64,000 nucleotides of DNA from Acidisarcina sp. GTDB lineage: Bacteria; Acidobacteriota; Terriglobia; Terriglobales; Acidobacteriaceae. Positions 1 to 64,000 of the stretch are shown piece after piece; within the stretch, counting starts at the first letter, position 1, and each line of letters begins with the position of its first letter. The DNA lies in assembly GCA_035539175.1 (NCBI GenBank), contig DATLIY010000007.1:558001-622000 (forward strand), written 5' to 3'. A program made the translations under genes and the position numbers. The notes beneath the pieces were generated by a model, which saw only the letters and a list, made by a program, of their open reading frames with translations, ran no database searches and had not been told where the DNA came from.

Positions 1-1782
1 CTCCCCTTCCATCTCCACGCCTGGCTGTGTGGAGCGCGGTGTTGCGAGTGGCAGGGTGAAGATGAAAGTCGCGCCCGAACCCAGTTCACTCTCGACCCAG
101 ATGGTCCCCCCATGCGCCAGAACAATATGCTTGGAGATCGCCAACCCAAGTCCGGTCCCTCCCGACTCTCGCGATCGCGCTTTATCCACCCGGTAAAAGC
201 GCTCAAAGATACGATTGAGATGCTCGGAAGCGATTCCAGGGCCAAAGTCCTGCACTAGAAACTCCACAACATCTTCCCGCAGGCGCGCTCCGACGACAAC
301 ACGGCCGCCCGACTTGCCATACTTCATCGCGTTCTCAATCAGATTGCCGAAAACCTGATTCAGGGCATCCGCATCTGCCAGCACCAGGGCTTCTGTACTT
401 TCCCCCTCCACCATCATCACTTCGGAATCGATCACCATCCCGGCCAGTGATTCAATGGCATCCTCCACCAGCGCTGACGCCTTCACCGGAAGCGGGCGAA
501 CCTTGTAGTCGCCCGACTCCACGCTGGCAAGCGCCAGCAGGTCCTCGGTAAGGCGATTCATCCGCGTTGCATTCTTCAGGATGATGGTCATAAACTCGCG
601 CGCCTGGTCTTCGCGGATCCTGGGCTCCTCGAGCAGCGTCTCCACATAGCCGGAAATCGAGGTCAGCGGGGTCCGCAACTCATGGGAAACATTGGCGATA
701 AAATCCCGGCGGGTCTTCTCGGCGCGTTCAATTTCGGTCACATCGTGCAACACGGCAACGGCACCGCCGCCCGGTGTGGGTGCAGCGCTGATCTCGAAGA
801 TCCTGCCTGGGGCAACGGAGGTGGCGCGTCCCCTCGTGACCGCCCGATTGCGCAGAGCGCCTTCCACGCAGATAAGCACTTCGGGGTCGCGAATGGTGTG
901 CACCAGGGATTCTCCCTCCCTGACCGCGTGGGGAGCGATACGCCGCATTACGGCATTCGACCAGCTCACCTGCCCCTGAAATGTAACGGCGATAACCGCC
1001 TCCTGCATGCTGTCCATCAGGGCGGTCAGCTCCCTGCGGCTGCTTTGCAGGTCGTTGAAGCTCTTCTCCAGGCGCGCCGCGGTTGCATCCAGCGCATGCG
1101 CTACCTCGGAAATCTCATCGAGGCTGCCCTCTTCTACGCGCGCCGTCAGGTCCCCAGAGTCAATGCGATGTGCAAAGGTAACAATTCGCCGAAGCCTGTG
1201 CGAGATACGCTGCGCCAGCAGTGCGGAAAGCAGTATGGCGAAGGCAAGGGATAGCAGGGAGGCCAGCAGGATATCGCGACGCAACACTCCCAGGACGCTA
1301 TAAACCTCGCCCAGAGAATACGCAAGATCCACGATCCGATCGCCGTCTGCCCCAGACCTGCCGCTATCCCTGCCACGATCCAGGACAGCAACGTACAGCA
1401 TTCCATCGCGTTCCGACCGGCCCGTCTGCCGCTTGCGTTCGATTACGTCTCGGATTTCCGCCGATGTGACGCTGACCTGCGCCGGGCTCGACTCCCGGGA
1501 TGGCACCGACTGGGCCAGCAGATGCCCCTGACCATCGAGCAGGGTGACTGCCGCGCCGGCGACTCCGGCCTGCTGGCGAACCCTTTCCTCCAGGCTGGCG
1601 GATGGATCTTCCGCGCGAAGCTCGCTGGCGACAAGCCTCGCCTTAGTGACCAGCGAACGCTCAGCCTGCTCGTGGAGCGAATGCTCCACAATGCGGCGCA
1701 GAGAGAAATCGAGAATAGCCGTCCCCAGCAAGAGAACGAGGACGAACAGAAATAGCAGCTTGGTAAAGACCCTTCCACTCAC
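1..1782 (-). CDS. PhoR-like membrane sensor histidine kinase (3' end cut by window edge)
   Basis: The frame is open from a GTG at 1782 to the left edge, 594 codons with the last residues missing. An in-frame TGA lies just upstream, no ATG is available, and a GGGGA ribosome site lies about 9 bases before the GTG. The product has a membrane segment at about residues 7-24, an extracytoplasmic sensor region, a second membrane segment at about 165-190, a HAMP linker, a PAS-like region at about 255-350, a HisKA domain with SHELRTPL (phospho-accepting His367), and an ATPase domain with an N-box near 480 and DFGPG near 510. This order is that of PhoR/VicK-type kinases. It lies downstream of the response regulator at 1961-2659 and should act as its partner. 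The signal is unknown; phosphate is only a guess from family resemblance. Confidence 0.93.
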   Translation of the reverse strand, partial: MSGRVFTKLLFLFVLVLLLGTAILDFSLRRIVEHSLHEQAERSLVTKARLVASELRAEDPSASLEERVRQQAGVAGAAVTLLDGQGHLLAQSVPSRESSPAQVSVTSAEIRDVIERKRQTGRSERDGMLYVAVLDRGRDSGRSGADGDRIVDLAYSLGEVYSVLGVLRRDILLASLLSLAFAILLSALLAQRISHRLRRIVTFAHRIDSGDLTARVEEGSLDEISEVAHALDATAARLEKSFNDLQSSRRELTALMDSMQEAVIAVTFQGQVSWSNAVMRRIAPHAVREGESLVHTIRDPEVLICVEGALRNRAVTRGRATSVAPGRIFEISAAPTPGGGAVAVLHDVTEIERAEKTRRDFIANVSHELRTPLTSISGYVETLLEEPRIREDQAREFMTIILKNATRMNRLTEDLLALASVESGDYKVRPLPVKASALVEDAIESLAGMVIDSEVMMVEGESTEALVLADADALNQVFGNLIENAMKYGKSGGRVVVGARLREDVVEFLVQDFGPGIASEHLNRIFERFYRVDKARSRESGGTGLGLAISKHIVLAHGGTIWVESELGSGATFIFTLPLATPRSTQPGVEMEGE

Positions 1783-1960
1783 GACGGTGTTCCCCGCCCA
1801 TCCCGGAGCCTGCGATCAGGCCCTCATGTACCGCATGATCCAACCTGGAGCGTTTTCACAGACAGTGTAAGCCTGCGACCGCCCGAAGCACCTGCGTTTT
1901 CTGCAAGCAGCGGCGCACGATCGGCGGATGCCGCCACGCTGCCACCCTCAAAAACGCCGA

Positions 1961-2659
1961 TCAAGCGAGGCGAGGAACCTCGAAGCGATATCCGGCACCG
2001 CGAACCGTCTTCAGATATCTCGGATTTTCCGGATCTGTCTCAATCTTTTCGCGAATGCGGCGGACGTATACATCCACCGACCGCGGCGTGACAAAGCGGG
2101 CATCTCCCCATACCGCATCCAGCAGGTGATCGCGGCTGAAGACGCGTCCGGGATGCCTGGCGAGGTAGTCCAGAAGGCGGAACTCCGTGGCCGTCGTCGT
2201 CGTCAGTTCTCCGCGAACCCGCAGTTGCATGGCGCTCGCATCGATATTCACATCCTCAAAGCTGATGACAGAAGGAGATGTGGGACGCTCGAAGCGCCGC
2301 AGCACAGCTTTAACCCTGGCAACCAGTTCGCGGGTGGCAAAGGGTTTGGTGATGTAGTCGTCCGCACCCAGCTCCAGGCCCAGCACTCGGTCATTCTCTC
2401 CTGCACGGGCAGTAAGAAAGATAATCGGAACGGTGCTCAACGCAGCATGGCTTCGCAGACGGCGGCAAACATCCAGCCCATCTCCGCCGGGCACCATGAT
2501 ATCCAGCAGAAAGAGCGCCGGGGGCTGCCGTTCGGCATCCGCAACGACGTTGGCGGGGGTTCCATAGACGCGAACCGTGAATCCGGCGGCCTCAAGATGG
2601 TGCTGTACGAGACGGGAGATGTCCGTATCATCCTCAAGAACGAAAACAGTCTGGCTCAA
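1961..2659 (-). CDS. OmpR/PhoB-family response regulator
   Basis: The protein has 232 residues. An N-terminal receiver domain carries the acidic pair Asp10/Asp11, the phospho-acceptor Asp53 in LLDIMVPGGDG, and a Lys in ITKPF. A C-terminal winged-helix domain (about 130-228) ends in a typical YLKTVRGAGYRFE segment. The gene is transcribed ahead of the histidine kinase with a 178-bp gap, so the two form a two-component system. PhoB-like regulators bind direct repeats and activate transcription; the targets here cannot be read from the sequence. The 237-bp region upstream is a divergent promoter region shared with the TauE-like gene, and I saw no convincing pho box in it. Confidence 0.93.
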   Translation of the reverse strand: MSQTVFVLEDDTDISRLVQHHLEAAGFTVRVYGTPANVVADAERQPPALFLLDIMVPGGDGLDVCRRLRSHAALSTVPIIFLTARAGENDRVLGLELGADDYITKPFATRELVARVKAVLRRFERPTSPSVISFEDVNIDASAMQLRVRGELTTTTATEFRLLDYLARHPGRVFSRDHLLDAVWGDARFVTPRSVDVYVRRIREKIETDPENPRYLKTVRGAGYRFEVPRLA

Positions 2660-2896
2660 CCCTGGCCCCTCATTCCTCGCAATTTTTTTGTTTCAGAGTG
2701 TACAGCAACAAGTTACAGGTTATGCGAGGATGCCAACAGCGTACCGCATCCCGGCGAAGGAATTGCAAACGTTTCATGAATACTACCGGGAGGGGAGCGC
2801 TTCGGCTACCGCTGGCCACCGCCTCCACCCGGCTCCTCCATTAAGATCGAGCCAGCTGGATTTGCGGCCACCGGACGGGGCCTGAAGGACAGGATC

Positions 2897-3265
2897 GTGA
2901 TGACTCTGCTTGCTTTATTGATTGGAGTGCTGGTGGGAGCCTTCTCCGGCGTGGTCGGACTTGGCGGCGGCATTCTTATGGTTCCCGCGCTGGTCTACTT
3001 CTTCCACATGAGCCAGCACCGCGCCCAGGGCACTTCCCTCGCAGCCATGCTGGCGCCGGTCGGCATCCTCGCCTTCCTGGAATACTACAAAACCGGCAAT
3101 GCGGACCTGAAAACCGGCCTGTTGCTGGCCGCAGGCTTTACCGTAGGCGCCTACTTTGGAGGAGCGAGCGCACAGCATATTCCGGAGCTGATGCTGCGCC
3201 GCATCTTTGCTGCCACGCTCATCGCCGTGGGGATCCGAATGCTCTTCACCAAAACAATCGGCTAA
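2897..3265 (+). CDS. TauE/SafE-type membrane protein, half length
   Basis: This is a 122-residue hydrophobic protein with about four membrane segments and the Gly-rich motif FSGVVGLGGGILMVPAL typical of the TauE/SafE (sulfite/organosulfonate exporter) family. Full family members have about 250 residues in two repeats; only one repeat is present and no second half follows. GTG 2897 and ATG 2900 are both possible starts; AAGGA at 2885-2889 suits either. The gene is divergent from the response regulator and converges on the BshB1-like gene 21 bp away. The substrate is unknown. The half-size form would probably have to dimerise to make a transport path, which is inference. Confidence 0.8.
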   Translation: MMTLLALLIGVLVGAFSGVVGLGGGILMVPALVYFFHMSQHRAQGTSLAAMLAPVGILAFLEYYKTGNADLKTGLLLAAGFTVGAYFGGASAQHIPELMLRRIFAATLIAVGIRMLFTKTIG

Positions 3266-3286
3266 ATGGAATGATGACAGACACCT

Positions 3287-4009
3287 CTATATGGATTGCA
3301 CGGGGAGAAGCGTCAGGTCGTCGACCAATCCAACTTCTTTTTGGACAAATGGCTCCGCATACCGCACACCGCCCAGCAGCCCGTAGTGTCGCGCCTCGGA
3401 GAAGGTTCGTTCGCGAATTTCCTCCTCCGGCACAAATAACCCGCCGCCCTGAGACTGATTCGCATACTGCGAGCGATAGGCCAAAAGGGAGGCGAAGCGC
3501 TGCTCGATAAAGTCCGTGATATCGACTACGAAGCTGGGGCGGACATCCGCGTAGAGGCTGGCATACACAATCTTGAAAGGTCGATGCGGCGCAGTGCCGG
3601 TATCGATTTTCGCCAGGCCGGAGAGGAAGCAGGCTTCATAACCAAGCGTCGAGGTGGTGTAGTGGTCCGGATGGCGGCCCTGCCCGATGGGAAGGATCAC
3701 AACCCGCGGCCGAAGCCTGCGCAAAACCCGCGCCACCTTCAGTTTATTTTCAAAATTATTTTCTACGCGACAATCGGGCAGGTCCAGGGCCTCACGCCAG
3801 CCGACATTCAGGATGCGCGCCGCTTCCTGCGCTTCCGCTCCGCGCTCCGCCGCCGTGCCGCGTGTGCCTGCTTCTCCCTGCGTCAGGTCAAGAATCGCAG
3901 TACGGAGTCCCAGAGACGCCATGCGCAGCAGCGTGCCGCCGCAGGTCTGCTCCACATCGTCGCGGTGTGCGGCAATGGCGAGAACATCGGCGGAAAAATC
4001 TTCAGTCAT
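3287..4009 (-). CDS. bshB1: LmbE-family deacetylase, BshB1-like (bacillithiol biosynthesis)
   Basis: The 240-residue protein has the LmbE/PIG-L fold signatures: AAHRDDVE (His15, Asp17, Asp18) and RHPDH (112-116), which supply the zinc ligands and catalytic Asp, plus DLTQGEAGTRGT, close to the segment that marks BshB1. BshB1 removes acetyl from GlcNAc-malate in the second step of bacillithiol synthesis. The usual AHPDD motif has Arg in place of Pro at residue 16; the metal ligands are kept. No bshA or bshC is seen in this window, so the pathway role rests on family resemblance. It could instead be another N-acetylglucosaminyl deacetylase of the same superfamily. Confidence 0.85.
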   Translation of the reverse strand: MTEDFSADVLAIAAHRDDVEQTCGGTLLRMASLGLRTAILDLTQGEAGTRGTAAERGAEAQEAARILNVGWREALDLPDCRVENNFENKLKVARVLRRLRPRVVILPIGQGRHPDHYTTSTLGYEACFLSGLAKIDTGTAPHRPFKIVYASLYADVRPSFVVDITDFIEQRFASLLAYRSQYANQSQGGGLFVPEEEIRERTFSEARHYGLLGGVRYAEPFVQKEVGLVDDLTLLPVQSI

Positions 4010-4071
4010 GGAGAAGAAAACCGCTGGATTGCAGGGATTCGGGCGCGGGTTGCCATCCGCGCCCGACGCTA

Positions 4072-5493
4072 CTAATACGTCGTGTTATTGCCGTTGCTGC
4101 CGGCGTCCATGTAGGCCACATCGTAGACCGTGCCCGTAACCGTCACCTGAGAGTTATCCAGTTCATGGCCATCGACCGTCGAGTAGATGTGAATCTGCCC
4201 GCCCTCGGCGACGTAAAGCTTGTGCAGCAAAGTCACTGCCGCCAACCCGGTCAGGTCGCCCTTGAAGGAATCAAACTGCACGGTCTTCGCCACGGTATCG
4301 AACTTCACCAGGCAGCCCTTGGCCTTGTCCGCCGAGGTCGAGGCGCTGCCGAGATAGCGTTCGCCCTCCTGGCAAAGCGTGGAACCGATCCATAGCGTAT
4401 TGTCGTCCGCCAGAATCATTTTGCTATGCGTGCCGTCGGCAATTCCGTATTGTCCGGTGACCTTCTGCCCTGCGGCATCCAGCACCGTGAGATTGCCGGA
4501 GAAGAGCCCATCCGGCTGCAACTGCTGTCCGGCGAGATACAACGTGTTGCCGTCCGCCAGGGCGTTCGTCGCTCCACCGGGTATCAGAACGGTGCCCGTC
4601 AAATCCAGGCCGGAACCGGGCGGTATGGGTCCCTTGCCGCTATCGACGATCACGCCCGCAGTGGGCAGGTAGCTGACGCTGGACTGGCTGCCACCGCACT
4701 CCGGTCCACAGTTGAGGACGTAGGCTGTGCTGCCATCGGGAGAAAAGACAGCCTTTGTCGGGCGATCAAATTGAATCGGAGCGCCTGCCTTATTCACCAC
4801 CGGAACGACGCAATAGATCGGCAGATTCTGCGGTTCGCAGTCCACCGCGTTGGATGGGCCCGGCTCATTCGCCTGCAGGTGAACCACGCTGTAGACCGTA
4901 TTGCTGTTTTGCACAAAAGCCAGGACCGTAGTGCCCGCCGGATTTACCGAAATACGGAAGATACCGGGCAGATTGAGGTAATAGCTCCTGGAGCCTACGC
5001 GATCGAGAACGGTAAGCACATGAGACTGCTGATTGGCCGCATAGACAAACTTCAGGTCCTGCGTAATGAAGATGCTGGACGATGGTCCGGACAGCCCAGG
5101 CAAGCCGGACTGCGCAGCCTCGGTCGAATAATCCGCGAGCACGAGGCTTCCATCGCCGGAGTTGTAGATCGCGCCGGTCTGGTGCTCCGGTATGTTCTGA
5201 ATGGTGGCAGGTTGCGCGCCGCCAAACCCGCTGATGGAGAACTGCGGAATCTTGTCGTCGTAGCTGTGGCGGATGTCATAGTAGGCATCTACAAACATCA
5301 GCTCACCTTTATTGAAGGCGCCAGGATTCTGGATCGCGACCAGCACGCGATTCTTCAGCCTGCTGGGAGGCAACGTGCGCCCGGCAAAATAGTAGTTGTT
5401 ACCGCAGCCGGTTATGAGAAAAACAGCACAGCACAGCGCTGCACAGAGCCAGACAAGGAGTCCACTTCTCTTATTCAAACCTTTAGACCTCAC
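4072..5493 (-). CDS. Secreted lipoprotein with predicted beta-propeller fold, function unknown
   Basis: The 473-residue protein starts with a charged segment, a hydrophobic core and the lipobox ITGC (Cys30), so it should be lipid-anchored in the cell envelope. The mature part is rich in beta-type repeats, with phrases such as SPDGSTAYVLNC and DAAGQKVTGQYG resembling YncE/lactonase-type propellers. I recognise no catalytic motif. It lies 62 bp downstream of nothing obvious on its strand and is read toward the BshB1-like gene, possibly in one transcript. Such propeller lipoproteins are common in Acidobacteria and mostly uncharacterised. Confidence 0.75.
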   Translation of the reverse strand: MRSKGLNKRSGLLVWLCAALCCAVFLITGCGNNYYFAGRTLPPSRLKNRVLVAIQNPGAFNKGELMFVDAYYDIRHSYDDKIPQFSISGFGGAQPATIQNIPEHQTGAIYNSGDGSLVLADYSTEAAQSGLPGLSGPSSSIFITQDLKFVYAANQQSHVLTVLDRVGSRSYYLNLPGIFRISVNPAGTTVLAFVQNSNTVYSVVHLQANEPGPSNAVDCEPQNLPIYCVVPVVNKAGAPIQFDRPTKAVFSPDGSTAYVLNCGPECGGSQSSVSYLPTAGVIVDSGKGPIPPGSGLDLTGTVLIPGGATNALADGNTLYLAGQQLQPDGLFSGNLTVLDAAGQKVTGQYGIADGTHSKMILADDNTLWIGSTLCQEGERYLGSASTSADKAKGCLVKFDTVAKTVQFDSFKGDLTGLAAVTLLHKLYVAEGGQIHIYSTVDGHELDNSQVTVTGTVYDVAYMDAGSNGNNTTY

Positions 5494-5789
5494 CCACTAG
5501 GGGACAAACCGAGAAAACTAAGTATAACAAAGCGAAGGGATCGTCTTCGCTGCCGACAGCCAGTGGCGGCGAAGCCCTCCACGATGTTGCAGCAGGCTCC
5601 GCAGACGTGGCTATTCCAGAAGAGGCGAGGGCCGTCATTTTAAGGAGTTACGGACCGGACACGCCTGCACGCCGCGGGATAACCCTTGGGAATGTCTGCG
5701 CACCGCGCTCGCCATTTCGGAGCCAAGGTTTCCTCGCAAGGCCGCTCGCTGTAAATTGGATCACAGGCCCACCCAGGGAAAGCGACCTC
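5494..5789. other. Divergent intergenic region, lipoprotein gene / methyltransferase gene
   Basis: This 296-bp stretch separates the lipoprotein start (minus) and the homocysteine methyltransferase start (plus). It should hold both promoters. It contains a 7-bp perfect inverted repeat (5531-5537 with 5545-5551). I looked for a SAM, SAH or cobalamin riboswitch in front of the methionine gene and could not match any consensus core. Confidence 0.5.
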
Positions 5790-7682
5790 ATGACGAATCG
5801 ACTGAAGGACATATTCGAAAGCCGCACGGTTCTGTGCGATGGTGCCATGGGCACCGCTCTGTACTCCCGCGGCATCTTCATCAATCGCTGCTTTGATGAG
5901 CTGAACCTGTCGGACCCGGAACTGGTACGCACCATCCACGACGAGTATCTGCAGGCTGGCGCGGAGATTATTGAGACCAACACGTTTGGTGCAAACTCCT
6001 TCCGGCTGCAGCGCTATGGATTGCAGGATCGCGTCTTTGAGATCAATAAGGCGGGCGCGATGCTGGCTCGCAAGGCTGTCGCACAGATCGAGGACAAGCA
6101 AGCCGCGCGAGCTTTTATTGCAGGTTCTATCGGGCCGCTGGGCCAGGTGCTCGAACCCCTCGGGAAGGTGGGACTGGACGAGGCTCGTGCTGCGTTTGCC
6201 GAACAGATTCGAGGATTGGTCGCAGGCGGTGTTGACCTGCTGGCGATTGAGACCATGCCAGCCTTGAATGAGGCGGAGCAGGCTCTCCGGGCTGCGCGCG
6301 AGGTCGCGCCCGATCTCCCCGTGCTGGTGATGATGACGATAGACGAAGATGGCAATTGCCTCGATGGAACGACTCCCGAGACCGCGGCCGCACGTCTGAC
6401 GGAATGGGGAGCCGATGCGATCGGATGCAATTGCAGCGTCGGCCCGGCCACCGTGTTGACCGCCATCGAACGCATGGCTGCGGTTACCGATCTGCCGCTC
6501 GCTGCCATGCCGAATGCTGGAATGCCCCGCGCCATCGAGGGCCGCAACATCTACCTCTGCTCGCCGGAATACATGGCCAGCTTTGGACGCAAATATCTCA
6601 AGGCCGGAGTGCAGTTCATTGGCGGCTGCTGCGGCACCACGCCGAACCATATCCGCGCCATGAAGTCCGCGTTCCGGGCCGTGGACGCACAAAAGGTAAG
6701 CACCACCGGCTCTGCGAAGGAGCCGATCGTGAGCGAAACGACGCCGGCGCCCCTGGCCGAGCGTTCGCTTATTGGCAACCTCATCAGCCGTGGCGAATTT
6801 GTAACTATGGTTGAGATCGTTCCACCACGCGGCATCTCCTGCACCAAGGAGATTGAGGGTGCGCGTCTGCTGGCGGCGCTCGGCGTGCATGCCATCAATG
6901 TCCCCGATTCACCGCGCGCCTCGGCACGCATGAGCGCGCAGAGCCTGTGCATCCAGATTCAGCAACACACCGGCATTGAGACCATCCTGCACTACACCTG
7001 CCGGGACCGCAATCTGCTCAGTATTCAATCCGACCTGCTCGGCGCATCGTCGATCGGCCTGAAGAACATACTCTGCCTGACGGGCGATCCACCCAAGCTC
7101 GGCAACTATCCCGATGCCACCGCTGTCTTTGACGTGGATGCCATCGGGCTCGTGAACATCGTACGCCGCCTGAACCACGGCCTCGATATCGGAAGCAACC
7201 CCATCGGCGCTTCTACCGGCTTCACCATTGCGGTGGCGGCAAATCCCGGAGTTCCCGACATCGAGAACGAAATTCGACGCTTTGCCCTCAAGGTGGAAGC
7301 GGGCGGCGAGTACGCAATCACCCAGCCCGTCTTCGATCTGCGTCTGCTGGAACAGTTTCTCAAGCGGATTGAGAGCTTCCGCATTCCTGTCATCGCGGGC
7401 ATCTGGCCGCTCACCAGCCTGCGCAATGCGGAGTTCATGAAGAACGATCTGCGCGTCTCCATGCCGGATGAGATCATGGCGCGGATGCAGAAAGCGGACA
7501 CGCCGGAGCTATCGCGGGTCGAGGGCATACGCATCGCGCAGGAGATGCTGGCCGAGGTACGACCGATGGTCGAAGGCACACAGGTCAGCGCGCCCTTTGG
7601 ACGCTACTCAGCCGCCGCGGAGGTGATTGCAGCCGTGCTTCCCTCCGTGCCCGATCCAATCTCTACCATCTCCCCACAGTAA
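5790..7682 (+). CDS. Homocysteine S-methyltransferase / methylenetetrahydrofolate reductase fusion
   Basis: The 630-residue protein joins two methionine-pathway enzymes, like Bacillus YitJ. Residues 1 to about 310 form a homocysteine S-methyltransferase with CDGAMGT near the start, a Cys in GCNCSVGP and the zinc pair in GGCCGT. From about 335 to the end is a MetF-type 5,10-methylene-THF reductase with LTGDPP (flavin/folate site) and ITQPVFD. It could reduce methylene-THF and pass the methyl group to homocysteine. I chose ATG 5790, where MTNRLKDIF matches the family N-terminus; the frame stays open 61 codons upstream but that part looks non-coding. xseB follows after 12 bp. Confidence 0.93.
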   Translation: MTNRLKDIFESRTVLCDGAMGTALYSRGIFINRCFDELNLSDPELVRTIHDEYLQAGAEIIETNTFGANSFRLQRYGLQDRVFEINKAGAMLARKAVAQIEDKQAARAFIAGSIGPLGQVLEPLGKVGLDEARAAFAEQIRGLVAGGVDLLAIETMPALNEAEQALRAAREVAPDLPVLVMMTIDEDGNCLDGTTPETAAARLTEWGADAIGCNCSVGPATVLTAIERMAAVTDLPLAAMPNAGMPRAIEGRNIYLCSPEYMASFGRKYLKAGVQFIGGCCGTTPNHIRAMKSAFRAVDAQKVSTTGSAKEPIVSETTPAPLAERSLIGNLISRGEFVTMVEIVPPRGISCTKEIEGARLLAALGVHAINVPDSPRASARMSAQSLCIQIQQHTGIETILHYTCRDRNLLSIQSDLLGASSIGLKNILCLTGDPPKLGNYPDATAVFDVDAIGLVNIVRRLNHGLDIGSNPIGASTGFTIAVAANPGVPDIENEIRRFALKVEAGGEYAITQPVFDLRLLEQFLKRIESFRIPVIAGIWPLTSLRNAEFMKNDLRVSMPDEIMARMQKADTPELSRVEGIRIAQEMLAEVRPMVEGTQVSAPFGRYSAAAEVIAAVLPSVPDPISTISPQ

Positions 7683-7694
7683 AGAGGAACTGCG

Positions 7695-7916
7695 TTGGCG
7701 ACATTTGAAGAGCAACTGAAGCAACTGGAAACCATCGTCGATCAACTCGAGCGGGGAGACCTGCCGCTCGAGGACTCCATCAAGCTATTTGAAGACGGGG
7801 TGCGCCTGTCCAGCGCCTGCAAGCAGGAGTTGGAAGCCGCCGAAGGCAAGGTGCAGATCCTGCTCAAACAGAAAGATGGTTCGATGAAAACGGAGCCGTT
7901 CCCCAGCGACACCTAG
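7695..7916 (+). CDS. xseB: Exodeoxyribonuclease VII small subunit
   Basis: The 73-residue protein matches XseB across its length: FEEQLKQLETIVDQLERG, then LPLEDSIKLFEDG and a C-terminal helix. XseB is the small helical subunit that binds XseA to make exonuclease VII, which degrades single-stranded DNA. The start is a TTG at 7695 with AAAGAGGA upstream; no ATG fits. It lies 12 bp after the methyltransferase/reductase gene and converges on the P-loop gene. The large subunit xseA is not in the window. Confidence 0.92.
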   Translation: MATFEEQLKQLETIVDQLERGDLPLEDSIKLFEDGVRLSSACKQELEAAEGKVQILLKQKDGSMKTEPFPSDT

Positions 7917-8008
7917 CGCGCCGTGCTTCTCTGCGGTTCCTGGGCCTCGCCGTGCCTTGCCTACTATGCTCCAACCCCTCTACGTTCCAAACCTCGCCAT
8001 ATTTGCCC

Positions 8009-8647
8009 CTATGTTCGACTTCTGGGGAACGACGCCACACCGGCCAGCCGTTCGCGCACAAAGGCCAGCAGCTCCACGGACTGGTAATCCGGTGCTGCGA
8101 GGACAAACTGCGGTTTCGTTTCAATCAGAGTGTAGACTTCTGCCGGCCAGAGGTTTTGACGCCGCACCGGCTTATTCGATCGCCACAGGATTGCATCGGC
8201 ACGCTCAAGAAACAGATTGGCCGACGCCTTGAAGTCCACCGTGCCGGGATCGAGCACCGTCAGGTAAAGATGCGGGTGGAGAAACTCCATCACGCTGTTC
8301 GATTCGATGATGGCGTTCTCCGCCGCTGCGCATTCGGCGCGCAATCGCGGCATCGCATCCTGCAGGCTGCCGGGGTGCGTGCGTACAAGAAACGACCGCG
8401 CCGCGCCGGCATACAGATATCGTGCGCTGTCCTTGCCGGAGGTGCGGTTGGTCTCCTCCGTGAAGGAGGCCGTGTGCTGTGCGGATACGCAATCGCAGCG
8501 CAACGATTTGCCGTCGCAGATCTGGTGGCCATGCTGCGTAATCTTAAAGGCTGCCCAGTGCATCTCCGGCAGGCTCGCAATCAGGCTCGCAACGACTGAA
8601 GTTTTCCCGATGTTGCGCGAATTTCCTCCCACGACAACCACTGCCAT
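8009..8647 (-). CDS. MobB/dethiobiotin-synthetase-like P-loop NTPase, function unknown
   Basis: The 212-residue protein begins with a Walker A loop, GGNSRNIGKTS (residues 7-17), on a beta strand, as in MobB and dethiobiotin-synthetase-type P-loop proteins. A Cys-rich stretch, CDGKSLRCDC, follows near residue 45, and a segment reading IIESNSVMEF sits where the Walker B strand is expected. It is not a clear orthologue of any named enzyme I know. It starts 4 bp after the lpxD stop, so it is probably translated in the same operon, and is read toward xseB. MobB links guanine nucleotide to molybdopterin; that role here is only a possibility. Confidence 0.7.
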   Translation of the reverse strand: MAVVVVGGNSRNIGKTSVVASLIASLPEMHWAAFKITQHGHQICDGKSLRCDCVSAQHTASFTEETNRTSGKDSARYLYAGAARSFLVRTHPGSLQDAMPRLRAECAAAENAIIESNSVMEFLHPHLYLTVLDPGTVDFKASANLFLERADAILWRSNKPVRRQNLWPAEVYTLIETKPQFVLAAPDYQSVELLAFVRERLAGVASFPRSRT

Positions 8648-8651
8648 GTTG

Positions 8652-9653
8652 CTACTCCCGCCCCTTTCGTGTCAGCCGTCCCAGCGTAGCCAACTCCCGC
8701 AGATACTGCTTGACCGGCTTAGCCGGAGTTCCCCAGAACAGCACTCCTGGACCAACCAGATGCTTGTGCGGCAAAACGCCCGCCTGGCCGCCGAGGATAA
8801 CGCCGTCCCCAACGCTGGAGTGGTCCCCCATGCCGACCTGGCCGCCCAGCATCGCTCCATCGCCGACGCTGCACGACCCGGAGATCCCAGTAAGCGAGGC
8901 AATCACAACATCGGAGCCGATGCGGCAGTTGTGCCCGATGTGAACCAAATTATCGATCTTGGTGCCGTGCCCGATGCGCGTCTCTTCGAGTGCGCCGCGG
9001 TCGATCGTGGTGTTGGCGCCAATCTCTACACCGTCTTCGAGCACCAGCGTTCCCTGCTGCGGAAACTGCAGATACTCACCCGTTACGGGATCGCGCACAT
9101 AGCCAAACCCATCCGCTCCCAGCACGGCTCCCGCATGCACAACCACCCGGTTCCCCAGCGTCGTTCCCGGATAGAGCACGGCTCGCGGATAGATTCTGCA
9201 GTCGTCGCCGATCACCACCCCCTGGCCGATCACCGCTCCCGCGCCGATGCTGCTGCGGCGACCAATGCTCGCGTCCTCTCCGATCACGGCGCCAGCCTCG
9301 ACGCTCACCTCCGCTCCAAGCCTTGCGCTCGAGGCGACCACAGCGGAGGCGTGAATCCCGGTCCAGCGCCGCCCCTCACGCAGCAAAGCGGCTGCCTGCG
9401 CAAAATGCAGCCGGGGATGCTTCCCAACCAGAAGCGGCTTTCCTCCCGGAACCTGCGCTGCGAGCGCCGCCGTGGTCAGCACTGCTGCCGCGCCAGAGGA
9501 GAACGCCGTCTGCAACGACTCCTCATCCTCTGCGAATACCAGCGCATTCGGGCCTGCGGTCTTGCTGCTGGATACCGAACGAATTTCGGGATTGCCAGCG
9601 CCATTCTGCAGCTCGAGATCCAGCAGAGCTGCGAGTTCAGAGAGTGATTTCAT
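8652..9653 (-). CDS. lpxD: UDP-3-O-acylglucosamine N-acyltransferase
   Basis: The 333-residue protein has an N-terminal uridine-binding domain (about 1-100) and a left-handed beta-helix built from hexapeptide repeats (about 100-310), with the His-containing segment HIGHNCRIG of the active site. LpxD adds the N-linked acyl chain in the third step of lipid A synthesis. The length is normal (E. coli 341). The MobB-like gene follows within 4 bp, and a late acyltransferase gene lies 102 bp upstream on the same strand, so this is a lipid A gene group. Confidence 0.95.
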
Positions 9654-9755
9654 AAAGTATTCCGGGCCATTGGGGTGAAGTCGTAGATGCCTAAAGAAGT
9701 GTAGATCACCATCTGCGGATCAAAGCAGCCAGCGGGATTATCTGGTCCAACGGGG

Positions 9756-10667
9756 TTATCTCGTATAGATGGGCGGCTCGCCCTCGGGCCGCGTCTTCCA
9801 GCGGCGATGCACCCAAAGCCACTGATCGGGATAGCGCCGAATATACTCCTCCGTAACCCGTGCAAAGAGTGCGGTGTTGGCGAGAATGTCCTGCTCGGCG
9901 TCTCCCGTCTGCTGCAGTTCAAGAATCTTGCCAAAGTGCAGCACATACTTCTGCTCCGACTCCTCCCACAGAAGGAACCCAGGAAGCACGGCAGCGCCCG
10001 TCTTTAACGCCACACGCGCTAATCCAGAGGCGGTGCATGCAGCCCGGCCAAAAAAATCGACAAAGACCCCCTGGGGAGGAGTCATGTTCGTGTCCATCAG
10101 GATACCCACTGTTTCGCCGCGCCGCATCGCGGTCAGCAGCCCGCGCGCAAAATCATCCTTGTCCACGACATGATTGCCGTGCAGGCAGCGAATTCGATTT
10201 ACCAGCAGATCCACCCCGGGATTGTCCAGACGCCGGATGACCATGGTCATGGGATACCCCATCAGCGAGTGGTAAAAGCTGGAGAGCTCCCACGCGCCCA
10301 GATGCCCGGTCAGCACCAGCACGCCCTTACCTGCCTCACGCGCGGCCAGGTAGTTCTCCAGCCCTTCATAGCGCAGAAAACTGCGCGTATTCTCGCGGGT
10401 ATAGCGCGGCATCTGGCAGAATTCGGCGAGCAGCCAGCCAAGGTTGCGATACAGGCGGCGCAAAAGCGCATCCTTCTCTTCGGCAGCCATCGCCGGGAAT
10501 GCGATGCCGAGGTTCTGGCGCCCAACGCTCCTCAGGCGCCCAAGGATGCGAAACGCAATTGCGCCAATGCCTGCGCCAATGCGGCGGGCCACACGGCGCG
10601 GCAGCAGTCTCAACAAGCGGACAAGGATCCAGACCGCCGCCAGCTCCAATTTTTCACGTATCGACAA
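9756..10667 (-). CDS. LpxL/HtrB-type lipid A acyltransferase
   Basis: The 303-residue protein belongs to the lysophospholipid/late lipid A acyltransferase family. A hydrophobic N-terminal segment would anchor it in the inner membrane. The catalytic HLGAWE motif (His-x4-Glu) is near residue 122, followed by RRLDNPGVD and a region reading MDTNMTPPQGVFVDFFG that fits the acceptor site. Enzymes of this type add secondary acyl chains to lipid A; which chain cannot be told. It is upstream of lpxD on the same strand with a 102-bp gap that shows no terminator. Confidence 0.9.
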   Translation of the reverse strand: MSIREKLELAAVWILVRLLRLLPRRVARRIGAGIGAIAFRILGRLRSVGRQNLGIAFPAMAAEEKDALLRRLYRNLGWLLAEFCQMPRYTRENTRSFLRYEGLENYLAAREAGKGVLVLTGHLGAWELSSFYHSLMGYPMTMVIRRLDNPGVDLLVNRIRCLHGNHVVDKDDFARGLLTAMRRGETVGILMDTNMTPPQGVFVDFFGRAACTASGLARVALKTGAAVLPGFLLWEESEQKYVLHFGKILELQQTGDAEQDILANTALFARVTEEYIRRYPDQWLWVHRRWKTRPEGEPPIYTR

Positions 10668-10752
10668 GATTGGGACCAGTGTAACGGTTCAAACGAGGAA
10701 AGGCGACGGCACAAGCTATCCTCGGACTGAAACCCTGCTCTGGAAAGGAAAA

Positions 10753-10778
10753 GGGCAGAGGCCTCGTGGCCTCTGCCC
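10753..10778 (-). terminator. Intrinsic terminator of the SYLF gene
   Basis: An 11-bp perfect stem (GGGCAGAGGCC with GGCCTCTGCCC) with a 4-base loop lies 22 bases after the SYLF stop codon. On the minus strand it is followed by TTTTCCTTTCC. Confidence 0.85.
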
Positions 10779-10799
10779 CTGTGTCCCGTTAAGAAGCGG

Positions 10800-11495
10800 C
10801 TACTTGGTATTTTGTGCCTGGACGAAATACTTGGCTACCGTGCGAACGAAGGGCTTGGCATTGTCCGGAACGGCAACCTCTCCCTTCAGGATCGACTCCG
10901 CGGTATGGCCATGACCATAGTAGGCAATGGTGTCGTCATCGCTCTGGCTGACCGACGCGCCATTCAGATCGATACCGGCAAACAATCCCTTGCTGCGAGA
11001 GTATGTAAGTAGTTCGGCGCTCAGCTTCCAATCCGTTGCGGCCTGCGAATTACGCCCTACCGGGCCAGCCGAAGCCGCTGCGTCGGCACCGATCTTGAAC
11101 TTGCTCTTCAGCAGATCCTGAAAACCCTTATCGTTGACTGCAACCAGAACCAAGTCCGTCGATTGACCGCCGATCTGGAAGCCGAATGAGCCGCCGGCAA
11201 GGGTAATAAATGCAGGAGCGCTCCAGCCGTGTCCAGTGCGGCAGGTAACTACACCCCGACCATACTCACCGCCGATCACAAACGCACCTTTCTTCAGACC
11301 GGGAATGACGCCCACACAGGTCGCCATCTGCAGGATGTTCAAGGGGATAGATTTGTCGCTCGTCTCCATGATCTGATCCATCACCGACTTCGCATTGGCC
11401 AGACGCTGGTCAATCGTGGCTTTGTCGCTGGCGGCGTTGGCAGACAGGGGCAGCATTACCCCTGCTAGACACAGTAGCGCTATTATCTTCTTCAT
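10800..11495 (-). CDS. Secreted SYLF (Ysc84) domain lipid-binding protein
   Basis: The 231-residue protein has an N-terminal signal peptide (MKKIIALLCLAGVMLPLSANA, cut near residue 22) followed by a SYLF/Ysc84 domain, seen in phrases such as CVGVIPGLKKGAFVIGGEYG, GGSFGFQIGGQSTDLVL and KGLFAGIDLNGA. The domain binds phosphoinositides in eukaryotes; in bacteria these are small exported proteins of unclear function, probably membrane associated. It is a single-gene unit with its own terminator. A candidate structured RNA lies 175-250 bases upstream and could be its leader. Confidence 0.9.
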   Translation of the reverse strand: MKKIIALLCLAGVMLPLSANAASDKATIDQRLANAKSVMDQIMETSDKSIPLNILQMATCVGVIPGLKKGAFVIGGEYGRGVVTCRTGHGWSAPAFITLAGGSFGFQIGGQSTDLVLVAVNDKGFQDLLKSKFKIGADAAASAGPVGRNSQAATDWKLSAELLTYSRSKGLFAGIDLNGASVSQSDDDTIAYYGHGHTAESILKGEVAVPDNAKPFVRTVAKYFVQAQNTK

Positions 11496-11669
11496 CTTTC
11501 ATCTCTCCTGGATCCGGCTCTGGGTGCCGACTGCACTCAAGCCAACTCCCTCGTATTTTCGATGCAAGGGCTGCGCCTGATTATCCCACGCGGCATTTGC
11601 ATGCTCGTAACACGCTCAAGCTAGTTAGGATGCAGGATCGATGGGCAGGGTATGCGGAGGGGAGAGAGG

Positions 11670-11745
11670 AAAAAAGTGGGGCTTTCCCAGAAGCGGATTA
11701 CCGCTATCAGAGGGAAGCCCCTTCCCCAGATCTGCGTTGTTTCTA
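11670..11745 (-). ncRNA. Candidate small RNA or 5' leader with terminator (weak)
   Basis: On the minus strand a TTGTTG box (11779-11774), a 17-base spacer and TATACC (11756-11751) could be a promoter. The transcript would begin near 11745 with a small hairpin (GTTGT AGAA ACAAC, 11749-11736). It would end in a two-part hairpin (11721-11678: ten outer pairs with one bulge, then AGCGG/CCGCT with a 4-base loop) followed by AC and six T. No coding frame fits. It could be a free RNA of about 75 bases, or an attenuator in the leader of the SYLF gene. The promoter match is weak. Confidence 0.35.
11678..11721 (-). terminator. Strong intrinsic terminator with no gene directly upstream
   Basis: The stem GGGGCTTCCC with GGGAAAGCCCC encloses a second stem of 5 bp. 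On the minus strand it is followed by AC and TTTTTT. The nearest upstream minus-strand gene, dcd, already has its own terminator at 11898-11929, so this signal points to a separate transcript. Confidence 0.7.
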
Positions 11746-11897
11746 CAACTGGTATAGCCCTCCCAAGGTAACGCAACAATGGCACGAAAGTACCATGCAC
11801 TATGGTAATCATCTTCTAGTGCCTTTCTTGCTACTGCGAATCTCATCCAGAATTCCCGCAATTTGCCTTCTTCCGGCCTGATTTCCGCACAAGTTAA

Positions 11898-11929
11898 AAT
11901 CGGCTTACCTCTGAAGAGGCAAGCCGATT
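11898..11929 (-). terminator. Intrinsic terminator of dcd
   Basis: A 9-bp stem (AATCGGCTT with AAGCCGATT), one mismatch, then CCTC/GAGG around a TGAA loop lies 31 bases after the dcd stop. On the minus strand it continues into TTTTAAC. Confidence 0.85.
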
Positions 11930-11960
11930 GGTTGAGAAGAATGCCTGGCTGCGGAGCGGA

Positions 11961-12515
11961 CTACAGCTTCGGAAGCACGATTCCCTGCTGGTTCTGGTAT
12001 TTGCCCTTACGATCCGCATAGCTGACCTCGCAAGGTTCATCCGAGCGGAAGAAGAGAATCTGGCACAGGCCCTCATTGGCGTAAACGCGTGCCGGCAGCG
12101 GCGTGGTGTTCGAGATCTCCAGCGTTACGTAGCCCTCCCACTCCGGCTCAAAGGGCGTCACGTTCACAATGATTCCGCAGCGGGCATAGGTGGATTTGCC
12201 CACGCAAATCGTCAGCACATCGCGCGGGATCTTGAAGTATTCAATCGACCGGGCCAATGCGAACGAGTTTGGCGGGATAATCACCGAGTCTGCCTGGACG
12301 GTGACAAACGAGCGTTCGTCAAAGTTTTTTGGATCGATGATCGCGCTGTTGACGTTGGTAAAAATCTTGAATTCGTCGGAAACTCGCAGGTCGTACCCAT
12401 AGGAAGACAGGCCGTAGGAGATGACCCCTTCCCGAACCTGCTTTTCACTGAACGGGGTAATCATGGCGTGGGTCAGCGCCTGCTCCCGGATCCAACGGTC
12501 ACTCTTAATCGACAT
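11961..12515 (-). CDS. dcd: dCTP deaminase
   Basis: The 184-residue protein matches dCTP deaminase throughout: [13 protein letters not shown] near residue 37, the substrate loop [10 protein letters not shown], and the catalytic strand [19 protein letters not shown] with its active-site Glu. It converts dCTP to dUTP, the source of dUMP for thymidylate synthesis. Some members also hydrolyse dUTP to dUMP; the sequence alone does not decide this. It is a single-gene unit on the minus strand, divergent from the HU/IHF gene, with a clear terminator. Confidence 0.95.
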
Positions 12516-12618
12516 GCTTCTCCTTGAACTTGAAAATCTGACATCGCCGGATAAGGCTCTCCGGCCTCAGTTACATGCTATCTGAACGGATACTGCATCT
12601 TACGAGAGACTGCCTGCG

Positions 12619-12647
12619 TTGACAATCCGGGCAAAGTTCCCTAGCAT
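12619..12647 (+). promoter_or_regulatory. Sigma-70-type promoter of the HU/IHF gene
   Basis: A perfect TTGACA (12619-12624), a 17-base spacer and TAGCAT (12642-12647) precede the TTG start of the HU/IHF gene by about 54 bases. Confidence 0.7.
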
Positions 12648-12700
12648 CAGCGCAAGTGGGCGATATCGAGAACCACTACTGAAACCGTGAGGCGAATACG

Positions 12701-13003
12701 TTGATTAAACAAGACATAATTCATCACGTAATCGAGAGGACCGGCCTACCGCGCAACAAGGCAGAGGTCGCGGTCGACACGGTCTTTGAAAGCCTCAAGA
12801 AGGCTCTGGCTGCCGGAGATCGGATCGAGCTGCGAGGCTTTGGCGTCTTTAACGTGCGGCCACGCAAGACGGGCATCGGCCGCAATCCGCGCACTGGCGC
12901 GGAAGTGACCATCACGCCTGGCAAGGCGGTGCGCTTCAAGCCCGGCAAGGAGCTTCACCTGCTGGACGACAAGGAAAAGACCGCCGCCAAGCCGGAAGAA
13001 TAG
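12701..13003 (+). CDS. HU/IHF-family nucleoid protein
   Basis: The 100-residue protein is a DNABII family member: an N-terminal helical dimerisation part, then FGVFNVRPRKTGIGRNPRTG with the DNA-intercalating Arg-Asn-Pro loop, and a closing VRFKPGKEL strand. A charged tail of about 12 residues follows. Such proteins bend DNA and shape the chromosome. The start is a TTG at 12701 with GAGG upstream; a near-consensus promoter lies further upstream. It converges on priA with 8 bp between stop codons. HU or IHF identity cannot be settled. Confidence 0.93.
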   Translation: MIKQDIIHHVIERTGLPRNKAEVAVDTVFESLKKALAAGDRIELRGFGVFNVRPRKTGIGRNPRTGAEVTITPGKAVRFKPGKELHLLDDKEKTAAKPEE

Positions 13004-13011
13004 GTCCCCGA

Positions 13012-15492
13012 CTACATCAGGTTCACTGGGTCAACATCCAGGATCAGCGCCTTGCGAGGAATCCCCTGCGCTTCCGCCTGCGCCAGAGTGGCCCGAAGCG
13101 CTCGAGCCAGCGCCGGACGATTGTCTGCCTTGAGCACCAGGTGGAAGCGGTAAATCCGCTTGAGGCGCACGATAGGCGCCGCCGCCGGACCGAGGATGCG
13201 GATGTGTTCCAGCGGCGTGGAGAGGAGCCACTTCCCCAGGCTGGACGACCAACCCGCTGCCTCTTCCAGTCGCGGGCTCTGGATCATGATGTTGGCAAGC
13301 ACGCCAAAGGGTGGATAGTGCATCCACTTGCGGTACTGCAACTCCTTCCTCACAAAGCCGTCGTAGTCATGCCCTGATGAGAAGTGAATTGCATAATGAT
13401 CCGGGTGGTAGGTCTGCACCAGCACAGTTCCCGGCAACTCTCCGCGCCCTGCCCGTCCGGAGACCTGGGTGAGAAGCTGGAAGACTCGTTCAGCGGCTCG
13501 GAAATCCGGCAGCGTCAGCGCAAAGTCGGCTCCCACGACGCCTACCAGCGTTACACCGTGGATGTCGTGGCCCTTGGCGATCATCTGCGTGCCCACCAGC
13601 AGGTTGATCTCGCCGGAGTGCAGCTTGCCCAGCAGCCGCTCCATGTCGTAGCGGCCGCGCACGGTATCCCGGTCCATGCGGCCGATGCGCGCATTTGGAA
13701 AGATCTCCTGCAGCCGTTCCTCACCCTGCTGCGAGCCAGCACCTAGAAAATAGAGATGCTCGCTCTCACACTTGGGACAGACCTTCGGCACGGGCCGCCG
13801 ATAGCCGCAGTAGTGGCACTCCAGCCGCTGACCGGCGTGGGCATGGGCATCGCCCTCGGGCAGTTGCTTGTGGTAGGTCAGCGCAATGGCGCAGTTCTCG
13901 CAGTCCAGCTTTTCTCCGCACGCCCGGCACATCACCACGAAGGAATAGCCGCGCCGATTGAGCAGGATGATGACCTGTTCTCCGCGGTCAAGCGTTGCCT
14001 GCGTCTGCTGGATGAGCGCGCGTGAAAAGATGCTCTCCTGGCCAGTCTCCTGGAATTCGCGCCGCATATCGACCAGTTCCACTGCAGGCAGCGGACGGTT
14101 GGCGACTCGTTCCTTCATCTCGATGCGCGTGTACTTGCCGCGCAGCGTGTTCTGCCACGACTCCAGCGACGGAGTGGCCGACCCCAGCACCACTGTTGCC
14201 CCGGCGAGCTTGGCCCGCATAACCGCTACATCGCGGGCATGGTAGCGCGGCGTCTCCTCCTGCTTGTAGCTGGAGTCGTGCTCCTCGTCCACCACAATCA
14301 GGCCGAGATTCGCGACCGGCGCAAAGACCGCGGAGCGGGTTCCTACAACGATCTGCGCTTCTCCGTTGCGGATGCGATGCCACTGCTCGGAGCGCTCATC
14401 GGGAGTCAGCGCGGAATGCAGCAGCGCAACATGGCTGCCGAACGCAGAGTGAAGCTGCGCGGCCATCGCGGGCGTCAGCCCGATCTCCGGCACCAGCAGG
14501 ATCGCCGAGCGTCCGCAGTCCAGCGCTCTCTGCATTGCGGCAAGATACACAGCGGTCTTGCCCGAGCCGGTAACGCCATGCAGCAGGAAGGGCCGGAAAC
14601 CGCCACTGGCCAGCGGCGCCGAAATCTCCTGCAACGCGAGGTATTGCGCCGGGTTCAGCGTATGCGGAGCCGCCGACCCTACCCTGGAAAGGTGAAACTC
14701 CGCGGGCCGATCCTCAATACGCACCAGGGATTTCTTCACCAGCGTGGCCAGGGTTGAGTTCGGCACAGCAAGTTCGCGCAGCTCGCTCACCGCCAACTCA
14801 CCGCCCGCTCCAGCAAGTTCGGCCAGGATTAGCTGCTGATTTTCGTTGAGCCGGGGAAGGCGCGTCGCGGCCTCCGGGCCAGCAGGAACCAACACGGCGT
14901 AGCGAACCAGCCTGCGAGCATCGCGTTGCGCCGCGGCGGTCTCACGGACGATCCACTTCTTGCGCGCCATCCCTGAGAGCAACGCGGCCGTGGCCGAGGT
15001 GGCCGAGCGCAATGTGCCGATGCGAACCGCCTCGCCATGCTCCAGAAAATTCAGCACGCGATATTCGGTGTCCTGCTCCTCCTCCGGCAGTCGCGAACGG
15101 CGGGAGCTTCCCTGCTGCGAACTCTCATAGAGGACTTTGCGGCCCGCATCCCCCATGCGATAGAGCACGTGCGTGCGCACCTCCGCCATCAGCGGCAGCA
15201 TGGTGCGGAGCACTTCCCCGAGCGGAGCAATGTAGTAGCGGCTGACCCATTGGGCCAGCTCCATCAACTCCGCAGACAGCACCGGCTCCGCGTCCATCAC
15301 GGATTGGATTGGCTTGGCCGTTACCGGAGGCGGCTCATCATGCAGCCGCGTGACAACGCCGATCATCTTCTCGTTGCGGAACGGCACTACAACGCGGCAG
15401 CCCACCTCAGGCACGCCCGCCTGCTCCCCTACGGCATACGTAAAGGTGCGATCAAGCGGCACGGGAAGAGCGATATCGCAGAAGGCAGGCAT
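13012..15492 (-). CDS. priA: Primosomal replication helicase PriA
   Basis: The 826-residue protein has the N-terminal DNA-binding domain of PriA, a superfamily 2 helicase core with Walker A (HGVTGSGKT, near 305), Walker B DEEH, and a zinc-binding insert with four CxxC-type pairs (CRACGEKLDCENC and CHYCGYRRPVPKVCPKC). PriA reloads the replication machinery at stalled forks. Length and order are normal for the family. It lies 164 bp downstream of the uracil-DNA glycosylase gene on the same strand, and no terminator is seen between. Confidence 0.96.
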   Translation of the reverse strand: MPAFCDIALPVPLDRTFTYAVGEQAGVPEVGCRVVVPFRNEKMIGVVTRLHDEPPPVTAKPIQSVMDAEPVLSAELMELAQWVSRYYIAPLGEVLRTMLPLMAEVRTHVLYRMGDAGRKVLYESSQQGSSRRSRLPEEEQDTEYRVLNFLEHGEAVRIGTLRSATSATAALLSGMARKKWIVRETAAAQRDARRLVRYAVLVPAGPEAATRLPRLNENQQLILAELAGAGGELAVSELRELAVPNSTLATLVKKSLVRIEDRPAEFHLSRVGSAAPHTLNPAQYLALQEISAPLASGGFRPFLLHGVTGSGKTAVYLAAMQRALDCGRSAILLVPEIGLTPAMAAQLHSAFGSHVALLHSALTPDERSEQWHRIRNGEAQIVVGTRSAVFAPVANLGLIVVDEEHDSSYKQEETPRYHARDVAVMRAKLAGATVVLGSATPSLESWQNTLRGKYTRIEMKERVANRPLPAVELVDMRREFQETGQESIFSRALIQQTQATLDRGEQVIILLNRRGYSFVVMCRACGEKLDCENCAIALTYHKQLPEGDAHAHAGQRLECHYCGYRRPVPKVCPKCESEHLYFLGAGSQQGEERLQEIFPNARIGRMDRDTVRGRYDMERLLGKLHSGEINLLVGTQMIAKGHDIHGVTLVGVVGADFALTLPDFRAAERVFQLLTQVSGRAGRGELPGTVLVQTYHPDHYAIHFSSGHDYDGFVRKELQYRKWMHYPPFGVLANIMIQSPRLEEAAGWSSSLGKWLLSTPLEHIRILGPAAAPIVRLKRIYRFHLVLKADNRPALARALRATLAQAEAQGIPRKALILDVDPVNLM

Positions 15493-15656
15493 CAGAGGAA
15501 AGACTCAGGGAACAGCCGTAGAGGTTCATCCTGAAGAATGAGTTGTCGTTGCTCTCCGGCAGAAGCTCGAAACCGCAGAGACCGAAATTGTAAGCACGCC
15601 ATCGGCAACCGGACAGCTCCGATCCCTGTTCCCTCAGCCATGTCGCTATTCCTGCC

Positions 15657-16532
15657 TTACTCCCCCTTGGCTGGCGGATTAAGCCCCAGTTCATGCATAG
15701 CGATCTGCAGATCCTTCCACGCCTCTTTCTTCTGCCGGGGATCGCGCAGCAGATAGGCAGGATGATAAGTCACAATCAACCGCGCACCGCGCACCGAGTG
15801 CAGGTGGCCGCGCAGGCTGTTCAGCGGACTTTTCGCGCCCAGCAGATAAGTGGCCGCTGTGGCACCCAGGGCAACGATCACCTCGGGACGCACGATGTCG
15901 ATCTGCCGAAACAGGAACTGAGAACACGTGTGCGCCTCGTCGGGCTCCGGCACTCGGTTCCCCGGTGGCCTGCACTTCACGATGTTTGCAATGTAGACCT
16001 GCTCACGGCTGAGCCCCATGGCATGAATCATGTTGTTCAGCAACTGGCCGGCTCTGCCGACAAAGGGCAGGCCCTGGGCGTCTTCATCGGCTCCGGGCCC
16101 TTCGCCTACAAAGAACAGGCGCGCATTCGGGTCTCCGTCGCCGAAGACGATCTTGTTGCGCCCCTCGGAGAGTGCGCAGCGGGTGCACTCGCCGATCTCC
16201 TGCTGGATGACGGCGAGGGCCTGGGCGCGGTCAGCGGGCAAAACGGCAGCGGCTATCGCGGGTGCGGCGGGGAAAGGCTTGCGTACAGGAATCTCGTGCT
16301 CCTCAACTACGGCTGGAATGGTTGCGACACTGGAAATTGCAGAAACATGTGTAGAGATGGGAACGGCAGTCGCGGAGACGGCTTCGATTGCCGCCGCTTC
16401 AAGCAGCGGCGACTCCGCCAGCGGCTCTCCCCGGCGATAAAAGTCGAAGATGCCAAGATCGCGATAGTACTGCACGCGTGCGGCCAGCTGTGCTTGCCGA
16501 TCCTGTCCTGAGTCCGGCGGATTCACAGGCAT
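15657..16532 (-). CDS. Family 4 (iron-sulfur) uracil-DNA glycosylase
   Basis: The 291-residue protein carries the family 4 signatures GEGPGADEDAQGLPFVG and TYHPAYLLRDP, and Cys residues in ECTRCALSEGR, VKCRPPGNR and TCSQFL that would hold a 4Fe-4S cluster. It removes uracil from DNA. The catalytic domain begins near residue 105; the N-terminal part of about 100 residues is Ala- and Val-rich and unlike the core, perhaps a flexible extension. It starts 1 bp after the coaBC stop, so it is translationally close to it. Confidence 0.93.
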   Translation of the reverse strand: MPVNPPDSGQDRQAQLAARVQYYRDLGIFDFYRRGEPLAESPLLEAAAIEAVSATAVPISTHVSAISSVATIPAVVEEHEIPVRKPFPAAPAIAAAVLPADRAQALAVIQQEIGECTRCALSEGRNKIVFGDGDPNARLFFVGEGPGADEDAQGLPFVGRAGQLLNNMIHAMGLSREQVYIANIVKCRPPGNRVPEPDEAHTCSQFLFRQIDIVRPEVIVALGATAATYLLGAKSPLNSLRGHLHSVRGARLIVTYHPAYLLRDPRQKKEAWKDLQIAMHELGLNPPAKGE

Positions 16533-16533
16533 C

Positions 16534-17775
16534 CTAATCCCGCGGCGCGACGTGGGCGCCCGTCTCGGTAATGACAGAGAGCGGACGGCGCAGCGCCAGG
16601 GTCTCGTCTAGAATCCGGTCCGCCAGATGGCGCTTTGCCATCTCAGGGAAGTCGATCGCGGTCTGCGGCGTCAGGAACGTCGCCGCGTTGCGGTCGGAGT
16701 CAAAGCCCACGCCAGGACGCCCAACATCGTTCAGCACAATGGCATCCACGCCCTTGCGCAGCAGCTTGTCGCGACCGAACTGCAACGCATTTTCCGTCTC
16801 TGCGGCAAATCCCACCACCAGCGTTCCCGGCCTGCGCTGCCGCACCACTTCCGCCAGGATATCTTCTGTGGGAATCAGTTCGAGTGTTAGAGGGCCGCTG
16901 CGCTTGAGCTTCTGCTCGGCACGAACGACAGGACGATAGTCCGCCACCGCTGCAGCCTTAACCACAATAGTTGCCTGGTCCAGTTGCCCGAGCACGGCGG
17001 AGCGCATCTCGTCTGCGGTCACCACGGGGATCACTTCACAGTTGGCAGGTGGCTGCAACACCGTAGGCCCGGAGACAAGAATGACCCGCGCACCGCGGCT
17101 CTGTGCCGCTTCCGCAACAGCGTAGCCCATCTTTCCGCTGGATCGGTTTCCCAGGAAACGCACGGGGTCGATGGCTTCGCGCGTTCCGCCGGCGGTCACC
17201 AGGACCACTTCGCCCGCCAGATCGTTGCGGCGATTCAGGGTCTGCAATACTTGTTCGGCAATGATCTCCGGCTCCGCCATCCGGCCATCGCCAATCATGC
17301 CGCAGGCAAGGTATCCGCTTCCCGGCTCGATGACCTGCACGCCGCGATTCCTCAATATCTCCAGGTTTGCGACAGTGGCCGGATGCTGCCACATATTGAC
17401 GTTCATCGCAGGTGCGGCGAGCACCGGCGCCGTGGTCGCAAGGTACATCGTCGAGAGGAAGTCATCCGCGATTCCGTGGGCGAATTTAGCCAGGACATTC
17501 GCAGTCGCCGGAGCAACCACGAGCGCATCGGCCCACTGCGCCTCGGAGATGTGCTGAATTGCCGCATCCAGATCGGACTCCGCCGATCCTGAGGACCATA
17601 GCCCAGTGATGACCTTATGCCCCGTCAGGGACGCAAAGGTAAGCGGCTGAATAAACTCCCGCGCCGCCTCCGTCATAACAACGTGTACATCCAGAGCCTG
17701 GCGCTGCAGTGCGCGAACCAGTTCGGCAGCCTTATAGGCAGCGATTCCGCCACAGACTCCAACAGTGACCTTCAT
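16534..17775 (-). CDS. coaBC: Phosphopantothenoylcysteine decarboxylase / phosphopantothenate-cysteine ligase
   Basis: The 413-residue protein has the two CoaBC halves. The N-terminal flavin decarboxylase (about 1-185) begins GVCGGIAAYKAAELVR and contains PAMNVNMWQHPA with the conserved Asn. The C-terminal ligase (about 190-400) contains VTAGGTREAIDPVRFLGN and the KLKR segment. Together they make 4'-phosphopantetheine from phosphopantothenate and cysteine in coenzyme A synthesis. It follows rpoZ by 101 bp on the same strand and is followed immediately by the uracil-DNA glycosylase gene. The order gmk-rpoZ-coaBC-(priA) is widespread in bacteria. Confidence 0.96.
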   Translation of the reverse strand: MKVTVGVCGGIAAYKAAELVRALQRQALDVHVVMTEAAREFIQPLTFASLTGHKVITGLWSSGSAESDLDAAIQHISEAQWADALVVAPATANVLAKFAHGIADDFLSTMYLATTAPVLAAPAMNVNMWQHPATVANLEILRNRGVQVIEPGSGYLACGMIGDGRMAEPEIIAEQVLQTLNRRNDLAGEVVLVTAGGTREAIDPVRFLGNRSSGKMGYAVAEAAQSRGARVILVSGPTVLQPPANCEVIPVVTADEMRSAVLGQLDQATIVVKAAAVADYRPVVRAEQKLKRSGPLTLELIPTEDILAEVVRQRRPGTLVVGFAAETENALQFGRDKLLRKGVDAIVLNDVGRPGVGFDSDRNAATFLTPQTAIDFPEMAKRHLADRILDETLALRRPLSVITETGAHVAPRD

Positions 17776-17876
17776 AGGGTGATTGTACCGCGCGCCGCCC
17801 GCACGTGACTCTGCAGAAACCGCTTCGTTTCCGTTGGCGGAACAAGTCCCCTCAAAAACGGCCGGGCTTCGCGATC

Positions 17877-18107
17877 CTAGCTGTCCGCGAGGATCGGTAT
17901 GGTGGCAGCTTCGATCTCCGGCTTATGGATGGGAGTGGGTTTGATGTATCCCACTTTGCCCGCTGCGATCTCTTCCTGGGCTACCCTGCAGGCTTTACTG
18001 GAGCGGGTTGGCACCAGGGGCTGAGATCCGCACTGCAACTGGCGTGCCCGGCGGGCTGCTACGAGAACATAGCTATAACTGCTGTCGAATCCTTGCTCGA
18101 GCTTCAT
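17877..18107 (-). CDS. rpoZ: RNA polymerase omega subunit
   Basis: The 76-residue protein matches omega in the segment SYVLVAARRARQLQCG and in SSKACRVAQEEIAAGKV. Omega helps beta-prime fold and, in many bacteria, takes part in ppGpp binding. The identification is supported by its place 12 bp after gmk and before coaBC, the usual neighbours. The C-terminal 20 residues (IKPTPIHKPEIEA and on) are less conserved. Confidence 0.9.
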   Translation of the reverse strand: MKLEQGFDSSYSYVLVAARRARQLQCGSQPLVPTRSSKACRVAQEEIAAGKVGYIKPTPIHKPEIEAATIPILADS

Positions 18108-18119
18108 AAGAATCGCCTC

Positions 18120-18854
18120 CTAGGAATCTAACGTGGTTCGATTGGGGACGCATTGCGGCTCTGTTTCCACGAGCCCAAATGAGGCTAAAACCGGCCTCAG
18201 CCGCTCCATCGAATTTCGTTGCCGGCAAGCTTCGGCGATTGCTATCTGCCGAGCTGCTTCGGTATCGATCGTGCCGCCGCTCCTGCGAATACGCTCCGAG
18301 GAGACAATGGCTGCCAATTCTTCGACCGCACGATCCAGTATGTCGTTGACCAAAATATAACCGTACTGGCGATAATTCTCAATTTCCTGTCTCGCCTTTG
18401 CCAGACGGCGCCCAATTACCTGCTCGTCTATGTGGCCCTCCGCGCGGCTTCGATTGCGCAGACGCGTGGCCAGAATCTCCGGCGTTGGCGGCATCACAAA
18501 GATGCTGACAGCATCGGGAATCTTCTCGCGCACCTGGGTAGCACCCTGCACATCGATGTCGAGCAGCAGATCCTTGCCGTCGCGCTCGGCATCGGTCAGC
18601 GAGCTGCGCGCCGTACCGTAGTAGTTGCCAAACACATCCGCGTATTCGAGAAACTCCCCTGCCGCGATCATGCGTTCGAATTCTTCGCGCGTGGTGAAGT
18701 GATACTCCCGTCCCCCCTCTTCCGATCCACGCGGGGCCCGCGTGGTGTAGGAGACGGAGAACTCCAGCCCGCTTGCGAAGGTGCGGAGTTGATTGACCAG
18801 CGTCGACTTCCCCGAACCCGAGGGCGCTGAAATGATGAACAGAATACCTGCCAA
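18120..18854 (-). CDS. gmk: Guanylate kinase
   Basis: The 244-residue protein has the P-loop SAPSGSGKST at residues 9-18, the GMP-binding SYTTRAPRGSEEGGREYHF region and LLLDIDVQGATQVR. It phosphorylates GMP to GDP. The kinase core ends near residue 205; about 40 extra residues follow, longer than the usual 205-residue enzyme. It is followed by rpoZ after 12 bp and preceded by yicC, an order found in many bacteria. Confidence 0.95.
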   Translation of the reverse strand: MAGILFIISAPSGSGKSTLVNQLRTFASGLEFSVSYTTRAPRGSEEGGREYHFTTREEFERMIAAGEFLEYADVFGNYYGTARSSLTDAERDGKDLLLDIDVQGATQVREKIPDAVSIFVMPPTPEILATRLRNRSRAEGHIDEQVIGRRLAKARQEIENYRQYGYILVNDILDRAVEELAAIVSSERIRRSGGTIDTEAARQIAIAEACRQRNSMERLRPVLASFGLVETEPQCVPNRTTLDS

Positions 18855-18910
18855 GTTTTGATCCCGCCTTCCACTTGCAACTTGCTGCTCAGAAGCTACT
18901 CCGGGCAGTT

Positions 18911-19885
18911 CTACTCCAGGTTCTGCACCTGCTCCCGCGCCTTTTCGATCTCCGACTTCATGCCTAGGCCAAGCTCCGTGATGCCCGGGCCATTGCCCGA
19001 GACACCGCTCGTCTTCGAGAGCAGCGTATTGGCTTCGCGGTTCATCTCCTGCAGCAGGAAATCAAGTTTCTTTCCCAATTCGCCACCCGCGTCCAGCATG
19101 GAATGGAAATGGTCGATATGCGTGCGCAGACGCGCTACCTCTTCTTCGATATCGCTGCGCTCGGCCAGCAATGCGGCCTCCTGCAGGATCCTGTCCCGCT
19201 CAAAGGAGCCACCAACCAGGGCAGCCAGCCGCTCGCTCAGGCGTTCGAAGTACGCATTCTGCACGTCCTGCCGCAGCCCGGAGACGGCATCCACATGCTC
19301 TCGCAGACGATCCAGCCCGGCGCGCAACTCCTCCACCAAAGCCCTGCCCTCCAGGGCCCGCATCTCGTTGAGCACGGCCACGACCGGCTCAACCTGCGCG
19401 GCAACGGCATCCTCCAGCAATTGCGTCTCGTCCACTTCCGAACGCACGTCGGCGGAGAAAACCCCCGGCAGGCGGAAGATTGCGTTCAAATCCGGTTCTG
19501 TGGTCAGCGCGTTTTCCCTGGCTGCCGTGCGGATAGCCGCGACATAGGCGGCAACAAGAGCATGGTCGTATTGCGCCTCCGACCGCGAGGTGCGATCGAG
19601 CGTCAGCGTCACCTCGACGTGGCCGCGAAGAATCTGCTGCTTCAGCGTCCTCCGCAACCGCATCTCCAGCGCATCCGCGCCTGCAGGCATGCGCATGTGG
19701 AGATCAAGGAATCGATGATTGACGCTTTTCAAGCTGAGGGTGTAGCCCAGGCCATCCGTCACGCGGCCGGAGATACGGGCAAAGCCCGTCATCGAATGTA
19801 CCGGCAAGGAAGACGCCGGCTGGGTTCTGCTAGAGCGCTCGCGGGTTTCGTTCTTCGGCTCGGGGCTGGTGGTGTTGTCGGTCAT
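18911..19885 (-). CDS. yicC: YicC-family endoribonuclease
   Basis: The 324-residue protein has the YicC N-terminal signature HSMTGFARISG and SVNHRFLDLHMRMP, and the C-terminal DUF1732 region with LDFLLQEMNREANTL. YicC proteins are reported RNases. The first 30 residues are a polar extension before the conserved start, so the true start could be further in. It follows the MsbA-like gene by 8 bp and precedes gmk, its common partner. Confidence 0.92.
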   Translation of the reverse strand: MTDNTTSPEPKNETRERSSRTQPASSLPVHSMTGFARISGRVTDGLGYTLSLKSVNHRFLDLHMRMPAGADALEMRLRRTLKQQILRGHVEVTLTLDRTSRSEAQYDHALVAAYVAAIRTAARENALTTEPDLNAIFRLPGVFSADVRSEVDETQLLEDAVAAQVEPVVAVLNEMRALEGRALVEELRAGLDRLREHVDAVSGLRQDVQNAYFERLSERLAALVGGSFERDRILQEAALLAERSDIEEEVARLRTHIDHFHSMLDAGGELGKKLDFLLQEMNREANTLLSKTSGVSGNGPGITELGLGMKSEIEKAREQVQNLE

Positions 19886-19893
19886 AAATTTGT

Positions 19894-21756
19894 CTACTCG
19901 TCGATCGGCTGCGGTTCGTGCAATGGAATGTCGCCGGCATCCGCAAATTGCAGTTGGTAGAGACGCTGATACGTGGGCGAAATCTGCAGCAATTCCTCAT
20001 GCGGGCCAACTGCGGTGACGCGCCCGTCCTCCAGCACGGCGATGCGCGTGGCGCGCCGCACGGTCGATAAACGATGCGCGATCACCACCGTAGTCCGATC
20101 CGTCATCAGGTTGGCAAGAGCGGTCTGCACCAGCAACTCGCTCTCGGTGTCAAGCGCCGAGGTCGCTTCATCCAGAATCAGCAGCGGTGCATTCTTCAAC
20201 AGGGCGCGTGCAATGGCCAGGCGCTGCCGCTCGCCGCCTGAGAGCCGGAATCCCCGCTCTCCGATGATCGTGTCATAACCCTCCGGCAGGCGAAGGATGA
20301 AGTCGTGCGCCAGCGCGGCCCTGGCAGCATCGAGCACGCGGCTCATGGGAACATCCGGCTGACCATAGGCGATGTTGTTCCGCACCGTATCGTTAAAAAG
20401 AATCGTCTCCTGCGTTACCTTGGCAATCTGCGCGCGAAGCGAGGCAAGGCTTACATCGCGGACATCGTGTCCATCGACCAGCAGCCGCCCGCTGGTAACG
20501 TCGAAGAAGCGTGGAATCAGGTTCACCAGGGTCGTCTTCCCGGAGCCGCTCGGGCCGACCAGCGCGACGACATCGCCCGCGCGCACTTCAAGATTCACGT
20601 CGTGGAGAACTTCCTTCTCACCCTCGTCGTCGCTGTAGGAGAAGTCCACGTGGTCAAATTGAATGCACCCGTGAAAGCCCTTCAACACCACCGGATGCGG
20701 CTTCTCCCGCACATCGTCCTGCGAGTCCATGAACTCGAAGATGGTGGAGGATGCGCCGAGCGCCTGCTGGAAGCTGTTGTTGAAGAGCGCGAACTTGCGG
20801 ACCGGATCATAGAGCTTGAAGACGGCGATGATGAACGCGAAGAATGTGCCTTCCGTCATGCTGCCATGCTTGATCTGTCCCCGGCCCACCCACAGCAGCA
20901 GCGCGATTGCCACGGCGCCAATCGAATCCATGAGCGGGGAGCTGATGGCCTGGGCGCGAACCGATCGCAGGTTGGCGCGGAAGAGGCGGCGGGCGGCTTT
21001 CTTGAAGCGCCTCATCTCCCACCACTCCATGTTGAACGCCTTCACGATGCCATTTCCGACGATGGTCTCGTGCAGAATGTTCTGGATCTCGGCCAGCTTG
21101 TCCTGACCGCCCCGCGTCGTCCTCCGGACCTCGCGTCCAATCCTGCGCGCCGAAGTGATGACGACCGGCACGAAGACCAGCAGCACCCACGCCAGCTTGC
21201 CTCCGTAGGCAACGACCACCCCGATCGTGAACAGCAGCGTGAAGGCCTGCTGCAAGAACTCCGACAGCACCGAGGACATGGCATACTGCACGCGCTCGAT
21301 GTCATTGATCAGAGTGGAGAGAATCGTTCCCGTGGTGTGCTTCTGAAAGAAGGAAACGGAGCGCCGAAGGATGGCGTCATAGAGGTCATCCCGCAGATCG
21401 GTAATCATGCCGAAACCGGCGTAATTGGTCAGGTAGGTGCCCGCATAGTCGCACAAACCCTTGATCAGCGTGGAGCCCACCAGCGCAACCGCAACCACCG
21501 TCCACTCATTATGAAAATAAGAAGGGATCAGTTGCCGCAGATCCAGATGGTAGTGGGTTCCGGGCACGGTGAACAGCATGATCTGATCACTCGGCGTATT
21601 GGGGTTCAGGACGCGATCGAAGATGGGACGCACCAGCAGCAGGCGAAAGGCGTCCAGCAGGCCAACGGCGGCCATCAGGATGACGGCGAGCAACGCCTGC
21701 GCGGAATACGGGCCAAGATACCGTAGCAGACGCAGAAGGGACTTCAACGGGCGCAT
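19894..21756 (-). CDS. MsbA-like ABC exporter (fused membrane and ATPase domains)
   Basis: The 620-residue protein has six predicted membrane segments (about 1-330) and an ATPase domain with Walker A VGPSGSGKTT, signature LSGGERQRLAIARAL and Walker B LLILDEATSALD. This is a homodimeric type IV exporter close to MsbA, which flips lipid A-core across the inner membrane. Neighbouring lpt, lpxD and acyltransferase genes favour a lipid A substrate, but multidrug transport cannot be excluded. It lies downstream of rapZ (178-bp gap) and upstream of yicC (8 bp). Confidence 0.88.
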   Translation of the reverse strand: MRPLKSLLRLLRYLGPYSAQALLAVILMAAVGLLDAFRLLLVRPIFDRVLNPNTPSDQIMLFTVPGTHYHLDLRQLIPSYFHNEWTVVAVALVGSTLIKGLCDYAGTYLTNYAGFGMITDLRDDLYDAILRRSVSFFQKHTTGTILSTLINDIERVQYAMSSVLSEFLQQAFTLLFTIGVVVAYGGKLAWVLLVFVPVVITSARRIGREVRRTTRGGQDKLAEIQNILHETIVGNGIVKAFNMEWWEMRRFKKAARRLFRANLRSVRAQAISSPLMDSIGAVAIALLLWVGRGQIKHGSMTEGTFFAFIIAVFKLYDPVRKFALFNNSFQQALGASSTIFEFMDSQDDVREKPHPVVLKGFHGCIQFDHVDFSYSDDEGEKEVLHDVNLEVRAGDVVALVGPSGSGKTTLVNLIPRFFDVTSGRLLVDGHDVRDVSLASLRAQIAKVTQETILFNDTVRNNIAYGQPDVPMSRVLDAARAALAHDFILRLPEGYDTIIGERGFRLSGGERQRLAIARALLKNAPLLILDEATSALDTESELLVQTALANLMTDRTTVVIAHRLSTVRRATRIAVLEDGRVTAVGPHEELLQISPTYQRLYQLQFADAGDIPLHEPQPIDE

Positions 21757-21934
21757 CCTTCCGTGCTTCCATCGCTATGCGCGAGGAAGCGTCTCTCTTC
21801 AGGTCTCCGGATCATTGCATTATTGTACCCATCCCCGTCACAGTCAGCGAACAAGCAGCAAACCAGCCGCCAGCTTTGCGCTTGCCCCGGTCCTCCGCCG
21901 CTTCCTGGGCTCGCCCGCTGACCGCTCTCCTGCC

Positions 21935-22885
21935 CTATCGTGGCATATCCCGGTGCGTGGACTTCACGCGGTAACCTTCCTTGCTGAGCCGCTTGCGCAT
22001 CTCTTCCGCAATCATTACGGAGCGGTGCTGGCCGCCGGTGCAGCCGAAGGCAACCGTCAGGTAGCTCTTCCCTTCCTGAATGTAATACGGCAGCAGGAAG
22101 AGCAGCAGGTCGGTTGTACGATCCAGGAACTCCGCCGTTTGCGGAAAGCGCCGGATATAGGCGGCAACCTTGGGATGCTTGCCGGTAAGCGGGCGAAACT
22201 CCGGCACGAAATGAGGATTGGGAAGAAAGCGTACATCGAAGACCAGGTCCGCATCCAGCGGCACGCCGTTCTTGAAGCCGAAGCTGACGCAGGAGATCAG
22301 CAAGTCCTTGTCGCTGCTGCCGTGCTCGAATTTTCCCTGGATGGAAGCGCGAAGCTCGTGAACATTGAAGTTCGTCGTATCCAGGGTGATGTCTGCCAGA
22401 TTCCGTACCGGATCCAGCAGCTTGCGCTCGGAGCGCAGGGAGAGCACTACCGACTTCTTCTTCCCCAGCGGGTGCGGCCGCCGCGTCTCCGAATAACGAC
22501 GTTGCAGCACCGCATCCGAGGCATCCAGAAACAGAACTCGCGTGGGGAGCAGCCGGCGCACTTCGCGCAGCAGGGCGGGAAAACGATCGAGCGTCTGGCC
22601 CTCGCGCACATCAACGACAATCGCCGCGCGGGTAATCTCACTGGACTGGCGAACCAGGTCCGCGAAGCGCGGAATCAGCTCCATCGGCATATTGTCGACG
22701 GAGTAAAATCCCATGTCTTCAAATGCCTTGAGCGCAGACGCCTTACCCGACCCCGAGATGCCTGTGAGGATGACCAGTTCCCGCGAATCCTCCGACAGCG
22801 CCGGATCGGAGGCCTTCGGTCTGTGTTTGCGAGCCTTGGCAGCGACTCTTTTCGACGCGGGTTTCATTTTGCGCGGCATGGCCAC
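21935..22885 (-). CDS. rapZ: RapZ/YvcJ-family nucleotide-binding RNase adaptor
   Basis: The 316-residue protein matches RapZ: an N-terminal nucleotide-binding domain with GISGSGKA and EDMGFYSVDNMP, and a C-terminal domain with ISFGFKNG, DVRFLPNP and GCTGGQHRSV. In E. coli RapZ guides RNase E to the GlmZ small RNA and so controls glucosamine-6-phosphate synthesis. An N-terminal basic tail of about 30 residues precedes the core. In the P-loop the residue after Lys is Ala instead of Ser/Thr. It lies 17 bp downstream of the GGDEF-EAL gene, in the rpoN neighbourhood typical of this family. Confidence 0.92.
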   Translation of the reverse strand: MAMPRKMKPASKRVAAKARKHRPKASDPALSEDSRELVILTGISGSGKASALKAFEDMGFYSVDNMPMELIPRFADLVRQSSEITRAAIVVDVREGQTLDRFPALLREVRRLLPTRVLFLDASDAVLQRRYSETRRPHPLGKKKSVVLSLRSERKLLDPVRNLADITLDTTNFNVHELRASIQGKFEHGSSDKDLLISCVSFGFKNGVPLDADLVFDVRFLPNPHFVPEFRPLTGKHPKVAAYIRRFPQTAEFLDRTTDLLLFLLPYYIQEGKSYLTVAFGCTGGQHRSVMIAEEMRKRLSKEGYRVKSTHRDMPR

Positions 22886-22902
22886 ATCCTAGCATTGCCC
22901 TG

Positions 22903-25074
22903 TTACCAGAGGGATTTAGGATCGGGCGTCGCCTGGCCCGATGCCGACCACTGACCCGCCTGAGCAATCTTTTCCGCGGCCTCCACCGGGACCGCAGGAG
23001 AGAAGAGATGCCCCTGACCCAGGTCACAGCCCAGTTTGCGGAGCGCCTGCAACTGCTGCCTGGTCTCCACCCCTTCCGCCAGCATCTGCACGCGCAAAGC
23101 CCGTCCCAGGTCGAAGAGGGTGTTGAGCAGCGCAGCATCCCGACCCGGGGAGGGCAGGTAGGCGATCAGCCGCCGGTCGATCTTGACGAGGTCCATCGGC
23201 AACCGCACGAGAAAGTTCATGGACGCAAGGCCGGCGCCGAAGTTATCCAGCGCAACGCTCACTCCCAGGTCCATCAGCCGTTGAAAGACGCCTACGGCTA
23301 TGTCGGGATTCTGGTGGATGGCCCGCTCCGGAATCTCCACCCGAATTCGTCCCGGCGCCACTCCGCTGCGCTTCAGCGCCTCCGCGATCATATCTACCAG
23401 GTCAGGCTGATTGAACTGCCGGGGAGAAAGGTTAACGCTCGTGCTCAGACAGGAATCCGGCATAGCCTCATCCCACTTCCGCGCCTGGCGGCATGCCTGC
23501 TCGATCACCATGTGACCGATGGGAAGGATGAGCCCCGTCTGCTCCGCCAGCGGCAGCACGTCCACCAGAGGATAGAGAATGCCACCCGGACGCCGCCACC
23601 GCAGCAGAGCCTCAAAGCCCTCCAGGACCCCGCTCTCCAGATGGTAGACAGGCTGATACCAGACCTCGAACTGATGCTCATCGAATGCGCGCCGCAGTTC
23701 ATTTTCCCGATGGATAGAAACACTGGCATGCATCTCCATGGCGTCGTCGAAGACGGCGTGCCTGCCGCCGCCATCGGACTTGGCGCGATACATGGCAAAG
23801 TCAGCGTCGCGTAGGATCTCGTCTGCTTTGGTGTGCTGCGCCGTTCCAAAGGCGATGCCGGTGCTGCCGCTTACTACAATCTGATGGCCGAATACCTCGA
23901 TCGGCTTGCTGATCTCCTGCTGCATGCGCTGCGCGATCAGCTTCACGTCGAGGAAGCTGGTCACATTCTCAAGTAGTATGGCAAACTCATCTCCGCCAAA
24001 TCGCGCCACCGTGTCCTGCGGACGGAAGCAGGATCGCATCCGGTCAGCAATGGTCATCAGGACGATATCTCCGCCGGCATGGCCCAGCGTGTCATTGATG
24101 TACTTAAGCCGGTCGAGGTCGAAGAACATCACCGCATAGTTCATATCGGGACGCCTCTGCTTGCGGGCAATCGTCGTCTCCAGGCGGTCCAGGAAGAGGG
24201 CGCGGTTGGCCAGGCCCGTCAATGCATCGTGCAGCGCATCATGCTGGAGCCGGGCCTCAATCGCCTTCTGCTCACGAATGTCGCGGTAACTCGCGAAGTA
24301 GCCGACGCGCTCTCCCAGCATCACGACTGGAGCCATCAGGATAGAAACATCGATCAGCTCTCCGCTCCGGTGCTGGCGCACCGTCTCCATCGATGCCCGG
24401 CCATGAACATCGACCGAGTGGGTCAGGATCTCGCACTCGTGGGCCCTGCCTTCCGGAACGATCAGATCCTCGATGGTCTTTCCCAGGGCGTCCTCCTCGC
24501 TGTAACCGAAGAGTCTCCCAAATTCCGGGTTTACGTGCAGAATTCGCGATCCGTGCGTGATTACGGTGGCTTCCGGCGAGCTGTCCAGCAACTCCTCCAG
24601 AAAGGTGGAGCGGTTGGGAGTCCCATCCTCCGAGGCCAGCGGCAACGCCGCAATCAGGATCAGCAACTCTGAAGTATTTAGAACCACGTAGCTGCCGCAG
24701 ACCGGAATCAGGTGACCGCCCACCCCGGCAAGAACGCATTCAAAACTTGTCCGGTTGCTGGACGGCGGCCGCTCCTCGCCTCCATCTTTGGCAGCGCCTT
24801 CGCCCTGGGCTTTCAGGCTGCTTCGGGACCCGTTCGCTGGTCCCTCCTGCGCAAGCTTCAGTCCGGGATAGGCACCCAACAGGACCTCGGACACCGGCAG
24901 GTCTACCGCCGCACCCTCTTCCAGCCCGAGCAGGGCTCGCGCAGACGGATTGCAATAGACAATCCGGCCACCATGCTGCATGAGAACGCAGCAAGGCAGG
25001 GCCTCCAGCACGGAATGATCCGGCAGAAACGAAAAAGTGTCCAAGGCGTCCAAGCCGTTCAACGTCAAAGCCAT
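22903..25074 (-). CDS. PAS-GGDEF-EAL cyclic-di-GMP protein
   Basis: The 723-residue protein has two PAS-like regions (about 15-145 and 155-275), a GGDEF diguanylate cyclase domain (active-site GGDEF at 360-364, with an RxxD inhibitory site 5 residues upstream) and an EAL phosphodiesterase domain (EAL at 488-490). The cyclase half keeps its key motif. In the EAL half, the metal-binding Asp-Asp pair of the DDFG loop reads Asp610-Asn611 followed by FGAG, so phosphodiesterase activity may be weak or lost. No membrane segment is seen. It sits between hpf and rapZ, and an A-rich repeat lies upstream. Confidence 0.93.
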   Translation of the reverse strand: MALTLNGLDALDTFSFLPDHSVLEALPCCVLMQHGGRIVYCNPSARALLGLEEGAAVDLPVSEVLLGAYPGLKLAQEGPANGSRSSLKAQGEGAAKDGGEERPPSSNRTSFECVLAGVGGHLIPVCGSYVVLNTSELLILIAALPLASEDGTPNRSTFLEELLDSSPEATVITHGSRILHVNPEFGRLFGYSEEDALGKTIEDLIVPEGRAHECEILTHSVDVHGRASMETVRQHRSGELIDVSILMAPVVMLGERVGYFASYRDIREQKAIEARLQHDALHDALTGLANRALFLDRLETTIARKQRRPDMNYAVMFFDLDRLKYINDTLGHAGGDIVLMTIADRMRSCFRPQDTVARFGGDEFAILLENVTSFLDVKLIAQRMQQEISKPIEVFGHQIVVSGSTGIAFGTAQHTKADEILRDADFAMYRAKSDGGGRHAVFDDAMEMHASVSIHRENELRRAFDEHQFEVWYQPVYHLESGVLEGFEALLRWRRPGGILYPLVDVLPLAEQTGLILPIGHMVIEQACRQARKWDEAMPDSCLSTSVNLSPRQFNQPDLVDMIAEALKRSGVAPGRIRVEIPERAIHQNPDIAVGVFQRLMDLGVSVALDNFGAGLASMNFLVRLPMDLVKIDRRLIAYLPSPGRDAALLNTLFDLGRALRVQMLAEGVETRQQLQALRKLGCDLGQGHLFSPAVPVEAAEKIAQAGQWSASGQATPDPKSLW

Positions 25075-25387
25075 AGCAAAGATTCGATGGATTGCCTCTT
25101 TGCAGTGAGCCAGTGTTTCACGGCTGGAGTTCGTCCGCTATCCCCAGAAGGACGCAGTTTCCTCCTGCCGTAGCCATCAATGAGGTCCAGAGTAACCGTA
25201 GTCAGCGGATCAACTCAAAGAAAATCAATACAGAAAATGGAGAAAATTGATACAGAAAACAAAGAAAATCGCCAGATTTCTCCTCGCAGGCCGGCGGAAA
25301 CGCCGCTGGCGGAACAGCGCTTCTATAAAGGAAGAGCTGTCCCGCCAGATTTTGGAACTTATCGAACGCCTGTGCCGGAAACGGGCG
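25075..25387. other. Intergenic region upstream of the GGDEF-EAL gene
   Basis: This 313-bp stretch between the hpf stop and the GGDEF-EAL start contains no convincing gene. It should hold a promoter for the GGDEF-EAL gene. Its one clear structure is the A-rich 22-bp repeat at 25219-25270, unlike the GC-rich surroundings. Confidence 0.6.
25219..25270. repeat. A-rich direct repeat with exact 22-bp period
   Basis: AGAAAAT occurs at 25219, 25241 and 25263, exactly 22 bp apart. The first two copies extend to 19 bp each (AGAAAAT, two variable bases, ATACAGAAAA), differing at two positions. The A-tracts are therefore in phase with two helical turns. This is upstream (about 145-195 bp) of the GGDEF-EAL start on the minus strand. 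Confidence 0.8.
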
Positions 25388-26035
25388 CTATGGAGCCTCG
25401 ATTAACTCCATCTTGCCATCCCTGGTTCGGTGCAGGACCATCACCGTGCCCTCCAGGTCGCGGAAAACAAATACGTCGCGATCGCGGAACTCTGCCTCCT
25501 TGACCGCCTCTTCAAGCGTCATGGGGCGCAATGCCACGGAATCCGTCGAGCGGACGACATGGGGTTCGGGAATAGGAACCCGCACCGGAAAGGAATGGAC
25601 CGTGACTGCCAGAACAGGCTTGGAGCGGCCCTTCGCCTTGGAAACAGGCTTCTCTTCCGTCTTTTTCGCCGGGGCTGCCGGTACTCTAGGCCGCCGCGAG
25701 CGGGCCAGTTCCGGCTCCGCTGCATGCTTCTCTTCCTTTGGCAGGCGCTTGCCGTCGCGCGCGCGCTCCTTGTAGCGGATCGCCTGGTTCACGGCCTTCT
25801 CCAGCGCCTCACGGAGAGCGATCTCCAGGTTGGTCGATTCCGACGCACCCAGAATCGTCTGCAGACGCGTCTTGACCGTCACCTCCGCCATCTGACGATA
25901 TTTCTCGGCGGTAAGCACCACATGAGCACTGGTCGCTTTGCCAAGGATTTTGCTGATTCTCTCAATCCCCTCATCCGCCATCGCGCGCAGGGGTTTGGTG
26001 ATTGTTACCTGTCTGCCGGTGTATTCAATTTGCAT
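25388..26035 (-). CDS. hpf: Long-form ribosome hibernation promoting factor
   Basis: The 215-residue protein begins with an HPF/RaiA domain (MQIEYTGRQVTITKPLR, then a DSRBD-like fold to about residue 100), a variable Lys/Ala/Pro-rich linker (about 105-150), and a C-terminal domain with MTLEEAVKEAEFRDRDVFVFRD that in long HPFs dimerises ribosomes. It silences 70S/100S ribosomes in stationary phase. I chose ATG 26035: GGAGG lies 5 bases before it, while the ATG at 26038 is too close and the frame further upstream runs into rpoN. It follows rpoN by 46 bp. Confidence 0.93.
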   Translation of the reverse strand: MQIEYTGRQVTITKPLRAMADEGIERISKILGKATSAHVVLTAEKYRQMAEVTVKTRLQTILGASESTNLEIALREALEKAVNQAIRYKERARDGKRLPKEEKHAAEPELARSRRPRVPAAPAKKTEEKPVSKAKGRSKPVLAVTVHSFPVRVPIPEPHVVRSTDSVALRPMTLEEAVKEAEFRDRDVFVFRDLEGTVMVLHRTRDGKMELIEAP

Positions 26036-26081
26036 CATTACCTCCGGACGCAAAAATTTAAATAAGGATGGCGATTCTACA

Positions 26082-27914
26082 TCAATCCCGGACGCGACGT
26101 TGGTGCGTACTGGGGATGTGCATATCTTCCCGGTATTTCGCAACCGTTCTGCGTGTCACGTTGATGCCCTGGGTCTGCAGCAGGTGCGCGATCTGATCGT
26201 CGGTAAGCGGCTTATGCGAATCCTCGTCCTCAATCAGCTTCTTAACCTTGCGCTTCAGCAGCATCAGCGGCGTGCCCGCGCCCTCCGGTCCATTCACGCC
26301 CTCCGAAAAGAAGAAGCGCAGCTCAAAGACCCCCTGCGAGGTGTGGACGTATTTGCTGCTGACGGCCCGGCTGACGGTGGAGGGATGCACTCCGATCTCC
26401 TCCGCGACCTCCTTGATCATCATCGGCTTCAGGGCTTCCACTCCATACTCGAGAAACTCCTGCTGCCGGCGGACGATCGACTCGCAGGTACGCAAGATGG
26501 TGTTCTTGCGCTGCTCGATGTTCCGCATCAACTGCAGCGCCGAACGATACCGCTCCTTGACGTAATCCTTCACGTCTTTCTCGGTTCCATCCTGCGAAAG
26601 CAATTTCCGATACCCCTGGTTCAGGCGGAGAGTCGGCAGATCTTCTTCATTCATCACCACGACGTACTCATCGCCGCGCTTGACGAACGCAACATCCGGC
26701 TCAATCAGCCTTGCATCGGAGCGGTTATAGCGCTGCCCGGGCCGTGGATCGAGGGTACGGATGAATTCGAATGCCCGCTGAACCTGCTCCAGGGGCCTGC
26801 CCACAGCCTTTGCCAGCTCACGAAGATCCCGCTTCTGTAACAGCGACAGATGCGACTCCACAATCTTCGTGACGCACTCGAAGAGCTTCTTACGGCACTC
26901 GATATCAGAATCGGCGGCAGAAGACGCGACCTCTTCCGCGGCCTTCTCCACGGATGCTTCCGAAGAGGTGCTTTCTTCCTCAGCCGTGGGGAGAATTTCC
27001 TGCGCTTCAGTAGCCGCAGCTCGTTTCGCCGCAGACTGGTGCTCCGCGGAGACTGCGTCAAACTCCGCGGCCTGCGCACGAACCTGAAGCAGCAGGCAGT
27101 CACGCAGGTCGCGCGCCGCAATTCCAACAGGATCCAGCCCCTGCACAATGGCAAGAGCGGCCTTGAGGCGTCTGCGCGCGTTCGCGGCCTCTGGATGGTT
27201 CAGCACGGCTTCCTTTGCCATAGGTTTCCCCGTGCGCGGAGCCGCTCCATTCGCACCCGGCGCGTCCGGAGCCGGAGTTACAGCTTCATTCGATCGAGCC
27301 GCTGCCAGGCCCGGGCCGCCATGTGGCTGCGAGGCCTCTTTTGACAGATCGAGCGGAGCCTCCTGCCCTTCCAGGGTCTCGCGAAGAAAGCCCTCAAGCA
27401 GCTCTTCGTCGGTGGCCGTCAGGTATCCATCCTCATCGAGGTTGCCAATAAGGTATTCGGCCGCCTCGCGCACCGCCGGGGACAGACTCAGCGAACCAAG
27501 CTGCCAGAAAAGATGGTCGGTAAGCGTGCTGGGCTGCGACAGGAAGTTCTCAAAAGAAGGCTTGTCGCTAATCTCAAAATTGCTCTGCGTCCGATACCCG
27601 GGGTCGAGGTAATCCTGGAAATATGAGCCAAAGTCGATCTCCTCGAAGGGATCGGATTTCTCGTCCTTGGCTGCATCCGCGGCGACCTCCTCTACCGAGC
27701 GCTCGCGTTCCGCCTCGCGGCCGGCTACCTCATCCAGCAGAGGGACGTTCTCGTCCAGCTCTTCCAGAACCGGATTTTCCACGATTTCGGCGTTGATCAT
27801 CTCTTTCAGTTCGAGCTTGTTCAGCGCCAGAACGCTGACCATCTGCATGAGGCCAGGGGTCAGGACCTGTCGCTGCGACACCTTTAAACTAAGCTTGGGC
27901 TGCAAAAGAGACAT
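26082..27914 (-). CDS. rpoN: RNA polymerase sigma-54 factor with two large insertions
   Basis: The 610-residue protein has the activator-interacting region I (QPKLSLKVSQRQVLTPGLMQ at residues 5-24), an acidic region II, the core-binding domain, the helix-turn-helix segment EIGVHPSTVSRAVSSKY and the RpoN box TRRTVAKYRE near 587-596. Typical sigma-54 has 430-500 residues. The extra length is two low-complexity Ala/Glu/Pro-rich insertions at about 183-240 and 281-340, both within or beside the core-binding region. It directs transcription with AAA+ activators at -24/-12 promoters. The lptB gene is 89 bp upstream and hpf follows. Confidence 0.95.
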   Translation of the reverse strand: MSLLQPKLSLKVSQRQVLTPGLMQMVSVLALNKLELKEMINAEIVENPVLEELDENVPLLDEVAGREAERERSVEEVAADAAKDEKSDPFEEIDFGSYFQDYLDPGYRTQSNFEISDKPSFENFLSQPSTLTDHLFWQLGSLSLSPAVREAAEYLIGNLDEDGYLTATDEELLEGFLRETLEGQEAPLDLSKEASQPHGGPGLAAARSNEAVTPAPDAPGANGAAPRTGKPMAKEAVLNHPEAANARRRLKAALAIVQGLDPVGIAARDLRDCLLLQVRAQAAEFDAVSAEHQSAAKRAAATEAQEILPTAEEESTSSEASVEKAAEEVASSAADSDIECRKKLFECVTKIVESHLSLLQKRDLRELAKAVGRPLEQVQRAFEFIRTLDPRPGQRYNRSDARLIEPDVAFVKRGDEYVVVMNEEDLPTLRLNQGYRKLLSQDGTEKDVKDYVKERYRSALQLMRNIEQRKNTILRTCESIVRRQQEFLEYGVEALKPMMIKEVAEEIGVHPSTVSRAVSSKYVHTSQGVFELRFFFSEGVNGPEGAGTPLMLLKRKVKKLIEDEDSHKPLTDDQIAHLLQTQGINVTRRTVAKYREDMHIPSTHQRRVRD

Positions 27915-28003
27915 AGGCTTCGCTGTTCAATACCTTTCAACCAACCTGCACGTACATTCTACGCAAGAGGGATGCCCGAAAATCACGAGTGGCAATATAA
28001 ATG

Positions 28004-28732
28004 CTATGCGAGCGAGAATCCTTCGCCCAGGTAGATACGGCGAACCTCGGAATCGCGCCCCAACTCCTCGGGCGTCCCGGCTTTAAAGATCCTGCCCTCG
28101 TTGATAATGTAGGCACGATCCGTCACCGAAAGCGTCTCCCGAACATTATGGTCGGTAATCAGGACGCCGATACCACTCGCCTTCAAATCAAAGATGATTT
28201 GTTGCAGGTCCAGAACCGCAATGGGATCGATTCCTGAAAATGGCTCGTCCAGCAGGATGAAGGACGGCTGAATGCAAAGACAACGGGCGATCTCCACCCG
28301 GCGGCGTTCGCCCCCGGAGAGCGCATAACCGCGGGTTTTCCGGATATGCCCCAGGTTCAGTTGATCGATCAGCTTCTCGGTACGGCTCCTGCGCATCTCC
28401 CAGGACAGCGATTGCGCCTCCAGCACCGCCAGGATGTTCTCCTCGACCGTAAGCTTGCGAAATACCGAGGGCTCCTGCGGCAGATAACTGATGCCATACT
28501 GGCGCGCGCGCAGGTACATGGGCACGCGGGTAATATCGGTCGAATCGGCGAGGATGTGGCCACCCTCCGGCGCCAGCAGCCCCACGATCATGTAGAAGGT
28601 GGTCGTCTTGCCCGCGCCGTTTGGCCCCAGAAGACCAACCACTTCGCCCTGCGAAATCTCGAGGCTGACCCCGCGCACGACCTGGCGGCCCTTATACGAC
28701 TTGCTGATTTCGTCGGTCGAAAGCTTCTGCAT
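28004..28732 (-). CDS. lptB: LPS export ABC transporter ATPase LptB
   Basis: The 242-residue ATPase has Walker [11 protein letters not shown], the LptB-type Q-loop region [17 protein letters not shown], the signature [13 protein letters not shown] and Walker [14 protein letters not shown]. With LptF and LptG (not in the window) it powers LPS removal from the inner membrane. Its ATG follows directly on the lptCA stop codon (no bases between), so the two are translated together. rpoN follows, as in proteobacterial lpt-rpoN clusters. Confidence 0.95.
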
Positions 28733-31171
28733 TTACCTGGGAACGCGCGTCTCGGTGACGGCGCCCGACTTTCCTCCACTCACACTGACGCTATCATCGC
28801 GACTATTGAAAATCAACGCGGCGCCCGTCACGGTTCCCCGCTCGGGATCCACCAGCCGCGGAGGAGCGGAGGGCGTGCCCGCGAGCACGAACAAGCCGGT
28901 CTGGGTGCTATAGGCCAGCCGCTCTCCAGTCCCCTTGCGGCCAGCCTGCTCCAGGCTCACGTGTCCGGTTGCAGTCAGGTGATCGACCTGCGCCTGCATC
29001 CCGCTGCTTTTCTGTCCCGGGGCCTGCTGGCCCGGCGCCAGCACCACCTCGGTCTCGTCCGAGCGAATCGTTCCCGCCCCATCCTGCGCGATCACTTTGC
29101 CGCGGAAGACCGCCTTACGCTCGGCATCGGAGTAGACCAGATCGCGGCTCTGCAGGCGCACCACGCCCTGCTGCTTGCCCGCGCTGGAAGGGCTAAGGAA
29201 CGCCGCATTCACCTGCCCCTTGCCTCCAGCCCCATCGCCGTGCGCCTTCAGCGTCTGCTGCGCACGAGAGAGCTCGATCACCGGCGCCGCAATCGAATTG
29301 GTTCCCTGCCAAAGCCGCGCCTGGCCACGGAAGACCGCATCGCCCGAGGCGCGCAGCAGATTGGCCCGATCGGCCACAATATGCACAGGATCCTGGCCGC
29401 CAAAGGCAACCGGCGCTCCGCTGAAGCCCTGGCCGGGGCCCTGGTTTGGACCCTGATTGGGGCCTTGATTAGGTCCTTGCTGGTAGGTAGCCTTCACATC
29501 GCCCTCGGCCAACGCATCGCCGCTGGCTCGCGCTACCTCAAACGTCTGTGCCGTAATCTCCAGGCCACCCTGCAAAATGCGAGGAGATCCATCCAGCCGA
29601 AGCACCTGGCTGCTGCCGGTGTACTCGGCTCGCTGAGCTTTCGCTGTCAGCGCAGGCTGCTCCGCCTTGCCTTTTTGCTTTCCCGGAGTCTGCGTCAGCA
29701 CCACGTTACCCTGCTGCAGCGCGGATTGAATCTCAATTGCGGAAGAATTTGGCGACCCCGGCCTGGCGGTCTTGTCCCCGGCCTTCTCCCCCATCGCCGG
29801 CCGCGATTTCCTATCCGGCTGCAACTTCACTAGCAGCGTATCGCCGGTGCTGGTCTGGGTCGCGCCATCCGCGGATACATCCGTCAGACGCGTGTGCCCC
29901 TTCCCCTCCAGGCTGGTCAGGGTCATACCCGGGCCGAGATTTGCCAGCAGCGAGTCCCCCTGCAAAGTCTCATTCTCTGGCGGCGTATTGGAACGGTTGG
30001 TATGCAGCACGACCACGGCGTTACCGGTCGCCAGGGAGCGCACCGGATTCGAATGACGATTCGCATCCGCGACAAAATCCATATCCAGCTGATTTGCCCG
30101 AACCTGGCGATTTGCCGAGCCTTTGGGATCGCCAGCCAGCCGGATCTGCTCCTCAAGCATGCTGACGGAGTTGCGCAGTTGCGCGTGTCGCAGCATTCCC
30201 TTGCTGCCAAACTGCACCGTACCTTCTCCCGCGGTTGCCCGCAGGCGGCGCTCTGCATCTTCGGAATGGAAGAGGACTCCGCCAGCCAGGTGCGCGCTCT
30301 GCGGCTCGCTTTTCTGGTCCAGCACTATGGAACCGCTCTGCGCCATCAACTCCCGGCCATCGTCCGTCTTCAGATGTACATTGCCGCGCGCCTCCGCGTG
30401 CTCCGCCGAACCATCCGGACGAAAATACAGAGTCAGTTGATCGGCCTCGCTCCGCCCCTGCAGGTATTTCGAATCCACATTCCATAAGATGGCCTGGCGC
30501 GCATCCCGAAGAAACTGTGCATGGCTGGAGTGAAGAAGAAAGGCTTTGCCGCGCAGGCTGCTGTTGAGCTCAACTGCGCTGGACAACAGCAGTTCGCCCT
30601 TCTGAGAGTCGTAATTCGCCCCGGTAGCCTTGCCCTCCGCCTGCGGAAAGCGGAATTCCACGGTCTTATCCGTTGAGGCGATGCCGGTGTTCTTGTCGAA
30701 GACCAGGCCGCTCGTCTTCACATGGATCGTGGACGGGCCGTGGTCGCTGCTTGGCGCCTTGTTGGAACCGGTGGGGGCCGGCGCCTGCAGGTCCAGCTCC
30801 ACATCGCCGTTGGCCTGGGCTATCCCCTTGATCGGATCGTATTCAAAATCCGAGCCATAGATCCGGTCGGTTCGATCTCCCTGTTTGCCGTAGAGGATGA
30901 TGCTGACGTCGTGCAGCGTGGCGCGTCCCCCGCCCTTATATTGCACGGCCTTGGCCGCGTGCAGGGTAAAAAGCGTGCGCCCCTTCTGCGACTTCGAAAA
31001 GGTGAATCCCTGGGCGGACGACTGAACATGAACTCCCAGCTTCTCAGGCAGATCCCGCACCAGATGACGCCGGGCAAAACGCGCAGCCCCGAAAAAGAGA
31101 AGAATCGTCGTTACCAGCAAAACTGCCAGTATGACGATGCCGGTCCGGAGCCTTTCTACCGTTATGCGCAT
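28733..31171 (-). CDS. LptC-LptA fusion, LPS transport bridge protein
   Basis: The 812-residue protein has one N-terminal membrane helix (about 10-30). It is followed by an LptC-type beta-jellyroll (residues to about 200) and further OstA/LptA-like beta repeats to the C-terminus, marked by phrases such as ATGHVSLEQAG, GDAVFRGQARL and SDETEVVLAPGQ. E. coli LptC has 191 and LptA 185 residues, so this looks like one chain carrying the inner-membrane anchor and much of the periplasmic bridge. A GPNQ tandem repeat interrupts it near residues 560-580. It is followed without gap by lptB. Confidence 0.88.
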   Translation of the reverse strand: MRITVERLRTGIVILAVLLVTTILLFFGAARFARRHLVRDLPEKLGVHVQSSAQGFTFSKSQKGRTLFTLHAAKAVQYKGGGRATLHDVSIILYGKQGDRTDRIYGSDFEYDPIKGIAQANGDVELDLQAPAPTGSNKAPSSDHGPSTIHVKTSGLVFDKNTGIASTDKTVEFRFPQAEGKATGANYDSQKGELLLSSAVELNSSLRGKAFLLHSSHAQFLRDARQAILWNVDSKYLQGRSEADQLTLYFRPDGSAEHAEARGNVHLKTDDGRELMAQSGSIVLDQKSEPQSAHLAGGVLFHSEDAERRLRATAGEGTVQFGSKGMLRHAQLRNSVSMLEEQIRLAGDPKGSANRQVRANQLDMDFVADANRHSNPVRSLATGNAVVVLHTNRSNTPPENETLQGDSLLANLGPGMTLTSLEGKGHTRLTDVSADGATQTSTGDTLLVKLQPDRKSRPAMGEKAGDKTARPGSPNSSAIEIQSALQQGNVVLTQTPGKQKGKAEQPALTAKAQRAEYTGSSQVLRLDGSPRILQGGLEITAQTFEVARASGDALAEGDVKATYQQGPNQGPNQGPNQGPGQGFSGAPVAFGGQDPVHIVADRANLLRASGDAVFRGQARLWQGTNSIAAPVIELSRAQQTLKAHGDGAGGKGQVNAAFLSPSSAGKQQGVVRLQSRDLVYSDAERKAVFRGKVIAQDGAGTIRSDETEVVLAPGQQAPGQKSSGMQAQVDHLTATGHVSLEQAGRKGTGERLAYSTQTGLFVLAGTPSAPPRLVDPERGTVTGAALIFNSRDDSVSVSGGKSGAVTETRVPR
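29426..29480 (-). repeat. 12-bp tandem repeat coding GPNQ in lptCA
   Basis: Within lptCA the bases encode three GPNQ units followed by GPGQG. The copies are imperfect at the DNA level (ggtcctaat/ggccccaat-type variants on the minus strand), which points to an older expansion kept at the protein level. Confidence 0.75.
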
Positions 31172-31237
31172 TCAAGCCATCTTCTCATCTTCCCTGCAGG
31201 CACCGGACACCTGGTTTCAAGCTTTCCGTTCAACTTC

Positions 31238-31846
31238 CTAGTTCAATCTCTGCAGCCTGGCTACGAGCTTCTGAGCAAGGTTTTCTCCCGACTCCGACCA
31301 CAGCAACCGGCTACTGATCCCGCAGTTGGCCTGGATGGCGTTGGTCAGCTCCACCAACTGCGCCACGTTGCGCTTCACATATTCCGCTCCCTCGGGATCG
31401 AGTTCCACATCCTCATGCAAAAAGTAGCTGTCCAGCCCAAGATCGACGCGTATATGGCCATTCTGCTCATAGGCTCCTTCATCGAACTCCGGCCCGAAGC
31501 CCACGACACGGACGACAGCGGGCTCCTTCCTCCACATCATGTCGAGGCCACCCTCCGCCACCGGCGTCCACAGATCCCACTTGATCTCGAATTCATAGGC
31601 AAAATCATCGTGCAGCAGATCAATCGCCTCGGCCACAGCCTCGGGAAAGCCTGCCCCCTCTGAATCGACAAAGATATGCTGAAAAACTGGAGCCTCGTTC
31701 CACGAGATGGGATAAACGGCGGATGCGGAGACGGTGGACGCGCCCCCCACCAGCGGGAACTGCTTGAGCACCGAAATTATCGCCGGAGCAAGAGCGTCCA
31801 GGCGAAAGTTCGGAAACCAGAGGCTGAGATAGATCTGATCTGCCAT
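31238..31846 (-). CDS. Conserved hypothetical protein
   Basis: The 202-residue protein starts MADQIYLSLWFPNFRLDAL and is acidic, with no signal peptide, membrane helix or motif I recognise. It has several aromatic-rich strands (WDLWTPVAEGG, GLDSYFLHEDVEL), so an alpha/beta globular fold is likely. It lies between glyS (167-bp gap) and lptCA (66-bp gap) on the same strand and may be co-transcribed with the lpt genes. Reading-frame quality and codon use fit a real gene. No function is proposed. Confidence 0.75.
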   Translation of the reverse strand: MADQIYLSLWFPNFRLDALAPAIISVLKQFPLVGGASTVSASAVYPISWNEAPVFQHIFVDSEGAGFPEAVAEAIDLLHDDFAYEFEIKWDLWTPVAEGGLDMMWRKEPAVVRVVGFGPEFDEGAYEQNGHIRVDLGLDSYFLHEDVELDPEGAEYVKRNVAQLVELTNAIQANCGISSRLLWSESGENLAQKLVARLQRLN

Positions 31847-32013
31847 GCTGTCAGTTTAGACGCTGGAGGCCCATGATTTGGTGCATCTATCGAAAATCGG
31901 CAACCGCCTGCATAGTCCGGATGAGCTTTCGCGCGGATGAGCGAACGGATCGGCGGCTCCTATCGTTCGAACCCTGACGTCGCTCGAAACCAGACGGCCT
32001 GTTCCAGAGTCTC

Positions 32014-34119
32014 CTAGCTCGCGACAATCTCGCTGAAATCCGCAACTCGCGAGAATCCATGGAGCACGGAGGCGATCAGCGCCAGACGGTTGCGGCGTAG
32101 CTGTGCATCCGGAGCCATCACCATCACCTTGTCGAAGAAGCCATCCACGGCGGGCCGCAGGGTTGCAATCTGCTCCAGCGCTTCTTTGTAACTTTGACTG
32201 TTACGAAGAGCCTCGACGCGCGGCGCCAGTGCAGCGGCCTCGGTCGCCAGTAAGGTCTCCGCAGGATCTTCGAGCAGCGCTGCCTCAACCGTGGAGGTGA
32301 TGGTCTCCCCCTTCTCCGCAGCCTGCCGCAGGATGTTCTTGATGCGCTTGAATGCCCCGGAGATAGCGACAAAATCCTCCGAGCCGCGAACATTGGTGAG
32401 CGCCTCCACGCGGCTGATTGCATCTGGAACCGTCGTAAGATCGGTGGCCAGCACGGCCTTGGTCACGTCATACGCAAAGCCCTTCACATCCCGCAGATAG
32501 AACTCCAGCCGCTCCGCCAGAAACTGCTGGACGGCATCCGAAGCCCCGGCGGCATTCGGCTGGTGGGATGCCGCGACGGCAATTTCGCGCAGTTGCGACA
32601 GGCGGACAGGCAGCCCGGACTCCGCCAGTATTTTGATGACTCCGTTCGCCGCCCTGCGCAGCGCGAATGGGTCCTTGGATCCAGTGGGTTCGAGGCCGAT
32701 CGCGAACATGTCCACGACGGTGGCCATGCGGTCCGCCAGCCCCAGCAACTGTCCTTCGACGCTGCCGGGGATTCTGTCCTCCATCGACGCCGGCATGTAC
32801 TGCGTGTAAATCGCCTGCGCTACGGTTTCCCCGTGGCCCTGAGCCCGCGCATACAGGCCGCCGACGATTCCCTGCAGCTCGGTGAATTCCTTTACCAGCT
32901 CTGCGGTCAGATCGGTCTTCGCCAGGCGTACGGCCTTCAGCAGCTCCGACTTGTTGAGGGATACTCCCCCCTGCGCGGCCACATCCGCCAGGCTCTCCGC
33001 CAAGCGCAGGTTTGCTTCGGTCTTCGCCAGGTAGCTGCCGAGATCCTTCTGAAAGGTGACCGACTTCAGCATCTCCACCCGGCCATCGAGAGAGATCTTC
33101 TGATCGTAGTTCCAGAAGAAGCGCGCATCGTTAAAGCGAGCGCGCAGCACCCGCTCGTTGCCATGCCGGATGAGCCCCTGAGGATCCCCTTCCGTATTCA
33201 GCACCGCGAGGAAATAGGGAGCCAGTTTGCCATCGGCGCTCTCCACCGCGAAGTACTTCTGGTGGTCGCGCATTACCGTTACCAGAACCTCCTCGGGAAG
33301 GGTCAGGTACTCCTGCTCAAAGCTGCCCAGCAGCACCGAGGGCCACTCTGTGAGATTCGCGACGGTATCCACCAGCGGTTCATCCTCGCGCCAGCGAGCT
33401 CCGGCCACGGTACGCGTTGCTGCGTCCAGCGCCTTGCGAATGCGATGGATGCGGGCTTCCACGCTCACCATCACCTTGGCCGCGTCCAGCGCTGCAACGT
33501 AGCTCGCTGGATTGGCAATTGGCACTGGAGCTTCGCCGTGGAGGATGCGGTGGCCATAGCTCTGGTTGGAGGCGGTAATGCCGGCAAACTCCACCGGCAC
33601 CGTCTCTCCATCGAGAAGGGCGAGCAGCCAGCGCAGCGGGCGCACAAAGCGCTCCGGCTTTCCCGCGCGCCAATACATATTCTTCGGCCAGTAGATGCTG
33701 GCGATCTCCTGCGGCAGAAGCGAGGGAATCACCTCGACCGCTGCGCGGCCGGAACGCTTGACGGTGGCCGAAACGTACTCGCCCTTGGCGTTCGTCAGTT
33801 TGGTCAGCTCGCCAACTTCCACGCCGGCCTTTTTCGCGAAGGCGAGTGCAGCGGGAGTCGCCGCTCCATCCTTGAAGGCCACCTTCCACGAGGGACCAGT
33901 GAGTTGCTCTTCGATGTCCTGCTGCCTGGCAAGCACGCCTTGCACATGCACCGCCAGGCGGCGCGGCGTGGAATACGTCAGCACCGCCGCATGTTGCTCC
34001 GGCAGCAACCTTTCGCGCACCAGCAGCGCTTCCACACGATGAGAAAGATCCGCAAGCGCCGCGGCAATCATCCGCGCGGGAATCTCTTCCAGTCCAATTT
34101 CCAAAAGAAAGTCAGCCAT
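32014..34119 (-). CDS. glyS: Glycyl-tRNA synthetase beta subunit
   Basis: The 701-residue protein matches bacterial GlyS: FLLEIGLEEIPARMI at the start, then TGPSWKVAFKDG, MRDHQKYFAVE and the C-terminal anticodon-binding region with DKVMVMAPDAQLRRNRL. It pairs with the alpha subunit encoded just upstream to charge tRNA-Gly. Length is normal (E. coli 689). The stop of glyQ lies 102 bp upstream. Confidence 0.96.
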   Translation of the reverse strand: MADFLLEIGLEEIPARMIAAALADLSHRVEALLVRERLLPEQHAAVLTYSTPRRLAVHVQGVLARQQDIEEQLTGPSWKVAFKDGAATPAALAFAKKAGVEVGELTKLTNAKGEYVSATVKRSGRAAVEVIPSLLPQEIASIYWPKNMYWRAGKPERFVRPLRWLLALLDGETVPVEFAGITASNQSYGHRILHGEAPVPIANPASYVAALDAAKVMVSVEARIHRIRKALDAATRTVAGARWREDEPLVDTVANLTEWPSVLLGSFEQEYLTLPEEVLVTVMRDHQKYFAVESADGKLAPYFLAVLNTEGDPQGLIRHGNERVLRARFNDARFFWNYDQKISLDGRVEMLKSVTFQKDLGSYLAKTEANLRLAESLADVAAQGGVSLNKSELLKAVRLAKTDLTAELVKEFTELQGIVGGLYARAQGHGETVAQAIYTQYMPASMEDRIPGSVEGQLLGLADRMATVVDMFAIGLEPTGSKDPFALRRAANGVIKILAESGLPVRLSQLREIAVAASHQPNAAGASDAVQQFLAERLEFYLRDVKGFAYDVTKAVLATDLTTVPDAISRVEALTNVRGSEDFVAISGAFKRIKNILRQAAEKGETITSTVEAALLEDPAETLLATEAAALAPRVEALRNSQSYKEALEQIATLRPAVDGFFDKVMVMAPDAQLRRNRLALIASVLHGFSRVADFSEIVAS

Positions 34120-34221
34120 TCGAGTTCTATCTTTTTCCGGGGAGATCGCTTCCCCTCAGGAGCGAACGCGCTCCCGCGTCAAAAAAATCGTTGGTTCCGG
34201 CAACGCGCAAGCCCTGCCGGT

Positions 34222-35202
34222 TCAAGCAGCGTCCGGGGCCGCCTGCTGCGCATATGCCTTGGCCACACCCACCGCCAGCGCCCGAATACGCGCAATCACG
34301 CCGACGCGCTCCGTCACCGAAATGGCGCCGCGTGCATCCAGCAGGTTGAACAGATGCGAGCACTTCAAACAAAGGTCATAGGCAGCCAGCAGCGGAAAGC
34401 GACGCCGCGTAGCCGGGTCTGCATCTTCCGGAATCTGCCGCGACTGATCGAGCAGCGACTGGCACTCCGCCTCATACAGCCGCAGATGCTCCCACAGCTT
34501 CTCGATGTCGGCGTACTCAAAGTTATAGACCGAGAATTGCAGCTCTTCCTGCAGCCTGACGTCGCCGTATGTCACCGCCCGCCCGGTTGCGGCGTCGTGC
34601 GCCCACACAATGTCGTAGATGGAATCGACATCCTGCAGAAAGGCCGCGATGCGCTCCAGCCCATAGGTAATCTCGCCCGAGATAGGGTCAAGGTCGATGC
34701 CGCCACATTGCTGGAAGTAGGTGAACTGCGTAATCTCCAGCCCATCCAGCATCACCTGCCAGCCAATGCCCCACGCGCCCAGGGTTGGCGACTCCCAGTT
34801 ATCCTCTTCGAACTTGAGGTCATGCTCGCGCAGATCGATGCCAATCGCTCCCAGCGATTCCAGATAGATCTCCTGGATATTGACCGGCGGCGGCTTGAGG
34901 ATCACCTGAAACTGCGTGTGCTTGAACAGGCGATTCGGATTCTCGCCATAGCGCCCATCCGCCGGGCGGCGCGAGGGCTGCGCGTAAGCGATGCTGATCG
35001 GCTTTGGCCCCAGCACTCGCAAAAACGTGTCTGGCGACATCGTGCCCGCGCCAACCTCAACATCGTAGGGCTGCTGCAGCACGCATCCGCGCTCCGCCCA
35101 GAAGCTCTGCAGACGGAAGAGCAGTTGCTGAAAGGTAAGCGGCACGCGCGGAGCGCCTGTCGCGGAGGAGTTCTGGTTCCTGGAGGAAACAATCGAGGCC
35201 AC
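34222..35202 (-). CDS. glyQ: Glycyl-tRNA synthetase alpha subunit
   Basis: The 326-residue protein matches GlyQ, the catalytic class II subunit: [37 protein letters not shown], and [20 protein letters not shown]. It forms glycyl-adenylate and works as an alpha2beta2 enzyme with GlyS. About 15 extra residues precede the conserved start. It is transcribed before glyS on the minus strand and follows recO by 60 bp. Confidence 0.96.
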
Positions 35203-35262
35203 GCCTGCAACTCTCTGACAAGTAGATTTTCTACAAGAGATTCTAAATGATGCGGCTGGCCA

Positions 35263-36006
35263 TCAGCCGCCAAGCCGATAGAGAACGGATGCGGTGGTCA
35301 ATTTGCGCTCCATGTTCCGCTCCAGCGACTGCAGAGCGAAGCGCCGCAGATCCGCCGCACGATGGCGCGGCCAGGGCTCCGGCGCAAGCCCGGAGATGGG
35401 CGAGCGGAAGACTCGCAGAGCCAGGGCATGAGAATCGGGGGAGATCTGACTGTAGCCGCCGCGCTTGTGCTGCGCACAGAAGAAGCCATTTGCCTGCGCG
35501 TGGAAGAAAGCCGGGGCACCCGCAAGCGGCACGCCGCACACCACACAGCGCGATAGATCGGGCAGCCAGCCCATCAGTCGCGTCACCCACAGCGCGAAGT
35601 AGGTGAGCGGCATCCAGGGCTGCTCCACCCGGGTGTATTCCAGCACGGCCAGCAGCAGGCGAAAGACGGTCTCCTGCGGATCGTGGTCGGGCAGGGTGTC
35701 TTCCAGCACTTCGCTGAAGAAGGCCAGCACTGCCGCCCGCGCGTAATCCACCGGCTGCGAGAGCGGCGAGCTCAGAATTTCACAGGAATCCAGCCGGACC
35801 AGCTCCTGCCGGGGCTTCTCGGCGTAGCTGGCGCGGACATAGGTCATCGGCTCAAGCGCGCCTCCAAAGCGGCGCCGCGACTTCATGGCAGCCTTGGCCA
35901 CGCCCTTGATCTTCCCCTGGTCCCGGGTGAAGAGAGAAACGATCTGATCTGCTTCATGCAAAGGCCAGGTGCGGAGCACAATTGCTTCAGCCTGGTGCGC
36001 AATCAA
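35263..36006 (-). CDS. recO: DNA repair protein RecO
   Basis: The 247-residue protein has the RecO N-terminal OB fold (AEAIVLRTWPLHEADQIVSLF), a helical body, and a zinc-type segment CVVCGVPLAG with FFCAQH. RecO helps RecR load RecA onto gapped DNA. I chose TTG 36006, because AAGGA lies 7 bases before it; a TTG at 36024 would add six residues and overlap the ferredoxin terminator. Confidence 0.88.
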   Translation of the reverse strand: MIAHQAEAIVLRTWPLHEADQIVSLFTRDQGKIKGVAKAAMKSRRRFGGALEPMTYVRASYAEKPRQELVRLDSCEILSSPLSQPVDYARAAVLAFFSEVLEDTLPDHDPQETVFRLLLAVLEYTRVEQPWMPLTYFALWVTRLMGWLPDLSRCVVCGVPLAGAPAFFHAQANGFFCAQHKRGGYSQISPDSHALALRVFRSPISGLAPEPWPRHRAADLRRFALQSLERNMERKLTTASVLYRLGG

Positions 36007-36028
36007 ACCGGTATCCTTCCGCAAACAA

Positions 36029-36054
36029 AACGCGCAGCTCTAAAGCTGCGCGTT
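36029..36054 (-). terminator. Intrinsic terminator of the ferredoxin gene
   Basis: An 11-bp perfect stem (AACGCGCAGCT with AGCTGCGCGTT, 4-base loop) lies 21 bases after the ferredoxin stop. On the minus strand it runs into TTTTGTTTG and ends just before the recO ribosome site, so some read-through into recO is possible. Confidence 0.8.
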
Positions 36055-36075
36055 GCCTGTGCTACTCGCAAAAAA

Positions 36076-36336
36076 CTAGCGTCCGTAAAAAGCTGCATTC
36101 TTCTCAGCGAAGTGTGCCCACTTCTCGGGCAGATCGTCGCCGGCAAAGATCGCGGAGACCGGGCAAGCCGGTACGCAGGCGCCGCAGTCAATGCATTCCA
36201 CGGGATCGATAAACAACATCTCGCTATCTGCAAACTTCGGTTCGTCCCTCTTTGGATGAATACAGTCAACTGGACATGCGTCAACGCACGCTGTGTCCTT
36301 TGTACCGATGCAGGGTTCCGCAATCACATATGCCAT
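36076..36336 (-). CDS. Bacterial-type ferredoxin (two Fe-S clusters)
   Basis: The 86-residue protein has two cluster motifs. CIGTKDTACVDACPVDC has a seven-residue first gap, as in 3Fe-4S or Zn/7Fe ferredoxins. CIDCGACVPACP is a standard 4Fe-4S motif. It should carry electrons in the cytoplasm; its partner is unknown. I chose ATG 36336 because MAYVIAEPC matches family N-termini. The gene is a separate unit with a strong terminator. Confidence 0.92.
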   Translation of the reverse strand: MAYVIAEPCIGTKDTACVDACPVDCIHPKRDEPKFADSEMLFIDPVECIDCGACVPACPVSAIFAGDDLPEKWAHFAEKNAAFYGR

Positions 36337-36442
36337 AGAAGCCGTCTCCGTTCGAGCTAAATTCCACCTGAATTGTAGCAGCACGAGTATGCTGCCAGCC
36401 TACCTCTGTTCTGGCCATGGCATACGGCCCAGGCCAGGATAT

Positions 36443-37348
36443 TCATTTCGTCAAACCCGCTTCGCGGCTCGCACGGCGGGCCGCAAACTCTGCGGGCGTA
36501 GGGATGGGCTCCAGCTCCCGCCCGGCAAACATCTCCTGGAAAAGAGCCATAACCTCTTTGTGAATCAGACCATTGCTGGCCAGAACTTCTTTGCTGTCCA
36601 GGCGGAATGGGCTGCCATCGAAGCGCGTGATTGCGCCCCCCGCCTCGGTCACCAGCAGGGCTCCCGCCGAGGTATCCCACGGGTTCAGATTGAATTCCCA
36701 GTAACCGTCGAAGCGTCCGCAGGCGGTATAGGCGAGGTCAAGAGCCGCCGACCCTGCCCGGCGTACGCCATGGGAGCGCAGCGTAATCTGCTGGTAAAAG
36801 TAAATGTTGGGGTTGTCATGCCGCTTGCGGCTGGGGAACCCGGTTGCCATCAGCGACTCCGCCAGCTCCGTCACGCGAGACACATGAATGCGCTCTCCGT
36901 TCAGGTAGGCGCCCCGCCCCGCCTCCGCCACAAACAGCTCAGCCCGCATGGGGTCGTAGATGACCCCGGCGACCATCTGGCCATCCTGACCCTCGGCAAG
37001 CCCGGGCGGCCGATGCTCCAGCCCCATGCTGACGCAGAAGACCGGGAAGCGGTGGGCAAAATTGGTGGTGCCGTCCAGCGGATCGATATACCACCGGTAC
37101 TGGCCCTCCATGCGGTCGCGAGTTCCCTCTTCGCCATAGACGCCGTGCTCGGGAAACGTCTGGCGAATTCTCTCGCGAATCAGCCGTTCGGAGGAGCGGT
37201 CGGCCTCGGTGACCAGATCCACTTCGCCCTTGTATTCGGTTGCCACACCATTCTGGTAGAAGCTGCGCACTAGTTCGCCCGCCTCCACCGCAATGGGGGC
37301 CGCCAGCCGGACAAAGGAAAAATCGACATCTTTCGGTAATAAGGTCAT
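36443..37348 (-). CDS. suhB: Inositol monophosphatase family protein
   Basis: The 301-residue protein has the metal-binding motifs of the family: EADRSSERLIRE, GEEGTRD, DPLDGTTNFAHRFP and WDTSAGALLVTEAGG. Such enzymes hydrolyse inositol phosphate or related sugar phosphates; E. coli SuhB also acts in rRNA antitermination. The last 20 residues are an extra charged tail. Its ATG overlaps the TGA of the Hfq-like gene (ATGA), so translation is likely coupled. Confidence 0.93.
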   Translation of the reverse strand: MTLLPKDVDFSFVRLAAPIAVEAGELVRSFYQNGVATEYKGEVDLVTEADRSSERLIRERIRQTFPEHGVYGEEGTRDRMEGQYRWYIDPLDGTTNFAHRFPVFCVSMGLEHRPPGLAEGQDGQMVAGVIYDPMRAELFVAEAGRGAYLNGERIHVSRVTELAESLMATGFPSRKRHDNPNIYFYQQITLRSHGVRRAGSAALDLAYTACGRFDGYWEFNLNPWDTSAGALLVTEAGGAITRFDGSPFRLDSKEVLASNGLIHKEVMALFQEMFAGRELEPIPTPAEFAARRASREAGLTK

Positions 37349-37686
37349 TTCCCGGCTTCCTGCCCTTCGACGAGAGCTCCCCCGGGAATGGCGTCCTCAT
37401 GGGCTTTGGCTGCGTTGCGCGCGGCTCTCTTCTCCCGGCGCGCATGCTCGGTGATGGTGCGAATCTGATGCTTATAGATGAAGAGGTTTGGCTTACCCTC
37501 GCGAGTCAGGCGAATCATGCGGTCGTCAAAGTACTCGATCCAGCCCTGCACGCTCTCACCATCGCGCAGCTTCACCACGACCGGCACTTGCTTTTCACTC
37601 AGGAAGCGCAGATACAGGGCTTCCTGCCCAGTGTCTCCCGGGGGAGGCGACTTGGGCCGACGACGCGATGCGTTTTCGAGAGCCAT
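37345..37686 (-). CDS. hfq: Divergent Hfq-like RNA chaperone
   Basis: The 113-residue protein has a Sm-fold core like Hfq: FLSEKQVPVVVKLRDGESVQ, GWIEYFDDRMIRL and the YKH motif in FIYKHQIRTITE. A basic N-terminal tail of about 22 residues and a basic, Ala-rich C-terminal tail of about 30 flank the core. Hfq hexamers join small RNAs with mRNAs. The start chosen is ATG 37686 (MALENASRRR); the open frame extends 18 codons further but without a good start. It is translationally coupled to suhB. Confidence 0.8.
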   Translation of the reverse strand: MALENASRRRPKSPPPGDTGQEALYLRFLSEKQVPVVVKLRDGESVQGWIEYFDDRMIRLTREGKPNLFIYKHQIRTITEHARREKRAARNAAKAHEDAIPGGALVEGQEAGK

Positions 37687-37971
37687 GCCTCCATTGTAAC
37701 CAAGATGAGCGGGTTGGCCAGCGGGGTGCCCTGGCTTCAACTGCTGCCGTAGTGCCCTCCCCTATGCAAATGCAGCAAGTTGTCCCCGGAAGAATAGCCT
37801 GTCTTCGCCAAAAGAACTGGAGTTGAGCGGATGGAAACGAACACCGGAAAACTGAGCCGTTTCCGCAGACATTGCCGATGCGAGTGGACTATTGTTTCGT
37901 TCGCTGCTGAGAGATCGCTCCCCGGGCCTCGCTCACTCAAGGCAGAAATGTGCCCAGAGGAGAAAAACAAC

Positions 37972-39150
37972 ATGCAGATCCATGAATCGCTCCCCCACCG
38001 GAAAATGGAGGCACCCACACTGAAAATGGAGACCCAAACACTGCGGACAGGCAACAAGGCTGGCTGGCGCAAAACCATGGCAGCCGTCGCGCTGCTGGCC
38101 AGTGCGACAACAGGGATCGGCTTTGCGCAAAACAACCAGGGCGCCGACAGGAACGATGCGTTTCTACCAAGCCCGGTGAGAGTCGTCTCCACCGTACCGG
38201 CCAATGGCGATGTAAATCCCTATGGGGTTGCGTTTGTCCCGCGCAACTTCCAGACGGGATCCGGCCCGTTAAAGACCGGGGACATCCTGGTCTCGAATTT
38301 CAACAACAGCCAGAATCTGCAAGGTACGGGAACGACCATCGTCCGGGTTGCGGCGAATGGTTCGCCGGCCCTGTTCTTCCAGGGAAAGGCGCCGCTGGGG
38401 CTTTCCACGGCGCTGGGAACGCTGCAGGCGGGATTCGTGGTTGTCGGCAATGCTCCGACGGCGGACGGCACCGCAGCGACGGCAGGCCCCGGCTCTCTGC
38501 TGGTGATCAATAACCAGGGCAAGCTGATGCAGACGATCACCAGCCCCTGGATCCAGAGTCCGTGGGATATGGCGCTGGTGGACCGCGGAGACTCTGCGAT
38601 TGCGTTTGTCACCAATGCACTGACCGGCACGGTCAGCCGGTTGAACTTCAAAGTAAGCTCCAGCGGCCTGATGCTGTTGCACGCAACGACCATTGCCTCG
38701 GGGTATGTCCATCGCGGTGATCCGGTGACGCTGTTTGTCGCGTCCACGGGCCTGGTGTACGACGCTCGGCAGGATGTGCTGTTCGTTGCCTCAACCGGCG
38801 ACAATGCGGTTTTCGCGGTGCGCAATGCGGCCGAACGGGACGAGGATCAGGGGAGAGGATCCATCATCTATGAGGACAATGTTCATCTGCATGGTGCATT
38901 GGGGCTGGCAATGGCTCCGAATGGCCACCTCCTTGTCACCAACAACGATGGCATCAATCCCGATCCAAATCAGCCGAGCGAGATCGTTGAGTTCACAAGA
39001 GAGGGCAAATTCGTGAAGGAGCTCTCCGTCGATCCTGCCCAGGGAGGATCGTTCGGTTTAGCCGTACGCACGATGCAGGACACAGCGACCCTCGCAGCTG
39101 TCGATGACAACACGGCGATGCTGCTCATCTGGACGCTGGACGTGGAGTAG
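37972..39150 (+). CDS. Secreted NHL/beta-propeller-type protein, function unknown
   Basis: The 392-residue protein has a long polar N-terminus and a hydrophobic segment ending TTGIGFAQ near residue 52, read as a signal sequence. The rest carries propeller-like repeats (YGVAFVPRNF, GDILVSNFNNS, DVLFVASTGDNAVFAV). I recognise no catalytic residues. ATG 37972 has GAGGAG 9 bases upstream; another ATG at codon 20 would give a more ordinary signal peptide. The frame extends 47 codons upstream but that part looks non-coding. It converges on the VWFA gene. It resembles the lipoprotein at 4072-5493 in general type only. Confidence 0.7.
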   Translation: MQIHESLPHRKMEAPTLKMETQTLRTGNKAGWRKTMAAVALLASATTGIGFAQNNQGADRNDAFLPSPVRVVSTVPANGDVNPYGVAFVPRNFQTGSGPLKTGDILVSNFNNSQNLQGTGTTIVRVAANGSPALFFQGKAPLGLSTALGTLQAGFVVVGNAPTADGTAATAGPGSLLVINNQGKLMQTITSPWIQSPWDMALVDRGDSAIAFVTNALTGTVSRLNFKVSSSGLMLLHATTIASGYVHRGDPVTLFVASTGLVYDARQDVLFVASTGDNAVFAVRNAAERDEDQGRGSIIYEDNVHLHGALGLAMAPNGHLLVTNNDGINPDPNQPSEIVEFTREGKFVKELSVDPAQGGSFGLAVRTMQDTATLAAVDDNTAMLLIWTLDVE

Positions 39151-39251
39151 GACGCGTAGAGTAGCCGTAAGAATACATAGTGCGGCGGAGGAAGAGACCC
39201 TGTTCGACGGCCTCCGGCCATAGTGCGCTTGTAACTGTGGGGGCTTCACTT

Positions 39252-40181
39252 CTACCGTGGGAGCGATTGCGTTTCCCGGGGATTGGTCGTGTAGTAGCCC
39301 GTCCGATGCCGCACGTTGTAACCAGTCCCCTCCGGAGCCTTCACCGATACCTCAACCCTGCGGAAGGCTCCGTCCGCCACACGATGCACGGGATAGTAGC
39401 CCAGCAGGTATTGGGTGCGCAGATCGTCGGAGATCTGGTCAAAAGCCTTCTCCATATCCATGCCCTCTGCGTAGTAGTATTTGCCGCCCGTCTCTTCCGA
39501 GAGCGTAATCATGGCATGTTCGCCTCCAAGGTCGCGCCCCGCGCTGGCTGCAATCGGCACATCGATGATGCTGTACACCATCACCTCGGAGCGCAAAGCC
39601 TGCTCCAGAGCCTTGGCATAGTCCACCCCGTTCACCGTATTTCCGCCGTCTGAGATGAGGACGAGCACCTTGCGGCCACTTCTCCCCATCAGGTTCTGCG
39701 CGGAGAGGTACACCGCGTCATAAAGCGCCGTTGCCGGCCCCATTCGCAGGTTCTCCAATCCGCGATCGATACGACCTACCTGGTTGGTAAACGGAACCAC
39801 CTCGCGAACATCGGAGGAAAACTCAATCAGCCCCATCTGGTCCACCGGGCGCATCAGCGCATGGGCAAAGTGCCGCGCCGCCTTTTGTTCGAGGGGCAGA
39901 TCCTTATGCACGCTACCGCTGGTGTCGATGGCCAGCAGGATGGCAAGCGGCATCTCCGATTGCCGCTCGAAGACAGCAATCTTCTGCGGCACGTGATCCT
40001 CGGTGAGCGAGAAGTCCTCCTTCTGCAGACCACCCACAACCGCGCCGTGAGCATCCGTCACATTCACGAAGAGGTTCACCAGGTGGACATTGACGCGGAT
40101 CGTCGTCGATGAGGTGCCCTCCTGAGCCGCCAGAGGCACCGTCGCGATGCAGAGAATCACGGCCCACAGGCAGAACCTCAT
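39252..40181 (-). CDS. Secreted VWFA-related protein of the acidobacterial type
   Basis: The 309-residue protein starts with a signal peptide (MRFCLWAVILCIATVPLAAQ), then a beta region (TTIRVNVHLVNLFVNVTD), a von Willebrand A domain with the MIDAS metal site DTSGS, and VLISDGGNTVNG. The match is to the VWFA-related family found mostly in Acidobacteria, whose function is not known. The ATG at 40181 overlaps the moaDE stop (ATGA), so it is translated from the moaDE message. The frame upstream of 40181 lies inside moaDE and is not used. Confidence 0.88.
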   Translation of the reverse strand: MRFCLWAVILCIATVPLAAQEGTSSTTIRVNVHLVNLFVNVTDAHGAVVGGLQKEDFSLTEDHVPQKIAVFERQSEMPLAILLAIDTSGSVHKDLPLEQKAARHFAHALMRPVDQMGLIEFSSDVREVVPFTNQVGRIDRGLENLRMGPATALYDAVYLSAQNLMGRSGRKVLVLISDGGNTVNGVDYAKALEQALRSEVMVYSIIDVPIAASAGRDLGGEHAMITLSEETGGKYYYAEGMDMEKAFDQISDDLRTQYLLGYYPVHRVADGAFRRVEVSVKAPEGTGYNVRHRTGYYTTNPRETQSLPR

Positions 40182-40954
40182 TCGCTCATTGCTCCGCTTG
40201 GCTGACTTTTTATCTGCCCGGGCACGATACTGTCCGGAAATGGCTCGCCCGCAACCCACACCGCGCCGTCCTCAAAGAACTCCTTCTTCCAGATGGGCAC
40301 CGTGCTCTTGAGGGTATCGATGAGCCAGCGGCAGGCGTCAAAGGCGGCGGCACGATGCGCGGAGGCGACCACGATCACGACGCTCGTCTCCCCCACCCCA
40401 AGCTGGCCCAGCCGATGAACGACCGTAACATCGCGGATCGCGAATCGCTCACAGGCTTCGGCGGCAAGCTTGCGCATCTGTTCGATCGCCATGGCCTCAT
40501 ACGCTTCATAGACCAGGTGGAGGGTGCGCCGACCGCGAGTATGGTTCCGCACGATGCCATCGAAGACGACGACCGCACCATCCTCTCCCTGCCGGAGAGC
40601 CTGCGCCAGCGCTGCGGTATCGATGGGCTCGCGCACCAGCGCGACGTGCAGGCCCCGTCCGCTGCCACCCGAAAGTCCGCTGCCGCCCGGAAGTCCGCTG
40701 CCGCCCGAAACTGGAGGCAGCAAGGCAATCTCATCGTCCTCTGCAAGTGCCTGGTCTGCCCGCGCGTACTCCTGATTGACCGCGACGGCGAGAGAATTCC
40801 AGAAACCGCCCTGCTCCGGCGCGACAGATCGATAGTGGTCCAGCAGCGTGCGGACCGTCGCCCCCGCGGGCAGAGATACCGCCTCTCCCTCGCGATGAAA
40901 AACGTCTTTGAGTGCGCCGAAATAGAGAACGCGTACCTGCATGAAGAAAAGCAT
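40178..40954 (-). CDS. Fused molybdopterin synthase (MoaD-MoaE)
   Basis: Residues 5-85 form a ubiquitin-like MoaD (VRVLYFGALKDVF to LLPPVSGG); residues 100-250 form MoaE, with PIWKKE holding the catalytic Lys pair. MPT synthase puts two sulfurs into precursor Z; the sulfur travels on the thiocarboxylated C-terminal Gly of MoaD. Here that Gly-Gly is internal (84-85) and repeated at 90-91 and 96-97 by a 6-residue linker repeat. In the mycobacterial MoaX fusion, cleavage after the MoaD Gly-Gly is needed for activity. The ATG at 40942 (MQVRVLYF) is a possible start too. The VWFA gene overlaps its end. Confidence 0.92.
   Translation of the reverse strand: MLFFMQVRVLYFGALKDVFHREGEAVSLPAGATVRTLLDHYRSVAPEQGGFWNSLAVAVNQEYARADQALAEDDEIALLPPVSGGSGLPGGSGLSGGSGRGLHVALVREPIDTAALAQALRQGEDGAVVVFDGIVRNHTRGRRTLHLVYEAYEAMAIEQMRKLAAEACERFAIRDVTVVHRLGQLGVGETSVVIVVASAHRAAAFDACRWLIDTLKSTVPIWKKEFFEDGAVWVAGEPFPDSIVPGQIKSQPSGAMSE
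40657..40710 (-). repeat. Three tandem 18-bp repeats in the MoaD-MoaE linker
   Basis: Three contiguous 18-bp copies (40657-40674, 40675-40692, 40693-40710), each one or two bases from the next, encode SGLPGG/SGLSGG-type units. The period is in frame and each unit ends in Gly-Gly like the tail of free MoaD. Confidence 0.95.
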
Positions 40955-41070
40955 ACCTGCGCATTAGACGAAGCTCTACTGAAGATGTACACGAATCTAC
41001 ATCCGGGACGCAGCAGTTGTGCCCGAGACGTGATGGGAAGACCTGTTGTGACGATGTGCAGTGAAGCGAT

Positions 41071-41637
41071 TCACGCTTCGCCAGCGGCCGGCGAAGAGGC
41101 GAAGAGGTCATTCTCCGGCGGGTACCACACGCGGATCCCCTCTATCCGGGCAAAGGGCGTAAGCCGGTGCGGGCTTCGCTTGCTGTTTCCCTTCGCGTCA
41201 TACAGGATGTCCTCTACGGGAACCGCGCGGGCGGTGAGCGCGTCAGCAATCAGCGAGCGATGACAGCGCCACGGCACCGCCTCCGCGCAAAGGATGCAGC
41301 ACTGCTTCGTCTTCGCCTGCTCGATCAGGTCCTCGATGGCGGCGGCAAATTCCTCCGTCTGCATGTAGTCGGCATAGCCGCGAAAGCTGGCGTTCCGCCA
41401 GCCGGTGTTGATGGAATCGCGCCGCGTGTGTCGCAGGCCGCCCAGCTCCGGCATCCAGTGGTATTCGATCTTCGCCTTTCCCAGCGATGCCGCCAGATCC
41501 TGCTGCTCGTATTGCGGATTGTGGCGGGAGCGGGGTATCGATCGAACGTCGATCAGCCGCCGCACGTGGTTCTTCCTGAGGACATGCAGGAAGTCCTCTA
41601 TCGCCAGCGTCGAATGCCCCAGGGTAAAAATCGTCAT
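41071..41637 (-). CDS. DUF488 family protein
   Basis: The 188-residue protein matches DUF488: TLGHSTLAIEDFLHVLRKN at the start, DVRSIPRSRHNPQYEQ, and the CCILCAEAVPWRCHRSLIAD segment with clustered Cys/His residues typical of this family. Its biochemical role is not established. It is upstream of moaDE on the same strand with a 116-bp gap. It is divergent from the FKBP gene. Confidence 0.88.
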   Translation of the reverse strand: MTIFTLGHSTLAIEDFLHVLRKNHVRRLIDVRSIPRSRHNPQYEQQDLAASLGKAKIEYHWMPELGGLRHTRRDSINTGWRNASFRGYADYMQTEEFAAAIEDLIEQAKTKQCCILCAEAVPWRCHRSLIADALTARAVPVEDILYDAKGNSKRSPHRLTPFARIEGIRVWYPPENDLFASSPAAGEA

Positions 41638-41719
41638 GGAGAATAAGCAAAGATTGCCATTAAGAATTAAGCAAAAATCGCATTAATGGTAAAACGTGCC
41701 GTGCTACCATCACGTTCGC

Positions 41720-42370
41720 ATGCACAGCTTAAAATCTTCTCTCTCATCGGCAGGCTTGATTCTGCCCCGTCCCGTCCTGCCCCGTCCCGTCCTGTCTCGT
41801 CTGGTCCTTCTGGGCCTGATCTCGCTCTTCGCCCTGCCAGCGCAGACTCCAGCCCAGACGACGGCGCCGGCACCGCATCGATCCACCACCCATCGCGCCA
41901 CCGCGCAAAGGCGATCGGCGAGCGCAGCAGCCAAGTCAACTCAATCCACGGCTGACGAGATCAAGCTGCCCGCCTCCATTCCTGCGGCACAGGGAACGCT
42001 GCACACGGAATATGCCCTGCGCTACATTGACGTCGTGGCAGGTACAGGAGCGGCTGCCGAACCCGGGATGATCTACTTCGTCCACTACACCGGCTGGCTC
42101 TATGACGGCACCAAATTCGATTCCTCCGTCGATCGCGGAGCACCGATCCAGTTCCAGCAGGGGCAGCACCGGGTCATTAGTGGCTGGGATACTGGGTTTG
42201 AGGGCATGAAGGTGGGTGGTAAACGCAGGCTCTTTATCCCCTACCAGTTGGCCTATGGCGACAGGGCAAACGGCCCGATCCCGGCGAAATCCAATCTGAT
42301 CTTCGACGTGGAGCTGGTAGACGTGAAGGACCCGAATGCCGCACCAGCGGAAAACGCCCCTGCAAAGTAG
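41720..42370 (+). CDS. Secreted FKBP-type peptidyl-prolyl isomerase
   Basis: The 216-residue protein has an FKBP domain (about 95-205) with VHYTGWLYDGTKFDSS, WDTGFEGMKVGGKRRL and LIFDVELVDV. It catalyses proline isomerisation in protein folding. A signal-like N-terminus with repeated PRPVL units and a Thr/Ala/Gln-rich linker precede the domain, so it is probably exported. ATG 41720 was chosen; GTG 41696 would add 8 residues. It converges on the 98-residue hypothetical gene 10 bp away. Confidence 0.9.
   Translation: MHSLKSSLSSAGLILPRPVLPRPVLSRLVLLGLISLFALPAQTPAQTTAPAPHRSTTHRATAQRRSASAAAKSTQSTADEIKLPASIPAAQGTLHTEYALRYIDVVAGTGAAAEPGMIYFVHYTGWLYDGTKFDSSVDRGAPIQFQQGQHRVISGWDTGFEGMKVGGKRRLFIPYQLAYGDRANGPIPAKSNLIFDVELVDVKDPNAAPAENAPAK
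41765..41807 (+). repeat. 15-bp tandem repeat in the FKBP signal region
   Basis: Two identical copies of CCCCGTCCCGTCCTG (41765-41779 and 41780-41794) and a third degenerate copy code for PRPVL-PRPVL-SRLVL in the export signal. Confidence 0.85.
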
Positions 42371-42380
42371 GCGAAGCGGC

Positions 42381-42677
42381 TTACCCGTTGTTACGGTTCA
42401 ACTGGACCCATATCTCGACCCGCCGATAGAGAACACGCAGCGCCGATAGCTCCAGCTCTGTCTCAGGCGAGATGTCCAGCACCAGCATGGAGCCCTCGGT
42501 CAACGTCAGGGATGCCTTCTCGTCGGTGGGATAGTCTGCGTAGGGGAACAGATTGAGAGTGAGCTTCTCATCAAAGGGAGCGCGGTAAATCCCTGGCTCG
42601 GTCTGTACCCACTCCAGCTCGCCACGGTCGGTACTCTGGGAAACGCTCTTCAGCAGATCAGCAGCAATCGCGTCCAT
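42381..42677 (-). CDS. Conserved hypothetical protein, 98 residues
   Basis: The protein starts MDAIAADLLKSVSQS and is acidic and strand-rich (LTLNLFPYADYPTDEKASL, LRVLYRRVEIWVQLN). I recognise no family. ATG 42677 has GAGGG upstream at good spacing; 43 more codons are open upstream but look non-coding. It lies 175 bp downstream of lon on the same strand, beyond the lon terminator. Confidence 0.65.
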   Translation of the reverse strand: MDAIAADLLKSVSQSTDRGELEWVQTEPGIYRAPFDEKLTLNLFPYADYPTDEKASLTLTEGSMLVLDISPETELELSALRVLYRRVEIWVQLNRNNG

Positions 42678-42804
42678 CGCAGCCCTCTTAATACATTTTC
42701 GCACTCCCCACGCCTCTGGATGCCATTCCCCAGGGGATGTAGAGTCATCCCAGAAAATCCCATGCCATCGAAATCGCAAAAATGTGGTGTGCCCGCGCAC
42801 CTGC

Positions 42805-42831
42805 AAAAAATGCCTGCTGGTTAGCAGGCAT
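42805..42831 (-). terminator. Intrinsic terminator of lon
   Basis: A 9-bp perfect stem (ATGCCTGCT with AGCAGGCAT, 4-base loop) lies 21 bases after the lon stop codon. On the minus strand it is followed by TTTTT. Confidence 0.9.
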
Positions 42832-42852
42832 CCTTTGCAAGCCGCGTGCGCC

Positions 42853-45291
42853 TTACGCGTCAGCGTGGCTCAAAACGCTTTCGCGAACCTCTTCGTCCTT
42901 GCGCTCCTCGCTGGTTGTCGTGGGCAGCGCAACGGCAAGCACATCTTCGATCCGGCTGGCGTAGTGGATCGTGACCCCCGAGATCTGTTCGGGTGTCAGG
43001 TCCTCTTCCACGTTCTGGCGGTTCTCCGCCGGCAGAATCACATCGCGAACCCCGGCACGTTTCGCGGCCAGGAACTTCTCCTTAATGCCGCCCACCGGCA
43101 GCACATTGCCGCTTAACGTGATCTCACCCGTCATCGCCGTCAGCGGATGAATGGGCCTGTCCGTTAGCAGCGACACAAGGGCCGTTGCCATCGTCACGCC
43201 TGCGGAAGGTCCGTCCTTGGGAATCGCACCCGCCGGCACGTGAATGTGCAGGTCCATGTCCTTGGTGAAGTCTTCGTCCAGCCCCACGGACTTCGCATTG
43301 GAACGTACCCAGGTCAACGCGGCCTGCATGGATTCCTGCATCACCTCGCCGATCTGGCCGGTCATGGTAAATCCGCCCTTGCCCTTCATCCTGCTGGCTT
43401 CGATGAACAGCACATCTCCACCCGCGGGGGTCCAGGCCAGGCCGACGGCAACTCCGGCGCGCTTCGTGCGCTCCGCAAGCTCCGTATCGACGCGAACCTT
43501 GATGCCGCCCAGGAACTCCTGCACAATCTCCCGGGTTACCACCAGCTTGTCCTTGGAACCTTCCGCGACCCGGCGCGCCTGCTTACGGCACACCGTGCCG
43601 ATCAGTTGCTCCAGGTTGCGGACGCCAGCCTCCCGCGTATAGTGACGCACAATGTAGGCGACACTCTCCTCGGGAAATTCAATCAGATCCGGCGTAATAC
43701 CGTTCTGCTTTGTCTGCCGGGGAATCAGGTAGCGGAAGGCAATGTGCACCTTCTCTTCTTCCGTATACCCCTGCAATTCGATGATTTCCATTCTGTCGCG
43801 CAGTGGCTCCGGAATGGGATCAAGGATGTTTGCTGTGCAGATAAACAGGACCTTCGACAGATCAAACGGCACATCCAGGTAGTTGTCCCGGAAGGTCGAG
43901 TTCTGCTCCGGATCGAGCGTCTCCAGCAATGCCGACGACGGATCTCCGCGGAAGTCGCGGCCCAGCTTGTCGATCTCATCCAGCATGAATACGGGATCGT
44001 TGGTTTCCGCCCGCCGTATTCCCTGGATAATCTGGCCCGGCAATGCGCCGATATAGGTGCGCCGATGCCCGCGAATTTCCGCCTCATCATGCATACCGCC
44101 CAGCGAAATACGCGCGAACTTCCGCCCTAACGCCCGTGCAATGCTGCGCCCCAGCGAGGTTTTGCCCACGCCCGGAGGCCCGACAAAGCAAAGGATCGGT
44201 CCCTTCATATCTGGCTTCAGACGGCGCACGCTCAGGTAATCGAGGATGCGGTCCTTTACCTTCTTGAGGTCATAGTGGTCCTCATCAAGAATCTGCTTGG
44301 CTTTGAGGATATCCACCTCGCCGCCAGACGACTTGGCCCAGGGCAGCATGGCCAGCCACTCAATGTAATTGCGGGTCAGCGAATAGTCCGCCGCCATGGG
44401 AGACATCCGCGCCAGGCGGTTCATCTCCTTCAGGGCTTCCTTCTTCACATCTTCCGGCATGCCCGCCGATTCAATCTTCTGCCGCAGTTCATCGACGTCC
44501 TTCTGCCCCTCGTCCATCTCGCCCAGTTCTTTCTGGATGGCTTTGAGTTGCTCGCGAAGGTAATAGTCACGCTGCGACTGCTGCACCTGGTCCTGAACCT
44601 CGGACTGGATCTTGTTGCGCAACTGCTGCACTTCAAGCTCCTTGGCAAGGTGCTTATTGATCCGCTCCATCCGGGCAATTATGTCCGGAGTCTCAAGCAG
44701 TTCCTGCTTATCTGTCGTTGCCAGAAACGGCAGCGAGGAGGCAATAAAGTCCACTAAACGCCCCGGATCCTCGATGTTCATCGCAATGGTCTGCAACTCG
44801 TCCGAAAGCGTCGGGGACACGGTCACAATCTGCTGGAACTGGGAGAGTACATTGCGCTGCAAAGCCTCATTTTCTGAGTTCTTTGCCAGCGGCTCGACCG
44901 TAACCGGCTCCACACTCGCCATCATGAAGGGTTCCAGTTGGGTAAATTGGCCCAGCTTGACGCGTTCCGCGCCCTCCGTGAAGACAAAAAGGCTCTGGTT
45001 TGGCATTTTGACCACTTTGTGGACCGTCGCCAGCGTTCCGTAACCATACAAATCTTCGGGTTCGGGCGAGTCCATGCGCGCATCTCGCTGTGCGACCACA
45101 ACGATGGTCTTCTCTTCTCCCAGCGACTGAATGAGCTGAATCGAACTCTCGCGTCCCACCGTAAGCGGTAATACTGCGTGCGGAAAGAGCACGGTGTCCC
45201 GCACCGGCAGGATCGGCAGCACGCGGGCGGAGGTGTCCTCCCGCTGCTTCGGATCGCTCGGCTGGATAATACTTAGGAAATCACTCGCCAT
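42853..45291 (-). CDS. lon: ATP-dependent protease Lon
   Basis: The 812-residue protein has the LAN substrate-binding domain (about 20-215), a coiled region, an AAA+ ATPase with GPPGVGKTS near residue 372, and the protease domain with catalytic Ser696 (KDGPSAG) and Lys739. Lon degrades misfolded and short-lived regulatory proteins. Length is normal (E. coli 784). It is a single-gene unit with its own terminator. No CIRCE element or sigma-32 consensus was seen in the upstream region. Confidence 0.97.
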
Positions 45292-45604
45292 GAGTCTACC
45301 TCTATCAAGTTATTAGCTATTAGACGCAGCATATTTTTAAAAGTCGCAATCTCTCGTGCTCTAACCGGAAGTCTTTCTCAACTCGTTTGGAATCCTATAC
45401 TTCCACTGTCCGTGCCCAGACCACCCTGGAACGATGCACAGCTACCTGTAAGGCGGGGACGTGGGGAATATCTGAGAAAAGTGCCATGCCTTCTATCTCA
45501 GATGCGGAGGATAATAGCGCGCCCGCTACCCCGGCTGCATATGGTTATCGGCAAGAAAAGATAGTGGGATCAAAACTCCTGTGCGGGGAGGGATGACTGA
45601 GGGC
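45292..45604. other. Intergenic region between lon and pheA
   Basis: This 313-bp stretch holds the lon promoter region near 45292-45400, where an AT-rich segment lies close to the start. Further on is an 8-bp inverted repeat with an 18-base loop (ATCTGAGA 45470-45477, TCTCAGAT 45496-45503). A 69-codon plus-strand frame (45387-45596) has no coding features and is not called. Confidence 0.55.
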
Positions 45605-46429
45605 TCAGGCGGGTTGCTCAGAATGCCTGTATGAGCCGAGCTCTTTCACCATCGAGCAGTGGTGAAGCAGTTCCTCCATCGGCACCCTGGTGTCGCCGGG
45701 AGCCGTGATCTGGTAGTCCACGTAAAAGACATAGTGCCAAGGCTGTCCGGGAACGGGACGGGATTCGATCTTGGTCAGATTGGTGCCGTGGGCAGAAAAG
45801 ACCTGCAGAGCCTGCACCAGAGTGCCGGGACGGTTCGCTACGGAAAAAGCAAGGCTCACCTTGTTTGCCTTAGGGTCCGGCTGGACCTTTGCAGTTGGGC
45901 GCACGAAAAAGAAGCGCGTGAAATTTTGCGGGTTGTCTTCGATGTCCGCTGCCAGAACGGCCGCGCCATAGTAGGTCGCAGCAATTTGACTGGCTATGCC
46001 CGCCGCGTGAGTCTCCCGCTGTTCCATCAACTGCTTGACGCTTCCCGCGGTGTCGTAGAACGGAAACACCTCCATGTGCTGGTGCTGCTCAAGGAAGTGG
46101 CGGCATTGCGCCAGCGCAACCGGATGCGAGGAGACTCTGCGAATCTCTTCGATCGAGCTGCCGGGCATCGCGATCAGGTTATGACGTATGCGCAGAAGCG
46201 CCTCGCGTTCGATAGTGACATCATGCGCGAGCAGCAGATCGTAGTGCTCCACCACAGGGCCCGCCAGGCTGTTCTCGATCGGGATCACTGCCGCGTCCAC
46301 GTGCCCCTCCACTACACGTCGAAACACCTCTGACGAGAGTGAGCACGGCACAATGGTTGCCTCAGGCTCCATCTTTAATGCAGCTTCGTGACTGAAAGAG
46401 CCGGGCTCTCCCTGGATCGCTATCCTCAT
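45605..46429 (-). CDS. pheA: Prephenate dehydratase
   Basis: The 274-residue protein starts MRIAIQGEPGSFSHEAA and has the PDT domain with IPIENSLAG and the catalytic NFTRFF, followed by an ACT domain with ANRPGTLVQAL and LTKIESRP, the phenylalanine-binding motif. It makes phenylpyruvate from prephenate, with likely feedback control by phenylalanine. No chorismate mutase part is present. I chose ATG 46429, because MRIAIQGEPG is the family N-terminus, with AAGGAGAG upstream; 20 extra codons are open upstream. Confidence 0.93.
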   Translation of the reverse strand: MRIAIQGEPGSFSHEAALKMEPEATIVPCSLSSEVFRRVVEGHVDAAVIPIENSLAGPVVEHYDLLLAHDVTIEREALLRIRHNLIAMPGSSIEEIRRVSSHPVALAQCRHFLEQHQHMEVFPFYDTAGSVKQLMEQRETHAAGIASQIAATYYGAAVLAADIEDNPQNFTRFFFVRPTAKVQPDPKANKVSLAFSVANRPGTLVQALQVFSAHGTNLTKIESRPVPGQPWHYVFYVDYQITAPGDTRVPMEELLHHCSMVKELGSYRHSEQPA

Positions 46430-46496
46430 CAAATCAAGTCTCTCCTTATATCTGCCGAGAACCGGCAACCTACCGCGCGCAGATCGCACCTTATCA

Positions 46497-46524
46497 CTCC
46501 GTAGCTTGAAAAACCTACGGAGGG
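46497..46524 (+). promoter_or_regulatory. Hairpin that could mask the ribosome site of the small membrane protein gene
   Basis: CTCCGTAG (46497-46504) and CTACGGAG (46515-46522) form a perfect 8-bp stem with a 10-base loop. The GGAG of the GGAGGG ribosome site (46519-46524) is in the stem, 11 bases before the ATG at 46535. It could limit translation in the manner of an RNA thermometer or leader switch. Confidence 0.5.
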
Positions 46525-46534
46525 AGAATTAGAA

Positions 46535-46687
46535 ATGCTCTGGACGATTTTTGTAATTCTGTTGGTCCTCTGGCTCGTCGGTTTGATCGGCTTCCACGCG
46601 ATAGGCGCGTACATTCACATACTACTGATCCTTGCCATCGTGGTGTTGCTCATCCAACTGATCAGTGGTCGGCGCCCGAGCGTGTAA
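46535..46687 (+). CDS. Small membrane protein, lmo0937 type
   Basis: This 50-residue protein (MLWTIFVILLVLWLVGLIGF at its start) consists of two membrane helices separated by a short loop with a His-containing turn, and ends in a basic SGRRPSV tail. It matches the small lmo0937-type family. Its function is unknown; relatives are often linked to general stress. The CsbD-family gene follows after 70 bp. A hairpin overlaps its ribosome site. Confidence 0.85.
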   Translation: MLWTIFVILLVLWLVGLIGFHAIGAYIHILLILAIVVLLIQLISGRRPSV

Positions 46688-46757
46688 CTCTAAAGTCCCA
46701 TACCGGGAAGATCGTAATTCCTACAACCGCGAAGCATGAAGTACAAGGAGCCGCAAC

Positions 46758-47057
46758 ATGAACAAAGACCAGATTACCGGAAAGATGGACCAGGTTACCG
46801 GACGCATCAAGGAGAAGGTCGGCGAAGCGGTCGGCAACGAAGAGATGGCGAACAAGGGTGTAGCCGAGCAGGTAAAAGGCGCAGCGAAAGAGACCTGGGG
46901 CAAAGCGAAGGACGTGGCGCACGATGCCGCAAGCGAGCAGCGCAGCAAGGTAGCGGAAAAGGCCACTGAGGTTCGCGAAAAGGCCGTAGATGCCGCGAAC
47001 ACCTTGAAAGACAAGATCAAGACTGGCCTGGATGAGCACGGACGCAAATCCGCATAG
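46758..47057 (+). CDS. CsbD-family stress protein
   Basis: The 99-residue protein begins MNKDQITGKMDQVTGRIKEK, the CsbD signature, and continues as a charged Lys/Ala/Glu-rich helix. CsbD proteins are general-stress proteins of unknown mechanism. The usual length is 60-70 residues, so about 30 residues of amphipathic helix are added at the C-terminus. AAGGAG lies at a good distance before the ATG. It lies after the lmo0937-type gene, probably in one transcript, and ends at a terminator shared with the UbiA gene. Confidence 0.92.
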   Translation: MNKDQITGKMDQVTGRIKEKVGEAVGNEEMANKGVAEQVKGAAKETWGKAKDVAHDAASEQRSKVAEKATEVREKAVDAANTLKDKIKTGLDEHGRKSA

Positions 47058-47074
47058 CCCACAAGTGCTCTGAA

Positions 47075-47115
47075 AAACAGCGGCCCAGCGCTCGGATGAG
47101 CCCTGGGCCGTTTTC
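47075..47115. terminator. Bidirectional terminator between CsbD and UbiA genes
   Basis: CGGCCCAG (47081-47088) pairs with CTGGGCCG (47103-47110). The stem is flanked by GAAAAACAG on the left and TTTTCA on the right, so both converging genes can end here. Confidence 0.8.
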
Positions 47116-47122
47116 AAAAAGC

Positions 47123-47986
47123 CTAGTGGTGAAGAAGAAGATCCGCTGCCACCGACACAAAGAACAGCATGGAGATGATCCCGTTCATTGTGAAGAAGGC
47201 CGCATTCAGACGGCGCAGATCGCGCGGCGAGACGATCAGGTGCTCATAAAGCAGCAGGCTCGCGACGACGACAAGACCCGCCTTCGCAACCCAGCCGAGA
47301 GCAAAGGCATGAATCAGCCAGACCAGCAGCGCCAGCATGATCAGGTGCATTGTGCGAGCAACCCAGAATGCCGCCGTTATTCCCCATGCCTGGGGCACGC
47401 TGTTTAGTCCCACGGTGTGGTCATGCTCCGCATCCTGACAGGCGTACAGCACGTCAAATCCCCCGCCCCAGAAGAGCACTGCACCGGTCAACAACAGGAT
47501 TCGCGGGTCAAGCGTACCACGCACTGCAATCCATGCGGCGGCAGGAGCAATCCCCATCGAGAGCCCCAGAAAAAGGTGCGACCAGCGGGTGAAACGCTTG
47601 GTATAGGAGTAGAACAGCACGATCCCCAGCGCCACCGGCGACAGGAGCAGTGTTAACCGATTCAGCTGCGCGCTCGCCAGCAGAAAAGCCACCGCCATTG
47701 CGACAGTAAACAAGCCAACAAACCCGCGCCCCAGCAGTCCCGCTGGAATCGCACGCGCCTTGGTCCGGGGATTGGCCGCATCCAGATCGGCATCGGCCCA
47801 GCGATTGAAAGCCATTGCCGCCGAGCGAGCCGTCACCATGCAGACAATGATCCACCCGAGCGTTCCTAGATGGGGAATTCCACCGGCAGCCAGCATCGCC
47901 CCTGTAAGGGCGAATGGGAGCGCAAAAACCGAGTGCTCCCACTTGATCATCTCCAGCGTCACACCGACGCTGCGGAAAAATGTCAT
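47123..47986 (-). CDS. UbiA-family prenyltransferase (quinone biosynthesis type)
   Basis: The 287-residue protein has about nine membrane segments and the two Asp-rich motifs of UbiA enzymes: NRWADADLD near residue 61 and YACQDAEHD near residue 183, with YSYTKRFT in the middle. It attaches a polyprenyl chain to an aromatic acid, most likely in menaquinone synthesis, for which the futalosine-pathway MqnP is a candidate. Which substrate it uses cannot be read. It has no nearby quinone genes in the window. Confidence 0.9.
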   Translation of the reverse strand: MTFFRSVGVTLEMIKWEHSVFALPFALTGAMLAAGGIPHLGTLGWIIVCMVTARSAAMAFNRWADADLDAANPRTKARAIPAGLLGRGFVGLFTVAMAVAFLLASAQLNRLTLLLSPVALGIVLFYSYTKRFTRWSHLFLGLSMGIAPAAAWIAVRGTLDPRILLLTGAVLFWGGGFDVLYACQDAEHDHTVGLNSVPQAWGITAAFWVARTMHLIMLALLVWLIHAFALGWVAKAGLVVVASLLLYEHLIVSPRDLRRLNAAFFTMNGIISMLFFVSVAADLLLHH

Positions 47987-48057
47987 TGGTACTCTCCAGT
48001 CAATAGTTTACCGGAGGTTCTCTCGCTGCAAAATGCCGGGTGAGAGGTCGCTCTATA

Positions 48058-48094
48058 CACAAGCGCCTCTATCCAATGGGTAGAGGCGCTTGTG
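48058..48094 (-). terminator. Hairpin terminator of the BON-domain gene
   Basis: A perfect 14-bp stem (CACAAGCGCCTCTA with TAGAGGCGCTTGTG, 9-base loop) lies 20 bases after the stop of the BON gene. The base run after it is not T-rich, so its strength as a terminator is uncertain. Confidence 0.6.
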
Positions 48095-48114
48095 CGATGC
48101 AGCGGCGGCGCTGC

Positions 48115-48921
48115 TTATTTCTTCTTCTTTTCCGTTGGCTGATTGGCCACAACAAGGTTGTTCGTCACCTTGAAGACACCGGGAACCCCATTGGCGCGAA
48201 TGAACGCCGTGTCCTTATCTGCCTGCGAATCCACGACGCCATAGAGTTCCACGTTGCCCCGATCCACCGCAATACGAATCGGCTTGGCGGGGTCAATCGC
48301 GTACTTGTTCAGCGTGGGGTAACCATACACAGCACGCGCGACCTCAAGACGAATCCTGTCATCCATCGGCGACGGCGGCAGCACTTCGATATCGTCGATT
48401 ACATCCTTCACGCCCGGGTAATTGCTCACCAGCGAGAGCGCGGAGTCCTTATCCATCGGCGTGCGAGCGCTGCCCCCCAGGGTCACCACTCCGTTTTGCA
48501 CGCTCACCTTGATGGCATTAAAGACATTTCCGTAACCGACGCGATCATATTGCAGCTTCTCTGCCAAAGCCTGTCCCAACTCCTGATCGGAAATCTCCTT
48601 GCCACCCACTTCGATCTGGTTGCGAACCGCGACCACGTTCTTCACGTGATGCGCCTTCTTATCCGCGTCTTGCTTGTATTCGTAGAGGGAGGTCGTACCG
48701 CTCAGCGTAATGACGCCGTTCTGCACCGTGGCCTGAATCCCTTGAAACCGTGACTTGCCTAACTGCTTATTGATGTCCGTCTGAATCTGGCTGTCATTCT
48801 GTCCCGCAGCAGAACTCGCCTGTTCATCAGCGATAGCTGCTGCATGTGCCGGAACAGCTATCGGAGCAATCCATAGAAACACCGCCAATATACCCGTATA
48901 TCCAATTCTTACTTTGGTCAT
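48115..48921 (-). CDS. Secreted protein with three BON domains
   Basis: The 268-residue protein starts with a signal peptide (MTKVRIGYTGILAVFLW...AHA, cut near residue 29), followed by three BON repeats (about 45-110, 118-187, 192-258), each with IQTDINKQL/VSVQNGVVTLGGS-like phrases. BON domains bind phospholipid and are found in OsmY, so a role at the envelope is likely. The C-terminus is KKKK. The chosen start at 48921 has GAGGAG 10 bases upstream. The 132-bp gap to TamB contains no terminator for it. Confidence 0.9.
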   Translation of the reverse strand: MTKVRIGYTGILAVFLWIAPIAVPAHAAAIADEQASSAAGQNDSQIQTDINKQLGKSRFQGIQATVQNGVITLSGTTSLYEYKQDADKKAHHVKNVVAVRNQIEVGGKEISDQELGQALAEKLQYDRVGYGNVFNAIKVSVQNGVVTLGGSARTPMDKDSALSLVSNYPGVKDVIDDIEVLPPSPMDDRIRLEVARAVYGYPTLNKYAIDPAKPIRIAVDRGNVELYGVVDSQADKDTAFIRANGVPGVFKVTNNLVVANQPTEKKKK

Positions 48922-49098
48922 ATCGAGCTTTCTCCTCAAAGCCATCGCTCGCGGTGCTGCTGCCATGTAGCTTCAAAGTCACCAACGGTACGATGCAGGG
49001 CACGACACCGCGAAACCGCTGATAGTAAAGACTGGATTTTCCGCAAAATGGATGCAACGCCATGAAAATATGTTTGCTATGGCGAGGGTTGCCTGTAA

Positions 49099-52000
49099 CT
49101 AGCGATAGCGCCTGTGAACCTTGACCACCATGCTGAAAACACCGTTTTCATCGCGTACGGCAACCAGGGAAACGTTCCGCGTGATGCCTATCTGCGCCTG
49201 GATCAACTGCTGCGCCGTGCTGTTGACGTTAGTGGCATAGGTCAGCGTAACGTTTCTTGAAACCTGCTGCTCTACCGTAATGCGGGCGGTTGAGTTGCCG
49301 AGCGAACCAACAAACGTGGGATCGATCTTCACGCTGCCCACACCGAATAGCTTCTGCACGCGGTTGCTGACTGTGGCGTTCAATGCGCCACCCAGCAGTG
49401 CATTCGTGGTGGAGTTTGTACCTGCATTCTGCTGCTGCTGCGTGAACATGCTCTGCTCTTCCTGCGTGCGTCCAAGCGCGAGCAGTGCAATCACGTCCGA
49501 CTGCGCCAGCGGCGGCTCCGAGCGATAGGTCACATTCAACTTGTTCGCCGTGCCATGCAGGCCAATCGTGATGTCGTAGTTCTCCACTCGGGCCGTCGCA
49601 TCCAGATCGATCGTTGGATCGATGCGCACCGGATTTGTGAAGTAGATGTCGCCATGCTGCAGCTGATATTGGGTGCCGGCAAAGTTCGCACTGCCTTCCG
49701 TCACGTTGACGCGCCCCAGCACCGAAGGGGAAGCAACCGTGCCACGCACGCGCAGATCCACATCTCCCGCAAGCTTCGCAAAACTATTCTGGAAATTGAG
49801 AGCGGGCGCCGAGGTGATGTGAATGTCCAGACGCACATGATTGGAAGGCGCATTCGGATCCAGCGGAGGCGCCACGCTCGTAGCCGAGCCCACCAGTCCG
49901 GAGATATCCAGGTTGGGATTGATGGCGAAGCGCGTAATCAAAATGTTGCCACTCAGGAGCAGATCCTTTTGCGATCCCTGCAGCCGAAGATTGGCATCGC
50001 CCATCGAGCTGACTCCCGTCGGGTAACGCATGCGAATATTCTTCCCTGAGGCAGTCAAGTCTCCGTAGAGGCCCTGCTGGTAGGTGATGTATCCGCCAAT
50101 CTTCAACTGTCCCCCGCCCGTCTGCGCGGTCAGGCTCTTTACGTCCAACCGATCCTGGTTGAACTGCAGCGTGCCGTTGATCTGGCTCAGTCCGTTTGGC
50201 AGGTCCTGCAGCGTCACGACGCCATTGGTAAAGCGCACCTGCCCGCTCAAATCTGGCCGATCGAGCGTTCCCCGCGCATCGACGACAAAATCTACCCGCC
50301 CTGAAGAAGCAATATCGGGATTCAGAGTCTGCGCAAGCTTTAGATTGACGGCACCATCCCCGTGCAACTTCATTTCGCCGTTTGCGAGAACGCTCATGCT
50401 TCCCTGCGCGCGCAGATTGGTGTCTTCCCCGGTAATATGCAGCGGATCGAGCGTCAGAATTCCGTTCTTGAGAGCAGCATGGATGGGACCGTCGCTCGCC
50501 AGCGGCACGCCCGCCAGCGAAACAGCAAATTGACTCGCACTCAGTTCGCCATTCAGGCGTCTCGGCTCTTTCAGCGGGCCACTTACGGTCGCCTGCCCCT
50601 GGATCGAAGAGTGCGCGGTAAGCCCCTGAATTTTGGCAAAGCGCAGGATCGGATCGATGTCCAGCCCGGTAAAGACCAGCTTCGCCTGGGTCATGTAGCC
50701 ATCGCGCAACTCGGTCTGGCCGTTGATACGCATCTGCGCGCCTGCGAGTTGAGAGTTGGCGGTGTAGAACAGAGATCCATGCTCCGCGTGGGCATCGGCA
50801 TCCAGAGTTCCCAGTTTCTGATTGTCTAAAAGAACATCGGCCAGATGGGCATTGGCGTGGATCGTCGGGTTGTCGATCGCGCCCGAACCATGCGCCTCGA
50901 ACGTAAGCTTTCCGGTAAGTCCGAGATTCTGGCGCTGGATCCGGCGGAAGTGCGAAAGCTCGAATCCCTGCCCCTTCGCATCCGCTCGAAAGCGCTTCGA
51001 TCCCAGGTCGTAGGCCGCATCCCCTGTGATTGTTCCGCCATTCTGGGAGAAGGTCAGCTTCCGGATAGCAAGCTCGCGACCGGCAAAGCCCAGGTCGGCA
51101 TTCAGGCTGCGGTACGGTTCCTCATAGATTTCGCCACCCTTGACCGAGAGATGACCGCCGCCATTCAGGTTATTAAGCGTTCCGCCAGCATGAACATCCA
51201 TGGTCAATTTGCCGGTGACGGGAACCTGCTGCTGCCCTGCAATCGCAAGCACATCGGTCACATCCGCATCCTGCACCCCAAGGGTAGCGTTGATCGCCGA
51301 TTGCTCGTCGAAATTCACATGATGCGGGCTGAGGCGGTGCGGCCGGATGGAGCCAGTCGCATGCACCACCGTATGACCGCGCGCGATTGTCGCCTGTTGA
51401 ATCGAAATCTGCTCCAGCGAATATTCTCCCGTCGCGTCCAGCCGGTCCCACTGGATTTTTTGCTGCCCGGCGGGAGCCGCGGGAGGAGCGGTCGTTGCTG
51501 TACCAAGCAAAGCAGCAGGTCCTGAAGTAGCACGTGCTGGAGTCGATCCGCTCGCAGCAGGCGCCGGGAGAACTGTCGCAAAGTTCGTAGCAACGACGTG
51601 GCCCTTCACAATCGGCTCATAGATGGTTCCCGTTACCTGGCCGTGGAACTCCGCCTGTCCCTGCAACTCAACGGGCAAGGCCTGCACGCCATGTTTGCCG
51701 TTTGCCACCAGCCCCAGGGCGTTCAAGGTACGGTCAAACTCCCCCAGATTCTTCGTGACCAGGTCACCCTGCAGCGCAGAAGTCCGGCTCTCGGGATATA
51801 CGCCAAGCGACCCTTTCACGCTCAGATGCGTGCCGGGCGTCTGCGCCTCCAGCGCCTGAATCTCCACCGTGCCATGGCGATTGAAATACTCCGCATCTAC
51901 CATGCCAGACACCGGAACCTCTCCCTTGGCCGCACTCCGCGTCGGCATCATCGTCATCTTCGCCTTCAGGGTCAGATCGTCTCCGCCCCCTACCCAATCC

Positions 52001-53328
52001 ACTTCCACCGGGCCGGAAACCGCCGTGTCGAAACCGAGATCCTGATAGCGTCGCGCTGCCGTAGCCTTCAGAATCTCTCGCAACGTAATGCCAGATAGTC
52101 TGGCCCGTATAGTGCCCGTCATAGGCTGAGGCTTGGATGGCGCAGAAACCGCATGCCCATTCCGAGGCGAGGCAGACTTATCTTCCACAGCCGGAGACGC
52201 GGTCCCCAGCCAATGCGAGAGCCGCAAACTACCCTGCACTTCGCCCTCGTGATCCAGCGTCGCTACCGCGTCCGTCAGCAGCAGTTCTTCTTCTGTCGCG
52301 TGGATCCTGGTCGTGGCATTCGCACCTCTCACGGTTACATAAGGGGTTGCATAGGTGGCGCCCTGAACATTGGTGTCACCCTCCACCACGAACTTGCTCC
52401 GACCGCCCTGCCCCTTCAGACGAAGAGTCGCGATTCCACCGCCAAGGCCTTCCACCTCTGTCAGTGACTCCACTTCGCGGACGTCGATCTTACCTGTCAT
52501 GGCGAAGTGCCATTGCGGATTGGCAAAATCCTCGATCCCGCCCGACGCTTCCAGCAGGGACGGACCCGTCTTCAAGTGAAGAGCATTCAATTGGGCCGAG
52601 TTACGCCCGAGTTCGAGGTTGAGATCGAGGTTGGAGCGAATCGGGGGCTCCTTGCCACGGTGGGCGGTAAGATCTGCAACGGTTACATTTGCAATGTAGC
52701 GATCCTTGCCATTCGCGGCAGGCACATAGGCAACAGTGGCGCCAAGGTCCTTCGCGGCCAGGTCGAAGGGGATCTTCTTTTGGTTGACGATCACCCATCC
52801 GTCAGCAATCTCCGTGCGATCGACCGCGAGATCAAACAGCGTGTCCTTGATCGGCTTGCCCGGTGCAGAAACCACCTTGGGCCTGGGCTGATTCGTGCTG
52901 CCGTCCGGATAGATGATCAGATGAAAGACAGGGTGCTCGGCGACGAGCAGATTGAGCCCGATCTTCGGTTGCAGGAAGGCAAGAATCTTTGCCCGAATCC
53001 GCAGCTTGTCGACGTGCGCATAGGGGATCTCTCCCGGGCCTTCCAGCCCATGAACGGTCAGGTCATCGGCCTCCAGTTCAAGGTGCAGCAGTCTCCAGCG
53101 GAAGGACTTCAGTTCGACATGCCCTCCCGTTGCCTGCTCGATGGTCGCGATCACCTTTCGCCGCACGCGATCCTGAAACTGTGCCGAATTGGCAAACCAG
53201 GCCAGCAGCACAACGCAGATAGCGATCAGCGCCAGCACTCCGCCGGTAATCGCGAAGACGTGTTTCCAGGGAAATCTGCGGCGCGGCAGATCCACGGGCT
53301 GAGGATCAGGGGTTGGCGGGGCGTTCAT
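49099..53328 (-). CDS. TamB-like translocation and assembly module protein
   Basis: The 1409-residue protein has one N-terminal membrane helix (about 20-45) and a very long repetitive beta-rich body, with a C-terminal DUF490 (TamB) domain seen in NPVRIDPTIDLDATARVEN and SDVIALLALGRTQEE. TamB spans the periplasm as a beta-taco groove and is linked to lipid transport and outer membrane protein assembly. The start at 53328 has AGGAGG 6 bases upstream and overlaps the SurA-like stop (ATGA), placing it third in the operon. Confidence 0.92.
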   Translation of the reverse strand: MNAPPTPDPQPVDLPRRRFPWKHVFAITGGVLALIAICVVLLAWFANSAQFQDRVRRKVIATIEQATGGHVELKSFRWRLLHLELEADDLTVHGLEGPGEIPYAHVDKLRIRAKILAFLQPKIGLNLLVAEHPVFHLIIYPDGSTNQPRPKVVSAPGKPIKDTLFDLAVDRTEIADGWVIVNQKKIPFDLAAKDLGATVAYVPAANGKDRYIANVTVADLTAHRGKEPPIRSNLDLNLELGRNSAQLNALHLKTGPSLLEASGGIEDFANPQWHFAMTGKIDVREVESLTEVEGLGGGIATLRLKGQGGRSKFVVEGDTNVQGATYATPYVTVRGANATTRIHATEEELLLTDAVATLDHEGEVQGSLRLSHWLGTASPAVEDKSASPRNGHAVSAPSKPQPMTGTIRARLSGITLREILKATAARRYQDLGFDTAVSGPVEVDWVGGGDDLTLKAKMTMMPTRSAAKGEVPVSGMVDAEYFNRHGTVEIQALEAQTPGTHLSVKGSLGVYPESRTSALQGDLVTKNLGEFDRTLNALGLVANGKHGVQALPVELQGQAEFHGQVTGTIYEPIVKGHVVATNFATVLPAPAASGSTPARATSGPAALLGTATTAPPAAPAGQQKIQWDRLDATGEYSLEQISIQQATIARGHTVVHATGSIRPHRLSPHHVNFDEQSAINATLGVQDADVTDVLAIAGQQQVPVTGKLTMDVHAGGTLNNLNGGGHLSVKGGEIYEEPYRSLNADLGFAGRELAIRKLTFSQNGGTITGDAAYDLGSKRFRADAKGQGFELSHFRRIQRQNLGLTGKLTFEAHGSGAIDNPTIHANAHLADVLLDNQKLGTLDADAHAEHGSLFYTANSQLAGAQMRINGQTELRDGYMTQAKLVFTGLDIDPILRFAKIQGLTAHSSIQGQATVSGPLKEPRRLNGELSASQFAVSLAGVPLASDGPIHAALKNGILTLDPLHITGEDTNLRAQGSMSVLANGEMKLHGDGAVNLKLAQTLNPDIASSGRVDFVVDARGTLDRPDLSGQVRFTNGVVTLQDLPNGLSQINGTLQFNQDRLDVKSLTAQTGGGQLKIGGYITYQQGLYGDLTASGKNIRMRYPTGVSSMGDANLRLQGSQKDLLLSGNILITRFAINPNLDISGLVGSATSVAPPLDPNAPSNHVRLDIHITSAPALNFQNSFAKLAGDVDLRVRGTVASPSVLGRVNVTEGSANFAGTQYQLQHGDIYFTNPVRIDPTIDLDATARVENYDITIGLHGTANKLNVTYRSEPPLAQSDVIALLALGRTQEEQSMFTQQQQNAGTNSTTNALLGGALNATVSNRVQKLFGVGSVKIDPTFVGSLGNSTARITVEQQVSRNVTLTYATNVNSTAQQLIQAQIGITRNVSLVAVRDENGVFSMVVKVHRRYR

Positions 53329-54134
53329 GCCACACCTCCTGGATCGTCCTGCCCGCTCGGGTTCCTGATGCCGTAGCTGGGATCGAGGACGAGCACATCC
53401 CCCTGATCCCTCAGACTCTTCAGCCAATCCTGCAGCAGCACGTTGACCTTCTCCTGCAACAGAATCTCCTCGATCCGCGACTCAATTGTATTGAGCGGCG
53501 GAGGGGTGACCTTCTCTTTTTCAAACTGCGGGAGCAGGTGCTTTTCGTAATAGGTTTCGATCTCGGAATGGGGGACCCGGATACCGGCGCGAAAACGCGC
53601 CTCGATAAACTTCAAAATTCTAAGGCGCTCGCGCCAGCGAGCCTCCACTTGCTGCTCGGTAAAACCGTTGGCTGCAAGAAAGTTGTGCCATCCTTCGGCT
53701 GTCCCGCAGTGATAGCGCACGCAAGCTGGTATCTGCTTCTTCAGCTCATCGACCCGTTGCAGCACCTCCTGCTGACTTGGTTCCGGCACTTTCAGACGCT
53801 GCTGGGGATCGTTCATCTGCTGCAGAATCAAGGTTCGGTTAACCAGACGCTCCGCGGCAGCCATACGGGAGTCATCCCCTGCCGCAGATGCATAGGGCTG
53901 CAGGGCGGCGTAGCGCACCTCCTCCTGAACATCGCTCTCCAGCAGCACATCCCCGTTGATGATGCCGATCACGTGATCCAAGAGGACCGGGGTTCCCTCC
54001 GCGGCGGGCTTCGTCTCTGGATTTGGCTTCGTCTCTGCGGCTGGCGCAGCCTGCGCACGCAAAACGCCGGACGAGCCAAGCACCAGCGCGACCCCCAGCA
54101 GGCCGAGCCTCGCGAGATGTCGTTTCGCAGTCAA
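53325..54134 (-). CDS. SurA N-terminal-domain-like secreted chaperone without parvulin domain
   Basis: The 269-residue protein has a signal peptide (ends about residue 28, LRAQA) and a SurA-type start, LDHVIGIINGDVLLESDV, then a helical chaperone region up to the end. SurA normally has about 430 residues including two parvulin-type isomerase domains; neither appears here. It should act as a periplasmic chaperone for outer membrane proteins. Both ends overlap neighbours by four bases: its ATG with the Omp85 stop and its TGA with the TamB ATG. Confidence 0.85.
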   Translation of the reverse strand: MTAKRHLARLGLLGVALVLGSSGVLRAQAAPAAETKPNPETKPAAEGTPVLLDHVIGIINGDVLLESDVQEEVRYAALQPYASAAGDDSRMAAAERLVNRTLILQQMNDPQQRLKVPEPSQQEVLQRVDELKKQIPACVRYHCGTAEGWHNFLAANGFTEQQVEARWRERLRILKFIEARFRAGIRVPHSEIETYYEKHLLPQFEKEKVTPPPLNTIESRIEEILLQEKVNVLLQDWLKSLRDQGDVLVLDPSYGIRNPSGQDDPGGVA

Positions 54135-57100
54135 AAGCTTTGCCCCATGCTGAAGAAGAAGTTGAAATGCGAAGCCTGCCCGACATGCGGCTGAAAATTA
54201 CGGGCGGTGCTATTGAAGGTTACCGGATAGATGGGCGGATTCATGTTGTAGCTGAAGTCCAGCCGCACCGGGCCGATCGGAGTGTGGTAGCGCACTCCAA
54301 GCCCCACCGCATGAGAAAAGTAGTCAAAGCTGCACGCCGAGGAGGACGAAGTGCTCGACGTGGTGAGCACCCGGCATGCATCCTGATGCGGTTGACGAAC
54401 GCGGATGGCGCTGGACCAGATTTTGGTAGGCGTCTCCACAACGTTTCCCATGTCATGAAAGAGCACAAATCCGAGGCTGGTGCCGACGAAAGGCAGCGTT
54501 GGATTGGGCAGTCTCACCTCGGTTGTATTCACGAAGGCTCCCTGTCCGCCGATGGGGAAACCCGTCTGCAGATCACGCGGCCCGGCGGCGTTGATAGCAA
54601 AGCCGCGATGCGAGGAAGCGCCACCAGCATAGAGCCGCTCCGGCAGTGGAATCGCCTGCAGATCCGGCCGGCCAAATGGGTTCTCGAAGCCGTAACGGGT
54701 ATTGCGCGCCAGCACCCAGTGCCGCTTGCCAAATTGATAGTAGCTGGAGTTTGTGTAATCCACGCGATTGAAGTCCGCTTCCGACCCGAAGGACGAACTA
54801 GCGACAAACTCCTGCAGACTGTTATACGTGCCGCGATGCGCATCGAGTGGTTGATCGCGCGTATCCCGAATCCAGGTGAATCCCGGACCGCCGACACGCA
54901 CGGGTTGCGAAAGAAGCGGGATCGTTTCCGGCGCCACCTGGATGCTGTTCTGGTCCACCTTTACGCGACGGAATGTCATCGAGTAAATCAGAGTATTCGC
55001 CCGGCTAAACTTACTATTTTCTCCCAGGAAATGCTCCGTCACGCGGAAGGAACCTTCCAGCCACGATGCAGCATAGGTGGTGATGTCCTGGCTATTCGTA
55101 TATCCGCCAGATAACGAAATGTCGAAGTTTGGATGGTTGAAGAGGTGCGGAGTCTCCCAGATCACCGTGGCCCGCCGCTCCAGCGTGCCATAGGACGTCC
55201 GGAGCGAGATCGACTGGTCACGCCCGTGCAGATTGATACGCGTCAGATCAAAGAGAACCTTGGGGCTCACACTCGCTTTGCCGTCGGGCTTGCATCCTGT
55301 GGTGGGGCAAACCCGCGAGGGCGTCCCTGTCTGCGCCTCGAAGCCAAAGCCATAGTTGATGTCCCAGCGGCGTGCCTCGGTCAGTTGCAGCAGCACATTC
55401 TTACGCAGTTCCTGGCCATCGGGATTCTGAATGGCAGTGCTGACCTCATTAAATAAAGCCAGATCGTAGAGGCTGCGCTGGGTTTCCAGCAATGCACTCT
55501 CGTCCAGGGCATCGCCTGCATGAATCTGAACTTTGCGGTCGACCACCTCCGGATGGGTGTAGCGCAAACCGGAGATGAGCACCTTGTTCACAAAGATTTG
55601 ATCTCCCTCTGTGATCTTCATCGTCACATCTACCAGTGCGGAGTTGGCGGGATCATCTTTCTGCTGAACCTGCAATTGCATCCGTTCAAAGCCATTGGCC
55701 AGATAGTAGGCTCGGATGGCATCGCGGTCTCCCGCAACGTTCTGCGGAGAATAGGGCTGGCCCACCTGGGTATTCAACAACGGGCGCAGTTGCTCTACCG
55801 AGACCTTCTGGGTGCCTTCGATGTCAAAGCGTCCAATCTTCTGCTGCGTCCCTTCCTCAATCTCGTACTTCACACGCAGATGAGCAACGGCCTTCGGATT
55901 TGTCATGTGATCGTCCGTATCATCAATCGTCGACGACACTTTCACCTTGCTGAAGCCGTTCATCTGATAGATGGCCGAGATGCTGCCTACATCGGCATTC
56001 ACCAGGGACTGGCTGAACAGCCCGTGACGGGCGAAGACGTCGGCCTTGTGCACGGTCAAATGCTCCTGCAGGGTATCGCTGCTGAAGTACTTGTTTCCGA
56101 CAAGCTCCACGGAGTCCACGCGGTGGAGCGGTCCCAGCACCACATTGAAAGTAACCTGCGCGTGCCCTGCATCCAGATTCGAGATCGTATGCGTTACCGT
56201 AACGTCGAAATAGCCCTGGCGCTGGTAATAGTCACGCAGAGTCCTGTCGCCCTCGTTCAACAGGTCTTCATCGACGGCTCCCTCTTCATAGACCGGAATC
56301 AGCTTGCGGATCTTCCCCGCACTGAGGTGCACGCCCTTCACATCCACCTTGACGACGGGGCCCTGGTTCGCATTGAAGTCATAATCCAGGGTCCTCTTGG
56401 GCGGCTGATACTCCTTGGACTGCATCGTGACATCGGCCTCAAGCCTGTCCTTCTTCTGGTAATTCTTACGCAGATTCGACAGTGCCCGGCTGACTGTATT
56501 GCGGTCTACCTTCGATCCCTTCTTCAACTTCGCTTTCTTGCGAAAGGTCTCTATCGGCATCCCGCTATCGCCCTGAACCTTGACATCCCCCACACGCGCT
56601 TTCTTCCCTAACACGACTGTGTAGATAACGTTTGTCTGCTGATCTGCAGGTTCGGGATCTTCGGTGCGGGAGATCTGTGCTTCGTAATAGCCGTTTTCTG
56701 AGAGGGTCTGCTGCAACAGCTTATCTGCCTGCTGCAACTTTTCCTGGCTAAAGATGGTGCCCGGATTGAGCTTGGTAGCACTCACAAGTTGCGTGGTGAG
56801 CTGGTCGCTCCGGATGCCCCTTACTTCTATTCGCCCCAAAAAGGAGCGAGGGGTGCCTTGAAAGATCAGCACGACGCCCTGAGGCGAGCGAATCCCCAAT
56901 ACCTCAATCCCGTTGTATAGCCCGGTGGAAAACAGGCGCCGCAAACTCTGGCGGACCAATTCCGGATCGAGGGGACTACCAATGTGCTGAGCCAGTGTCG
57001 AGGGCAATGGCTCCAACTTGGCTGCCTCCACACCGCGAAACTCGATTCCCGTCACCGTTTGTCCCTGCCAGGCGCGCAGGCTGTTATTGGAGTTGGACGG

Positions 57101-57409
57101 CGGGGCTGCGACTGCCGGGGGTGCAACTGTTTGCGCGACGGGATCCTCATTCGCCTGGCCGGTCGTGCCCGGATGCGACCACTCCGCAGCCGGATCGGAA
57201 GCAAATTCACGGATGGAAGCCGGAACGGCATTCACGGCACGCGGCGGCGGACTCCCTCCACGTGAGGCTGGCGAATCCTCTGGGGAAGCACCTTGGGCTC
57301 GAGCTATCGATCCCAGTGGAAAAACGTTCAGGAAAAAGCAGAGGATGCCGGCGAGAATGGCTCTGCCGGCCTTGCGAACGATTCCTCTCGATGTCCTCAA
57401 AAAAAACAA
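54131..57409 (-). CDS. BamA/TamA-type Omp85 protein with seven apparent POTRA repeats
   Basis: The 1092-residue protein has a signal peptide (cleavage after about residue 39), a Pro/Ser-rich linker to about 115, then seven POTRA-like repeats: about 117-187, 190-268, 272-345, 352-425, 429-518, 523-601 and 605-678. Each begins with a strand such as GRIEVRG, VGDVKVQG or DSVELVGN. Residues 680-1092 form the Omp85 barrel, ending in GQSF. E. coli BamA has five POTRA repeats and TamA three. It inserts proteins into the outer membrane, with TamB and the SurA-like protein as partners. Confidence 0.93.
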   Translation of the reverse strand: MFFLRTSRGIVRKAGRAILAGILCFFLNVFPLGSIARAQGASPEDSPASRGGSPPPRAVNAVPASIREFASDPAAEWSHPGTTGQANEDPVAQTVAPPAVAAPPSNSNNSLRAWQGQTVTGIEFRGVEAAKLEPLPSTLAQHIGSPLDPELVRQSLRRLFSTGLYNGIEVLGIRSPQGVVLIFQGTPRSFLGRIEVRGIRSDQLTTQLVSATKLNPGTIFSQEKLQQADKLLQQTLSENGYYEAQISRTEDPEPADQQTNVIYTVVLGKKARVGDVKVQGDSGMPIETFRKKAKLKKGSKVDRNTVSRALSNLRKNYQKKDRLEADVTMQSKEYQPPKRTLDYDFNANQGPVVKVDVKGVHLSAGKIRKLIPVYEEGAVDEDLLNEGDRTLRDYYQRQGYFDVTVTHTISNLDAGHAQVTFNVVLGPLHRVDSVELVGNKYFSSDTLQEHLTVHKADVFARHGLFSQSLVNADVGSISAIYQMNGFSKVKVSSTIDDTDDHMTNPKAVAHLRVKYEIEEGTQQKIGRFDIEGTQKVSVEQLRPLLNTQVGQPYSPQNVAGDRDAIRAYYLANGFERMQLQVQQKDDPANSALVDVTMKITEGDQIFVNKVLISGLRYTHPEVVDRKVQIHAGDALDESALLETQRSLYDLALFNEVSTAIQNPDGQELRKNVLLQLTEARRWDINYGFGFEAQTGTPSRVCPTTGCKPDGKASVSPKVLFDLTRINLHGRDQSISLRTSYGTLERRATVIWETPHLFNHPNFDISLSGGYTNSQDITTYAASWLEGSFRVTEHFLGENSKFSRANTLIYSMTFRRVKVDQNSIQVAPETIPLLSQPVRVGGPGFTWIRDTRDQPLDAHRGTYNSLQEFVASSSFGSEADFNRVDYTNSSYYQFGKRHWVLARNTRYGFENPFGRPDLQAIPLPERLYAGGASSHRGFAINAAGPRDLQTGFPIGGQGAFVNTTEVRLPNPTLPFVGTSLGFVLFHDMGNVVETPTKIWSSAIRVRQPHQDACRVLTTSSTSSSSACSFDYFSHAVGLGVRYHTPIGPVRLDFSYNMNPPIYPVTFNSTARNFQPHVGQASHFNFFFSMGQSF

Positions 57410-57542
57410 TCCAACCCCTTACCCGACGTGGCGTCTTGTCCAATGACAATATGAGATGCAGCCTGTCTCTTTTCTTAAGCCCAGGCCGAGCACAGGAAGC
57501 AGCCGCCGGATGATCCTTCGACACTTCCCTGCACTGATTCTC

Positions 57543-57548
57543 TATACT
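57543..57548 (+). promoter_or_regulatory. Possible -10 box of the MoeB/ThiF gene (weak)
   Basis: TATACT lies 14 bases before the ATG at 57563. No good -35 box at proper spacing is seen, so this is tentative. Confidence 0.3.
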
Positions 57549-57562
57549 AATGAGGGAACGTC

Positions 57563-58600
57563 ATGTCTCAACACTCATCGGCGAATTTGCATGGAGATCG
57601 TTACTCCCGGCAAGTGCTTTACCCGGGCATCGGCCCGGAAGGTCAAACCAAGCTCCTCCACGCACGTGTCGCCCTGGTAGGGTGCGGAGCCACCGGAGCC
57701 GCCGCGGCCAGCCTGTTGGCGCGCGCGGGAGTAGGCACGCTCACCATCATAGATCGCGATTTTGTAGAATCGAGCAACCTGCAGCGGCAGGTGCTCTTTG
57801 ACGAGGCCGATGCCGAGGCCGCCCTGCCCAAAGCCGAGGCCGCGCGACGCAAAATCGCCCTCTTCAACAGCGAAATAACCGTTCATGCGCAGGTCGCCGA
57901 TCTTGTCCCCACGAATATTCATCAATTGATCGGCGATGCACAGCTTATCCTGGACGCGACCGACAATTTTGAGACCCGATATCTCATCAATGACTTTGCG
58001 GTAGAGCAAAACCGGCCCTGGATCTACGCTGCCGCGGTAGGCGGCTACGCGGTTACCATGAACGTCCTTCCGGGGCAGACTGCCTGCCTGGCTTGCCTCT
58101 TTCCCAAGTCGCCAACCGGTCCGGTCGAGACATGCGATACCGCTGGAATCCTGAACACGGCTGTCAACCTTGCCGCCTCCATCGAGGTGACGGAGGCCCT
58201 GAAATTCCTGGTAGGCAAGCCGGAAAGGATGCGCCGGACCCTGCTCTCCCATGACCTATGGTCAAGTGAGCGCGCGGAGGTCTCGGCCGCCCAGCCGCGG
58301 CCGGACTGCAGCGTCTGCGTCGATCGCGACTTTACCCATCTGCGCGGCGAAGGACGCGCTCACATTACGCTGTGCGGAAGAAATTCCGTCCAGATCCATG
58401 AGCACTCCCGCCCCGTAGACTTTGCTGAAATGGAAGCCAGGCTGCGCCCCCACGGAAACGTGCGATTTAACGATCTGCTGCTGCGCTTTGAGCGGGGGGA
58501 GTACACCATCACGCTCTTCGGCGATGGGCGCGCCATCGTCCAGGGAACCACGGATACGATGGTGGCACGCAGCCTTTATGCTCGCTTTATCGGCGTTTGA
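57563..58600 (+). CDS. MoeB/ThiF-family adenylyltransferase with C-terminal extension
   Basis: The 345-residue protein is an E1-like enzyme: ALVGCGATGAAAASLLARAG (nucleotide loop), IDRDFVESSNLQRQ, and CxxC pairs in CLACLF and DCSVC for the structural zinc. It activates the C-terminal Gly of a small sulfur-carrier protein (MoaD or ThiS) by adenylation. After the core (about 1-250) a further domain of about 90 residues, with ITLCGRNSVQIHEHS, is present. MoaD is in this window (fused to MoaE), so it could be its substrate, which is inference. The start has GAGGG upstream. Confidence 0.93.
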   Translation: MSQHSSANLHGDRYSRQVLYPGIGPEGQTKLLHARVALVGCGATGAAAASLLARAGVGTLTIIDRDFVESSNLQRQVLFDEADAEAALPKAEAARRKIALFNSEITVHAQVADLVPTNIHQLIGDAQLILDATDNFETRYLINDFAVEQNRPWIYAAAVGGYAVTMNVLPGQTACLACLFPKSPTGPVETCDTAGILNTAVNLAASIEVTEALKFLVGKPERMRRTLLSHDLWSSERAEVSAAQPRPDCSVCVDRDFTHLRGEGRAHITLCGRNSVQIHEHSRPVDFAEMEARLRPHGNVRFNDLLLRFERGEYTITLFGDGRAIVQGTTDTMVARSLYARFIGV

Positions 58601-58790
58601 CGTCGCAGATGTCCGCGCAAAGGCGGCAGAAATCGGTCTGAGGCAACGCTTTGCGCTGCAACAACCTCATACCTTAGAACTGCACAACGCTTCTCATGTG
58701 GCGTGAGACCACTCTATGATTATGGCTGTAGACTGCGAGAAAGACATCCCGACTGTTCGAAAACCTCGCATTCCAACCAAGGAGGCGCCG

Positions 58791-59417
58791 GTGAGCGTCG
58801 CTCCCCAGAAAAACCCGAATCACCATATGCGTCGCAATCCTCCGATAGCAGGCGAGGCGGAAGCCATTGCAAAAGCGCAAGCTGGTGATGCCCATGCTTT
58901 TGAGACCCTTTATTCTCTGCATAAGCGACGTGTCTACTCCCTGTGTCTCCGCATGCTCGGTAATGTAGCCGAGGCGGAAGATCTGACGCAGGAGGCATTT
59001 CTGCAGCTTTACCGCAAGATCGGAACATTCCGGGGCGATTCCGCGTTTTCTACCTGGCTGCACCGCCTGGCGGTCAACGTGGTACTGATGCATCTCCGCA
59101 AAAAGGGGCTGCCCCAGGTTTCCCTTGAAGAGACGCTCGAACCTTCCCAGGAAGATGGCCCACGGAAAGACATTGGAGCGCGCGACCTCATCCTGTCCGG
59201 CTCTCTGGACCGTGTTACGCTCGAGCGAGCTGTGGAAAATCTTCCTCCGGGATACCGGCTGGTCTTTGTGCTCCACGACGTGGAAGGGTACGAGCACAAC
59301 GAGATTGCCGCGATGCTGGAATGCTCGATCGGCAACAGCAAGTCGCAACTTCACAAGGCTCGGATGAAACTCCGCGACCTTTTGCGATCCGGTCAGCGGA
59401 AGGAGGCAACTCTGTGA
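58791..59417 (+). CDS. ECF-type RNA polymerase sigma factor
   Basis: The 208-residue protein has sigma region 2 ([42 protein letters not shown]) and region 4 ([36 protein letters not shown]). I chose GTG 58791, because a perfect AAGGAGG lies 5 bases before it. An ATG at 58716 would add 25 polar residues without a ribosome site. The following zinc-type anti-sigma candidate overlaps it by 4 bases (GTGA), a typical coupling of ECF factors with their inhibitors. Confidence 0.9.
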
Positions 59418-59668
59418 ATGAGATGCCTAAAACAAACGATGGAAGAGACATGACCTGTAGCGAATTTCAGCAGCATTTGCCGGAGCTGTTCGAATCCGGG
59501 ATAGACCTGGAACAGCATCCCCATCTGCAAACATGCGAGAACTGCGCGGCCTTGGTTCGTGACCTGCAATATATCGCACAGCAGGCAAAACTGCTGTTGC
59601 CGATCCATGACCCGAGCCCGACAGTGTGGACAAAGATCCGGACAGCGATCGACCGGCGCCCCGAATAG
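59414..59668 (+). CDS. Zinc-type anti-sigma factor candidate
   Basis: The 84-residue protein has the zinc-binding pattern HLQTCENC (His-x3-Cys-x2-Cys) after a helical [15 protein letters not shown], as in ZAS-type anti-sigma domains. It has no membrane helix, so it would be a soluble regulator. GTG 59414 overlaps the sigma stop and has AAGGAGG 7 bases upstream; an ATG at 59423 or 59450 could also be used. Its pairing with the sigma factor rests on this overlap. Confidence 0.8.
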
Positions 59669-59745
59669 GCAGTCGGGGGTAGTCACTCGCATCCTGGGCC
59701 CGTTTCCCGTAGTTTGTATCCTCATCCTTCGTATAATGCGAGGGA

Positions 59746-60324
59746 ATGCAATCTTCTGACCCAATTTTGAATAAGCCGTCACGCATCGTGCTTCTCGGGT
59801 TCATGGGCGCCGGCAAAAGTACGGTTGGCTCCCTCCTCGCCCGTCATCTTGGCTGGGCCTTCCATGACGCGGACCAGGTGCTCGAAACGCAAAGCGGTCT
59901 CAGCATCGCGGAATTATTCAGCCGATATGGCGAGGAAGGCTTTCGCCGGATGGAAGCAGAAACAGTCGCCGGCTTGATGCAGCTTGAAGAGGTCGTCGTC
60001 GCCCTGGGCGGCGGCGCCATCGAAAACCCCGCCACCCGCGCCCTCTTCCAGTCCTCGGCGAATACATGCACCGTCTTCCTGTCTGCATCGCTCGAAACCA
60101 TGCTTGGCCGCTGCAGTTCGATGCCCGGAGTTCGTCCGCTCCTGCAGGACCTGGATGCCATTCCAGCGCGATTTGAGCGCCGGCTGCCCCACTATCAGAG
60201 TGCGAACATCACGGTGAACACCGAGGGCCTTACCCCGAACGCGGTCGTCCAGGTACTCCTCGAACGACTGCCGGAGTCTTCCACTGGCACTCCCCAGGAG
60301 CACTCCAAAGGCCGATCCTTATGA
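59746..60324 (+). CDS. aroK: Shikimate kinase
   Basis: The 192-residue protein has the P-loop GFMGAGKSTVG, the shikimate-site DADQVLETQSG and EEGFRRMEAE, and GGGAIENP. It phosphorylates shikimate in aromatic amino acid synthesis; pheA of the same pathway is at 45605. The C-terminal tail of about 15 residues is extra. Its stop overlaps the start of the AI-2E permease gene (ATGA). Confidence 0.94.
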   Translation: MQSSDPILNKPSRIVLLGFMGAGKSTVGSLLARHLGWAFHDADQVLETQSGLSIAELFSRYGEEGFRRMEAETVAGLMQLEEVVVALGGGAIENPATRALFQSSANTCTVFLSASLETMLGRCSSMPGVRPLLQDLDAIPARFERRLPHYQSANITVNTEGLTPNAVVQVLLERLPESSTGTPQEHSKGRSL

Positions 60325-61445
60325 GCGCCCCTCCAGAGCGTGATTCTCCGGAGCGTGATTCCCTCGTCGGTCCCAATGGAGCAAGGTTGAATCCTCCGCC
60401 CCCGCACCGGTCTGCGCGCAGCAATATCGTCTTTGCCTTTGCGCTGGCACTGGCTCTGGCCCTGGCCTGGGTAGTGCGCGACGTCATCCTCCTCGTCTAT
60501 GTCAGCGCGCTGTTCGCCGTGGTGCTGATGCCCGTCGTCAACTGGCTGATGAAGACAAAATTCGGCAAGTGGCACCTCAGCCGCGCCCAGTCCATCCTGC
60601 TTCTCCTTGTGCTGGCTATAAGTGCGCTGATTCTCTTTGTTTCCTATGCGCTGCCACCCATCGTCCGCGATCTGCAGGAGTTTACGCGGGAGCTGCCCGG
60701 ACGCATGCCCGATCTCATACAACGCTCCCAGCGCATACCCTTTATTCATCATCTCGACCTGCAAAGTCTCTATAGCAAACTGGGGGACCTTGCATCCGGC
60801 TTCGCCACGTATGTCTTCCACTCCATTCGCAATTGGGCAGGCGTGTTGGCCAGTGTCCTCACCGGGGTGGTGCTCACGGTCTACTTCATGATCGAGGGCG
60901 AAGATGCCTACAGGTGGGCTCTGTCCCTGGTTCCGCTGCAACCCCGCCAAAGGCTGGACAGCACTTTGCGCCGCGCCAAGTTGCGCATGGGAAAGTGGCT
61001 GCTTGGCCAGGGTACCCTGATGGCGATTCTTGGCGTCTTCAGTACGGTTGTCTTCCTCTTGCTCCACATCCGGTATGCCTACGCGTTGGGCGTAGTGATG
61101 GGACTCTTCAACATTATCCCGGTCGCTGGAGCCCTGGTGTCGATGGCCTTTGTCCTGCTCGTCGCCAGCATTGATTCCTGGGGCCACGTGGTCGGGGCAT
61201 TGATCTTCTATGTTGTCTGGGCACAGCTTGAGAACTCCTACCTCATTCCGAAGATCATGAGGTCCAGCGTGGGTCTGGCCGGAACGTCCGTGCTCATCGC
61301 GTTGCTGCTAGGCGCAGCAGTTGCAGGTGTGGCGGGCGCCCTGGTCGCTGTGCCGACCGCCGTGCTGGTGACCGTGCTCATGGACGAATACCTGGTCCAG
61401 CGCGACACCACGCTCCCGGACTCCACGTCTCAGGAAGGACGATAA
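60321..61445 (+). CDS. AI-2E family membrane transporter
   Basis: The 374-residue protein has about eight membrane segments and the family segments WVVRDVILLVYVSALFAV near the start and GLFNIIPVAGALVSM in the second half. The AI-2E family (PerM/TqsA-type) exports small molecules or ions, including AI-2 in some cases; the substrate here is unknown. The first 30 residues are polar. Its start overlaps aroK by 4 bases, so they are translated together. Confidence 0.9.
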   Translation: MSAPPERDSPERDSLVGPNGARLNPPPPHRSARSNIVFAFALALALALAWVVRDVILLVYVSALFAVVLMPVVNWLMKTKFGKWHLSRAQSILLLLVLAISALILFVSYALPPIVRDLQEFTRELPGRMPDLIQRSQRIPFIHHLDLQSLYSKLGDLASGFATYVFHSIRNWAGVLASVLTGVVLTVYFMIEGEDAYRWALSLVPLQPRQRLDSTLRRAKLRMGKWLLGQGTLMAILGVFSTVVFLLLHIRYAYALGVVMGLFNIIPVAGALVSMAFVLLVASIDSWGHVVGALIFYVVWAQLENSYLIPKIMRSSVGLAGTSVLIALLLGAAVAGVAGALVAVPTAVLVTVLMDEYLVQRDTTLPDSTSQEGR

Positions 61446-61475
61446 CAAGCATGCGTCGATCCGGCCCATCACAAA

Positions 61476-61523
61476 CCTGCATCCTGACAGGGCGGCTTGG
61501 TATCATATAAATACGGATGCAGG
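61476..61523 (+). promoter_or_regulatory. Candidate ctaB promoter flanked by a 9-bp inverted repeat
   Basis: CTGACA (61484-61489), 16 bases, and TATAAA (61506-61511) resemble a sigma-70 promoter. Perfect 9-bp arms, CCTGCATCC (61476-61484) and GGATGCAGG (61515-61523), lie on either side of it. The arms could be an operator or a stem. Confidence 0.5.
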
Positions 61524-61644
61524 ATTCGAATGGTGCAGGAGGTTTCCCCCTCAGGCGTCTGGTTTGCTGCCAGACCTTCCTCTGCACAGGCAATCACGGT
61601 AGTTTCACCCCTTTGGTATTCTCGCCGGGAAGGACTTTTCGCTC

Positions 61645-62667
61645 GTGATCCCAATCACACAGGAACCCAATGGCCTGCCAGTGGTCGGGTTAGCTGCGGC
61701 CTCGAATGCGGACCCGGTGCCCGCGCACGGCCATGCCGTTCACGCTCTGCATGCCCCTGCCGCAGGAGAAACCGCCTCCAGAATCGCCGATTATCGCGAT
61801 CTGTTCAAATTCCGCGTGACCACCATGGTGGTTATCACCGCCTGGGCGGGCTTCTACCTGGGATCCATGATGTCGGGCATCAGCAGCGTACAGCGGGGTC
61901 TTCTAGATACGCTGATCGGCATTGCGCTGGTCTCCGCCGGATCGGGCGCACTGAACGAGGCGATTGAACGCAAGACCGATGCGCGCATGCTGCGTACCGC
62001 GCAACGACCCATGGCCGCTGGCCGCATGAGCCTGGCGCACGGCATATTACTGGGGATGGGCTGCATCGCCGCCGGCGGCGCGTGGCTCACCGTGAACACC
62101 AATCCGGTCACCGGAACGCTCACACTCCTCACCGCATTCACCTATGTCGCCATATACACGCCGCTGAAGCGCCACACGACGCTCGCCACCTTTATCGGAG
62201 CCTTCCCCGGCGCCATGCCGCCGCTGCTGGGCTGGACCGCTGCACGGGGAACCATTGAATGGCCGGCGGTCGCGCTCTTCTCCATTCTCTTCGTCTGGCA
62301 GTTTCCTCACTTCATGGCCATTGCATGGATGTACCGCGACGACTATTCCCGCGCCGGAATCCGTATGCTGCCTGTGGTGCATCCCAACGGCAAATCCACC
62401 GTATTCGAGGCGCTGGTTTACGCCGTACTGATGATTCCTGTCAGCCTTATGCCCGTGTATCTCCACATGACCGGCATGGCCTATGGCGTGGTGGCTGCCT
62501 TTCTCGGCCTCGTCTACCTGGCCTACACCATCCGCTTCTCCAAGATAACCAGTGCGCGAAGCATGATCGAATCGCGCATGTATGCACGCGACCTGCTGAA
62601 AGTGAGCGTAATCTACCTGCCGCTCCTGCTTACTGCGATGATGTTGAATGCATCAGGAAAGAGATGA
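61645..62667 (+). CDS. ctaB: Heme o synthase (protoheme IX farnesyltransferase)
   Basis: The 340-residue protein has about eight to nine membrane segments and matches CtaB: KFRVTTMVVITAWAGFYLG, the NEAIERKTDARMLRTAQRP region, YTPLKRHTT and WQFPHFMAIAWMYRDDYSRAG. It adds a farnesyl chain to heme b to make heme o for terminal oxidases. The start is a GTG at 61645 with AAGGA upstream; the first 50 residues are extra and low complexity. The ABC transporter genes follow with an ATGA overlap. Confidence 0.94.
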   Translation: MIPITQEPNGLPVVGLAAASNADPVPAHGHAVHALHAPAAGETASRIADYRDLFKFRVTTMVVITAWAGFYLGSMMSGISSVQRGLLDTLIGIALVSAGSGALNEAIERKTDARMLRTAQRPMAAGRMSLAHGILLGMGCIAAGGAWLTVNTNPVTGTLTLLTAFTYVAIYTPLKRHTTLATFIGAFPGAMPPLLGWTAARGTIEWPAVALFSILFVWQFPHFMAIAWMYRDDYSRAGIRMLPVVHPNGKSTVFEALVYAVLMIPVSLMPVYLHMTGMAYGVVAAFLGLVYLAYTIRFSKITSARSMIESRMYARDLLKVSVIYLPLLLTAMMLNASGKR

Positions 62668-63695
62668 TCCGCATGGCAACAATGAGTGAACACCCGCGAA
62701 CCACCTCTCCCGAATCGGCCAGCTCTCTGGCGCCGGTCGAACTGGACGAGCTGACGCATAACTATGGCACCCGCCTGGCTCTGGATCATCTGAGCTTCCG
62801 CGTGGAACGCGCCCAGATCTTCGGGCTGCTTGGACCAAACGGCAGCGGCAAGACGACCCTCTTTCGGATCCTGTCCACCCTCATGGTGCCTTCCAGCGGA
62901 CACGCCCGCATTCAGGGCTTCGACGTCCGCACGGAGCCCAATCGCGTACGCCAGCAGACCGGGATTGTCTTCCAGGCAAGCAGTCTCGACATCAAGCTGA
63001 CGGTCTCGGAAAATCTGAAGCACCAGGGCCACCTCTACGGATTGAGCGGAGCCTATCTGAAATCGCGGATCGACGAGGTGCTGGGCCGCGTCGGGCTGCG
63101 CGATCGCGCAAAGGATATGGTTGAGACTCTCTCCGGCGGTATGCAGCGGCGCGTGGAGCTGGCAAAGGGGCTGATCCATTCGCCCTCCGTTCTGCTGCTC
63201 GATGAGCCTTCCACCGGTCTTGACCCCGGCGCGCGCCGCGACCTGTGGCAGTATCTGCGCACCCTGCGCGATGAGGATGGGGTTACGGTCCTCGTCACGA
63301 CGCACATGATGGAAGAGGCCGAACATTGCGACCGCCTAGCCATCCTGAACCTGGGCAAGCTGGTCGCCCTCGGTTCGCCGTTCGAGCTCAAATCGCAGAT
63401 CGGCGGCGACGTCATCAGCCTGGAAACGCGCGATGAAAACGTAGCGCGTGCTGTTGCTGATGGAATTCGCGACCGCTTTGGCGTGCAGGCATCTGTCCTC
63501 GGCCACACCATCCGCATGGAGCGCGAGCAGGGGCACCGCTTTGTAACCGATGTGGTGGAGGCCTTCCCCGGACAGATTGACGGCATCTCCATCGCCAAGC
63601 CCAGCCTGGAAGACGTCTTTATCCAGCGCACTGGCCACCGCTTCTGGAATGAAGTTGGTAGCGACGCATCCGCAGCCAAAGAAGAGGAAAACTAG
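62664..63695 (+). CDS. ABC-2 type transporter ATPase
   Basis: The 343-residue protein is an ABC ATPase with Walker A GPNGSGKTTLFRI, signature LSGGMQRRVELA, Walker B VLLLDEPSTGLD and a C-terminal region of about 100 residues as in drug or polysaccharide ABC-2 systems. It starts at ATG 62664, overlapping the ctaB stop (ATGA), with AGGA upstream; ATG 62673 or 62682 are alternatives. The permease gene follows directly. The exported substrate is unknown; the ctaB coupling suggests a role near cytochrome oxidase assembly, as inference only. Confidence 0.9.
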   Translation: MIRMATMSEHPRTTSPESASSLAPVELDELTHNYGTRLALDHLSFRVERAQIFGLLGPNGSGKTTLFRILSTLMVPSSGHARIQGFDVRTEPNRVRQQTGIVFQASSLDIKLTVSENLKHQGHLYGLSGAYLKSRIDEVLGRVGLRDRAKDMVETLSGGMQRRVELAKGLIHSPSVLLLDEPSTGLDPGARRDLWQYLRTLRDEDGVTVLVTTHMMEEAEHCDRLAILNLGKLVALGSPFELKSQIGGDVISLETRDENVARAVADGIRDRFGVQASVLGHTIRMEREQGHRFVTDVVEAFPGQIDGISIAKPSLEDVFIQRTGHRFWNEVGSDASAAKEEEN

Positions 63696-63697
63696 CC

Positions 63698-64000
63698 ATG
63701 GCCACCGTTGCTCATACCGCACCAACACCGGCAAAGATCTCCACGCCCGGAATTCTGCTTCCGTCCTACTCGCTGTGGCTGCGGGAGATTGTCCGCTTCT
63801 TCCGCCAGAGAGCGCGAGTGGTTGGCGTCATCGCCTCTCCGCTTCTCTTTTGGCTCCTGCTGGGTTCGGGTTTCGCGCACAACTTCCGTACGGGAAGCAG
63901 CGACTCATCGCAATCCTTCGGCTTCTACTTCCCCGGCTCCGTAGCCTTAATCGTTCTGTTCACCTCGATCTTCAGCATGATGTCTCTCATTCAGGACCGC
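63698..64000 (+). CDS. ABC-2 type permease (3' end cut by window edge)
   Basis: Only 101 codons are in the window. They begin MATVAHTAPTPAK and include SPLLFWLLLGSGFAHNF and SVALIVLFTSIFSMM, an ABC-2 membrane subunit N-terminus. ATG 63698 follows the ATPase stop after 2 bases, so the two form an exporter. Confidence 0.85.
   Translation, partial: MATVAHTAPTPAKISTPGILLPSYSLWLREIVRFFRQRARVVGVIASPLLFWLLLGSGFAHNFRTGSSDSSQSFGFYFPGSVALIVLFTSIFSMMSLIQDR

Follow-up and report, generated by a model that had tools for sequence, protein, structure and literature searches.

In Mycobacterium tuberculosis, the MoaD-MoaE fusion MoaX is reported to be cut between Gly82 and Ser83 and to be inactive in its uncut form, the substitution G81A blocking the cut and the G82A protein still being cut; MoaX is also reported to show an odd band when produced in E. 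coli (PMC4326299). These properties make MoaX a proper precedent for the locus analysed here, as the preliminary description of this DNA had proposed. In Deinococcus radiodurans, the peptidase DRJAMM is reported to cut the MoaD-MoaE fusion (PMC8832034). In Haloferax volcanii, HvJAMM1 cuts SAMP1-MoaE exactly after the Gly of a ubiquitin-like (Ubl) end with the sequence VSGG, and in vivo cutting was not seen, in the available parts of that account, when GG or VSGG had been deleted (PMC4443979). Diglycine was, on the other hand, reported to be dispensable for the cutting of linear fusions by HvJAMM1 (Hepowit 2012, as cited in PMC8832034). The capped carriers PtmS2 and PtmS3 (with PtmS1) and QbsD are described as having residues after GG that a JAMM must remove (PMC6006322). 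A study of 2006 proposed that fused MoaD is freed by JAB peptidases, and its listed operons include one of the ThiS/MoaD-E1-JAB-cysteine synthase kind from an acidobacterium (PMC1779556). Natural Ubl-MoaE fusions have been mentioned for Fibrobacteres/Acidobacteria (PMC4443979).

The gene analysed here lies in a 64,000-nucleotide stretch of DNA (the window, taken at its full length). Its product has the same domain order as MoaX and, as in MoaX, a Gly-Gly (GG) at the MoaD end that is followed by Ser. The two systems differed in that moaD and moaE also exist as separate genes in M. tuberculosis, whereas the fusion was the only MoaE match in the genome from which the window comes (the source genome), and in that a linker repeat is not described in the available text of PMC4326299. 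The source genome resembled D. radiodurans, as reported, in having a single fusion and a JAMM; the D. radiodurans JAMM cuts the fusion, whereas action of the source-genome JAMM on its fusion is presumed. The source-genome JAMM also differed in adjoining CysM-like, CysO-like and ThiF-rhodanese genes, a cluster of the type that PMC1779556 lists as an operon from an acidobacterium. The H. volcanii Ubl ends in VSGG as the window MoaD does, but the linear fusion used there was a laboratory construct of two proteins, SAMP1 and MoaE, that have separate genes in that organism, whereas the window fusion is natural. As with PtmS2, PtmS3 and QbsD, the residues after GG would need to be removed from the window MoaD; those proteins are free carriers whose described caps measure one or two residues, whereas the window MoaD carries a whole partner domain, and caps in relatives of the source genome were of 1-29 (CysO) and 1-48 (ThiS) residues. 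Neither the repeat reported below nor capping of the kind reported below for Acidobacteria was found described in the papers that the literature searches listed, although a description may exist.

The fusion gene and its 18-bp repeat

The MoaD-MoaE fusion gene (molybdopterin, MPT, synthase; 40178..40954, minus strand) translated into 258 aa and matched Pfam ThiS (9.5e-15) and MoaE (2.5e-39) in a single open reading frame (ORF), both domains sharing one frame with no internal stop; the fusion recognised in the preliminary description was thereby borne out. The MoaD (ThiS/ubiquitin-like) domain comprised residues 5-85 (40700..40942, minus strand; PF02597 at residues 9-85; AlphaFold), and the MoaE domain comprised residues 102-238 (40241..40651, minus strand; PF02391 at residues 107-217; PDB match 9jbd_A). 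The best PDB match of the fusion was the same 9jbd_A, a chain named MoaX. AlphaFold2 predicted both domains with high confidence; over residues 1-80, in the MoaD part, block means were 89-97. Both Pfam cut-offs were passed, although the matches to TIGR01682 (moaD; 61.4 bits) and NF007959 (moaE; 101.2 bits) fell below the curated NCBIfam cut-offs (66.15 and 175, respectively), and equivalog membership in these two models is not claimed for the fusion. The start codon of the ORF is uncertain: an alternative ATG at residue 5 (40942) lined up with the starts of relatives in the alignment, and its use would lower all residue numbers by 4.

Separate moaD and moaE genes, for which a search had been suggested along with the fusion, were not recognised in the source genome. 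The fusion was the sole MoaE match, with no second MoaE, and the two ThiS-domain matches besides the fusion, neither of them recognised as MoaD, lay in a CysM-JAMM-E1 cluster in one case and were ThiS-like in the other.

Three 18-bp tandem copies were found at 40693-40710, 40675-40692 and 40657-40674 (minus strand) by TRF, shuffles and pattern scans. TRF counted 3.0 copies of the 18-bp unit (40657-40710; 91% matches) and gave them a score of 94, the highest among its 37 rows for the window. In dinucleotide-shuffled versions of the 64 kb the maximum TRF score was 66 (0/60 attained 94), which rules out a chance origin of a repeat as strong as this one. A scan of the 3.92-Mb genome that allowed up to 2 mismatches (<=2) located the unit at the three repeat places and at one 2-mismatch site elsewhere; the unit with 0-1 mismatch was confined to the repeat, and a dispersed element was rejected. 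The repeat was in frame, its copies encoding VSGGSG, LPGGSG and LSGGSG and differing at three codon positions (V/L, S/P and a silent GGC/GGT). The three GG were at residues 84-85 (GG1; 40700..40705), 90-91 (GG2; 40682..40687) and 96-97 (GG3; 40664..40669), all on the minus strand. The repeat is thus real, and the score, the shuffles and the translation agreed with the three in-frame copies and the GG positions of the preliminary description. A further tandem repeat, of a 5-bp/15-bp CCCGT type, was present at window positions 41762-41801 inside the 5' part of ORF 41696-42370, which by eye looked FKBP-like.

The MoaD end and the linker in relatives

All 76 positions of the ThiS profile were matched, the last of them at residue 85, and residues 84-85 were the final matched positions of both PF02597 and TIGR01682. 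Matches of the MoaD chains 2q5w_D, 5mpo_A and 1vjk_A stopped at query residue 85, which corresponded to the last residue of each chain. When window MoaD residues 1-85 were aligned to 260 loci with GG not required, GG was present at 84-85 in 258/258 loci with a MoaD match (187/187 distinct sequences), L168 and L177 being the two loci with no MoaD match. Invariant columns were absent between 85 and 125 in a 46-row alignment, whose rows had been picked by PPV[SC]GG and thus all carry that motif by selection. The end of the ThiS profile and the alignment of the 260 loci identify GG1 as the conserved C-terminal GG of MoaD and place copies 2 and 3 in the linker. Judged by profile and alignment, copy 1 is therefore not linker, its GG being the canonical MoaD end, and the extra copies are copies 2 and 3 only; the earlier reading of the repeats as linker held for these two and failed for the first.

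The linker (residues 86-101; 40652..40699, minus strand) was unconserved and predicted to be disordered, with pLDDT < 50 at residues 84-98 in the AlphaFold2 model. The genus-mate (G001; loci L006 and L035), which was the single other genome of the genus compared in a sample with one genome per species, had VSGGSGSLANVALVGEPID at this place: the VSGGSG start was kept, one GG was present, the repeat was absent and the sequence was 36 bp shorter, with no counterpart of GG2 or GG3. The fusion loci sampled were the best-scoring matches of one search, the best 80 of 381 of another, and 20 chosen genomes. The junction pattern was matched by 232/265 loci and yielded 166 distinct junctions including that of the window; it required PP..GG and cannot itself show conservation of GG. 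Linker length, which is approximate because it was counted from a MoaE motif with a constant offset, was 1-44 residues in the 165 other distinct junctions (median 10; middle half 7-15) and 4 residues in the genus-mate; the window linker had 16 residues, and 41/165 others were at least as long.

Further GG occurred in 13/165 other linkers, compared with 17.2 +/- 3.1 in within-linker shuffles, and family-wide selection for extra GG was ruled out on this comparison. Two further GG were present in one other linker (L155, SAEGGEVAGGVR). Tandem peptide repeats were found in 12/165 other linkers, compared with 4.8 +/- 2.0 in shuffles, of which none (0/300) reached 12. Linker repeats of 12 bp that were unrelated to that of the window occurred with 5.6 (L170), 3.2 (L149) and 3.6 (L033) copies; the L170 repeat had a TRF score of 99 and was free of GG. 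Because tandem repeats were in excess, and because unrelated repeats were present in other linkers, slippage appears to be a usual route of change in these linkers. A moaD with a stop ahead of moaE was observed at L158-L161, L164-L167, L217, L235, L237, L246 and L262; split moaD/moaE loci look like fission within the linker, in a family that commonly has the fusion.

Cleavage of the precursor and the role of the copies

The source genome had one Prok-JAB match (PF14464, 83.4 bits), located outside the window, with an intact motif (HSHPDHPAQWSVTD) that reads as HxHx7SxxD, the JAMM motif as printed in PMC8832034. The JAMM gene was flanked on one side by a PALP-family (CysM-like) gene and on the other by a ThiS-domain (CysO-like) gene, beyond which came a ThiF-rhodanese gene; these genes were grouped at L186:2393-5407 on the minus strand of the source genome. 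Among 256 good genomes, JAMM and MoaD-MoaE matches, the latter counted alike whether fused or split, occurred together in 245, MoaD-MoaE only in 3, JAMM only in 4 and neither in 4 (Fisher 1.3e-5; table made by hand, with two of the four 'neither' deduced from totals), an association that is weak and is confounded by relatedness and assembly gaps. Two good genomes had the fusion with no JAMM detected (G174, locus L206; G376, locus L253), and a third genome (G203) had a putative match. Loss of JAMM where moaD and moaE are split was ruled out: the genomes of 13 unfused capped MoaD all had a JAMM match, and genomes with split genes therefore provide no negative control.

By analogy with MoaX, HvJAMM1 and DRJAMM, and with the intact JAMM gene and the conservation of GG1, the fusion is probably cut after Gly-Gly. 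The gene product would be a MoaD-MoaE precursor of molybdopterin synthase that is most likely cut once, after residue 85 (GG1), by the JAMM metallopeptidase whose gene lies outside the window. Cleavage would release MoaD for adenylation and thiocarboxylation; the linker, copies 2 and 3 included, would remain attached to MoaE as a floppy N-terminal tail. Slippage would have duplicated 18 bp around the GG codons, and the duplications would have been tolerated because the sequence beyond GG1 is hardly constrained. The repeat is most likely recent slippage that is neutral and that copied the GG codons by accident. Taken together, a slippage-made repeat in a precursor that JAMM cuts once after GG1, with no role for copies 2 and 3, is considered probable. 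Several points count against it: GG, Ser and Gly were unchanged in the three copies, which fits selection too, the three differing positions being too few for a test; the L155 linker had two further GG; HvJAMM1 has been reported to be able to cut linear fusions with no diglycine, so that JAMM may read something other than GG; and JAMM was not detected in two good genomes with the fusion (G174 and G376).

The preliminary description had raised a selected set of cut sites or simple slippage. If the linker had been selected for processing at multiple sites, several GG would make cutting faster or more reliable, or would give alternative C termini of MoaD. This would agree with the Ser or Pro that preceded each GG as at the MoaD end, with the presence of GGSG in every copy, and with the L155 linker and its two more GG; it is nonetheless quite unlikely, since GG1 alone was conserved, the genus-mate was free of the repeat, further GG were not enriched in the 165 linkers and the repeats of other linkers were unrelated. 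A cut at GG2 or GG3 would moreover make MoaD 6 or 12 residues longer, whereas the residues through GG1 are conserved in place, and MoaD so extended would be expected to function poorly. Simple slippage fits better than a linker selected for several cuts.

Lengthening or flexibility could itself be what matters, with the Gly/Ser copies giving JAMM or MoaE room and GG being incidental. The unit was rich in Gly and Ser and the linker was predicted to be disordered, but linker length appeared to be loosely controlled, ranging as widely as it did among the relatives, with 41/165 linkers at least as long as that of the window and a much shorter one in the genus-mate, and this explanation is unlikely. 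A fusion that is functional uncut, with every GG unexposed, is very improbable: uncut MoaX and uncut SAMP1-MoaE are reported to fail to restore function (PMC4326299, PMC4443979), and the source genome had a JAMM gene and lacked another MoaE match. With accidental duplication by slippage as the preferred explanation, the repeat looks to be of little weight by itself, the motif having been copied and the function not; it is a warning against counting motifs.

Capped sulfur carriers in Acidobacteriaceae

The CysO-like protein of the source genome ended VAGG-LDLEAVSI. Searches of 80 genomes gave CysO matches in 62 and ThiS matches in 73, the genus-mate having no CysO match, and the best 30 loci of each were compared (CysO, L266-L295; ThiS, L296-L325). 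Unconserved residues beyond GG were present in 30/30 of the best CysO loci of Acidobacteriaceae, 29 of them with tails of 1-29 residues and the remaining one with 391 more residues that ran into an apparent E1 protein; a JAMM motif was present in the same locus for 24/30. Residues beyond FVGGG, likewise unconserved, were present in 29/30 of the best ThiS loci of the family.

The 187 distinct MoaD comprised 172 fused to MoaE, 13 unfused that carried 2-20 residues beyond GG, and 2 free; an initial division gave 170 in which MoaE followed in frame, 15 in which a stop intervened and 2 free, and L191 and L221 of the 15 were reassigned as fusions by eye. An unconserved tail after VSGG was thus present in 13/15 distinct unfused MoaD. 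The free GG ends, at L175 (G020) and L183 (G080), are counter-examples to capping; G020 had no JAMM match and was 76% complete, and G080 had a JAMM match.

In the rest of the phylum, 25 sampled ThiS-domain proteins were compared, from 29 new loci in which MoaD, ThiS and CysO were mixed and some of which came from near relatives: 18 ended exactly at Gly, 4 had short tails and 3 ran more than 40 residues further. Proteins ending at Gly were thus 18/25 elsewhere in the phylum, the other 7/25 having residues after it, vs 1/60 among the CysO and ThiS loci of the family taken together (Fisher 7e-12, which ignores relatedness). It is conceivable, and is put forward tentatively as somewhat short of probable, that nearly all Ubl sulfur carriers of the family (MoaD, CysO and ThiS) are made as capped precursors, such that a single JAMM peptidase or a few of them would gate molybdenum cofactor (Moco), cysteine and perhaps thiamin synthesis; the protease would read no more than the fold and the GG end while the rest drifts, giving random tails, fusions, fissions and repeats, and the three GG would be a snapshot of that drift which could give alternative MoaD ends. 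If true, family-wide capping would be a bacterial parallel to the processing of ubiquitin precursors, with a protease gating several sulfur pathways, and would explain the freedom of the linker to change. Capped carriers that need a JAMM are already known; the capping of all three carriers of one family looks unusual. A CysO-like domain that continued in frame into an apparent E1-rhodanese protein, with its GG internal, was observed by eye at L282, L344 and L346, the latter two loci belonging to another family of Acidobacteriota.
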